From contig JAJFGE010000018.1 in assembly GCA_021776295.1 (NCBI GenBank), positions 1-35,319 of the forward strand: a DNA stretch of 35,319 nt, written 5' to 3'. Below the pieces are notes generated by a model. It was not told the DNA's origin, ran no database searches, and saw only the letters and a program-made list of their open reading frames with translations. The position numbers and the translations under genes were made by a program. Position 1 is the first letter of the stretch, and every line of letters starts with the position of its first letter. Positions 1 to 35,319 of the stretch are shown piece by piece. Source of the DNA: Hyphococcus sp. (lineage in GTDB: Bacteria > Pseudomonadota > Alphaproteobacteria > Caulobacterales > Parvularculaceae).

Positions 1-399
1 GGCGCGGGGCACCTCTTAGGGGCTTTAACTGCAACTCATAGCGAGAAATAGGTGGATTGTTCTTTGTCAGAATGGTGGTTTTGAGAGTTCGCGGACTTGT
101 AGAACACACCAAAGACACCGGCGGCTGTTTTACTTTAAGCAGGTTCGAAAAACTACAATTATTTAACCTTTAGTTTCTGTGTTCTATATAAATTTGGCCT
201 CAGCCAAGGACCACTTGAGAGAACAAAGTGGAGATGGCGAAAGTTCCTAACCGCCGCTGAATCCAGCGAGGTTGGCCGAGTGGAGCTTGAGCAGACCGAA
301 GCCAACAGTGCGATAGGGCCATACCAATATGACCAATGAATACGCCCAATTTGTCGACGGTTATATCGGGAAAAACATCACTGCAAAAGGACCGCAACA
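1..399. other. Left-end stretch without a convincing gene
   Basis: No convincing gene is seen in this AT-richer stretch. A 24-codon frame opens with ATG at 329 and ends at 403, where its TGA overlaps the ATG of the next gene. It could be a tiny upstream peptide or the tail of a decayed gene. A TAG at 314-316 closes the same frame just upstream. I see no RNA gene and no clear promoter. Confidence 0.4.
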
Positions 400-594
400 A
401 TGAATAAAAACCTCTTTGTTAGAGATATGTTCGAAGCGCTTATAAAGAAGATAGAGGAGGAAATCACTAAGCTCGATCGATACACCGAGAGCAATCCAGC
501 AATTGCTAGAGAAAATAACCTTCAAGATCACCGGGAATTGCTCATACGCCAAGCAAAAGAACTGCAGGACATTCTGGACAAAGACAACAATTAA
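400..594 (+). CDS. Small charged coiled-coil protein, unknown function
   Basis: A 64-residue protein that I do not recognise. After a short N-terminus it is almost entirely charged and helical: the stretch IKKIEEEITKLDR and the C-terminal AKELQDILDKDNN have the spacing of a short coiled coil. There is no signal peptide, membrane segment or cysteine, so it should be cytoplasmic. An AAAGG at 386-390 lies nine bases before the ATG and supports the start. It ends eleven bases before the lipoprotein gene and is probably co-transcribed with it. Its base composition is AT-richer than the rest of the window. The reading frame is likely real but its role is unknown. Confidence 0.5.
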   Translation: MNKNLFVRDMFEALIKKIEEEITKLDRYTESNPAIARENNLQDHRELLIRQAKELQDILDKDNN

Positions 595-604
595 GGACCC
601 GCAC

Positions 605-1405
605 ATGATGAAAGCACTGATAACTGTCGCAATCAGTTCACTCCTCGCCGGGTGTGGGACGTATTCCGAAACCGGCGTTGCCAGCGGTCTCGACGACGCC
701 TTATTTGGCAAATTCGGAATCAGCCGATCCGGCGTTGCCGACACACCGCTCGCTGCGGACGTATATCGCATACGCGGCTACGGAAACCAGAATGCATCGT
801 TCGAAAAGACCAATGCCGTTGCGATGGTCAGAGCAGCGGTCCTGGCGTCTGAAAATGGGTATCATCGGTTTAACGTGTTGGACTTTGACACTTGGCAAAA
901 AACTTCAGTTCACACGACACCCGCCACAGCCGAAACAACTACAAATATCAACGCGCATTCCTATGGCGGCTATATCACAGGTTCTGCCACCTCGACGACA
1001 ACCATCACACCAGGCCAAACCTACTCGCTCGACAGGCCACGGACTGACATTGTTGTTCAATTCGTTCGTAATGGTTCTGCAGAAGCCGCATCCGCACTAC
1101 GTGTTGCTGATATCATTATGCGCTACGGTAAGAAGGCGGGCCTCGCGCCGGAAGAGATGCAGGCCGTGATCAATATTGCTCCCGCCCCCATGGCCGGTGA
1201 GGTAACGCAGCAACCTTTTGCTGAACCGAGGCAAGTGACTGCGCCTATTCAAGCAAAAATTTCAAGGCCTGTAGCACTTCAACAAGACAGACCGACGCTT
1301 GATGAAATTTACAAGATGCTATCGGCCTCACAAAAAGCACAAGTCAATAACTTACCGCCGTCACAGCGTGCTGATTTTCTCAGGATGATTCGGGATCATG
1401 AATGA
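605..1405 (+). CDS. Putative surface lipoprotein (CC0125/CC1285-like)
   Basis: A 266-residue predicted lipoprotein. The N-terminus is a short signal peptide ending in a lipobox, LLAGC, with the acylated cysteine near residue 17, so the protein should be anchored in the envelope. An AAGGA about seven bases upstream supports the ATG at 605; a second ATG follows directly. The middle part (ADVYRIRGYGN, then AVLASENGYHRFNVLD) resembles the CC0125/CC1285 family of alphaproteobacterial lipoproteins, whose function is unknown. A Thr/Ser-rich insertion and a proline/glutamine-rich linker precede a helical C-terminal tail (DEIYKMLSASQKAQV). The family assignment is from memory of the pattern; the lipoprotein call is firm. 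Confidence 0.75.
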   Translation: MMKALITVAISSLLAGCGTYSETGVASGLDDALFGKFGISRSGVADTPLAADVYRIRGYGNQNASFEKTNAVAMVRAAVLASENGYHRFNVLDFDTWQKTSVHTTPATAETTTNINAHSYGGYITGSATSTTTITPGQTYSLDRPRTDIVVQFVRNGSAEAASALRVADIIMRYGKKAGLAPEEMQAVINIAPAPMAGEVTQQPFAEPRQVTAPIQAKISRPVALQQDRPTLDEIYKMLSASQKAQVNNLPPSQRADFLRMIRDHE

Positions 1406-1480
1406 TCTTGAGACTTTGTATCGACAAATTCGTGAGCGTATAGGATAGCCTCGAGAAGCTTTACAAGCCGCTTGCCCAGC

Positions 1481-2434
1481 CTATTCCGCCGGTTGTGGCC
1501 CGGGTTCTGGCGCGGGCGCCTTGGCGGGTTCACTCGCCGTCGGATGTAGCTGGCGCCAGCGCTGTTTGATCATCGCCGAGGTCATGCGCGAGCCGTCCGG
1601 CGACCAGCCTGGCGGGCCCCACAGATAACCGCCGATTTCGCGCAAGGAACGCGCACTGCGCAGATCCTTCACCATGCCGATCCATTCATGAAAGCCGATC
1701 ATCAGCGGATTAAACGTGGTGAGGTTTTTGATAATCCCGTAACGCGGCTTATCGGTGTCTTCTTCAGCCACAAACGTTCCGAACATCCGGTCCCAGATGA
1801 TCAGCATCCCGGCATAATTCGCATCGAGATAACGCGGATTGGTGGCGTGGTGGACGCGGTGATGGCTCGGCGTATTAAACACCCATTCGAACGGGCCCAT
1901 GCGTTTGATAAGTTCGGTGTGGATCCAGAACTGATAGACAAGATTTACGCCGCCCACGAATAATACCAACAGCGGCGGGAACCCGATCAGCGCCAGGGGT
2001 AGCCAGAAAACAGCCGAAAAAGACAGCTTGCCGGTCCAGGTCTGACGCAGCGCCGTCGACAGATTATAGTGCTGCGAGGAATGATGGATTACATGGCTCG
2101 CCCAGAACCAGCGCCGCTCATGGGCGATGCGGTGAAACCAGTAATAGGCGAAGTCGTCAACGACAATGCAGATCAATATCGTCCACCAGGTGATCGGCAT
2201 CGCCTCAATAAGCCGGAACTGGTAGACCCAGCTATACATTATATAAACCAGCGCCCCGGCGCCGATCACCGCAACAAGGTTATTGCCGAACCCCATGGCG
2301 AGGCTTGAAAACGTGTCTTTGGTTTCATAGCGCCCTCGGCCAGTGCGTCGCACGACTATCATTTCCAGAATGATAAGCAGCACAAAAGCCGGTACGGCAT
2401 AGGCGACAACATCTGGAAACGATATGTCTTGCAT
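1481..2434 (-). CDS. Sterol desaturase / fatty acid hydroxylase family protein
   Basis: An integral-membrane di-iron oxygenase of the fatty acid hydroxylase superfamily, about 317 residues. The histidine clusters that bind the two irons are visible: HRIAH near residue 102, HVIHH near 115, and HHRVHH near 192 with an isolated HTEL before it. Hydrophobic segments lie at about residues 10-28, 52-70 and 82-100 and again at 140-172. The C-terminus is an unusual Pro/Ala/Glu-rich tail, probably disordered. The substrate cannot be read from sequence; members act on sterols, fatty acids, carotenoids or alkylglycerols. The ATG at 2434 overlaps the TGA of the upstream gene by one base; a GTG at 2437 is an alternative start. 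Confidence 0.88.
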   Translation of the reverse strand: MQDISFPDVVAYAVPAFVLLIILEMIVVRRTGRGRYETKDTFSSLAMGFGNNLVAVIGAGALVYIMYSWVYQFRLIEAMPITWWTILICIVVDDFAYYWFHRIAHERRWFWASHVIHHSSQHYNLSTALRQTWTGKLSFSAVFWLPLALIGFPPLLVLFVGGVNLVYQFWIHTELIKRMGPFEWVFNTPSHHRVHHATNPRYLDANYAGMLIIWDRMFGTFVAEEDTDKPRYGIIKNLTTFNPLMIGFHEWIGMVKDLRSARSLREIGGYLWGPPGWSPDGSRMTSAMIKQRWRQLHPTASEPAKAPAPEPGPQPAE

Positions 2435-3030
2435 CACTCTTCCATTCGCTCACAGGCTATGCGCGTCGCCGCCAGTTTAAACTGCTTCACCCATTCGCCA
2501 GCGTCGTCTTTGGTATAGCCAATCCGCGCCCAATGGTCCGCATCCTCAATGACAAACTCCGCCTTGAAGTTTGGGCGCTCGGGATAGACCTGCCACATCG
2601 TCAAGACGCCATCTTGCATATTCGCGCGCAAATCCTGAACCTGGCGGCTGGATGTGGCGATCCACATCATGTCCCACTCACCGTCTTCACTATCGAACAT
2701 GCGCACATTAACGCCGCGCGGCGTATCCGGTTTGACGCCGGGATCAATTGTATACCACTCATCGACAATCGCCATGCCGCCAAGCCCATACCAGCCGTTC
2801 CAGCGCGCCGGCGTCCCCGGCCGCGGCGGAGACCACGCTTCTCCCTGCCAGGCATGACCAGAAATCGTGTAGTCGCCGATCAAAAAAGCAAATTGCGCCA
2901 GTTCTTCGGCGGCATTTTCGTGCGGCGCGCCATAGTCGCAACGCGGCGGCGCCAAGTCTTCTGCATACGAAACAGATGTCGCTGCGCAGACAATAAACAG
3001 TGCGGTAATGGAGATTTTTAAGCTATGCAT
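2434..3030 (-). CDS. Secreted DUF1579-like protein
   Basis: A 198-residue protein with a clear Sec signal peptide (hydrophobic ITALFIVCAATSVSYA, cleavage near residue 23), so it is probably periplasmic. The rest has features of DUF1579-type lipocalin-like proteins: an opening phrase LIGDYTISGHAW, alternating strands, and a middle section (GEWDMMWIATSS) rich in tryptophan. Two cysteines remain, one near the mature N-terminus and one near the C-terminus, and could form a disulfide. It overlaps the membrane hydroxylase gene by one to four bases, so the two are translationally coupled and may act on the same lipid or small molecule; that link is inference from context. Confidence 0.65.
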   Translation of the reverse strand: MHSLKISITALFIVCAATSVSYAEDLAPPRCDYGAPHENAAEELAQFAFLIGDYTISGHAWQGEAWSPPRPGTPARWNGWYGLGGMAIVDEWYTIDPGVKPDTPRGVNVRMFDSEDGEWDMMWIATSSRQVQDLRANMQDGVLTMWQVYPERPNFKAEFVIEDADHWARIGYTKDDAGEWVKQFKLAATRIACERMEE

Positions 3031-3070
3031 TGGCTCACCCTATCGCAAACTTTCGAAAAACCACACCCTT

Positions 3071-3460
3071 CTATACAGATGCGCCAAGCCATGCCGCAGC
3101 CTGGTCTTCCGGCACAGTAAAATGGACGTCTCTAGCGGTATCGTCCGGCCGGGGAACGCTCAGCGCGCCATCCTTATACACTGGCGCCGGCGACGCCGCG
3201 CCAAGGCGCCGCGTTACAAGCCCGTCGCCATGGACGATCACCACCGCCAATTCGCCGGCGGTGTTGCGCGCCAGCGCTGCGTCCTCGCCGATCAGCCAGT
3301 CTGTCGGATCGAAATCAGGTTCGTCAAAACCCAGCCTTTCAGAAGCGGCGGCGTGGTCTATCCCCCGCCCGCCGAGACCGAAGATTAGCCGCGCCAGCAA
3401 CACCAAGAACGAAACCCCGGCGATCGAAATTGCCAGATCGAGGATGGCGTTGCCAGTCAT
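3071..3460 (-). CDS. Small membrane-anchored protein, unknown function
   Basis: A 129-residue protein that I do not recognise. One N-terminal membrane segment (about residues 7-28, ending in a Gly-rich LGGRG) is followed by a soluble domain of about 95 residues, acidic near its start (GFDEPDFDPTDWL) and Ala-rich at its end. The soluble part reads like a short alpha/beta domain (ELAVVIVHGDGLVTRRL) and has no cysteines. It starts six bases after the ndk stop codon and should be in the same transcript. Nothing in the sequence suggests an enzymatic function. Confidence 0.6.
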   Translation of the reverse strand: MTGNAILDLAISIAGVSFLVLLARLIFGLGGRGIDHAAASERLGFDEPDFDPTDWLIGEDAALARNTAGELAVVIVHGDGLVTRRLGAASPAPVYKDGALSVPRPDDTARDVHFTVPEDQAAAWLGASV

Positions 3461-3466
3461 GCGCCG

Positions 3467-3889
3467 CTACCCGACAATTTCGTCGGCAGAGAAGAAAAAG
3501 CCGATTTCGTCTTTTGCGGTCTCCGACGCGTCAGAGCCGTGCACGGTGTTCTCGCCAATCGAGAGGGCGAATTCTGCGCGGATGGTGCCAGCGGCGGCAT
3601 CTGCCGGGTTGGTCGCGCCCATGATTTCGCGATTACGCGCGACAGCGTTCTCACCTTCCAGAACCTGCACCACGACCGGTTCGGAGATCATAAAATCGAC
3701 CAACTCGCCAAAGAACGGGCGGTCTTTATGGACGCCGTAAAAGCCCTCCGCCTGCGCGCGGGTCATATGGATGCGCTTTTGTGCAACGACGCGCAGGCCG
3801 CCTTCTTCAAGTTTGGCGACGACTTTGCCGGTAATATTGCTGCGGGTGGCATCGGGTTTAATGATCGAAAAGGTGCGTTCTAGCGCCAT
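3467..3889 (-). CDS. ndk: Nucleoside diphosphate kinase
   Basis: A 140-residue nucleoside diphosphate kinase, which moves the gamma phosphate of ATP to nucleoside diphosphates to balance dNTP/NTP pools in the cytosol. The N-terminus [12 protein letters not shown] is the family signature strand, and the active-site histidine lies in NTVHGSDAS near residue 115. Its length is typical of bacterial Ndk. The start at 3889 gives the standard [14 protein letters not shown]-terminus and is preceded by AGGATACCATC; the frame is open for 26 codons further upstream, but that extension has no family match and is not used. Confidence 0.97.
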
Positions 3890-4022
3890 GATGGTATCCT
3901 CTACACGGAAAACTGTTGATTCGGTCGCGTTTCGTATCAACGCAAAGACGTTGCGGCAAGCGTCCAAATCGCCTCAGGATGCTGAAAACCAAAGCGATTC
4001 GAGGCGCCAGAAGGAGACCCAA

Positions 4023-4376
4023 ATGTCCGATCCGGTCATTTCCACCGACCCCAACCAGGCTGGCAACGCCAATCTGATCTATATCCTTTATCTTGTCTCC
4101 TGCGTCGTTGGCGTGACGGCGATTGTTGGCGTGGTGATGGCCTATATGGCCAAGGACGACGCGCCAGACTGGCTGCGGTCTCATTATCACAACCAAATCA
4201 ATATTTTCTGGAAAGGGCTGCTTTATATGGTGATCGGCGCCGTTTTAAGCATCGTTCTGATCGGGCTCCTGATCCTGCTTGTGGCGTTCATCTGGTATAT
4301 TATCCGCATCGTGAAGGGCATGCAGACGCTTGCCAAAGGCGAGCCTTACCCCAATCCATCCGGCTGGGGACTTTAG
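4023..4376 (+). CDS. DUF4870-like small membrane protein
   Basis: A 117-residue membrane protein with about three hydrophobic segments: IYILYLVSCVVGVTAIVG, then FWKGLLYMVIGAVLSIVL running into ILLVAFIWYIIRIV. The arrangement of a first segment, a charged loop with HYHNQINIFW, a second hydrophobic block and a closing GMQTLAKGEPYPNP resembles DUF4870-type proteins, whose function is not known. The start at 4023 is supported by AGGAG nine bases upstream. The gene is divergent from ndk across a gap of 133 bases that should hold both promoters. Confidence 0.75.
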   Translation: MSDPVISTDPNQAGNANLIYILYLVSCVVGVTAIVGVVMAYMAKDDAPDWLRSHYHNQINIFWKGLLYMVIGAVLSIVLIGLLILLVAFIWYIIRIVKGMQTLAKGEPYPNPSGWGL

Positions 4377-4564
4377 ACGCGGCGGGGCCGCAACCACCCC
4401 TGTTAGCCTTCTACATACAGTTTGGCGCACAGTCGGGATCGAATCACGCATACAGTGCTGTAAATACAGTTCGGCCCAGCCGATTCGGCCAAGCTTGTCG
4501 GCAACCGGCCGACCTTTTCGTCAACAGTTGTGTTCATCCCAATGGCAATATCTAGGAGCCACCC

Positions 4565-4852
4565 ATGAACGAATTCATCAACAGATTTAAATCTTTCGAC
4601 AAACTCATCGCCACCAGCCTTATCAAGCTGCTCTACTGGATCGGCATCGTCGTCATTGCGCTTGGTGTCCTGGCGGGGATTCTCGGCGGTTTTTCCAATG
4701 GCTTCACCTCCGGCATCGCCAGCCTCGTCCTGGCGCCGCTTGGCGGCGCGCTCGGGGTGATCTTCTGGCGCTTCCTGTGCGAGATTTATATCGTCATTTT
4801 CGGCATGTATGACCGCCTCGGCGAAATCCAAAAGTCACTCGCCAAGGATTAA
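4565..4852 (+). CDS. DUF4282-like small membrane protein
   Basis: A 95-residue protein matching the DUF4282 pattern: a short amphipathic start (FINRFKSFDKLIATSLIKLLYW), one long hydrophobic segment, a Gly-rich turn (GGFSNGFTSGI), a second hydrophobic segment, and the family-like ending FWRFLCEIYIVIFGMYDRL followed by a short helical tail. The topology is probably two membrane helices with both ends in the cytoplasm. TAGGAG about eight bases upstream of the ATG supports the start. The function of the family is not known. It follows the DUF4870-like gene by 188 bases and is probably expressed separately. Confidence 0.75.
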   Translation: MNEFINRFKSFDKLIATSLIKLLYWIGIVVIALGVLAGILGGFSNGFTSGIASLVLAPLGGALGVIFWRFLCEIYIVIFGMYDRLGEIQKSLAKD

Positions 4853-4880
4853 CCAAGACTGGTCTTCGGGCCGGATGCCG

Positions 4881-4900
4881 CCGCGCTGGCAACAGCGCGG
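4881..4900 (+). terminator. Perfect GC hairpin after the DUF4282-like gene
   Basis: CCGCGCTG and CAGCGCGG form a perfect 8-bp stem closed by a GCAA tetraloop, 28 bases after the stop codon. No T-run follows, so it is a weak intrinsic terminator at best; it may instead stabilise the 3' end of the mRNA. Confidence 0.4.
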
Positions 4901-4986
4901 TATCGCTCAACTATTGGTGAGCCGGCGCAATTATTGGATACCCTCTCCATATTCGTGATAAAAGCGCCTATATAGAAAGCCAGCCC

Positions 4987-5083
4987 AGACCATCGGGCGA
5001 TTAATAGGTATCGCCCGATGGTCTAGATTGTTTATTGCGCGCCGGGTTTTGTAAAAACCGGTTCCTACTTTTTTGCCCGGCGC
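4987..5083. repeat. Composite palindromic intergenic repeat, copy 1
   Basis: Two linked palindromes. Part A (4987-5024) is a perfect 15-bp stem, AGACCATCGGGCGAT with its complement, around an 8-base loop. Part B (5039-5083) is bounded by GCGCCGGG and CCCGGCGC and contains AAAAACCGGTTCC followed by a T-rich stretch. Copy 2 near 16520-16665 has the same two parts in reverse orientation. It lies just before erpA, so part B will be in or close to that gene's leader. Confidence 0.75.
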
Positions 5084-5099
5084 TATAGTTGAGCGTAAT

Positions 5100-5441
5100 A
5101 TGTCTGTCACCGACCAATCTGCCGTTACCGTTTCCGCCAGCGCCGCGACCAAAATCGCCGCGATCCTCGCCAAGGAGCCGGCTGGCGCGATGTTGCGCGT
5201 GGCGGTTGAGGGCGGCGGCTGTTCCGGCTTTCAGTACAAGTTCGATATTGTCAGCGCGCGCGAAGACGACGACCTCGTGCTCGATGCAGATGGTTATCAA
5301 GTCCTCATCGACAGTGTCTCGGTCGACTATATGGCAGGATCAGAAATCGACTATTCCGACGAGCTGATCGGCGCGGCGTTCAAGATCAACAACCCCAATG
5401 CGACAGCAAGCTGTGGCTGCGGGACAAGTTTTTCTTTGTAG
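5100..5441 (+). CDS. erpA: Iron-sulfur cluster insertion protein ErpA (A-type carrier)
   Basis: A 113-residue A-type Fe-S carrier of the HesB/IscA/ErpA family, which receives clusters from the Fe-S assembly machinery and passes them to target enzymes. The three cluster-binding cysteines are present: one in GGGCSGFQY near residue 41 and the pair in the C-terminal SCGCGTSF. The core (DYMAGSEIDY, FKINNPNA) matches ErpA-type proteins well, although separating ErpA from IscA/SufA by eye is not fully secure. The ATG at 5100 gives the usual length; an in-frame TTG at 5073 would extend it into the upstream repeat and is less likely. The gene stands alone, and potential clients in this window include complex I and PaaE. 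Confidence 0.88.
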   Translation: MSVTDQSAVTVSASAATKIAAILAKEPAGAMLRVAVEGGGCSGFQYKFDIVSAREDDDLVLDADGYQVLIDSVSVDYMAGSEIDYSDELIGAAFKINNPNATASCGCGTSFSL

Positions 5442-5456
5442 CAGGCGATTTATCCC

Positions 5457-5528
5457 ATGCACTCCTTCGCATTGATTATGATGTATGGGGTCGCGTTTAA
5501 TTTTTGGATGTATTGGTTTGGTTATTAA
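5457..5528 (+). CDS. Possible 23-residue hydrophobic miniprotein
   Basis: A short frame 15 bases after erpA encodes 23 residues that are nearly all hydrophobic and aromatic (MHSFALIMMYGVAF, then NFWMYWFGY). It would form a single membrane helix with no charged residue except one His. The upstream AGCAGGCGA is a weak ribosome binding site. The composition is striking for chance, but such a short frame cannot be confirmed from one sequence. Confidence 0.25.
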   Translation: MHSFALIMMYGVAFNFWMYWFGY

Positions 5529-5548
5529 TTGGCGCCGGGCGGTGTTTT

Positions 5549-6577
5549 TTACTCCCGCCCAATCCCATACTTCCGTACAATCCCGCGGATCTGGTCGTAG
5601 CTTAGGGCCAGCGCCTTGGCGGCGCGCTTCTGGTTGTCGCCGTTGCGGGCGAGCGCGTCGATGACCAGTTGTTTTTCGATTTCGTCGAGCCGCGTGCGCA
5701 GATTGATATCGCCGTCCGGTGCGCTTTTAATCTCTGGCGCCATGGTCGCCGGCGCCCGCGCGATCTCGTATTCCGTTTGCAGAGCATCCGTCGTGCTGAG
5801 CGCCGGAAACGGGTCGATAATAATCTCTCCGACCGGGCCGGTCTGATCATTCGCGCGCCAGCGGTAAAATGACCGCTCGGCGGCGTTCTTTAATTCGCGC
5901 ACATTGCCCGGCCAGTTGTGGGCGCGCAGTTGCGCCATCGCTTCGGCGGTAAAGCCGTCATAGGGCTGGTCGATTTCCCCCGCTATGCGCGCTGCAAAAC
6001 TGCCTGCCAGCTGGGCGATATCCTCGCGGCGCTCGCGCAGGGGCGGCGCGACAATGACGTCGAAGGCGAGCCGGTCGAGCAGGTCGGCGCGAAACTTTCC
6101 CTCGCGCGCCTGGGCGCGCAAATCAACATTGGCCGCCGCAACGATCCGTACATTCGCGTTGAGGGTTTTCTCGCCGCCAACCCGCTCATATTCGCCATAT
6201 TCGATCACCCGCAGGAGTTTTTCCTGAACCCGCAATGAGGCCGACGGGATTTCGTCGAGAAACAACGTCCCGCCCTCGGCGCGTTCAAACCGGCCGAGAT
6301 GCTTCTTCGACGCGCCGGTAAACGAGCCGGCCTCGTGGCCGAACAGCTCGCTCTCCAACAGCTCCTCATTCATTGCCGCGCAATTGACCTTGACCAGCGG
6401 GCCCTCCCAGCGCGGTGACAGGAAGTGAATGCGCGCCGCGATCAGCTCCTTGCCGGTGCCGCGCTCGCCAATGATGAGCAATGGCCGGTCAAGCGCGGCG
6501 GCTTCAGATGCATGGGCGAGGGCGTCAAGAAAGACCGGCGCCTGGCCGAGGAGGTCGGGGGGTTGCGGTGTGTTCAT
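5549..6577 (-). CDS. pspF: Psp operon transcriptional activator PspF (sigma-54 dependent)
   Basis: A 342-residue bacterial enhancer-binding protein lacking a receiver or GAF domain, as in PspF: the AAA+ domain starts near residue 10. Walker A is GERGTGKE (37-44), the sigma-54 contact loop is GSFTGA (84-89) in place of the usual GAFTGA, Walker B is GGTLFLDEI (about 104-112), and the arginine-finger region is FRADLLDRLAFDV. A Pro/Ala-rich linker leads to a Fis-type helix-turn-helix at the C-terminus (RAAKALALSYDQIRGIVRK). PspF drives the psp operon and is held inactive by PspA until the membrane is stressed. It is divergent from the psp genes, the classic arrangement. No clear Shine-Dalgarno precedes the ATG; one enhancer-like box abuts it. 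Confidence 0.94.
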   Translation of the reverse strand: MNTPQPPDLLGQAPVFLDALAHASEAAALDRPLLIIGERGTGKELIAARIHFLSPRWEGPLVKVNCAAMNEELLESELFGHEAGSFTGASKKHLGRFERAEGGTLFLDEIPSASLRVQEKLLRVIEYGEYERVGGEKTLNANVRIVAAANVDLRAQAREGKFRADLLDRLAFDVIVAPPLRERREDIAQLAGSFAARIAGEIDQPYDGFTAEAMAQLRAHNWPGNVRELKNAAERSFYRWRANDQTGPVGEIIIDPFPALSTTDALQTEYEIARAPATMAPEIKSAPDGDINLRTRLDEIEKQLVIDALARNGDNQKRAAKALALSYDQIRGIVRKYGIGRE

Positions 6578-6578
6578 A

Positions 6579-6634
6579 GGTGTTATTTACCAGATATTTC
6601 GGTTAAATAAACCTTGACTTTGGTGAATATTACC
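6579..6634. promoter_or_regulatory. Three GGT-N7-ACC boxes, probable PspF enhancer sites
   Basis: Three 13-bp near-palindromes lie in a row: GGTGTTATTTACC (6579-6591), GGTTAAATAAACC (6601-6613) and GGTGAATATTACC (6622-6634). Their starts are 22 and 21 bases apart, so all face one side of the helix. They sit about 105-155 bases upstream of the predicted sigma-54 start, the usual range for an enhancer-binding protein. The first box abuts the pspF start codon, which would allow PspF to repress its own gene, as known in E. coli. Confidence 0.6.
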
Positions 6635-6653
6635 TCTATAGTTACCTCCATAG
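6630..6653. repeat. Tandem 12-bp direct repeat in the psp control region
   Basis: TTACCTCTATAG is followed directly by TTACCTCCATAG, 11 of 12 bases identical. The first copy overlaps the right half of the third enhancer-like box. It may be part of the pspF promoter or a binding site, or just a small duplication. Confidence 0.5.
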
Positions 6654-6711
6654 AAAACGCACATTACGTTTCTCCCTTAAAAAACAACACTTTATGAATT
6701 TTGCGCCAGTT

Positions 6712-6727
6712 TGGCACGCGTTTCGCA
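6712..6727 (+). promoter_or_regulatory. Sigma-54 promoter of the psp operon
   Basis: TGGCACGCGTTTCGCA fits the -24/-12 class: the invariant GG (6713-6714) and GC (6725-6726) are separated by exactly ten bases, and the -24 element TGGCAC is consensus. The -12 element is TCGCA rather than TTGCA. Predicted transcription start is near 6738, about 40 bases before the first gene. The divergent PspF gene is the expected activator. Confidence 0.8.
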
Positions 6728-6778
6728 ATGGAGATTGCAGACGGGTTAACCAAGCCGCCAGGGATCAAGGAGAGTATT

Positions 6779-6904
6779 ATGAACCGATCAAGATATGACG
6801 ACCATTACTGGGAGAGCCGACTGGACCGGCTGGTCCGCGGCCGCTCGGGCTTTGCCTGGGGCGCATTCTTCATTGGATTTATCCTCGGCGGCATTATCTT
6901 TTAA
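6779..6904 (+). CDS. 41-residue membrane protein at the head of the psp operon
   Basis: The first gene behind the sigma-54 promoter. It has an N-terminal half rich in Arg, Asp and aromatic residues (SRYDDHYWESRLDRLVRG) and a C-terminal membrane helix (FAWGAFFIGFILGGIIF) that ends with the protein, with glycines spaced as in a helix-packing motif. AAGGAGAG at 6768-6775 is a strong ribosome binding site for the ATG at 6779. It ends 12 bases before pspA. I do not recognise a family; position and topology suggest an additional Psp component or an anchor for PspA at the membrane, which is inference. Confidence 0.75.
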   Translation: MNRSRYDDHYWESRLDRLVRGRSGFAWGAFFIGFILGGIIF

Positions 6905-6916
6905 GGAGTTATGGCC

Positions 6917-7582
6917 ATGGGCATTTTTTCAAGACTGAGCGACATCGTTAACTCGAACATCAATGCGATGCTCGACCGGGCCGAAGATCCGGAAAAAATT
7001 GTCCGGCTGATCATCCAGGAGATGGAAGATACGCTGGTCGAAGTGCGCTCTAACGCAGCGCTGGCGCTTGCAGATCGCAAGGAAGTTGGCCGCAAAAAGG
7101 AAGAGTTTTTGCGCCGCGCCAAGGAGTGGGAAGCAAAAGCCGAACTGGCGATTTCCAAAGGCCGCGACGACCTCGCCAAGGGCGCGATTGCCGCGCGGCG
7201 AAAAGCTGAGGAAATGATCGAGCTGTTGGATCAGGAACTCAAAGCCATCGAGGCCGCGGTCGAGAAAACCAATGACGACCTCGCCAAGCTTCAGGCGAAA
7301 CTGAAAGAGGCGCGCGCCAAGCAACGCTCGCTCGAGATACGCCAGAATGTTGCCTCCGACAGTGTGCGGATCAGCCGACAGGTGCATGATGGCCGTATCG
7401 ACGAGGCGTTGGCGCGGTTTGACCGCTATGAGCGCCGGATCGACGAGCTTGAAGCAGAGTCCGAAAGCTGGGCGCTGGGCCGGCCGCGTACGCTTGAAGA
7501 TGAATTCGCCGAGCTGGAAGCAGAAGATGCTGTTAACGCCGAACTTAACGAGTTGAAACGCCGCGTTGCGCAAAGGCAATAA
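6917..7582 (+). CDS. pspA: Phage shock protein A
   Basis: PspA, 221 residues, an ESCRT-III/IM30-family protein that both inhibits PspF and polymerises on damaged inner membrane. The N-terminal amphipathic helix GIFSRLSDIVNSNINAML is followed by the highly conserved AEDPEKIVRLIIQEMEDT and then long coiled coil to about residue 200. Two in-frame ATGs exist at 6911 and 6917; AAGGAG at 6903-6908 is only two bases from the first and eight from the second, and family members begin MGIFSR, so the second is chosen. The C-terminus (ELEAEDAVNAELNELKRR) corresponds to the usual terminal helix. Transcription is expected from the sigma-54 promoter at 6712. Confidence 0.97.
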   Translation: MGIFSRLSDIVNSNINAMLDRAEDPEKIVRLIIQEMEDTLVEVRSNAALALADRKEVGRKKEEFLRRAKEWEAKAELAISKGRDDLAKGAIAARRKAEEMIELLDQELKAIEAAVEKTNDDLAKLQAKLKEARAKQRSLEIRQNVASDSVRISRQVHDGRIDEALARFDRYERRIDELEAESESWALGRPRTLEDEFAELEAEDAVNAELNELKRRVAQRQ

Positions 7583-7617
7583 ACAACGCGAAGAACAAGA
7601 AACGGGAAGGGTGATCA

Positions 7618-7863
7618 ATGGGCGATTTAGGATGGGTAGTGGCGGTTGTGGCAATTATATTTGTCGCATGTCCTGCGGTCTTCATGCACTATCAGGCGGA
7701 ATTTCGTAAAACCAAGTCGATTTCCACTGATGACGAACGGCTGGTCGATGATTTGTGGAAGACCGCGCAACGCCTCGAGCGCCGCGTTGAAGCTCTGGAG
7801 ACACTATTAGACAAAGAAGCGCCAGATTGGCGCAACGAATTTCCGGAGCGGCCCAATGCGTGA
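7618..7863 (+). CDS. pspB: Phage shock protein B
   Basis: PspB, 81 residues: one N-terminal membrane helix (WVVAVVAIIFVACPAVFMHY) followed by a cytoplasmic leucine-zipper-like helix (DDLWKTAQRLERRVEALETLL) and the family-typical closing APDWRNE. PspB works with PspC at the inner membrane to bind PspA under stress, which frees PspF. The GGAAGGGTGATC stretch before the ATG holds the ribosome binding site. The gene overlaps pspC by eight bases, so the two are translationally coupled. Confidence 0.95.
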   Translation: MGDLGWVVAVVAIIFVACPAVFMHYQAEFRKTKSISTDDERLVDDLWKTAQRLERRVEALETLLDKEAPDWRNEFPERPNA

Positions 7864-8326
7864 AAATCACCATCATCACCATCACCACCATTGGCGTGAG
7901 CGCGACAGTTACGCCTATCGCGCGGGGGCGCCCGGGCCGGGCCCGAACCGTCACCGTCTTTACAAGGACAAAGACCGGGCGATGATTGCCGGCGTCTGCG
8001 CCGGGGTTGCAGAATATTATGGCTGGCGCCCGGACGGTCTTCGCGTTGGGCTGGTTATTTTAACGGTGTTTACGTTTCCGCTGCCACTCATCGCATATTG
8101 CGTCGCCGCCATGATGATGAAGCGAAAACCTGTGGCGCCCGCCTATCGTTCGCCAGAAGATGAACGTTTTTGGCGTACTTTTTCGATGCGCCCGGCGGCG
8201 ACGTTTTCAGAGTTGAAACACCGGTTCCGGGCGATTGATACGCGCCTGGCGGATCTGGAATCGGCGGTTCTGTCGGATGAATACGGATTGCGACAAGCCT
8301 TCAAAGATCTCGAAGGCGGGGCGTAG
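7856..8326 (+). CDS. pspC: Phage shock protein C with an N-terminal octahistidine run
   Basis: PspC, 156 residues. The PspC domain lies at about residues 36-88: RLYKDKDRAMIAGVCAGVAEYY followed after a short turn by a membrane helix (VGLVILTVFTFPLPLIAYCVAAMM). A C-terminal cytoplasmic or periplasmic part of about 65 residues contains a coiled-coil stretch (ELKHRFRAIDTRLADLESAV), as in longer PspC forms. Residues 5-12 are eight consecutive histidines encoded by mixed CAT/CAC codons, then Trp: an unusual natural His run that may bind metal. It overlaps pspB by eight bases. With PspB it relays membrane stress to PspA. Confidence 0.95.
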   Translation: MRENHHHHHHHHWRERDSYAYRAGAPGPGPNRHRLYKDKDRAMIAGVCAGVAEYYGWRPDGLRVGLVILTVFTFPLPLIAYCVAAMMMKRKPVAPAYRSPEDERFWRTFSMRPAATFSELKHRFRAIDTRLADLESAVLSDEYGLRQAFKDLEGGA

Positions 8327-8409
8327 CCGAAAACTTAAACGAATGATTGATTTTAACGCCTCGAAATCGAGCGAACGGGGAAGGTGCGTTTTGCACCCGA
8401 GGAGTGAAC

Positions 8410-8571
8410 ATGAAAATTGTCCTTATCATCACCAAAGCTGTACTGTTGATTATGCTAACCGGCATCGCCTTTGCGACGCTCACATTTGGCCTGGGCGGGC
8501 TGGCGGAGGCGCGAGACGTGCAACTATGCGCAGCGCCAATAGCCCCGGCCTGCTTCTTCGCCATCCTATAG
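8410..8571 (+). CDS. 53-residue single-helix membrane protein after pspC
   Basis: A small protein made of one N-terminal membrane helix (IVLIITKAVLLIMLTGIAFATLTFG in outline), a Gly-rich turn and a short tail with two cysteines (QLCAAPIAPACFF). GAGGAG at 8398-8403 is a strong ribosome binding site six bases before the ATG. It starts 83 bases after pspC; between them a small hairpin, GGTGC-GTTTT-GCACC, sits just before the ribosome binding site. It could be the last gene of the psp operon, in the place where E. coli has pspD, but I see no sequence match to PspD. Function unknown. Confidence 0.6.
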   Translation: MKIVLIITKAVLLIMLTGIAFATLTFGLGGLAEARDVQLCAAPIAPACFFAIL

Positions 8572-8645
8572 CGCGGCTGATATCCAATATCCGGAGCTCG
8601 CTGAGTGTGGATTTTAGCACTTCTTTTTGAGCCCGTCTTTATCCT

Positions 8646-8671
8646 AAAACCTGTTCCCCCTTTTCTGGAAC
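8646..8671. repeat. Degenerate relative of the intergenic repeat
   Basis: AAAACCTGTTCCCCCTTTTC followed by TGGAAC resembles the core of repeat part B seen at 5053-5075 (AAAACCGGTTCC then ACTTTTTT). It lies directly upstream of the Ppx/GppA gene and keeps a GTTCC/GGAAC dyad. The relationship is by eye and moderately convincing. Confidence 0.4.
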
Positions 8672-8689
8672 TGTTGTAAAATCGTCCTT

Positions 8690-9844
8690 ATGGTTAGCGC
8701 TGATCAGCGGCGCATGCGAGGACGCAGGATAGTGAGTAAGGAGCAAAGCGCCGCTGCAACCGGAGATCGCATAGGCGATCCGGGGACGCAATCAACGGAA
8801 CAAGGCCGTCGCAACCGAAGACCGCCAAGCATCAGATTTGCGGCCCTCGATCTTGGTACGAACAATTGCCGCTTGTTAATTGCCAAGCCTGACGGAAAGA
8901 GATTGCGTATAGTTGACGCCTTTTCTCGCATCGTGCGTCTCGGCGAAGGGCTTTCCGCCTCAGGAGTGTTGTCCGATGCGGCGATGGAGCGGACGATTAA
9001 CGCGCTTAAAATCTGCGCGAGCAAAATTAATCGGCGCGGCGGCGCCCATGCGCGATGTATCACGACCCAAGCCTGCCGAATGGCGGAAAATGGCGAGGCC
9101 TTTCTTGAGCGGATTCGCAATGAGACCGGGCTCGAATTTGAAATCATTTCAACCGAAGAAGAAGCGCGACTGGCCGCCGCCGGATGTGCAGAGCTGATCG
9201 ACGAGCACGCTGAGGCGGCGCTGATTTTCGATATTGGCGGCGGCTCGACTGAACTCTCCTGGATGCGCCAAGCTGGAGGGGGTAAAATATTTGACTGCAC
9301 CGCCTGGACATCAATGCCGTTTGGCGTTGTTAATCTCTCAGAGAAATGGGGCGGGCGCGACCTCAACCTTGAGCGCTATGAGGCGATGGTCGATAGTATC
9401 CGAAACCAGATTGTCGCCTGCGGCGATCCGGCAGGGCTCAAAGCTCATTTCAACGATGGCAAAGCGCATATTTTAGGAACGTCCGGCACTGTAACTTCAA
9501 TCGCCGGCGTTAGTCTTGGGTTAAAAAAATACCGCCGCGACTGTGTTGACGGGTTATGGCTCGAGGTCAGCGAGGCGCGCCGCACCATCGAAAAGCTTCG
9601 TGCAATGAGTTTTGACGAGCGCGCGCGCGAGCCTTGCATTGGCGCTGACCGCGCCGATCTCGTGGTTTGCGGCTGCGCGATATTGGAGGCGTTAATCCAG
9701 GAATGGCCGACAGCGCGCATCCGCGTTGCTGACCGGGGCCTGCGCGAAGGCATGCTCGCCAACCTTGCCAGTCAGACACGCCACCCAAAACGCCGCCGTC
9801 GAAGACGTGGCAAAAAAACCAAAGCGCCAAGCGTAGAACAATAA
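8690..9844 (+). CDS. ppx: Ppx/GppA family phosphatase (exopolyphosphatase)
   Basis: A 384-residue member of the ASKHA-fold Ppx/GppA family, which hydrolyses terminal phosphates of polyphosphate or converts pppGpp to ppGpp. The first phosphate loop is FAALDLGTNNCRLLIAK (near residue 50), the acidic activating residues lie in IISTEEEARLAAAG, and the second glycine-rich loop is FDIGGGSTELSW. It is shorter than E. coli Ppx, lacking the C-terminal HD-like domain, as is usual in alphaproteobacteria. About 45 residues of basic, low-complexity sequence precede the domain, and the C-terminus is an arginine/lysine block (KRRRRRRGKKTK) that may bind polyphosphate or RNA. An in-frame ATG at 8714 is another possible start. 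Ppx versus GppA activity cannot be decided. Confidence 0.88.
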   Translation: MVSADQRRMRGRRIVSKEQSAAATGDRIGDPGTQSTEQGRRNRRPPSIRFAALDLGTNNCRLLIAKPDGKRLRIVDAFSRIVRLGEGLSASGVLSDAAMERTINALKICASKINRRGGAHARCITTQACRMAENGEAFLERIRNETGLEFEIISTEEEARLAAAGCAELIDEHAEAALIFDIGGGSTELSWMRQAGGGKIFDCTAWTSMPFGVVNLSEKWGGRDLNLERYEAMVDSIRNQIVACGDPAGLKAHFNDGKAHILGTSGTVTSIAGVSLGLKKYRRDCVDGLWLEVSEARRTIEKLRAMSFDERAREPCIGADRADLVVCGCAILEALIQEWPTARIRVADRGLREGMLANLASQTRHPKRRRRRRGKKTKAPSVEQ

Positions 9845-9869
9845 TTCATGGCTGGAATTGCCTCTCGCC

Positions 9870-10454
9870 TCAGAGCGACTTTAAGATTGTGTCGGCGGCC
9901 ATATCTGCCAGCTCGTCGCGCGATATTGCTCCGCGTGATTTGAACCATGTATGGGTCCAGTTCAGCATGCCAAAAAACAGCATGACTTTTGCGCGCAGCC
10001 GCGCTCTATCGCGTTTTAGTGATGGCTTTCTACGCGCGAGCATAGCTTCCACCAGAGCAATTATTTTACGTTGTTTGGAAACAATGTCTTCACGTTGTTT
10101 GTTTGGCAATGAAGGAAGTTCATAGAGCAGTACTTTTTGCTTGTCCGCTGCGCCGACATAATGGCGCAAGAGGGTGCGTGTGACTGCACGTAATTCTTCT
10201 TCAGGCGTTAGATTTTTGCTGGCGGCGAGTAGAGTTATGTTGAGCAAATCCTCAATATGCGCGCTCATCACATCAAACAGAATCGTTTCTTTCGAAGGGT
10301 AGTAATGGTAGATCAATGATTTTGAAACCCTGCAGAGCGCCGCCAGTTCAGATACTGACGCGCCCGCAAACCCGTCTCTGGCGAATAGTATTGCCGCCTG
10401 ATCGGTAATCGCTTCGCGTTTTTTGTCGTAATCGGCTGCTTGTGTGCGCGCCAT
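9870..10454 (-). CDS. paaR: TetR-family regulator, probable phenylacetate repressor PaaR
   Basis: A 194-residue TetR-type repressor. The N-terminal helix-turn-helix (about residues 28-58) reads GASVSELAALCRVSKSLIYH followed by YYPSKETIL, typical of the family; the rest is the helical ligand-binding domain. It is the last gene of paaG-paaZ-paaK-paaR, six bases after paaK, and no other regulator is present in the pathway cluster. In several bacteria a TetR-type PaaR represses paa genes and is released by phenylacetyl-CoA, so this role is very likely here. The two GACC-N4-GGTC palindromes at 14711 and 16443 are its probable operators, and since it is in a controlled operon it would be autoregulated. 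Confidence 0.85.
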   Translation of the reverse strand: MARTQAADYDKKREAITDQAAILFARDGFAGASVSELAALCRVSKSLIYHYYPSKETILFDVMSAHIEDLLNITLLAASKNLTPEEELRAVTRTLLRHYVGAADKQKVLLYELPSLPNKQREDIVSKQRKIIALVEAMLARRKPSLKRDRARLRAKVMLFFGMLNWTHTWFKSRGAISRDELADMAADTILKSL

Positions 10455-10460
10455 ATCGCC

Positions 10461-11765
10461 TCAACCTTTTTTCCGTAAGTCGCGTATGCGCACGGCTTTC
10501 CCAGCGGACCTCTCCAGAAAATTCGGATCAACGATAGTGACCGAAGCGGTAACACCGATAATTTTTTTGATCTGGCTGGCAAGCGTTTGCGCCGCAGCGT
10601 GACGCGCACTGCCATCGATATCCTCGCGGACTTCGACATAGACGGCAAGGATATCCATGCGGTCGGGCCTGGTGATCTCAAGAAGATAGTGCGGCGCCAG
10701 TTCGGGAATAGTGAGAATCTGCTCTTCTATCTGCGTTGGGAAGACATTAACCCCGCGGATGATTATCATGTCGTCATCGCGCCCGGAGATGCGCTCAAGG
10801 CGACGCATCGGGCGCGCTGTGCCAGGCAAGAGGCGGGTCAAATCCCTCGTGCGATAGCGCACGACCGGCATTGCTTCTTTGGTGAGAGATGTAAGGACAA
10901 GTTCGCCAAACTCTCCCTCGGGAAGCGGCGCGCCGGTCTCGGGGGCAATGATCTCCGGATAGAAATGGTCTTCCCAAATCGTCAGGCCATCCTTGGTCTC
11001 GACGCACTCATTAGCGACACCGGGGCCAATCACTTCCGAGAGGCCGTAAATATCGACGGCGTCAATAGCAAAAGCGTCCTCGATTTCAGCGCGCATGGCT
11101 TCGGTCCATGGCTCTGCGCCGAAAATGCCGATTTTCAATGATGAGGCGCGCGGATCGATGCCTTGCCGGTGGAACTCATCGAGGATCGACAACATATAGC
11201 TCGGCGTCACCATGATAATGTCCGGCTCGAAGTCGCAAATGAGTTTAGCCTGTTTTTCCGTTTGCCCGCCGGACATCGGTATTACTGTGCAGCCGAGCGC
11301 TTCAGCGCCGTAATGGGCGCCGAGCCCGCCGGTAAACAAGCCATAGCCATAAGCGACGTGGACTTTCATGCCTGCCCGGCCACCGGCGGCGCGTATTGAA
11401 CGCGCGACGACTGCGGACCAGATTTCTATGTCGTTTTTCGTATAGCCCACTACGGTTGGATGGCCGCTCGTGCCGGATGAGGCGTGAATGCGCACTATTT
11501 CGTCCATTGGCGCGGCGAACAATCCAAACGGATAATGGGCGCGTAAATCTGCTTTTGTAGTGAACGGAAACTTTATGAGATCGGCCAGTGATTGCAAGTC
11601 GTCCGGCTGAACACCGGATCGGTCAAACTTTGACCGATAGGGTTTTGAGTTTTCATAAGCATGCGTTAGTGTTTTTTTCAACCGCTCAAGTTGCAACACC
11701 CTTAGAGCGCCGATGGAGAGGCATTCTCCCTCGTCAAGCACGGGCTCGTAACTCAAATCCGGCAT
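10461..11765 (-). CDS. paaK: Phenylacetate-CoA ligase
   Basis: A 434-residue AMP-forming ligase that turns phenylacetate, CoA and ATP into phenylacetyl-CoA, the first committed step. The phosphate-binding motif is SSGTSGHPTVVGYT (near residue 96), the A5 motif is IYGLSEVIGPGVANEC, and the hinge region is RISGRDDDMIIIRGVNVFP. The C-terminal domain carries the catalytic lysine in SAGKAVRIRDLR. Length and motif set agree with PaaK. The ATG at 11765 is preceded by GGGAG inside a nine-base G tract. It begins 17 bases after paaZ and is followed directly by paaR, so all belong to one leftward operon. Confidence 0.97.
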   Translation of the reverse strand: MPDLSYEPVLDEGECLSIGALRVLQLERLKKTLTHAYENSKPYRSKFDRSGVQPDDLQSLADLIKFPFTTKADLRAHYPFGLFAAPMDEIVRIHASSGTSGHPTVVGYTKNDIEIWSAVVARSIRAAGGRAGMKVHVAYGYGLFTGGLGAHYGAEALGCTVIPMSGGQTEKQAKLICDFEPDIIMVTPSYMLSILDEFHRQGIDPRASSLKIGIFGAEPWTEAMRAEIEDAFAIDAVDIYGLSEVIGPGVANECVETKDGLTIWEDHFYPEIIAPETGAPLPEGEFGELVLTSLTKEAMPVVRYRTRDLTRLLPGTARPMRRLERISGRDDDMIIIRGVNVFPTQIEEQILTIPELAPHYLLEITRPDRMDILAVYVEVREDIDGSARHAAAQTLASQIKKIIGVTASVTIVDPNFLERSAGKAVRIRDLRKKG

Positions 11766-11770
11766 GTACT

Positions 11771-11779
11771 CCCCCCCCC
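11771..11779. repeat. C9 homopolymer at the paaK ribosome binding site
   Basis: Nine consecutive C on the plus strand, read as G9 on the mRNA, form the 5' flank of the paaK Shine-Dalgarno, four bases inside the 17-base paaZ-paaK gap. Such tracts are prone to slippage; the length seen here gives a good ribosome binding site. Confidence 0.7.
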
Positions 11780-11782
11780 GCG

Positions 11783-13813
<2,031 letters not shown>

Positions 13814-13835
13814 GGATTGTCTCCGATAGGTTGGG

Positions 13836-14627
13836 TTAGCGGCCTTTGAATACGGGTTTGCGCTTGTTCATGAACGCGTCGACGCCCTCGCGGTAATCAT
13901 CGGTGCGCCCAAGGTCGCGTTGTAAATCGCGTTCATGGTCAAGTTGTTCATCAAGGATGCGCGAAGAAGCGCTGCGTATTGCGGCCTTGATCGCCGCCAA
14001 GCCCTTTGTTGGCGCGGCTGCGAATTTGGCGATAATGGCTTCAGTTTCCTGGTTGAGTTTTTCATCGTCCACAGCCCTCCAGATAAGCCCCCAATCGGCG
14101 GCGGTTTGCGCCATAATCGGTTCGCCCGTTAGCGCTAGACCTAATGCCCGGGCTTGGCCGACTAGGCGCGGCAATATCCAGGTGCCGCCACTATCGGGAA
14201 CCAGTCCGATATTGGCGAAGGATTGAATGAACTTTGCGCTCCTGGCGGCGATGACTATGTCGGCGGCGAGCGCGATATTGGCGCCCGCGCCAGCGGCGAC
14301 GCCATTGACTGCGCAAATGATCGGGATGGGAAGCGATGTTAGCCGGCGGATCAGCGGATTGTATCTTTCCTCCAGCGATTGGCCGAGATCAACGCCGTCA
14401 TTTCCCGGCGCAACCGCACGGTCTGACAAGTCCTGTCCGGCGCAAAACCCTCTGCCGGCGCCAGTAATCAACATTGTACGGACGGTCTTGTCAGACTCTG
14501 TTTGATCCAGCGCCTTGTTCACTTCACTGTGCATCTGGACGGTAAAACTGTTCAGCCGGTCAGGGCGGTTCAGCGTCAGCCGCGCAGCGCCGTTATCAAT
14601 GGAAAATATAATGGTCTCGTATGACAC
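13836..14627 (-). CDS. paaG: 2-(1,2-epoxy-1,2-dihydrophenyl)acetyl-CoA isomerase
   Basis: A 263-residue crotonase-fold isomerase that converts the ring epoxide made by PaaABCE to the seven-membered oxepin-CoA. The oxyanion-hole segments are GRGFCAGQDLSDR (near residue 59) and NGVAAGAGANIALAAD (about 108-123), and GLVPDSGGTWILPRLVG carries the conserved catalytic Asp instead of the Glu typical of hydratases, which separates PaaG from PaaF. It begins with GTG at 14627; no upstream ATG is available in frame. It is the first gene of the leftward operon, and its promoter shares an operator with the divergent paaI. Confidence 0.93.
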   Translation of the reverse strand: MSYETIIFSIDNGAARLTLNRPDRLNSFTVQMHSEVNKALDQTESDKTVRTMLITGAGRGFCAGQDLSDRAVAPGNDGVDLGQSLEERYNPLIRRLTSLPIPIICAVNGVAAGAGANIALAADIVIAARSAKFIQSFANIGLVPDSGGTWILPRLVGQARALGLALTGEPIMAQTAADWGLIWRAVDDEKLNQETEAIIAKFAAAPTKGLAAIKAAIRSASSRILDEQLDHERDLQRDLGRTDDYREGVDAFMNKRKPVFKGR

Positions 14628-14676
14628 TTGGGTTTCGCTCTTGTTTGCCGGGCTATCATTTTACAGCACGATTTAC

Positions 14677-14727
14677 GTTTGCTTTTGGTCATCGCTAGAT
14701 ATAATAGCATGACCAGACGGTCAATTA
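14677..14727. promoter_or_regulatory. Divergent paaG/paaI promoters with PaaR-type operator
   Basis: The palindrome GACCAGACGGTC at 14711-14722, extended as GACCAGACGGTCAA, matches the site at 16441 in 13 of 14 bases when that is read in reverse. Leftward, TTGACC (14724-14719), then 15 bases and TATATC (14703-14698), form a likely paaG promoter with the operator in its -35 and spacer. Rightward, TATAAT at 14700-14705 is a perfect -10, which puts the operator at the start site of paaI. One bound repressor could block both. Confidence 0.7.
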
Positions 14728-14743
14728 ATAATGTTTGATATTT

Positions 14744-15229
14744 ATGAGCACCGAGAACCCGGATAGGCGCGATGCGATGGCCAAGGCCGTTGCAAAAAAG
14801 CTGCACAGCCTTGAGGGAACATCGTCTGCCTGGGACTTGAAGCTTGAAGATGCCGGCTTCGGGTGGGCGCGCGTCTCGATGACCATTCGCGCCGACATGT
14901 TGAACGGTTTGGGGACGGCTCATGGCGGCATGATCTTCGCGCTCGCCGATACTGCCTTCGCCTATGTCTGTAATTCGCGCAATGTGACAACCTTCGCCCA
15001 GCACGCTTCAATCTCGTTCCTCAGCGCCGGGAGAAAGGGCGAACGCCTGACAGCGGAAGCGCGCGAGGATGGGGCGGAGGGGCGCACCGGCGTTTATAGT
15101 GTTCGCGTTACCGGCGGGGATGGGCGGGTCGTTGCAATCTTCCAGGGCCTTTCGAGAACTGCTGGCGGCCCGATAATAAATGAGATGCTTGTCGGAGAGG
15201 CGAAAACACACGAGGACATAAATGACTGA
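14744..15229 (+). CDS. paaI: Phenylacetyl-CoA pathway thioesterase PaaI
   Basis: A 161-residue hotdog-fold thioesterase. The core motif GLGTAHGGMIFALADTAFAY (residues about 52-71) holds the HGG and the catalytic Asp of the PaaI group. PaaI is thought to hydrolyse stalled CoA intermediates such as ring-hydroxylated phenylacetyl-CoA, so that CoA is recovered when the pathway jams. The ATG at 14744 begins MSTENPDRRD; a TTG three codons upstream is less likely. The ribosome binding site is weak. It overlaps paaJ by eight bases and is divergent from paaG. Confidence 0.93.
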   Translation: MSTENPDRRDAMAKAVAKKLHSLEGTSSAWDLKLEDAGFGWARVSMTIRADMLNGLGTAHGGMIFALADTAFAYVCNSRNVTTFAQHASISFLSAGRKGERLTAEAREDGAEGRTGVYSVRVTGGDGRVVAIFQGLSRTAGGPIINEMLVGEAKTHEDIND

Positions 15230-16424
15230 AGCCTATATCTGCGATGCTATCAGAACCCCGATCGGGCGTTATGGCGGGGCGTTGGCTGCTGTTCGCGCGG
15301 ACGATCTCGCGGCCGTACCACTTCGTGCACTGAAGGACTGCAACTCTGTCGTCGACTGGGAGAGGGTAGACGATCTTATCATGGGCTGCGCTAATCAGGC
15401 AGGCGAGGACAACCGCAATATAGGGCGCATGGCCGCGCTGCTCGCCGGGCTTGGCGAAAAGGTTCCAGCGACAACGGTGAACCGGCTTTGCGGCTCCGGC
15501 ATGGATGCGGTGACAATCGCTGCACGCGCGATCAAAGCGGGCGAGGCAGAGTTGATTATCGCTGGCGGGATTGAATCGATGTCGCGCGCGCCTTTCGTGA
15601 TGGGCAAGGCGGAGACCGCTTTTTCGCGCAAGGCCGAGATATTTGACACCACGATGGGTTGGCGTTTTGTCAATCCGGTCCTCAAATCTCAGTATGGAAT
15701 CGATTCCATGCCTGAAACTGCTGAGAATGTTGCGGAGGAGTTCAATATCAGCCGCGAGGATCAGGACGCTTTCGCTATGCGCAGCCAGCAACGGGCCGCG
15801 CGGGCGCAGTCCAGCGGGCGGCTTGCGGCTGAAATCACGCCCGTCAGCATCTTGCAGCGCAAGGGCGATCCGAAAATCATCGATAGGGATGAACATCCGC
15901 GCGAAACAAGCCTTGAAATGTTCGCGAAATTAAAACCATTCGTGAAAAAAGACGGCGTTATCACCGCAGGCAACGCGTCGGGGGTCAATGACGGCGCCGC
16001 GGCGATGATTGTCGCGTCTGAAGCGGCGGTAAAAAAATACGATCTTACGCCGCGCGCGCGTTTTATCGCCGGCGCTGTTGTTGGCGTGCCCCCACGCATT
16101 ATGGGCATCGGCCCTGCGCCGGCGTCAAAAGCTGTGCTCGCCAGGACGGGATTATCCGTAGACGATATGAATGTGATAGAAATCAACGAGGCCTTCGCCT
16201 CGCAATCGCTTGCAACCTTGCGCGCGCTTGGCCTGGCCGATGACGCCGATCATGTGAACCCCAATGGCGGCGCAATTGCGCTGGGACACCCCCTCGGCAT
16301 GTCCGGCGCCCGGATAATATTAACGGCGACAGAACAGTTGCAACGCACCAGCGGGCGTTACGCCCTTTGCGCCATGTGCATCGGCGTCGGGCAAGGGATT
16401 GCGAGCATTATCGAACGGGTATGA
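15222..16424 (+). CDS. paaJ: 3-oxoadipyl-CoA / 3-oxo-5,6-dehydrosuberyl-CoA thiolase
   Basis: A 400-residue thiolase that acts twice in the pathway: on 3-oxo-5,6-dehydrosuberyl-CoA and finally on 3-oxoadipyl-CoA, giving acetyl-CoA and succinyl-CoA. The nucleophilic cysteine is in NRLCGSGMDAV (near residue 90), the second-site histidine in GGAIALGHPLGMSGAR, and the third motif is CIGVGQG near the C-terminus. The ending is that of the beta-ketoadipyl-CoA thiolase (PaaJ/PcaF) group. The start lies inside the 3' end of paaI. Downstream is a 258-base gap with the second operator and a composite repeat, so paaA probably has its own promoter. Confidence 0.95.
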   Translation: MTEAYICDAIRTPIGRYGGALAAVRADDLAAVPLRALKDCNSVVDWERVDDLIMGCANQAGEDNRNIGRMAALLAGLGEKVPATTVNRLCGSGMDAVTIAARAIKAGEAELIIAGGIESMSRAPFVMGKAETAFSRKAEIFDTTMGWRFVNPVLKSQYGIDSMPETAENVAEEFNISREDQDAFAMRSQQRAARAQSSGRLAAEITPVSILQRKGDPKIIDRDEHPRETSLEMFAKLKPFVKKDGVITAGNASGVNDGAAAMIVASEAAVKKYDLTPRARFIAGAVVGVPPRIMGIGPAPASKAVLARTGLSVDDMNVIEINEAFASQSLATLRALGLADDADHVNPNGGAIALGHPLGMSGARIILTATEQLQRTSGRYALCAMCIGVGQGIASIIERV

Positions 16425-16440
16425 ATGAAAAAGTAATTAG

Positions 16441-16467
16441 TTGACCGTTTGGTCGGTTAATTATAAG
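16441..16467 (+). promoter_or_regulatory. paaA promoter with second PaaR-type operator
   Basis: TTGACCGTTTGGTC (16441-16454) contains the palindrome GACC-N4-GGTC. TTGACC, then 15 bases, then TATAAG (16462-16467) repeats the geometry of the paaG promoter exactly: the same -35, the same spacer length, and the operator in the same place. It lies 16 bases after the paaJ stop codon and about 215 bases before paaA. Confidence 0.7.
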
Positions 16468-16519
16468 CAATAGACTTGGCGTCTAGGGATGCAAGTCAGC
16501 GCCGCGTATTGGCGTTAGA

Positions 16520-16665
16520 GCGCCGGGCGAAAAAGTGGAAACCGGTTTTTCGCATCCGACCGCGAAGGCGGTCAGATTATTATCAGCGCGCCTTCGCGCG
16601 CGGGTCGGCGCGCAACAAAGAATCTAGAGCATCGGGCGATTCCTGTTAATCGCCCGATGCTCTAG
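16520..16665. repeat. Composite palindromic intergenic repeat, copy 2
   Basis: Part B (16520-16550, GCGCCGGGCG, then AAACCGGTTTTT) is followed by a small hairpin GACCGC-GAAG-GCGGTC (16558-16573), a GC-rich filler, and part A (16624-16665): a perfect 18-bp stem CTAGAGCATCGGGCGATT with its complement around CCTGTT. Read on the other strand, the order A then B is the same as in copy 1, with about 70 extra bases between. It lies in the leader region of paaA. Confidence 0.75.
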
Positions 16666-16682
16666 GACCGAGAGGCTGACAG

Positions 16683-17675
16683 ATGTACGCTCAACAAGTC
16701 AAATCCACCGGCGCAAGGGTGAAATCTCTTGAGGAGATGGAACCGGACGAGCGTGCGTTTCAGGAACGCATCGACGCCGACATCAAGATTGAGCCCAAGG
16801 ACTGGATGCCGGAAGGCTATCGCAAGACCTTGATCCGCCAAATTTCGCAACACGCGCATTCGGAAATTGTCGGGCAATTGCCGGAGGGGAACTGGATCAC
16901 CCGAGCGCCGACCTTGGACCGCAAAGCCATTCTCATCGCCAAGGTGCAGGACGAAGCCGGGCACGGGCTTTATCTTTATTGTGCGGCGGAAACTCTTGGC
17001 GTATCGCGCGATCAGATGACCAAAGATTTGCTCTCCGGCAAGGCGAAATATTCCTCGATCTTCAATTATCCGACGCTGACCTGGGCCGATATTGGCGCCA
17101 TTGGCTGGTTGGTTGATGGTGCAGCGATCATGAATCAGGTGCCGCTACAGCGCTGCTCCTTCGGGCCATACAGTCGGGCGATGATCCGGGTGTGTAAGGA
17201 AGAAAGCTTTCATCAGCGGCAAGGTTACGACATAATGATGAAGCTTTGCGATGGAACGTTTGAACAAAAAGAAATGGCGCAGGACGCGCTAAACCGTTGG
17301 TGGTGGCCGTCATTGATGATGTTCGGCCCATCCGACACTGACAGTGTGCATTCGGCGCAATCCATGGCGTGGAAAATCAAACAGGATTCGAATGATGAAC
17401 TTCGCCAGAAATTCGTCGACCAGACCGTGCCGCAAGCGGATTATCTCGGGTTGAATCCGCCGGACCCGGATATTAAGTGGAACGAGGAGCGCGGCGCCTA
17501 TGATTTTGGCGAGGTTGACTGGGAAGAGTTTTTTCGCGTCGTCAAGGGGGATGGCCCTTGCAACAAGGAACGCTTGGCCGCTCGGAACAAGGCGTGGGAT
17601 GACGGCGCCTGGTTCCGTGAAGGGCTGATGGCGCATGCCGCAAAGTGCGATGCGCGCAAGCTCGCGGCGGAATAG
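16683..17675 (+). CDS. paaA: 1,2-phenylacetyl-CoA epoxidase, catalytic subunit A
   Basis: The di-iron catalytic subunit (330 residues) of the PaaABCE epoxidase, which adds one oxygen atom to the ring of phenylacetyl-CoA. The four-helix ferritin-like core carries the expected metal ligands: Glu in HAHSEIVGQ, the ExxH in QDEAGHGLY, Asp in [11 protein letters not shown], and a second ExxH in [11 protein letters not shown]. The conserved C-terminal part ([17 protein letters not shown]) is present. Length agrees with PaaA. It opens the long rightward operon; the TAG stop overlaps the AGGAG ribosome binding site of the next gene. Confidence 0.98.
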
Positions 17676-17684
17676 GAGCGCTAA

Positions 17685-18149
17685 ATGGATTACGTTGCAG
17701 AACTGAATATCGCCCGTGCTCAATATGATCTGGACGATCCGCGCATGGCGGACTTCATGAACAATCTTGATCGTGTCAATGCTGTAGCCGAGCGCAGCCC
17801 AGGCTTTGTCTGGCGCCTAAAAGACGAAACCGGCAATGCAACGGACCTGCCTGTTATGGAGGACGCCCGGGTCGTTGCAAATCTGAGCGTCTGGGAAACC
17901 GTTGAAGATCTCGAACGCTTTGTTTTTAACACGGTGCACAAGAACATTTATGACCGTCGCGGCGAGTGGTTTCCAGCAATGAAGAAAGCCCATTTTGTTA
18001 TGTGGTGGGTTTCGCCCGACGATGTTCCGACGCTAGACGAGGCGCTTGCCCGTCTTGACCGGCTGCGCGAGGAAGGCCCGTCGGATGACGCATTCGGGTG
18101 GGAGCGCCTTACGAATTTAAAACTTTGGATGCAAAAACAATGCGCATGA
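17685..18149 (+). CDS. DUF3291 domain protein inserted between paaA and paaB
   Basis: A 154-residue DUF3291-type protein with the alpha-beta barrel pattern of small monooxygenases such as antibiotic-biosynthesis-monooxygenase proteins: LNIARAQYDLDDPRMADF, then DRVNAVAERSPGFVWRLKDE, then VVANLSVWETVEDLERFVF, and the closing HFVMWWV. No clear catalytic residues or metal ligands can be named. AGGAG, overlapping the paaA stop, gives it a good start, and paaB follows eight bases later, so its expression must be locked to that of the epoxidase. In E. coli paaA and paaB are adjacent, so this is an addition. It may help with epoxidase stability, intermediates or by-products; that is inference. Confidence 0.85.
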   Translation: MDYVAELNIARAQYDLDDPRMADFMNNLDRVNAVAERSPGFVWRLKDETGNATDLPVMEDARVVANLSVWETVEDLERFVFNTVHKNIYDRRGEWFPAMKKAHFVMWWVSPDDVPTLDEALARLDRLREEGPSDDAFGWERLTNLKLWMQKQCA

Positions 18150-18156
18150 GGACGAT

Positions 18157-18441
18157 ATGAGCAACGAATGGCCTCTATGGGAAGTTTTTATCCGCGGACA
18201 ACATGGGCTCAGCCATCGCCATGTCGGCAGTTTGCATGCGCCGGATGCGGAAATGGCGGTCAACAATGCACGCGATGTATACACCCGCCGCAATGAGGGC
18301 GTTTCAATATGGGTGGCGCGCGCCGCTGACATAACCGCCAGTGCGCCGGGCGATAAAGGACCGCTGTTTGAACCGGCCAACTCAAAAATTTACCGCCACC
18401 CGACATTTTTCGATATTCCCGATGAAGTTGGAAAGATGTAA
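18157..18441 (+). CDS. paaB: 1,2-phenylacetyl-CoA epoxidase, subunit B
   Basis: A 94-residue subunit of the ring epoxidase. It matches PaaB across its length: PLWEVFIRGQHGLSHRHVGS at the N-terminus, then the ALDAEMAV-like helix (here APDAEMAVNNARDVYTRR), and the closing HPTFFDIPDEVGKM. PaaB is thought to bridge PaaAC units and is needed for activity, but carries no metal. GAGGA upstream supports the ATG. Its stop overlaps the paaC start as TAATG. Confidence 0.97.
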   Translation: MSNEWPLWEVFIRGQHGLSHRHVGSLHAPDAEMAVNNARDVYTRRNEGVSIWVARAADITASAPGDKGPLFEPANSKIYRHPTFFDIPDEVGKM

Positions 18442-19208
18442 TGCCAAAAGCGGCAAAAGATAATCTCGCAATGGAATTCTCCCTGCGGATGGGCGACAAT
18501 TGCCTGATCCTGGGGCAACAGGTTGCCGCCTGGTGTGGCCATGCGCCAGTGCTGGAAGAAGACATCGCGCTTGCCAACACGGCGCTTGACTTGATCGGCC
18601 AGACAAAGCTGTGGCTTGGGCTAGCAGCAGAGCTGGAAGGTGAGGGACGCAGCGCAGACGACCTCGCCTTTTTGCGTGATGTGCGTGCGTTCCGGAATGG
18701 TTTGCTGGTTGAACAGCCCAATGGTGATTTTGGACAGACGCTGATGCGGCAATTTCTGTTCGATGCGTGGCATTACCTGATATTGATGGCGCTGTTGTCG
18801 TCAACAGAAAAACGCATCGCAGAGATTGCTGAAAAGGCTGTAAAAGAAGTCGCCTATCATCTGGAGCGGTCAAGCGATCTGGTGATCCGGCTTGGCGATG
18901 GCGGCAGTGAGAGCCATGCGCGCATGCAGACGGCGCTAGATGATCTATGGCGCTTCACGGGTGAATTAATGACGCAGGACAGTGTTGACGAGGCGCTCGC
19001 AGCAATTGGCGTTGCACCTAACCTTGGCGATATTGAAAAGCAGTGGGCGGATCATGTGCGCGCCATATTGAAAAAAGCGACGCTGACGATTCCTGTAGGC
19101 GCCTATATGCAACAGGGCGGAAAGGCGGGACTTCACTGCGAAGCGCTTGGCTATCTCCTGGCCGACATGCAATTTCTGCAACGCGCCTATCCTGGCGCGA
19201 CTTGGTAA
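18441..19208 (+). CDS. paaC: 1,2-phenylacetyl-CoA epoxidase, structural subunit C
   Basis: A 255-residue ferritin-like subunit that forms the heterodimer with PaaA. It keeps the helices of the fold (LRMGDNCLILGQQVAAWCGH, DLIGQTKLWLGLAAELEG, RQFLFDAWHYLILMAL, AYHLERSSDLVIRLGDG) but not the full set of iron ligands, as is known for PaaC, which has a structural role. Length and order are typical. It is coupled to paaB by a one-base overlap and is followed by paaD after four bases. Confidence 0.97.
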   Translation: MPKAAKDNLAMEFSLRMGDNCLILGQQVAAWCGHAPVLEEDIALANTALDLIGQTKLWLGLAAELEGEGRSADDLAFLRDVRAFRNGLLVEQPNGDFGQTLMRQFLFDAWHYLILMALLSSTEKRIAEIAEKAVKEVAYHLERSSDLVIRLGDGGSESHARMQTALDDLWRFTGELMTQDSVDEALAAIGVAPNLGDIEKQWADHVRAILKKATLTIPVGAYMQQGGKAGLHCEALGYLLADMQFLQRAYPGATW

Positions 19209-19212
19209 CACT

Positions 19213-19713
19213 ATGCATGTAGTCAGTGAACAATTGACGATTGACGAGATATGGTCCTTGCTTGAGGGCGTGCCGGATCCGGAGATCCCTGTCATTTCTG
19301 TGGTGGATTTGGGGATCGTCCGCGACGTTTCTCGTAAGGGCGATGAAGTGACCGTCACTGTGACGCCAACATATTCCGGCTGTCCGGCGACTGCGGTGAT
19401 TGCGATGGAGATTGAACAAGCTTTGCGGTGCAAGGGTGCGGATCGCGTCAGAATAAAAATGCAGCTGTCTCCGGCCTGGACCACACAATGGATTACGAAA
19501 CAGGGCCGCGAAAAACTACGCACTTATGGTATTGCACCGCCAGTCGAAGGCGCGCCTTGCGCCGGCGCGCTCAAAGCGCCGCCAGTTGTTGCGTGTCCCC
19601 GTTGCGCATCGAATAACACCGAACGCGTCAGCCAGTTCGGATCGACCCCATGCAAGGCGCATTATCGGTGCAAGGATTGCCTTGAGCCATTTGACTATTT
19701 CAAAAGCTTTTGA
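19213..19713 (+). CDS. paaD: Phenylacetate degradation protein PaaD (Fe-S assembly type)
   Basis: A 166-residue protein with an N-terminal MIP18/DUF59 domain (VPDPEIPVISVVDLGIVRDV near residue 20, and the conserved YSGCPAT cysteine near 57) and a C-terminal zinc-ribbon-like domain with paired cysteines (ACPRCAS, then CKAHYRCKDC). Proteins of this family help deliver Fe-S clusters, and PaaD is needed for epoxidase maturation, presumably of PaaE or of the di-iron site. The ATG at 19213 gives the expected N-terminus; frames open further upstream overlap paaC and are not used. Confidence 0.95.
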   Translation: MHVVSEQLTIDEIWSLLEGVPDPEIPVISVVDLGIVRDVSRKGDEVTVTVTPTYSGCPATAVIAMEIEQALRCKGADRVRIKMQLSPAWTTQWITKQGREKLRTYGIAPPVEGAPCAGALKAPPVVACPRCASNNTERVSQFGSTPCKAHYRCKDCLEPFDYFKSF

Positions 19714-19736
19714 CAACAACGCCGGAAACAACAACC

Positions 19737-20810
19737 ATGGCGCAATTTTATCCTCTTCACGTAACCGACATCAAACGGGAAACCCGTGATTCCGTTGTGG
19801 TGACGCTCGAACCATCAAGTGAGCACCAAGATGAGTTCGGATTTATTCAAGGCCAATATCTGACTTTCCGCAATACCTTCGATGGCGAGGAGCTGCGCCG
19901 GTGTTATTCTATTTGCGCGGGCCGTAATGAAGGCGTTTTGCGCATAGGCATTAAAAAGGTTGAGGACGGATGGTTTTCGTCATGGGCGAATGAGGAGTTA
20001 AAGACTGGCGACACGCTTGAAGCGATGGCGCCCATGGGCAATTTTTACGAGCCCATTGAGCCAGACCTGGCGCGTCAATATCTCGGTTTTGCCGGCGGTA
20101 GCGGCATTACGCCTTTGATCAGCATTATAAAAACCGTGCTGGCCGAAGAGCTGCAGTCAACCTTCACGCTTGTCTATGGCAATCGGTCCGCCAATTCGAT
20201 CATGTTCCGCGAAGAGTTGGAGGATTTGAAAAACCTTTATATGGGGCGCCTCAACATCACCCATATTCTTGAAAGCGAGGCCGATATTGCGCTGTTCAGC
20301 GGGCGGCTTGATCGCGAAAAGTGCGAGGCTTTGTTCGAGCGTTGGGTGAATGTACACGGCGCCGATCTAGCTTTCATTTGCGGTCCGGAGCCGATGATGT
20401 TGGCTGTCGCGAGCGCGCTAAAAGCACGCGGCCTCGACGAATCCCGGATTAAGTTCGAACTTTTTGCCAGCGCCCATCCTGGCAAGGCGAAAAAGTCCGT
20501 CGCGGCAAAGAATAATGCTGCTTCAGGAGCGACGTGTTCTGCAACATTTATTCTCGACGGCGTAAGGCGTGAATTTGAAATGCCCAAACAGGGCCAGTCG
20601 GTTCTGAAAGCGGCGCTCGCTGCGGAGTTGGATGCGCCATTCGCCTGTCAGGCGGGCGTGTGTTCCACTTGCAGGGCCAAACTCATTGAAGGCGAGGTGG
20701 AGATGGAAGCCAATCATGCGTTGGAAGATTATGAAGTTGAACGCGGTTACGTGCTGACTTGCCAGTGCTACCCTTTGAGCGACAAAATCGTCATCGATTA
20801 CGATCAATAA
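19737..20810 (+). CDS. paaE: 1,2-phenylacetyl-CoA epoxidase reductase, subunit E
   Basis: The NADPH-dependent reductase of the epoxidase, 357 residues. The FAD domain has the binding motif RRCYSIC (near residue 56), the NADP domain has GFAGGSGITPLISI and the closing FICGPEPMM, and a C-terminal plant-type ferredoxin domain holds the 2Fe-2S ligands CQAGVCSTC plus a fourth cysteine in LTCQCYPL. The ATG at 19737 gives the N-terminus (MAQFYPLHVTDIKRET) that aligns with E. coli PaaE; GGAAA lies upstream. It follows paaD by 23 bases. Confidence 0.96.
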   Translation: MAQFYPLHVTDIKRETRDSVVVTLEPSSEHQDEFGFIQGQYLTFRNTFDGEELRRCYSICAGRNEGVLRIGIKKVEDGWFSSWANEELKTGDTLEAMAPMGNFYEPIEPDLARQYLGFAGGSGITPLISIIKTVLAEELQSTFTLVYGNRSANSIMFREELEDLKNLYMGRLNITHILESEADIALFSGRLDREKCEALFERWVNVHGADLAFICGPEPMMLAVASALKARGLDESRIKFELFASAHPGKAKKSVAAKNNAASGATCSATFILDGVRREFEMPKQGQSVLKAALAAELDAPFACQAGVCSTCRAKLIEGEVEMEANHALEDYEVERGYVLTCQCYPLSDKIVIDYDQ

Positions 20811-20827
20811 TAAGGACCCCTCGCATT

Positions 20828-21580
20828 GTGCCTGACGATGCTTCTCTAATGGAATATCTGGCTAAGGGCGGAAAATTTTCTTCGCCAGAAAATGCGCCGT
20901 CGCGCTATCGCGCTGAGCTGTTAAGGCAGATGGCGAGTTTTGTCGATTCAGAACTCGCAGGTGCGGCTGGCTTTGCCGCTTGTATTAACAAAGGCCCTGG
21001 CATTACTGAACGGATTGCCGCGTCACGTATTGTGTTTGAAAAACTCGATCATGCAGAGCACGTGCTAAAGCTCATGGGTGATTTCGGCGCGAATATTGAG
21101 CGATATGAAAATATTCATCCCTGGGCGGTGCGCGTTGGACGCGAGGAAGACCTTGGCGTCAAACGTCAGTCGGGAGACATGCGCCTTAACGTGTTCTATT
21201 ACCCGCTTGAAGGCTGGGAAGATGCGGTTGTGATGAACGTGTTGATGGGCCACGCAACAATCATTCATCTAACAGACCTTTCACATAGTTCTTACCAGCC
21301 GCTGGCCACCGCCTTTCACGATATTTTGCCGGTTGAACGCCGTCATACCGAGCTTGGCGAGGAAGGTGTTGTGAAGCTGGTGAAGAATGGCGGACTTGGC
21401 CGCGCTAAGGTTGTCACGTCTTTTGACTATTGGCGCCGGCATGTGGCGGCGAGTTTTGGCGGCTCCAACTCGCCGCGCTTTGGCCTGCTCAAAAAACTGG
21501 GATTGCGGCATGAAACCAATCAGGCGCTGCGCGATGCGTGGAATAAAAAAGTCGATAAGTTTCTCGCCGCAACACTATAA
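20828..21580 (+). CDS. PaaA/PaaC-family ferritin-like protein, extra paralog
   Basis: A 250-residue protein that looks like a further member of the PaaA/PaaC family. Of the four metal-binding positions of PaaA, three are kept: Glu42 (DSELAG), Asp150 (HLTDLSH) and the pair Glu170/His173 (VERRHTE). At the second helix PaaA has ExxH (DEAGH), whereas here the same place reads DHAEH, giving His75-x2-His78. It might therefore bind metal differently or not at all. The GTG start at 20828 is favoured because AAGGA lies eleven bases upstream; an ATG at 20849 is possible. It sits between paaE and paaH, where E. coli has no such gene. Its role is not known to me; a second oxygenase or an accessory subunit would fit. 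Confidence 0.8.
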   Translation: MPDDASLMEYLAKGGKFSSPENAPSRYRAELLRQMASFVDSELAGAAGFAACINKGPGITERIAASRIVFEKLDHAEHVLKLMGDFGANIERYENIHPWAVRVGREEDLGVKRQSGDMRLNVFYYPLEGWEDAVVMNVLMGHATIIHLTDLSHSSYQPLATAFHDILPVERRHTELGEEGVVKLVKNGGLGRAKVVTSFDYWRRHVAASFGGSNSPRFGLLKKLGLRHETNQALRDAWNKKVDKFLAATL

Positions 21581-21617
21581 TGAGTGACCATACGCATCCA
21601 AGACTATTGAGGCCCTG

Positions 21618-23108
21618 ATGTTCACGACAGAGACCCGGATTGGCGTTTGCGGCGCAGGCGCTATGGGCGCCGGGATCGCACAGGTTGCTTCAAGGGCCGG
21701 CCATAAGGTTATCGTGCTGGACCGTGATGATGATGCCCTGACAAGCGCTCGCGCAGCAGTAGAAAAAGGCGCCGGCGCGCTTCTGAAACGCGGAAAAATT
21801 AACGAGGAAGAAGCACAAGCAATTGCCGGCCGCATGCAATGGTCGCTTCATGTCGCGGATATGGCGCAATGTGGGCTGGTTATCGAGGCGATTGTCGAGA
21901 ACATGGACGTAAAAACATCGCTTTTTAAAGCACTGGAACAGGTAACTGGCGACAACACGGTGCTGGCGACCAACACCTCATCGCTTTCCGTGACCAGTCT
22001 TGCAAGCGGGCTTGAGCGGCCGGCTCACTTTCTCGGTCTGCATTTTTTTAATCCGGCGCCAATAATGAAACTGGTGGAGGTTATTTCCGGGGCAGAGACG
22101 GATGCGGGCATCGCATCAGGCGCACTCAAACTTATGCAAGATTGGGGCAAGGTTGCGGTTGCGGCGCGCGATGTCCCCGGGTTTATCGTTAATCGCGTTG
22201 CGAGACCCTATTACGGCGAAGGCTGGCGCGCGTTTGAAGACGGCGCCGCTGATGCTGCGACGATTGATTTTTTGTACAGGGATCTTGCCGGGTTTCGTAT
22301 GGGTCCGTTAGAGCTTGGCGATCTCATCGGCCATGACATCAATACAGCGGCGGCAAAATCTATTTTTGAGGCCTATGAGGGTCGCACGCGATTTACGCCC
22401 TCACTGGCGCAGCGAAAACTAGTCGCCGCCGGACATCTGGGTCGTAAGAGCGGGCGCGGCGTTTATGATTATAGCGAGGGGGGGGAGAGGTCCGCGCCTC
22501 TAGTATCAAAACCCGCAACAAATTCAAACATTGGCAAAATTTTTCTTGGGGCCAAGGCGCCCGCCATGAAAACGGTGTTGGAAAACGCAGGCTTTGCGTA
22601 TGAAGTCCAACAAGATGTTCCTGCAGGATTTGCAAAACTCGAAAATACGATTGTTGGTTTTACAGATGGGAGAAGCTCGGGCGCTCTGGCGCGGGAGCTC
22701 AACAATCCCGTCGCCCTTATTGACTGGATGCGTGATCCGGCATCGACGTCGGCATTAGCATTTTCTGCATCCTGCGACGAAGCCCGTCAAAGCGGGATGC
22801 AACTGGCGGCGGTCTGCGGTATGAATACCATAGAATTGAAAGACCGGCCGGGGCTTGTCGTGTTCCGCACACTTTGCCAGCTGGCCAATTGCGCCGCCGA
22901 TGCGATTGGCGATCAAGTCACGGATGCTGACTCAGTCGACCGTGCAATGATGAATGGCGTCAATTATCCATTCGGACCGATGGCGTGGGCGAGAGAATTC
23001 GGATTTAATGCAGTTGTCCATGCGCTTGACGCTATTGCCGATGAGACGAATGATATGATGTACCGACCGAGCGAGGTGTTGCGAAATTTGACGAGGAGCG
23101 CGCTATGA
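21618..23108 (+). CDS. paaH: 3-hydroxyadipyl-CoA dehydrogenase
   Basis: A 496-residue NAD-dependent 3-hydroxyacyl-CoA dehydrogenase that oxidises 3-hydroxyadipyl-CoA. The Rossmann loop is GVCGAGAMGAGIAQVASRAG at the N-terminus, the catalytic histidine lies in GLHFFNPAPIMKLVEVI, and PGFIVNRVARPYYGEGWR begins the C-terminal domain. A second copy of that C-terminal domain follows (from about residue 400, MNGVNYPFGPMAWA), which gives the longer PaaH form. A run of eight G at 22478-22485 sits in the coding sequence, in the linker encoding YSEGGERS. The last four bases overlap paaF as ATGA. Confidence 0.95.
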   Translation: MFTTETRIGVCGAGAMGAGIAQVASRAGHKVIVLDRDDDALTSARAAVEKGAGALLKRGKINEEEAQAIAGRMQWSLHVADMAQCGLVIEAIVENMDVKTSLFKALEQVTGDNTVLATNTSSLSVTSLASGLERPAHFLGLHFFNPAPIMKLVEVISGAETDAGIASGALKLMQDWGKVAVAARDVPGFIVNRVARPYYGEGWRAFEDGAADAATIDFLYRDLAGFRMGPLELGDLIGHDINTAAAKSIFEAYEGRTRFTPSLAQRKLVAAGHLGRKSGRGVYDYSEGGERSAPLVSKPATNSNIGKIFLGAKAPAMKTVLENAGFAYEVQQDVPAGFAKLENTIVGFTDGRSSGALARELNNPVALIDWMRDPASTSALAFSASCDEARQSGMQLAAVCGMNTIELKDRPGLVVFRTLCQLANCAADAIGDQVTDADSVDRAMMNGVNYPFGPMAWAREFGFNAVVHALDAIADETNDMMYRPSEVLRNLTRSAL

Positions 23109-23893
23109 CAGTTACGGAAGATAGCGACGCGCTCATTGTTGATACGCCATCGCCTGGCGTTAAACTTTTGCGCCTGAATCGGCCGGAGAAGCGAAACGCG
23201 CTGGCGACGCCGTTATTGGCTGCTATCGCCGATGCTCTCGGTGAAGGCGATATGGACGGTAACGTCCGCGCTTTTGTAATCACTGGCGGCGATAAGATAT
23301 TTGCAGCTGGTGCTGATATCAAAGAAATGGCGCCAAAGGATGGCGCGGATGCGCTTGCCGACCCACGTCCGGCGCTGTGGGAACGCATTCGATCAGTTCG
23401 CAAACCTATCATTGCGGCTGTAGAAGGCTGGTGCCTCGGCGCTGGCAATGAGCTCTTAATGTGTTGCGATATCGCAGTTGCTTCTTGCGAGGCGAAATTC
23501 GGTCAGCCGGAAACTAATCTCGGGATCATCCCGGGAGCTGGTGGTGGCGCAACGCTTGCCCGTATTATCGGGCGTAGCCAGGCGATGAAAATGGTGCTCA
23601 CCGGCGCAGCGATATCAGCCGAAGAGGCGCTCGGCTTTGGGTTGATCGCTGAAACTTGCGAGCCGAAGAACGCAATCAAGCGCGCCGTTGAACTCGCGGA
23701 GGAAATTGCCGCGCGCGCACCCCTCGCGGTGCAACAGGCCAAGGCGGTGATTAACGCCGCATATGACTTGCCCCATACGGCTCACTTGGCGCTCGAACGG
23801 CAGGCCTTTTCACTGCTCTTTTCAACCGAAGACAAAAAAGAGGGTGTCGCTGCGTTTCTTGAAAAACGTAAACCAGCCTGGCGCGGTAAATAG
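23105..23893 (+). CDS. paaF: 2,3-dehydroadipyl-CoA hydratase
   Basis: A 262-residue crotonase-family enoyl-CoA hydratase that hydrates 2,3-dehydroadipyl-CoA to the 3-hydroxy compound used by PaaH. The oxyanion-hole segment is FAAGADIKEMA, and both catalytic glutamates are present: one in GAGNELLMCCD and one in QPETNLGIIPGAGGG. This Glu pair separates it from the isomerase PaaG encoded in the leftward operon. It is the last gene of the rightward operon and is coupled to paaH. Its final residues (FLEKRKPAWRGK) are typical of the family. Confidence 0.93.
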   Translation: MTVTEDSDALIVDTPSPGVKLLRLNRPEKRNALATPLLAAIADALGEGDMDGNVRAFVITGGDKIFAAGADIKEMAPKDGADALADPRPALWERIRSVRKPIIAAVEGWCLGAGNELLMCCDIAVASCEAKFGQPETNLGIIPGAGGGATLARIIGRSQAMKMVLTGAAISAEEALGFGLIAETCEPKNAIKRAVELAEEIAARAPLAVQQAKAVINAAYDLPHTAHLALERQAFSLLFSTEDKKEGVAAFLEKRKPAWRGK

Positions 23894-23935
23894 CGCCGCA
23901 ATAAAGCAGGCCTTGTTTCAGTTGAATTCTGTTTT

Positions 23936-24121
23936 GTGGCCTTCTTCGTGACTATTGCCATCATTGTGATCGGTGGTTTCTTCAACCTGTACTGGTTGTG
24001 TTTCGGGGGCGCGCCTTTGGGGTGGGCGTTTGCCTCCGTGGTCGCGAATATCAAAAATAAGCCGCCCAGGAGAGTGGCGAAAACCATCGAAACGATGAAT
24101 TCATGGGTGTTCGCTCCTTGA
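23936..24121 (+). CDS. Possible small membrane protein after paaF
   Basis: A 61-codon frame beginning with GTG. It encodes one hydrophobic segment (FFVTIAIIVIGGFFNLYWLC), a glycine-rich turn, a second weaker segment and a basic tail (KNKPPRRVAKTIE), which looks like a small two-helix membrane protein. No good ribosome binding site is seen, and the minus strand also has an open frame here, so this may be a remnant. It starts 42 bases after paaF. Confidence 0.3.
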   Translation: MAFFVTIAIIVIGGFFNLYWLCFGGAPLGWAFASVVANIKNKPPRRVAKTIETMNSWVFAP

Positions 24122-24135
24122 GCAAACAGGCGCGG

Positions 24136-24330
24136 CTACGGTTTGATCGCCCGGTACAGCGAAATAGACCCGACCAGGGCCGGGGTCACATTAGCCTCTT
24201 CTACCGGTGAGAAACCGCTATCCCTCAAAATTTCCGGGAGAACGCCGTCAGCCCTGTGGTTGGCGATCGCCAGCACTTCTGGATTAGGGTCGAGGCCTAT
24301 AACCAGCGTTTGCGGGCTGGTGCGTTCCAC
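24136..24330 (-). pseudogene. Remnant of a class I SAM-dependent methyltransferase
   Basis: A 64-codon frame made of two pieces that do not belong side by side. The first (VIGLDPNPEVLAIANHRADG) looks like strand 2 of a SAM-binding Rossmann fold. The second (EILRDSGFSPVEEANVTPAL, then VGSISLYRAIKP) looks like the far C-terminus of the same kind of enzyme. About 100 residues of the catalytic core seem to be missing between them, and a stop codon lies directly before the GTG. It follows the copper ATPase by 23 bases on the same strand and is probably a decayed gene with an internal deletion. Confidence 0.65.
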
Positions 24331-24353
24331 TCATGATAGAAGAGCGCCGATGT

Positions 24354-26618
24354 TTAAAGCTTCAAACTACGCAGGCGCAACGCATTGGCGACTACCGATA
24401 CCGAACTGAGGCTCATGGCGGCGGCGGCGATGATCGGCGATAGGGTCAACCCAAACGCCGGATAGAGAATACCGGCGGCGACAGGCACGCCCAACGCGTT
24501 ATAGATAAATGCGAAGAACAGATTTTGGCGGATATTGCTCATGGTCATCTGGCTTAAACGCCGTGTACGGACGATTCCCATGAGATCGCCTTTCACCAGG
24601 GTGACCTCGGCGCTTTCCATTGCCACGTCCGTTCCTGTGCCCATGGCGACGCCAATATCGGCTTGCGCCAGAGCCGGCGCATCGTTTATGCCATCGCCGG
24701 CCATCGCGACGATGCAGCCTTCTTGTTGCAGCGCTTTGACGACGTTGCTTTTGTCCTGAGGCAAAACATCGGCTTCGATCCGGTCAATGCCGAGTTTGGC
24801 GCCAACGGCTGCTGCGGTCAGCTTGTTATCGCCGGTTAGCATGACAATCGACAGGCCTGCTTTATGTAGCGCTTTTAACGCAGCCAGCGTCGTCTTTTTG
24901 ATCGGGTCGGCGACGCATATCAAGCCCAACACGGCGGTCTCGCTCGCCACGAACATCACGGTTTCGCCGTTCCGCCGTCGGTCTTCGGCTTGCACGCGGG
25001 CGGGACCTGGATCAATGTTTAACTCATCAAGCATGCGCGCATTGCCGATCGCCAGTTTGCGACATTCAACCATCCCAATCACGCCTTTGCCGGTGACCGA
25101 CGTGAAGTCATCGACGGTTGTGAGGGGAAGGCCCTTTTCTTTTGCGTCCCTGACAATCGCCGCCGCGAGCGGGTGCTCGCTATTGCGTTCAAGCGCGGCG
25201 GCGAGCGACAAGAGTTCATCTTCCGGCATGTTGCTAAGGGAGATGACGGCGACGACTTTCGGCTTTCCTTCCGTCAGCGTGCCGGTTTTATCGACCACCA
25301 GCATGTCGACTTTTTCAAACCGTTCCAGCGCTGCAGCGTCTTTGATTAAGACACCCAATTGCGCGCCGCGCCCGACACCGACGATGATTGACATCGGTGT
25401 TGCCAGACCTAGCGCACATGGACAGGCGATGATCAGGACTGAGATGGCCGCGACAAGAGCGTATGCATAAGCGGGCGCCGGGCCCCAAATCGCCCAGACG
25501 ATGAAAGAAGCAGCAGCGATAAGCATCACGACAGGAGTAAAATACCCGGCGACGACATCGGCGATGCGTTGAATTGGCGCCCTTGAGCGTTGGGCGTCGG
25601 CGACCATTTGCGCGATTTGCGCCAGCATGGTTTCTGAACCAATGCGAGTGGCGCGCATGATGAACGCGCCCGATCCATTGACTGCGCCGCCGATGACCGT
25701 GTCGCCGGTTTCTTTTCCGACTGGCATAGATTCGCCGGTGATCATGGATTCATCGAGGGATGAACTTCCCTCAACGATCTCGCCATCGACGGGAACTTTC
25801 TCGCCAGGACGTACGCGTAATAGGTCGCCGACCGTGATGTGTTCGACCATCACTTCTTCATCTTCGCCATCGTCGCGCACGCGCATGGCGGTTTTTGGCG
25901 CCAGGTCTAGAAGCGCGCGTAGCGCGTCGCTTGTGCCAGCACGGGCGCGAAGTTCAAGCACTTGTCCAAGCAGGATCAAGACGACGATGACGGCGGCGGC
26001 TTCAAAATAAACCGCAACGGCGCCATCGGCGTCTCGAAAGCCAGCGGGGAACACTTGCGGCGCCAGCACAGCAACAACGCTATAAAGAAAAGCCGCGCCA
26101 ACGCCGATTGAGATCAGCGAGAACATATTCAGGTTACGGCTGATGAACGAAGCCGCGCCGCGCGTAAAAAACGGCCATCCGGACCATAAAACCACCAGTG
26201 TTGCTAGTGCGAACTGCACCCAGTTCGATTGGGTTTTGGTGATAAAGCCGTCGAAAAAGTCGGGCGCGAAATGAACGCCCATTTCGAGAAACAACACCGG
26301 AAGCGCGAACACCAGGCCAACCCAGAAACGCCGGGTCATATCGATCAACTCTGATTTGTCTTCTTCGACGCCCACATCCACTGCCTCCAGCGCCATGCCG
26401 CAGATCGGGCATGAGCCAGGGCCGACCTGGCGGACTTCCGGATGCATCGGGCAGGTGTAGATGGCGCCTTTATCGGCCGGTTTGGCAAGCGTGCTTTTCG
26501 CTTTTGCCGCGGCGTGTTGATGGCCCGAACCATGCTCATGGCAATGAGCATGTTCGTCATGTGTTGCACCTTCTGACCTAGGAGCGTGGTCGTGTGCATT
26601 ATTATGAGAGTGTGACAT
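24354..26618 (-). CDS. Copper-translocating P-type ATPase
   Basis: A 754-residue P1B-type ATPase that pumps Cu(I) out of the cytosol. The N-terminus is rich in histidine ([16 protein letters not shown]) and is followed by a metal-binding module ([20 protein letters not shown]) instead of classical CxxC HMA domains. The transmembrane metal site is CPC in [11 protein letters not shown], the phosphorylated Asp is in [12 protein letters not shown], the nucleotide-binding HP motif is [11 protein letters not shown], and the hinge reads [13 protein letters not shown]. Eight membrane segments can be placed. It follows copB by 81 bases containing a 30-base dyad. The gene name copA is used for such pumps but is reserved here for the oxidase, so no symbol is given. 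Confidence 0.95.
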
Positions 26619-26661
26619 GGGCTAACCTTTAAGTGATCGTCAGTCTTACATTATGTGGCGA

Positions 26662-26691
26662 TACTCAAACATGCCTGCAGACATTTGAGTA
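26662..26691. promoter_or_regulatory. 30-base dyad between copB and the copper ATPase
   Basis: TACTCAAA and TTTGAGTA are perfect 8-bp arms around 14 bases centred on CCTGCAGAC. The element lies nine bases after the copB stop and 43 bases before the ATPase start on the minus strand. It could be an operator for the ATPase gene or an mRNA hairpin that lowers or protects part of the transcript. It does not resemble the CueR-type operator. Confidence 0.5.
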
Positions 26692-26699
26692 AACTACAA

Positions 26700-27443
26700 T
26701 TAGAACCGGAGCCGAATACCCGCGACGACTGATGCAGAACCGACATCTTCAAAATTTGCACGGGCGAAATCCGCTGTTTCACCGAGCTTGCGGCTCCAAT
26801 TTACGCCCACATAGGGTGCGAATTCGCGTTTTATTTCATAGCGCAAACGAAGCCCTAACTCGACATCATTGACGCCCGACCCCACGCCCAATGTTGCTAC
26901 ATCCTGAATAGCGATATTGGTTTCAAAACGCGGTTGCGCGATGAAATGCTGTGTCAAGCGGATATCATATTCGAGTTCGAGCTGTGCTGAGATATCGCCG
27001 TCATCGCTGATAAAGGCGGCGGCATCGACTTCAAACCAGTATTGCGCCAGGCCTTGCAGACCGATAACGGCGAAGGTGCGCGACGGGTTGTCGGGTTTGA
27101 TGTTCTGACGGACCCCAACCTGGACGTCCCAGAACGGACGAATGGCGCGGCTGTAAAGGCCTTGAACCTCCGCATCGCCGAAACCGCCGCCCTCAAGGCT
27201 GCGCTCGCCTTCGGTTTTGAACCAGAACTTGTTATAGTCGCTGCCATACCAGCCCTGACCATCCCAAATTAGCTGTCCGGAACCTTCATTGGACTGATAT
27301 TCAAGCCTGTCCAGAAGCGCAAACCAGTTGGTTCCCGCGCCCGCTGTTTCGGCTTTAGACGCGCCTGAAAACACAGCCGCTGTGGTGAACAGGGAGGCCG
27401 CGAGGGTTCCGGCCTTGAATTTTCTTTGCCTCACAATGCTCAC
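26700..27443 (-). CDS. copB: Copper resistance protein B (outer membrane)
   Basis: A 247-residue outer-membrane beta-barrel protein of the CopB/PcoB family. A signal peptide (TLAASLFTTAAVFSGASKA) precedes the conserved start of the domain (LLDRLEYQSNEGSGQLIWDG, then WYGSDYNKFWFKTEGE), and amphipathic strands run to a terminal phenylalanine (VVAGIRLRF), as in outer-membrane barrels. The Met/His-rich segment that many CopB proteins carry between signal and barrel is missing. The start is GTG at 27443, with GGAGG nine bases upstream, and overlaps the copA stop as GTGA; a longer frame upstream lies inside copA and is not used. Confidence 0.92.
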   Translation of the reverse strand: MSIVRQRKFKAGTLAASLFTTAAVFSGASKAETAGAGTNWFALLDRLEYQSNEGSGQLIWDGQGWYGSDYNKFWFKTEGERSLEGGGFGDAEVQGLYSRAIRPFWDVQVGVRQNIKPDNPSRTFAVIGLQGLAQYWFEVDAAAFISDDGDISAQLELEYDIRLTQHFIAQPRFETNIAIQDVATLGVGSGVNDVELGLRLRYEIKREFAPYVGVNWSRKLGETADFARANFEDVGSASVVAGIRLRF

Positions 27444-29203
27444 AGATTTGCCTCCGCAATCTGGTCCATGACGGATACGACCCGAAACATGCCGGCCTTC
27501 ATGTGATAGAGGAGATGGCAGTGAAACGCCCAAGGCCCGCGCACATCGGCGGAGATTAGGGCGGAGAGCTTTTCGCCGGGCTTAACATTGATGGTGTGCT
27601 TGCGCGGCAGGAGGTCGTCAGCGCCGTTTTCAAGCTCCATCCACATGCCGTGCAAGTGAATGGGATGGTCCATCATGGTGTTGTTGATCATAGTCAGGCG
27701 CAAGCGTTCGCCGAATTTAAACGGAATAGGCTCGGTCACCTCGTTGAACTTCTTGCCGTCGAACGACCACATATAGCGTTCCATATTGCTGGTGAGGTGC
27801 AAGTCGATTTCGCGCGCGGGCGGGCGTTGATCGTAGAACGGCGCCAGGGCGCGTAAGTCCGTATAGACCAAAACCCGGTGGTCGACATCCGCCAGCCCAA
27901 AGCCGCGTTCGTGCAACCGCTTGCCGGGCGCCTCGGCGCGCATCGCAACGCCGGGCCCGAACAGGAAAGGACCGCCTGGCGTTGCAGAGGTTTTTGGAAT
28001 GGGCCCGCCCGCCATAGCGTCGTCATTCATCGAGCCGTGGTCCATGTCTTTCATAGCGCCATGGTTCATTTTGCTGTGGCCCATGGCCATATCCGCCATG
28101 GTCCGGGTGGCGCGAGGACGTAAGTCCGGCACTGCTGCGGACATGCCTGCGCTGGTTGCTAATGTTCCGCGCGCATAACCGCTGCGGTCCATGGATTCCG
28201 CCATAATCGTATAAGCGCGACCTTCTTTTGGCTCGACGATGACATCATATGTCTCGGCGACGGATATCTGAAACTCATCCGTCGCCACCGGCTGGACGAG
28301 CTGGCCGTCCGCCTCAACTACGGTCATTTCCAGTCCCGGTATGCGAATATTGAAATAGGACATCGCTGCAGCGTTGATGAAGCGCAGTCGCACCCGTTCC
28401 CCCGGTTGAAACAAGCCCGTCCAGTTGGTACCGGGTGCCTGGCCGTTCATCAAATAGGTGTAGGCCGCCCCGGTGATGTCGGCGATGTCAGTGGCATCCA
28501 TGCGCATGCGCCCCCACATGCGGCGCTCGCGCATCGTCGCCTTCAGGCCATCGTTGGATACATCGCGGAAAAAATCGCCAATGGTTCGTTTTTGATAATT
28601 GTAATAGTCGCTCGATTTTTTCAGTTTGGCGAAGATCTTGTCGGGGTTTTCAAAACTCCAGTCGGAAAGCACGATCACATGCTCGCGGTCATACGCGACC
28701 GGATCACGGCCAGCCGGATCGACGATCATCGGCCCATAAACGCCTGCCGGCTCCTGCAAGCCGGAATGGCTGTGATACCAGTATGTGCCGGATTGTTTTA
28801 ACGTGTACTGATAAACGAAAGTTTCACCGGGCGGAATTCCGGGAAAGGATGCCGATACGTTGGGTACGCCGTCCATTTCGGAATCCAGCAAAATACCGTG
28901 CCAGTGTATCGACGTATCTTCGTCCAAATCGTTGGCGACGCGGAGGGTCACGGTTTCGCCTTCGCGAAAGCGCAATAAAGGCGCCGGAAGAGAGCCGTTG
29001 ACCGCGGTGACATAGCCCATTCTGCCGCCAATGTTGATGGTGCGTTTGCCGACCCGGAGATCATAGATATTATCGACGCCAGCAAGCGCGGCGGGTCTTG
29101 CCACAGAAGATGCAGTTTGCGCCCAGGCCGGCAACAACCCCTGGAGTCCGGTCCAAACTCCGGCGCCAGCGCTGGTTTGCAGCAAAGCTCGACGTGTGAT
29201 CAT
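27440..29203 (-). CDS. copA: Multicopper oxidase CopA (copper resistance)
   Basis: A 587-residue periplasmic multicopper oxidase of the CopA/PcoA type, which oxidises Cu(I) to the less toxic Cu(II) and may bind excess copper. A Tat signal begins MITRRALLQTS. All four copper-ligand clusters are present: HWHGILLDSEMDG, YWYHSHSGLQE, HPIHLHGMWMELENG and FHCHLLYHMKAGMF, the last with Cys and axial Met. A Met/His-rich segment (GHSKMNHGAMKDMDHGSM) in the middle should bind Cu(I). The ATG at 29203 fits the Tat signal and has AGGAA upstream. It is followed by copB with a four-base overlap and is preceded by a 149-base gap after the sigma-factor gene. Confidence 0.96.
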   Translation of the reverse strand: MITRRALLQTSAGAGVWTGLQGLLPAWAQTASSVARPAALAGVDNIYDLRVGKRTINIGGRMGYVTAVNGSLPAPLLRFREGETVTLRVANDLDEDTSIHWHGILLDSEMDGVPNVSASFPGIPPGETFVYQYTLKQSGTYWYHSHSGLQEPAGVYGPMIVDPAGRDPVAYDREHVIVLSDWSFENPDKIFAKLKKSSDYYNYQKRTIGDFFRDVSNDGLKATMRERRMWGRMRMDATDIADITGAAYTYLMNGQAPGTNWTGLFQPGERVRLRFINAAAMSYFNIRIPGLEMTVVEADGQLVQPVATDEFQISVAETYDVIVEPKEGRAYTIMAESMDRSGYARGTLATSAGMSAAVPDLRPRATRTMADMAMGHSKMNHGAMKDMDHGSMNDDAMAGGPIPKTSATPGGPFLFGPGVAMRAEAPGKRLHERGFGLADVDHRVLVYTDLRALAPFYDQRPPAREIDLHLTSNMERYMWSFDGKKFNEVTEPIPFKFGERLRLTMINNTMMDHPIHLHGMWMELENGADDLLPRKHTINVKPGEKLSALISADVRGPWAFHCHLLYHMKAGMFRVVSVMDQIAEANL

Positions 29204-29352
29204 GGTTTTTCCTGTGCCGTATACAATTTGTTGGGCTTTTAGAGAGCGGTGAACCGGTTGGATGATTTCCCTTTGAGGGGATATACGCAGCAAAGCTTCC
29301 CATCCCTCGCTTTTGTCGATAACGAAAGCGCGCTAAACTACGTTGATTGACA

Positions 29353-29943
29353 TTACTCTGTGAGGTTGAGCTTCTCACGCAACGCATTGCGGGCGCGATA
29401 AACCAGCATTTCGATGCTTTTTCGTGAAACGCCGAGAATTTCTGCGCATTCGGCCTGAGGCCGATTCTCGATGCTGGACAGGATGAGCGCGGTGCGAAGT
29501 TTGTGTGGCAGCGTGTCTATAGCGCGGCTCAAATTTGCTAGTGTTTGGCGCTGTGCGGTGATTTCTTCCGGGCTGGCGCCGGGGTCTGGAATATCGATTG
29601 GGAGCGACGGCTCGCCCACGGCGCCGCGCCCGAATTGATCGAGAGACACAAGTCGCCTTATTTTTTTCTTACGCGCCTGGTCGCGGCATTTATTGAGCGC
29701 GATGCGATACATCCAGGTGGACGCCTTCCACGCCGGGTCATAGGTCGAGGCTTTGGTATAGATACTGACGAATGTATCCTGCAAGATATCCTCAGCATCT
29801 GCCGCAATGCCAGTATAGCGAAGGATAAACCGAAACAGCGGCTCTTTGTAGCGGTCTATTAAAAGCGAGAGCGCCGCATCCGTTCCTTCGGCGAGATCAT
29901 GCAACAAATCTGCGTCGGTTTTAGCGACGTTGTCATTTGGCAT
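29353..29943 (-). CDS. ECF sigma factor of the copper island
   Basis: A 196-residue extracytoplasmic-function sigma factor. Region 2 (about residues 20-90) contains DAEDILQDTFVSIYTKA and the -10 recognition stretch ASTWMYRIALNKCRDQARK; region 4 (about 135-190) has ALILSSIENRPQAECAEILG and the helix-turn-helix SRKSIEMLVYRARNALREKL. No extra cysteine-rich C-terminal domain is present, so metal sensing must come from its partners. The gene overlaps the periplasmic sensor gene by eleven bases, and copA follows. By analogy with cnrYXH, the sensor and anti-sigma should hold it at the membrane until metal binds. Which promoters it reads here I could not establish. Confidence 0.93.
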   Translation of the reverse strand: MPNDNVAKTDADLLHDLAEGTDAALSLLIDRYKEPLFRFILRYTGIAADAEDILQDTFVSIYTKASTYDPAWKASTWMYRIALNKCRDQARKKKIRRLVSLDQFGRGAVGEPSLPIDIPDPGASPEEITAQRQTLANLSRAIDTLPHKLRTALILSSIENRPQAECAEILGVSRKSIEMLVYRARNALREKLNLTE

Positions 29944-30376
29944 GTTCGCGCAACGTGTCGGCCACGAGGCGATCAAACTCGGTTCGCTGCTCTGAAGTAA
30001 GCACCTCACGCATTGCGTATAGATGCTTGATGGTCAAAACTTGGAGGTTGTTCATTGCGGAGTGGATTTCGACAATCGCCGCGTCAACATTTTCATTATA
30101 GGCATCTTCGTGCTCAAGGAGATTGGCGAGATTGCGGTTAGCGATACGTAGGCGTTCGCGTTGATAGGTCTCTTCTTTGCTGTTGTCCCGGTCCAGCGCT
30201 TCCAGGCTTTGGCGCTGTTCAGCCGTTAGATCGAGGGAGGCATAAAGCTGCTGGTGAAATTCCGTATGTGGCCGGGCGGGGGGCGAGAAAATACGCCCGC
30301 CAATCCATGCGCCGCCGATAGCCGCCGCGACGACCAGTAACAAGGTGAGGGCAAGGCGGCGGATGTCCTGCGTCAA
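29933..30376 (-). CDS. CnrX-like periplasmic metal sensor
   Basis: A 147-residue membrane-anchored periplasmic sensor of the CnrX/ZraP heavy-metal-resistance group. One N-terminal helix (LALTLLLVVAAAIGGAWIGG) is followed by a four-helix hairpin domain. The metal ligands recalled for CnrX of Cupriavidus (two His spaced by four, an acidic residue, then a His and a Met spaced by four) have counterparts at His37, His41, Asp62, His118 and Met122, and the surrounding phrases TIKHLYAMRE and LTSEQRTEFDRL match that family. It overlaps both neighbours, the anti-sigma candidate upstream and the sigma gene downstream, in the order Y-X-H. In CnrX the metals are nickel and cobalt; the neighbours here point to copper. 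Confidence 0.88.
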   Translation of the reverse strand: MTQDIRRLALTLLLVVAAAIGGAWIGGRIFSPPARPHTEFHQQLYASLDLTAEQRQSLEALDRDNSKEETYQRERLRIANRNLANLLEHEDAYNENVDAAIVEIHSAMNNLQVLTIKHLYAMREVLTSEQRTEFDRLVADTLREHAK

Positions 30377-30711
30377 TGGCTGCGCCCCAAATGAGTTGAC
30401 GGCAGCTCAGGTGAGTTAAGCGAAAACACCATCATACCACCGGGATTAGCGGAATAGGCTGGTTGAGTAAGGCCGATGCTGGCCATGCCGAGCATTAAGC
30501 TTGCGGCCATGACCGCAGGGCGAAACGTTCCCTTTGGGAATGCGCGCGCCAGAATGGGCGCGCCTAGACCAAGCGCGCTTTGCGTGCGCAAACGCATCTT
30601 GACCTTGGCCTCAAGGCCTGTGAGCTCCTGGCTGTTGCCGCAATTGCAGTCCGCACAGGTGCAATTAGTGCATTTGCAATAATCTTCCAACAGGCTGTCT
30701 AGCTGTGACAT
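30373..30711 (-). CDS. Candidate CnrY-like anti-sigma factor with Cys cluster (internal start)
   Basis: A 112-residue product beginning at the in-frame ATG at 30711, preceded by AGAGGAG nine bases upstream, one of the strongest ribosome binding sites in the window. Residues 12-24 are CKCTNCTCADCNC: six cysteines in a CxC-xx repeat as in metallothioneins. Then come a basic amphipathic stretch (LEAKVKMRLRTQSALGLG), one membrane helix (AVMAASLMLGMASIGL, about 67-82) and a short periplasmic tail. This topology and the gene order with the sensor and sigma factor match CnrY, the anti-sigma factor of the cnr system. The cysteine cluster would lie in the cytosol and could sense Cu(I). Function is inferred from context and topology, not from sequence similarity. 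Confidence 0.6.
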   Translation of the reverse strand: MSQLDSLLEDYCKCTNCTCADCNCGNSQELTGLEAKVKMRLRTQSALGLGAPILARAFPKGTFRPAVMAASLMLGMASIGLTQPAYSANPGGMMVFSLNSPELPSTHLGRSH

Positions 30712-31185
30712 GACGCAACACTCCTCTGCTCGCACCATAATACGTAATGAGGGCGGTTGTCCCTCATATACTATGTCGGATGGTAAATGCGGCGCTAACC
30801 CGGACAGCCTGTCATATAAGGTCACAAGCGGCAGCGACAGATAGGCGGCGGTGAAGCCGATCAACCAGAAACCTGCCGAGAGGCTGAAAATACGGGTGTT
30901 CCAGCGATACGCCTGAGCGCAGGCTTTGGCCTTTTCCGGCCCCGCAAGGCAGGTGCGGTTCGGGCGAAAGAGGGACCAGCCCGCGGCCGCCATCATAACG
31001 CCGCTGCCGGTAAACAGCCATATTTTGTAGTCGGCGAGGGTGGCCAGAAAGGAAAAATTGGCGAACATCGCCACCGATACGGCGCCAAGGCTTAATGACA
31101 TAAGCAAAATAGGCAATGCGCAGCAGATCAGCGTTGTCGACGATGCGAACAACAGCATCCAGCTCCATTGCTTATCTTCAAGCAT
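30373..31185 (-). CDS. MerT-like membrane protein reading into anti-sigma candidate
   Basis: One open frame of 270 codons that looks like two genes joined. Residues 1 to about 125 resemble MerT-type transporters: a first helix with a Cys pair (STTLICCALPILL), a second helix (IWLFTGSGVMMAAAGW), a cytoplasmic loop with two Cys (TCLAGPEKAKACAQ), and a third helix (FSLSAGFWLIGFTAAYLSL). From residue 159 the sequence has its own ribosome binding site and looks like a CnrY-type anti-sigma factor. No stop or frameshift separates the halves. If made as one chain, the topology would put the middle part in the periplasm, which does not suit sigma-factor binding; two products are therefore more likely. 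It overlaps the sensor gene by four bases. Confidence 0.65.
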   Translation of the reverse strand: MLEDKQWSWMLLFASSTTLICCALPILLMSLSLGAVSVAMFANFSFLATLADYKIWLFTGSGVMMAAAGWSLFRPNRTCLAGPEKAKACAQAYRWNTRIFSLSAGFWLIGFTAAYLSLPLVTLYDRLSGLAPHLPSDIVYEGQPPSLRIMVRAEECCVMSQLDSLLEDYCKCTNCTCADCNCGNSQELTGLEAKVKMRLRTQSALGLGAPILARAFPKGTFRPAVMAASLMLGMASIGLTQPAYSANPGGMMVFSLNSPELPSTHLGRSH

Positions 31186-31203
31186 GCCTTGGGTCCTTAA
31201 CGG

Positions 31204-31407
31204 CTATGCTGTAGAGAAGCCTTCGCTTCTGGTCATGCTGCGATAGGTAAATCCTTTATTGAGGAACATTTTTTTGAGTTGTTCGTCAGTAAAATTTACG
31301 CTCTCGTCAGCGCAGACCGTGATGACGCCGGTTTCGAAGTCGGCCGAAACCGATTTAACGTCGTCAATTTTCTTCAGGGTCAGTTGGTGCGGGGCAAATT
31401 GTATCAT
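31204..31407 (-). CDS. HMA-like small protein lacking the CxxC metal site
   Basis: A 67-residue protein whose C-terminal two-thirds follow the ferredoxin-like heavy-metal-associated fold: KKIDDVKSVSADFETGVITV, then DEQLKKMFLNKGFTYRSM. In normal HMA domains a GMTCxxC motif lies before this; here the matching place reads GAMIQFAPHQL, with no cysteine pair. The frame continues upstream for 21 codons without an ATG and is then closed by a TAA. GGAG lies only two bases before the ATG, so the true start is unsure. It may be a degenerate or truncated metal-binding protein. It is the first gene of the copper island, 18 bases before the MerT-like frame. Confidence 0.5.
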   Translation of the reverse strand: MIQFAPHQLTLKKIDDVKSVSADFETGVITVCADESVNFTDEQLKKMFLNKGFTYRSMTRSEGFSTA

Positions 31408-31554
31408 CGCTCCAGGCAGAACTTCGATGATGGAACCTGTCCATTCATCGATGGCGCAAGTTGCTTTTTAGGTATTTAACGTCAGATTCCCGACGCCAGA
31501 TTTGACCATTAAACCGGGCTTTACGTCCTTAAAAACCTGTGCAATGACGTCTTC

Positions 31555-31630
31555 GGGCCCGTAGCTCAGTGGTTAGAGCCGGCCGCTCATAACGGTCTGG
31601 TCGCCAGTTCAAATCTGGCCGGGCCCACCA
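31555..31630 (+). tRNA. tRNA with CAU anticodon, probably tRNA-Ile2 (lysidine type)
   Basis: A complete cloverleaf of 76 bases with encoded CCA: acceptor GGGCCCG with CGGGCCC, D stem GCTC/GAGC, anticodon stem GGCCG/CGGTC with one G-U pair, loop CTCATAA with CAT at 31588-31590, and T stem GCCAG/CTGGC. CAU can mean elongator Met, initiator Met or Ile2. The whole sequence is closer to ileX-type tRNA than to elongator Met as I recall them, and the first base pair G-C is not the initiator mismatch. Identity between Ile2 and Met is not certain. Confidence 0.93.
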
Positions 31631-31800
31631 TTTTCCAGTCCAAGCCCGGCGATAAACTGACTAAGTTTTTGGGCGCGCCATCGCAATAAGAATACAAGCG
31701 CCGGCCCGATGCGGCCTTCGAAAGCCTCCGCTAGCCTTTAGAGCGCGGGTTGCGTAGAAAGACCCAATGCCAGCATTAACTGGGGTAAGTACCAATAACC

Positions 31801-33090
31801 ATGACCAATCCGCATTCCCTTCATGACCGTCACCGCGCCGTCCTGCCGAACTGGATGGGGCTTTATTATAAAGAGCCGATTTCATTGGTGGATGGAAACG
31901 GGCGGCGGGTCCGCGATTCCAATGGCAATGAGTATCTCGATTTCTTTGCCGGCATCCTCACCAATATGATCGGCTATAATGTTCCCGAGATTGTCGAGGC
32001 TATTCAGGATCAGGCGGGCAAGATTTTGCATACGTCGACGCTTTACCTGATCGAAAGCCAGATTGAGCTGGCGGAAGAAATCGCTGAGCTGTCCGGCATA
32101 GCTGATGCGCGTGTCTTCTTCACCAACTCCGGCAGCGAGGCCAATGATGCGGCCTTGATGCTGGCGACCGCTTACCGCAAATCGAACCAGATCCTTGCAA
32201 TGCGCTACAGCTATCATGGGCGCAGCTTCTCGACTGTGCCGGTCACTGGCCACTCGACCTGGTCGCCCTCATCGCTGTCGCCATTCATGGTGAATTATAT
32301 TCACGGCAGCTATCCCTATCGCAGCCCGTTCGGGCACATGTCGAAAGACGATTACATCAAGGCGTGCACGGATGATTTGCGTGAAATCCTCAGCGTTGCA
32401 ACCGCCGGCGATGTCGCCTGCTTGCTGGCCGAACCAATCCTCGGCGTTGGCGGGTTTGGCGCTCCGCCGGATGGTTTGTTCGGCGCGTTTTCTGAGGTTC
32501 TGAAAGAGCACGGTATTTTATTTATCAGCGACGAAGTGCAAACCGGATGGGGACGGACCGGAACCCATTTCTGGGGCTATGAGGCGCACGGATTTACGCC
32601 TGACATTCTCACCTTCGCCAAAGGCCTCGGCAACGGCCTTGCCATTGGCGGGCTTGTGGCGCGCGGCGACATTATGAATTGCTGGAGCGCCAGCTCGATC
32701 TCGACATTTGGCGGCAACCCGTTAGCGACACGCGGCGCGATTGCGTGTTTGCGCTACCTCAAAGACCATGAATTGCAAAACAATACATTGCAACGTGGCG
32801 CTGAGCTACGCGACGGCCTCGATACGCTGGCGGCGAGCGTTGATATTATTGGCGATGTCCGCGGCAAAGGGCTGATGCTGGGCATGGAGTTTGTCCAGCC
32901 GGGCTCAAAGGAGCCTAACCCGGAAGCTGCGTCAGCAATGCTGGAAGAAACCCGCGCGCGCGGTCTCCTCGTCGGCAAGGGCGGGTTATTCGGCAATGTC
33001 ATTCGCATGGCGCCGCCGATGACGCTGACCGCTGAAGAGGTTCTAGAAGGCGTCGATATTCTTGGCGCGGCGTTGAAAACGGTAAGCTAG
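31801..33090 (+). CDS. Class III aminotransferase (AGXT2-like)
   Basis: A 429-residue PLP-dependent class III aminotransferase. The phosphate-binding segment FFTNSGSEANDAALMLA lies near residue 105, the cofactor-stacking part YSYHGRSF near 140, the Asp that binds the pyridine nitrogen in LFISDEVQTGWGRTG near 243, and the PLP lysine in LTFAKGLGNGL near 275. The general pattern (aspartate aminotransferase family, alanine-glyoxylate aminotransferase 2 type) fits omega-amino acid or beta-alanine substrates, but the donor cannot be told. Codon usage is like that of its neighbours. It stands alone after the tRNA, with 170 bases upstream in which I see no clear promoter. Confidence 0.9.
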   Translation: MTNPHSLHDRHRAVLPNWMGLYYKEPISLVDGNGRRVRDSNGNEYLDFFAGILTNMIGYNVPEIVEAIQDQAGKILHTSTLYLIESQIELAEEIAELSGIADARVFFTNSGSEANDAALMLATAYRKSNQILAMRYSYHGRSFSTVPVTGHSTWSPSSLSPFMVNYIHGSYPYRSPFGHMSKDDYIKACTDDLREILSVATAGDVACLLAEPILGVGGFGAPPDGLFGAFSEVLKEHGILFISDEVQTGWGRTGTHFWGYEAHGFTPDILTFAKGLGNGLAIGGLVARGDIMNCWSASSISTFGGNPLATRGAIACLRYLKDHELQNNTLQRGAELRDGLDTLAASVDIIGDVRGKGLMLGMEFVQPGSKEPNPEAASAMLEETRARGLLVGKGGLFGNVIRMAPPMTLTAEEVLEGVDILGAALKTVS

Positions 33091-33157
33091 TGCAAAATCT
33101 GATGGTTTTGATAGTGTGCATAAGTCGATAATGGCCGACAGTTTTCGGGAGGAAAAT

Positions 33158-33706
33158 ATGCGTATATTGATCGTTGCTGCAATCGCCTCGAGCATACTTG
33201 CGGGCTGCGAACAAGCCACCGTAACCGAGCCATTGGCAACTGCTGAAACGTCGCAAAAACAAGAGACCGTCTCCCGCCATCTTGATGGCGCCAATGGGCG
33301 TGCGCTGTTTGTCGATAAGGGCTGCGTGATCTGTCATGCGGTGAACGGCGTCGGCGGCAGGGCGGCGCCGGCGCTTGATGCAGAGATTGGCGGGCAGGCG
33401 GTTGATCCGCTGGAATTTGCCGCGCGCATGTGGCGCGGCGCCCCGGCGATGATCGAGCTTCAAGCGGTGGAGCTTGGCTATTCGATTTCCCTCACCGCCG
33501 ATGAGATTGGCGACCTTGCCGCCTTTGCGGCCGATCGCGAGCAACAAAAAAACCTCACCGCGGATGATTTGCCTGAAACCATCAAAAACGGCCTTCTCGA
33601 TGAGCAATTTTGGGAAATCGAGGACTGGGACGGGTTCTTAAAAACCGGCCGCGAAGGCGACGAATTTGGTGATCCAGACCAACCCGACGAAGAGGCGCCG
33701 CAATAA
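33158..33706 (+). CDS. Cytochrome c-like lipoprotein
   Basis: A 182-residue monohaem c-type cytochrome attached to the membrane by a lipid. The lipobox is SSILAGC, with Cys near residue 13; a flexible linker follows to about residue 45. The haem motif CVICH lies in FVDKGCVICHAVNGVGGRAA, and a methionine in MWRGAPAM is the likely sixth ligand. After the haem domain an acidic C-terminal extension (EDWDGFLKTGREGDEFGDPD) ends the protein. GGGAGGA at 33148-33154 marks the ATG at 33158. Its electron partner is unknown; the nuo operon begins 148 bases downstream but need not be related. Confidence 0.88.
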   Translation: MRILIVAAIASSILAGCEQATVTEPLATAETSQKQETVSRHLDGANGRALFVDKGCVICHAVNGVGGRAAPALDAEIGGQAVDPLEFAARMWRGAPAMIELQAVELGYSISLTADEIGDLAAFAADREQQKNLTADDLPETIKNGLLDEQFWEIEDWDGFLKTGREGDEFGDPDQPDEEAPQ

Positions 33707-33854
33707 CCCCATTTGAGGCGAAGAAACTGCGGTTTTCGACCCCAGGCGAGCGGTTGGGCGTTGCGTTCTGGTGCGCAGCTTTCTAGTTTCCGGCAAGATC
33801 AACGGGCGAATCTCTACTGCCCGATAATCTCGCTTGTGATAGGAGCACCCCGCC

Positions 33855-34250
33855 GTGGCGACAGCCGATTTTCTGCTTAACTATCTGCCCATCGTGGTCT
33901 TCTTCGGCATTGCTATGGTGCTGGCGCTCGGCTTTCTAATCGCGCCGGCGATCATTGCGCCGTCGGACCCGGACCCGGAAAAGCTCTCGACTTATGAATG
34001 CGGCTTTAACGCCTTTGACGACGCCCGTATGAAGTTCGATGTCCAGTTCTACATCGTCGCGATTTTGTTCATTATCGTCGATCTCGATGTCGCGTTTTTG
34101 TTCCCATGGGCGGTGACGCTGTTCAATCCGGAGCTTGGCGCGACCCGTGATTTCCAGATTTTTGCCTTCTGGTCGATGTTCGTTTTCATCGCCGTCTTTG
34201 TGATTGGCTTTCTCTATGAATGGAAAAAGGGAGCGCTGGAATGGCGGTAG
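33855..34250 (+). CDS. nuoA: NADH-quinone oxidoreductase subunit A
   Basis: NuoA, 131 residues, a small membrane subunit of complex I. Three membrane helices are seen: [19 protein letters not shown], then [19 protein letters not shown] and [17 protein letters not shown]. The loop after helix 1 has the conserved [20 protein letters not shown] with the loop cysteine. The start is GTG at 33855 with AGGAG nine bases before it. It is the first gene of the operon, and its last ten bases overlap nuoB. Confidence 0.97.
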
Positions 34251-34819
34251 ACGATAAGACAATGTCTACGCTTGCCTATGGCTCTGCGGCGCGCGTTGGC
34301 GCGCCCGGATACAACCCGACGGCGAAGGACCCGTTCTTCAATGAGCTGTCAGACCAGCTCGCCGACCGCGGCTTCCTCACCGCGCCGGCCGATGCGGTGA
34401 TCAACTGGGCGCGCACCGGTTCGCTCATGTGGATGACTTTTGGTCTTGCGTGCTGCGCGGTTGAAATGATGCAGGCGTCGATGCCGCGCTATGATGTGGA
34501 GCGTTTCGGCTTTGCGCCGCGCGCCTCTCCGCGCCAGTCCGACGTGATGATTGTCGCTGGCACGCTGACCAACAAAATGGCCCCGGCGCTGCGCAAGGTT
34601 TTCGATCAGATGCCGAACCCGCGCTATGTCATTTCCATGGGCTCATGCGCCAATGGCGGCGGCTATTATCATTATTCCTATGCGGTGGTGCGCGGCTGTG
34701 ACCGGGTCGTGCCGGTCGATATTTATGTTCCGGGCTGTCCGCCGACAGCAGAGGCGCTGGGCTATGGGATTTTGCAATTGCAGAAGAAGATCCGCCGTGA
34801 AGGCTCGATTGTTCGTTAG
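34241..34819 (+). CDS. nuoB: NADH-quinone oxidoreductase subunit B
   Basis: NuoB, 192 residues, the peripheral-arm subunit that carries the terminal Fe-S cluster N2, which passes electrons to quinone. The cluster ligands are visible: the Cys pair in [11 protein letters not shown] (near residue 67), one in [14 protein letters not shown] and one in [15 protein letters not shown]. About 30 residues of variable N-terminus precede the domain. The ATG at 34241 lies inside the 3' end of nuoA, with GGGAGCG upstream; a frame open further upstream runs through nuoA and is not used. nuoC follows after six bases. Confidence 0.98.
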
Positions 34820-34825
34820 GGTAAT

Positions 34826-35319
34826 ATGTCTGAAGAACTCAAAGAACTAGGCGCGCATATCTCCGCTTCCATCGATAGTGATGTCCGTGACTGGCAGGTG
34901 GTGAATGGCGAGCTGACGGTGCGCGTGCGCGCGGACCGGATTGTTCAGGTGATGCAATTTCTGCGCGACGACCCGCTGGCGAAATTCCTTGTCCTGATTG
35001 ACCTTTGCGGCGTCGACTATCCAAACCGCGCCAAGCGCTTCGATGTAGTTTTTCACTTGCTGTCGATGCACAACAATACTCGCATTCGCGTCAAGGCGCG
35101 GGTTGGCGAGGGCGATACGATCCCATCGATTACCCGCGTCTTTCCTTGTGCGGACTGGTTTGAGCGCGAGGCCTTCGACATGTATGGCATCGTCTTTTCC
35201 GGCCACCCGGATATGCGCCGTATTCTGACCGATTATGGGTTTGAAGGCTATCCTTTGCGCAAGGATTTCCCGCTCACCGGGCATGTTGAAGTGCGTTACG
35301 ATGACGAGAAGAAGCGCGT
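34826..35319 (+). CDS. nuoC: NADH-quinone oxidoreductase subunit C (partial, runs off the window)
   Basis: The first 164 residues of NuoC, a 30-kDa peripheral-arm subunit that packs against NuoD. The conserved core [19 protein letters not shown] (near residue 110) and the following [17 protein letters not shown] are present. The gene is cut by the window end with the frame still open; about 30-60 residues are missing, unless it is fused to nuoD, which cannot be seen here. The ATG at 34826 follows the nuoB stop by six bases. NuoC and NuoD are probably separate here, as is usual in alphaproteobacteria. Confidence 0.96.

Follow-up and report, generated by a model that had tools for sequence, protein, structure and literature searches.

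The locus and its features

The window, by which we mean the whole stretch of 35,319 nucleotides that was analysed (Hyphococcus sp., Parvularculaceae; GCA_021776295.1, contig JAJFGE010000018.1, positions 1-35,319, forward strand), comes from a partial assembly that is 85.5% complete (G000). A small gene on the reverse strand of the window stands at the head of a putative regulatory module, and the features around it are given below in the order of transcription.

31204..31407 (-): merP-like remnant (HMA, E 0.00066, under the cut-off)
30780..31185 (-): MerT-like gene (Pfam MerT, E 0.0023, under the curated cut-off; boundary approximate)
30741..30764 (-): promoter-like site AGGG-N16-CGTA before the anti-sigma gene, between the MerT-like and anti-sigma genes
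30373..30711 (-): CnrY-like gene, very probably for an anti-sigma factor, 112 aa, ATG at 30711
30667..30705 (-): predicted helix 1, residues 3-15 (low-confidence model; contact with sigma4 expected by analogy with CnrY)
30640..30678 (-): six-cysteine block C12-C24, three CxCx(N/D) units, the third reaching residue 26
30574..30624 (-): predicted helix 2, residues 30-46 (model and alignment; contact with sigma2 expected by analogy with CnrY)
30469..30525 (-): membrane segment, residues 63-81, weakly hydrophobic (Kyte-Doolittle hydropathy)
29933..30376 (-): CnrX-like periplasmic metal sensor gene (Metal_resist), TTG start, 4-nt overlap with the anti-sigma stop
29353..29943 (-): CnrH-like ECF sigma factor gene, its ATG at 29943 overlapping the end of the sensor gene
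29284..29307 (-): another promoter-like site, some 80 nt upstream of the ATG of copA, a start read from the sequence
27440..29203 (-): copA-type multicopper oxidase gene (TIGR01480, E 1.1e-244)
26700..27533 (-): copB, outer membrane copper resistance protein gene (PF05275, E 5e-87)
24354..26618 (-): P-type metal ATPase gene (E1-E2_ATPase, E 3.6e-59; heavy metal binding domain, E 1.3e-12)

The original prediction had read an open frame from the ATG at 30711 whose product carries a cysteine block followed by a basic stretch. Both are present as claimed: the block has the sequence CKCTNCTCADCNC, residues 27-62 contain six K/R versus two E, and a GAGGAG ribosome-binding-like site lies just 5' of the ATG. 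The single membrane helix of the same prediction held up in part, since a segment is found at residues 63-81, but its hydrophobicity is weak. The best 19-residue Kyte-Doolittle mean is 1.44, versus 2.02 for CnrY, 1.18-1.32 for the other six-Cys genes and 1.58-2.40 for the 22 remaining rows of the 26-row alignment A2. A structure model of low confidence (mean pLDDT 54.6) places helices at residues 3-15, 30-46 and 65-77, with C12 and C14 at the end of helix 1 and C17-C24 in coil before helix 2. The cysteines are predicted to lie in the cytosol from their N-terminal position and from the charge, which is more positive ahead of the membrane segment than behind it. Histidine occurs at residues 107 and 112 only. 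Pfam returned nothing above the curated cut-off (best E 0.059), NCBIfam and PADLOC gave no match, and the PDB sequences held no useful solved relative, the one match being at chance level (E 2.7).

That a CnrX-like sensor and then an ECF factor follow was confirmed by both the profile matches and the overlapping frames. The sensor belongs to Pfam Metal_resist (E 1.2e-17), and its best solved relatives are NccX (E 1e-13) and CnrX (E 7.5e-13), with 30% identity to the latter over 141 aligned columns. Among the metal ligands of CnrX, which we take to be H42, H46, E63, H119 and M123, three are kept in the window sensor (H42, H119 and M123, as H41, H118 and M122), and two are exchanged (H46 for Y45 and E63 for D62). 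The ECF factor matched SigW (E 4e-21) and, as the second of the solved chains, CnrH (4cxf, E 9e-19); a Cys-rich C-terminal tail is absent from it, its end reading NALREKLNLTE. The copA, copB and P-type metal ATPase genes lie downstream of the ECF gene on the same strand.

This succession of anti-sigma factor, sensor and ECF factor, with touching or overlapping frames, is that of CnrYXH, the nickel/cobalt system on pMOL28 of Cupriavidus metallidurans, and a small one-helix anti-sigma factor, a CnrX-like sensor and a CnrH-like ECF factor are common to both. The two systems differ downstream, where cnrCBAT is found in Cupriavidus and copA/copB in the window, and in the six-Cys insertion, which only the window protein has. 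Of the two CnrY helices, the first binds sigma4 and the second sigma2 (PMC7406223, in excerpt), and the CnrH regulon becomes derepressed when CnrY or CnrX is lost (PMC4803752, in excerpt).

Homologous loci and the promoter-like motif

When the window protein was searched in 100 related genomes, three further six-Cys genes were found (one in G019 and two in G026), together with weaker matches in the same genus, and most of the other matches were at chance level. Profile A1, built from eight sequences, matched 66 places in 59 of the 398 genomes of the order, and profile A2, built from 26 sequences, matched in three of the 385 genomes of the class, the window's own included; because scoring in these order-wide and class-wide searches was capped at 12-13 candidates per genome, the tallies are minimum values, and six-Cys members diverged elsewhere could be missed. 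A tblastn search of plasmids gave no match. In named public records the six-Cys genes belong to MAGs that carry the labels Marinicaulis sp. and Alphaproteobacteria bacterium, Marinicaulis being now Hyphococcus, Parvularculaceae. G026 holds two diverged merP-merT-anti-sigma-sensor-ECF copies (L030, G026:C75, and L031, G026:C81), the ECF gene being cut by contig ends.

Several candidates were dropped. A match in G064 (L008, GDNCRCTDCNCGN) is a short open frame unlike the family, with no copper genes read nearby; a match in Bacteroidetes (L068) is an unrelated 416-aa protein; and the other weak Cys matches of the 100-genome search were set aside as chance.

The locus set compared here comprises 59 of the 66 order-wide places, the seven weakest or stop-broken ones being left out, and two places from the class-wide search. 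Over these 61 loci, many of which are near-identical so that the counts are not independent events, the CnrX-like sensor lies directly downstream of the anti-sigma gene in 61/61 and the ECF sigma factor comes next in 58/61, as scored with sensor and sigma profiles built from six and three members of the same set. Two loci had no sigma match (L101 and L105) and one stops at a contig edge (L039), and a sigma gene split across two frames was counted as present (L090). Starts were poorly placed in L085, L100, L101 and L105, whose promoter and length entries are weak.

The motif AGGG-N16-CGTA, chosen by eye from the same sequences as were tested, was found before the anti-sigma gene in 25/26 (500 shuffles: mean 0.02, maximum 1), and with a spacer of 16 or 17 it precedes that gene in 57/61 loci. 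The whole window contains three matches; shuffled sequences (mean 0.465) also reach a maximum of three, so that the window-wide count is not significant alone and the case for the copA site is made by its position and by a single close relative, G019, in which the motif likewise stands before copA. The third match, at 16485(+) and 198 nt before an ORF at 16683, is probably due to chance. In other relatives the motif precedes genes for CopC-CopD, DUF411, CusF-type and LTXXQ proteins, and in L073 also a gene for a 103-aa protein without a Pfam match. Sites before several copper-type genes in L029, L032-L035, L072 and L073 may mark a wider regulon. The motif-bearing genes are mostly copper genes, and the motif, taken as a candidate promoter, points to copper as the signal. 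Copper had been named first among the metals of the original prediction, and it is supported by copA/copB downstream and by the motif before copA and before the copper-type genes of relatives.

The recurrence of sensor, sigma factor and motif over the 61 loci, with the motif also before copA, makes the anti-sigma assignment strong and the regulon copper-related. The conserved Y-X-H order, the overlapping frames, the shared promoter motif and the helix-helix-membrane plan (from a low-confidence model) all strongly favour the anti-sigma identity that had been proposed, and the window gene very probably encodes the anti-sigma factor of a CnrYXH-type copper module. It is a protein that would work like CnrY and is not CnrY by sequence similarity: the similarity search against CnrY that had been suggested gave no significant profile match, the pMOL28 protein aligning to profile A2 in hhalign with a probability of 0.9 of 100 over 7 columns. 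This failed similarity test is no argument against function, since RseA and CnrY, different anti-sigma classes that grip the same sigma surfaces, share about 3% of their sequence (PMC7406223, in excerpt).

The six-cysteine block and the adjoining mer genes

The cysteines of the window protein are residues 12, 14, 17, 19, 22 and 24 and form three CxCx(N/D) units, CKCTN, CTCAD and CNCGN. CxCxx repeats are typical of metal-thiolate loops; compared with metallothionein, a small Cys-rich protein with CxC/CxxC thiolates, the units are here embedded in a membrane protein. In alignment A2 the block lies between two conserved helical stretches, inserted and not terminal, and it adds a net 5-10 residues relative to Cys-poor relatives (5 in G026 copy b and 10 in the window form, counted by hand to the conserved Glu of the LE/VE pair).

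Six cysteines occur in 4/61 family proteins, one in 11/61 and none in 46/61. In six of the 11 one-Cys proteins, which are relatives from the window's own family, the single Cys falls in the C17 column. The four six-Cys genes come from three genomes (the window's, G019 and, twice, G026), and their loci cluster as a single clade in the tree built from 22 sensors (support 99/97), so that the six-Cys block has no independent repeat. All six cysteines are kept in 4/4 of these genes despite protein differences of up to 23% from the window's, which makes the block unlikely to be a product of chance, and the Cys codons show one synonymous difference only, at C17 in G026 copy b. Across all six gene pairs, with few sites, the block has a pN of 0-0.08 and a pS of 0.00-0.91; pN is 0-0.11 in helix 1, 0.06-0.14 in helix 2, 0.04-0.09 in the membrane part and tail and 0.09-0.44 in the linker after helix 2. 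By this comparison, on small site numbers, the block resembles the helices and tail in its degree of conservation and exceeds the linker that follows.

Homologs without the block, which the original prediction had counted as evidence against itself, do occur (57/61). They identify the block as a lineage-specific addition that is dispensable for the basic mechanism, and the anti-sigma role is not refuted by them. These Cys-free and one-Cys homologs, mostly from the window's order, have the same cassette, promoter motif and helix-helix-membrane-tail plan, and differ from the window protein in having no loop insertion. Their sensors vary as well: the H46 column of the 61 sensors holds H in 50, F in 6, Y in 4 and Q in 1, Tyr being that of the four six-Cys loci and Phe that of six one-Cys relatives from the window's family. 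With the H46 ligand lost to Tyr/Phe in the same lineage, part of the sensing may have moved inward.

MerP- and MerT-like genes lie upstream in all four six-Cys loci. They are damaged in the window, where the merP-like remnant is without the signal peptide and the CxxC of its relatives. A tRNA-Met gene (31555-31630) stands at the apparent island edge of the window, between an aminotransferase gene and the merP remnant. In G019 the order begins with the aminotransferase gene, other ORFs, merB, a small ORF, merA, merP, merT and a divergent MerR-family gene, and continues with second merP- and merT-like genes, the anti-sigma, sensor and ECF genes, copA, copB, a small ORF and the ATPase gene, this last group being assigned by likeness to the window. 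The G019 merA is thus found 2.4 kb from the module, beside MerB, MerP, MerT and the MerR-family gene, and this first mer group is absent at the same place in the window (a partial assembly). The one-Cys relative G032 (L072, G032:C2, 6775-10099(-)) has merA next upstream of its anti-sigma gene, behind MerP- and MerT-like ORFs (these two identified by reading), so that the link to mercury extends beyond the six-Cys clade. In six one-Cys loci, the gene just upstream, in most cases named by reading, is metal ATPase-like (three loci), encodes a Met-rich protein, is methyltransferase-like or is merA, and is never merT. G000 (85.5% complete) yielded no MerA above the cut-off. Mercury, whose resistance genes adjoin the module, ranks second behind copper as the signal, because the mer group has its own MerR-family regulator, G000 has no such MerA and the motif marks copper genes.

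A proposed second metal input

By analogy with the CnrY/CnrH complex, helix 1 would hold sigma4 and helix 2 would hold sigma2, keeping the ECF factor off RNA polymerase. Once freed, the sigma factor would transcribe its own operon and copA-copB from the AGGG-N16-CGTA promoters. In the six-Cys clade the linker between the helices would have become a metallothionein-like loop of six thiols in the cytosol, most likely binding a soft metal, with Cu(I) as the leading candidate. By folding around the metal, the loop would alter the distance or angle between the helices and tune sigma release, as a second, cytosolic input. That the block binds a soft metal in the cell is probable. Its placement between the presumed sigma-gripping helices makes a role as a second regulatory input plausible, and to the mechanism as a whole, of which sigma binding, metal binding, promoter function and the direction of the effect are the parts we infer, we assign a probability of roughly 0.5. 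The two-sided reading of the original prediction, in which one anti-sigma factor integrates two signals, copper in the periplasm by way of the CnrX-like partner and Cu(I) or Hg(II) in the cytosol by way of the thiol loop, is held only tentatively; the same caution applies to Hg(II), let in by the MerT-type transporters of the same island, as the alternative cytosolic metal of that reading.

Related arrangements are known with the cysteines elsewhere. CorE and CorE2 of Myxococcus xanthus (ECF238) likewise place a cytosolic Cys-rich metal switch on an ECF regulon, but their Cys-rich domain is on the sigma factor itself (PMC3107203, PMC8999054, both in excerpt); in CorE, Cu(II) activates this domain and Cu(I) inactivates it (PMC3107203, in excerpt). 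In OrbS, Cys residues similarly add an on-board metal sensor to an ECF system, for iron, and sit on the sigma factor C-terminus instead of an anti-sigma linker (PMC9023288, in excerpt). SigAb/AabA of Acinetobacter baumannii is a copper-responsive ECF system whose anti-sigma factor is modelled to span R2 and R4 like CnrY; it differs in that the anti-sigma genes lie downstream of the sigma gene, and the excerpted text mentions neither a CnrX-like sensor nor a Cys cluster (PMC12153292). Among the matches listed from the open-licence literature, a Cys-cluster anti-sigma factor of CnrY type is undescribed in the titles and abstract openings.

The anatomy of the anti-sigma factor would be equally compatible with a loop of opposite sign, in which Cu(I) in the cytosol strengthens or re-establishes sigma binding and ends the response as cytosolic copper rises. 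A precedent exists in CorE, where Cu(I) is the inactivating form (PMC3107203, in excerpt), but CorE is itself the sigma factor, bearing a C-terminal domain of its own, and not an anti-sigma factor, and we regard such a reversal as unlikely. The cysteines might also carry no signal value and serve to buffer metal, to protect the protein or to form a structural Zn site. The 57/61 homologs without the block, the surrounding metal-resistance genes and a block pN similar to the values for helix 1 next to it and for the membrane part would fit such a passive role, which is nevertheless opposed by the insertion of the block exactly between two predicted helices and not at an end, and by its lower pN than in the linker after helix 2. 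The classic zinc anti-sigma (ZAS) motif, HxxxCxxC (PMC4598750, in excerpt), is moreover absent from the window protein, and we see in the passive role a minor possibility.

A thiol switch for disulphide stress, in place of a metal site, has to contend with the fact that both the adjacent and the motif-bearing genes are copper genes, and with CxCxx repeats of the kind found in metal-thiolate loops. Such a switch is improbable here, even with RsrA known as a redox-sensing anti-sigma factor (PMC4598750, in excerpt). Finally, the protein could be the C-terminal part of a MerT fusion, that is, a transporter domain and no anti-sigma factor, an objection that the original prediction had foreseen. The one hint of this is that the MerT-like frame of the window runs into the anti-sigma gene without a stop, its own stop being out of frame, and forms a continuous 270-aa open frame (30373-31185(-)). 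This is not shared by the three other six-Cys loci, in which merT has its own stop and the anti-sigma gene is separate (3/3); the gene next upstream in the six one-Cys loci is, as described above, never merT; and the anti-sigma gene of the window is treated as a separate gene because it has its own promoter-like and ribosome-binding-like sites. We consider a fusion highly improbable.

To return to the loop as a signal input, the comparison suggests that a copper-type switch of anti-sigma factor, sensor and ECF factor, in itself known, has in one small alphaproteobacterial group gained six cysteines between its presumed sigma-holding helices, and with them a second metal input inside the cell. 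If the loop is such an input, a CnrY-like anti-sigma factor would here sense metal itself, one switch would sense in two compartments, and the linker would illustrate the way in which a regulator can have a new input grafted onto it. The stages of this change are visible side by side in the family, as proteins with no Cys, with one Cys at the right place and with six, and the natural Cys-free homologs make the loop idea directly testable by linker exchange.
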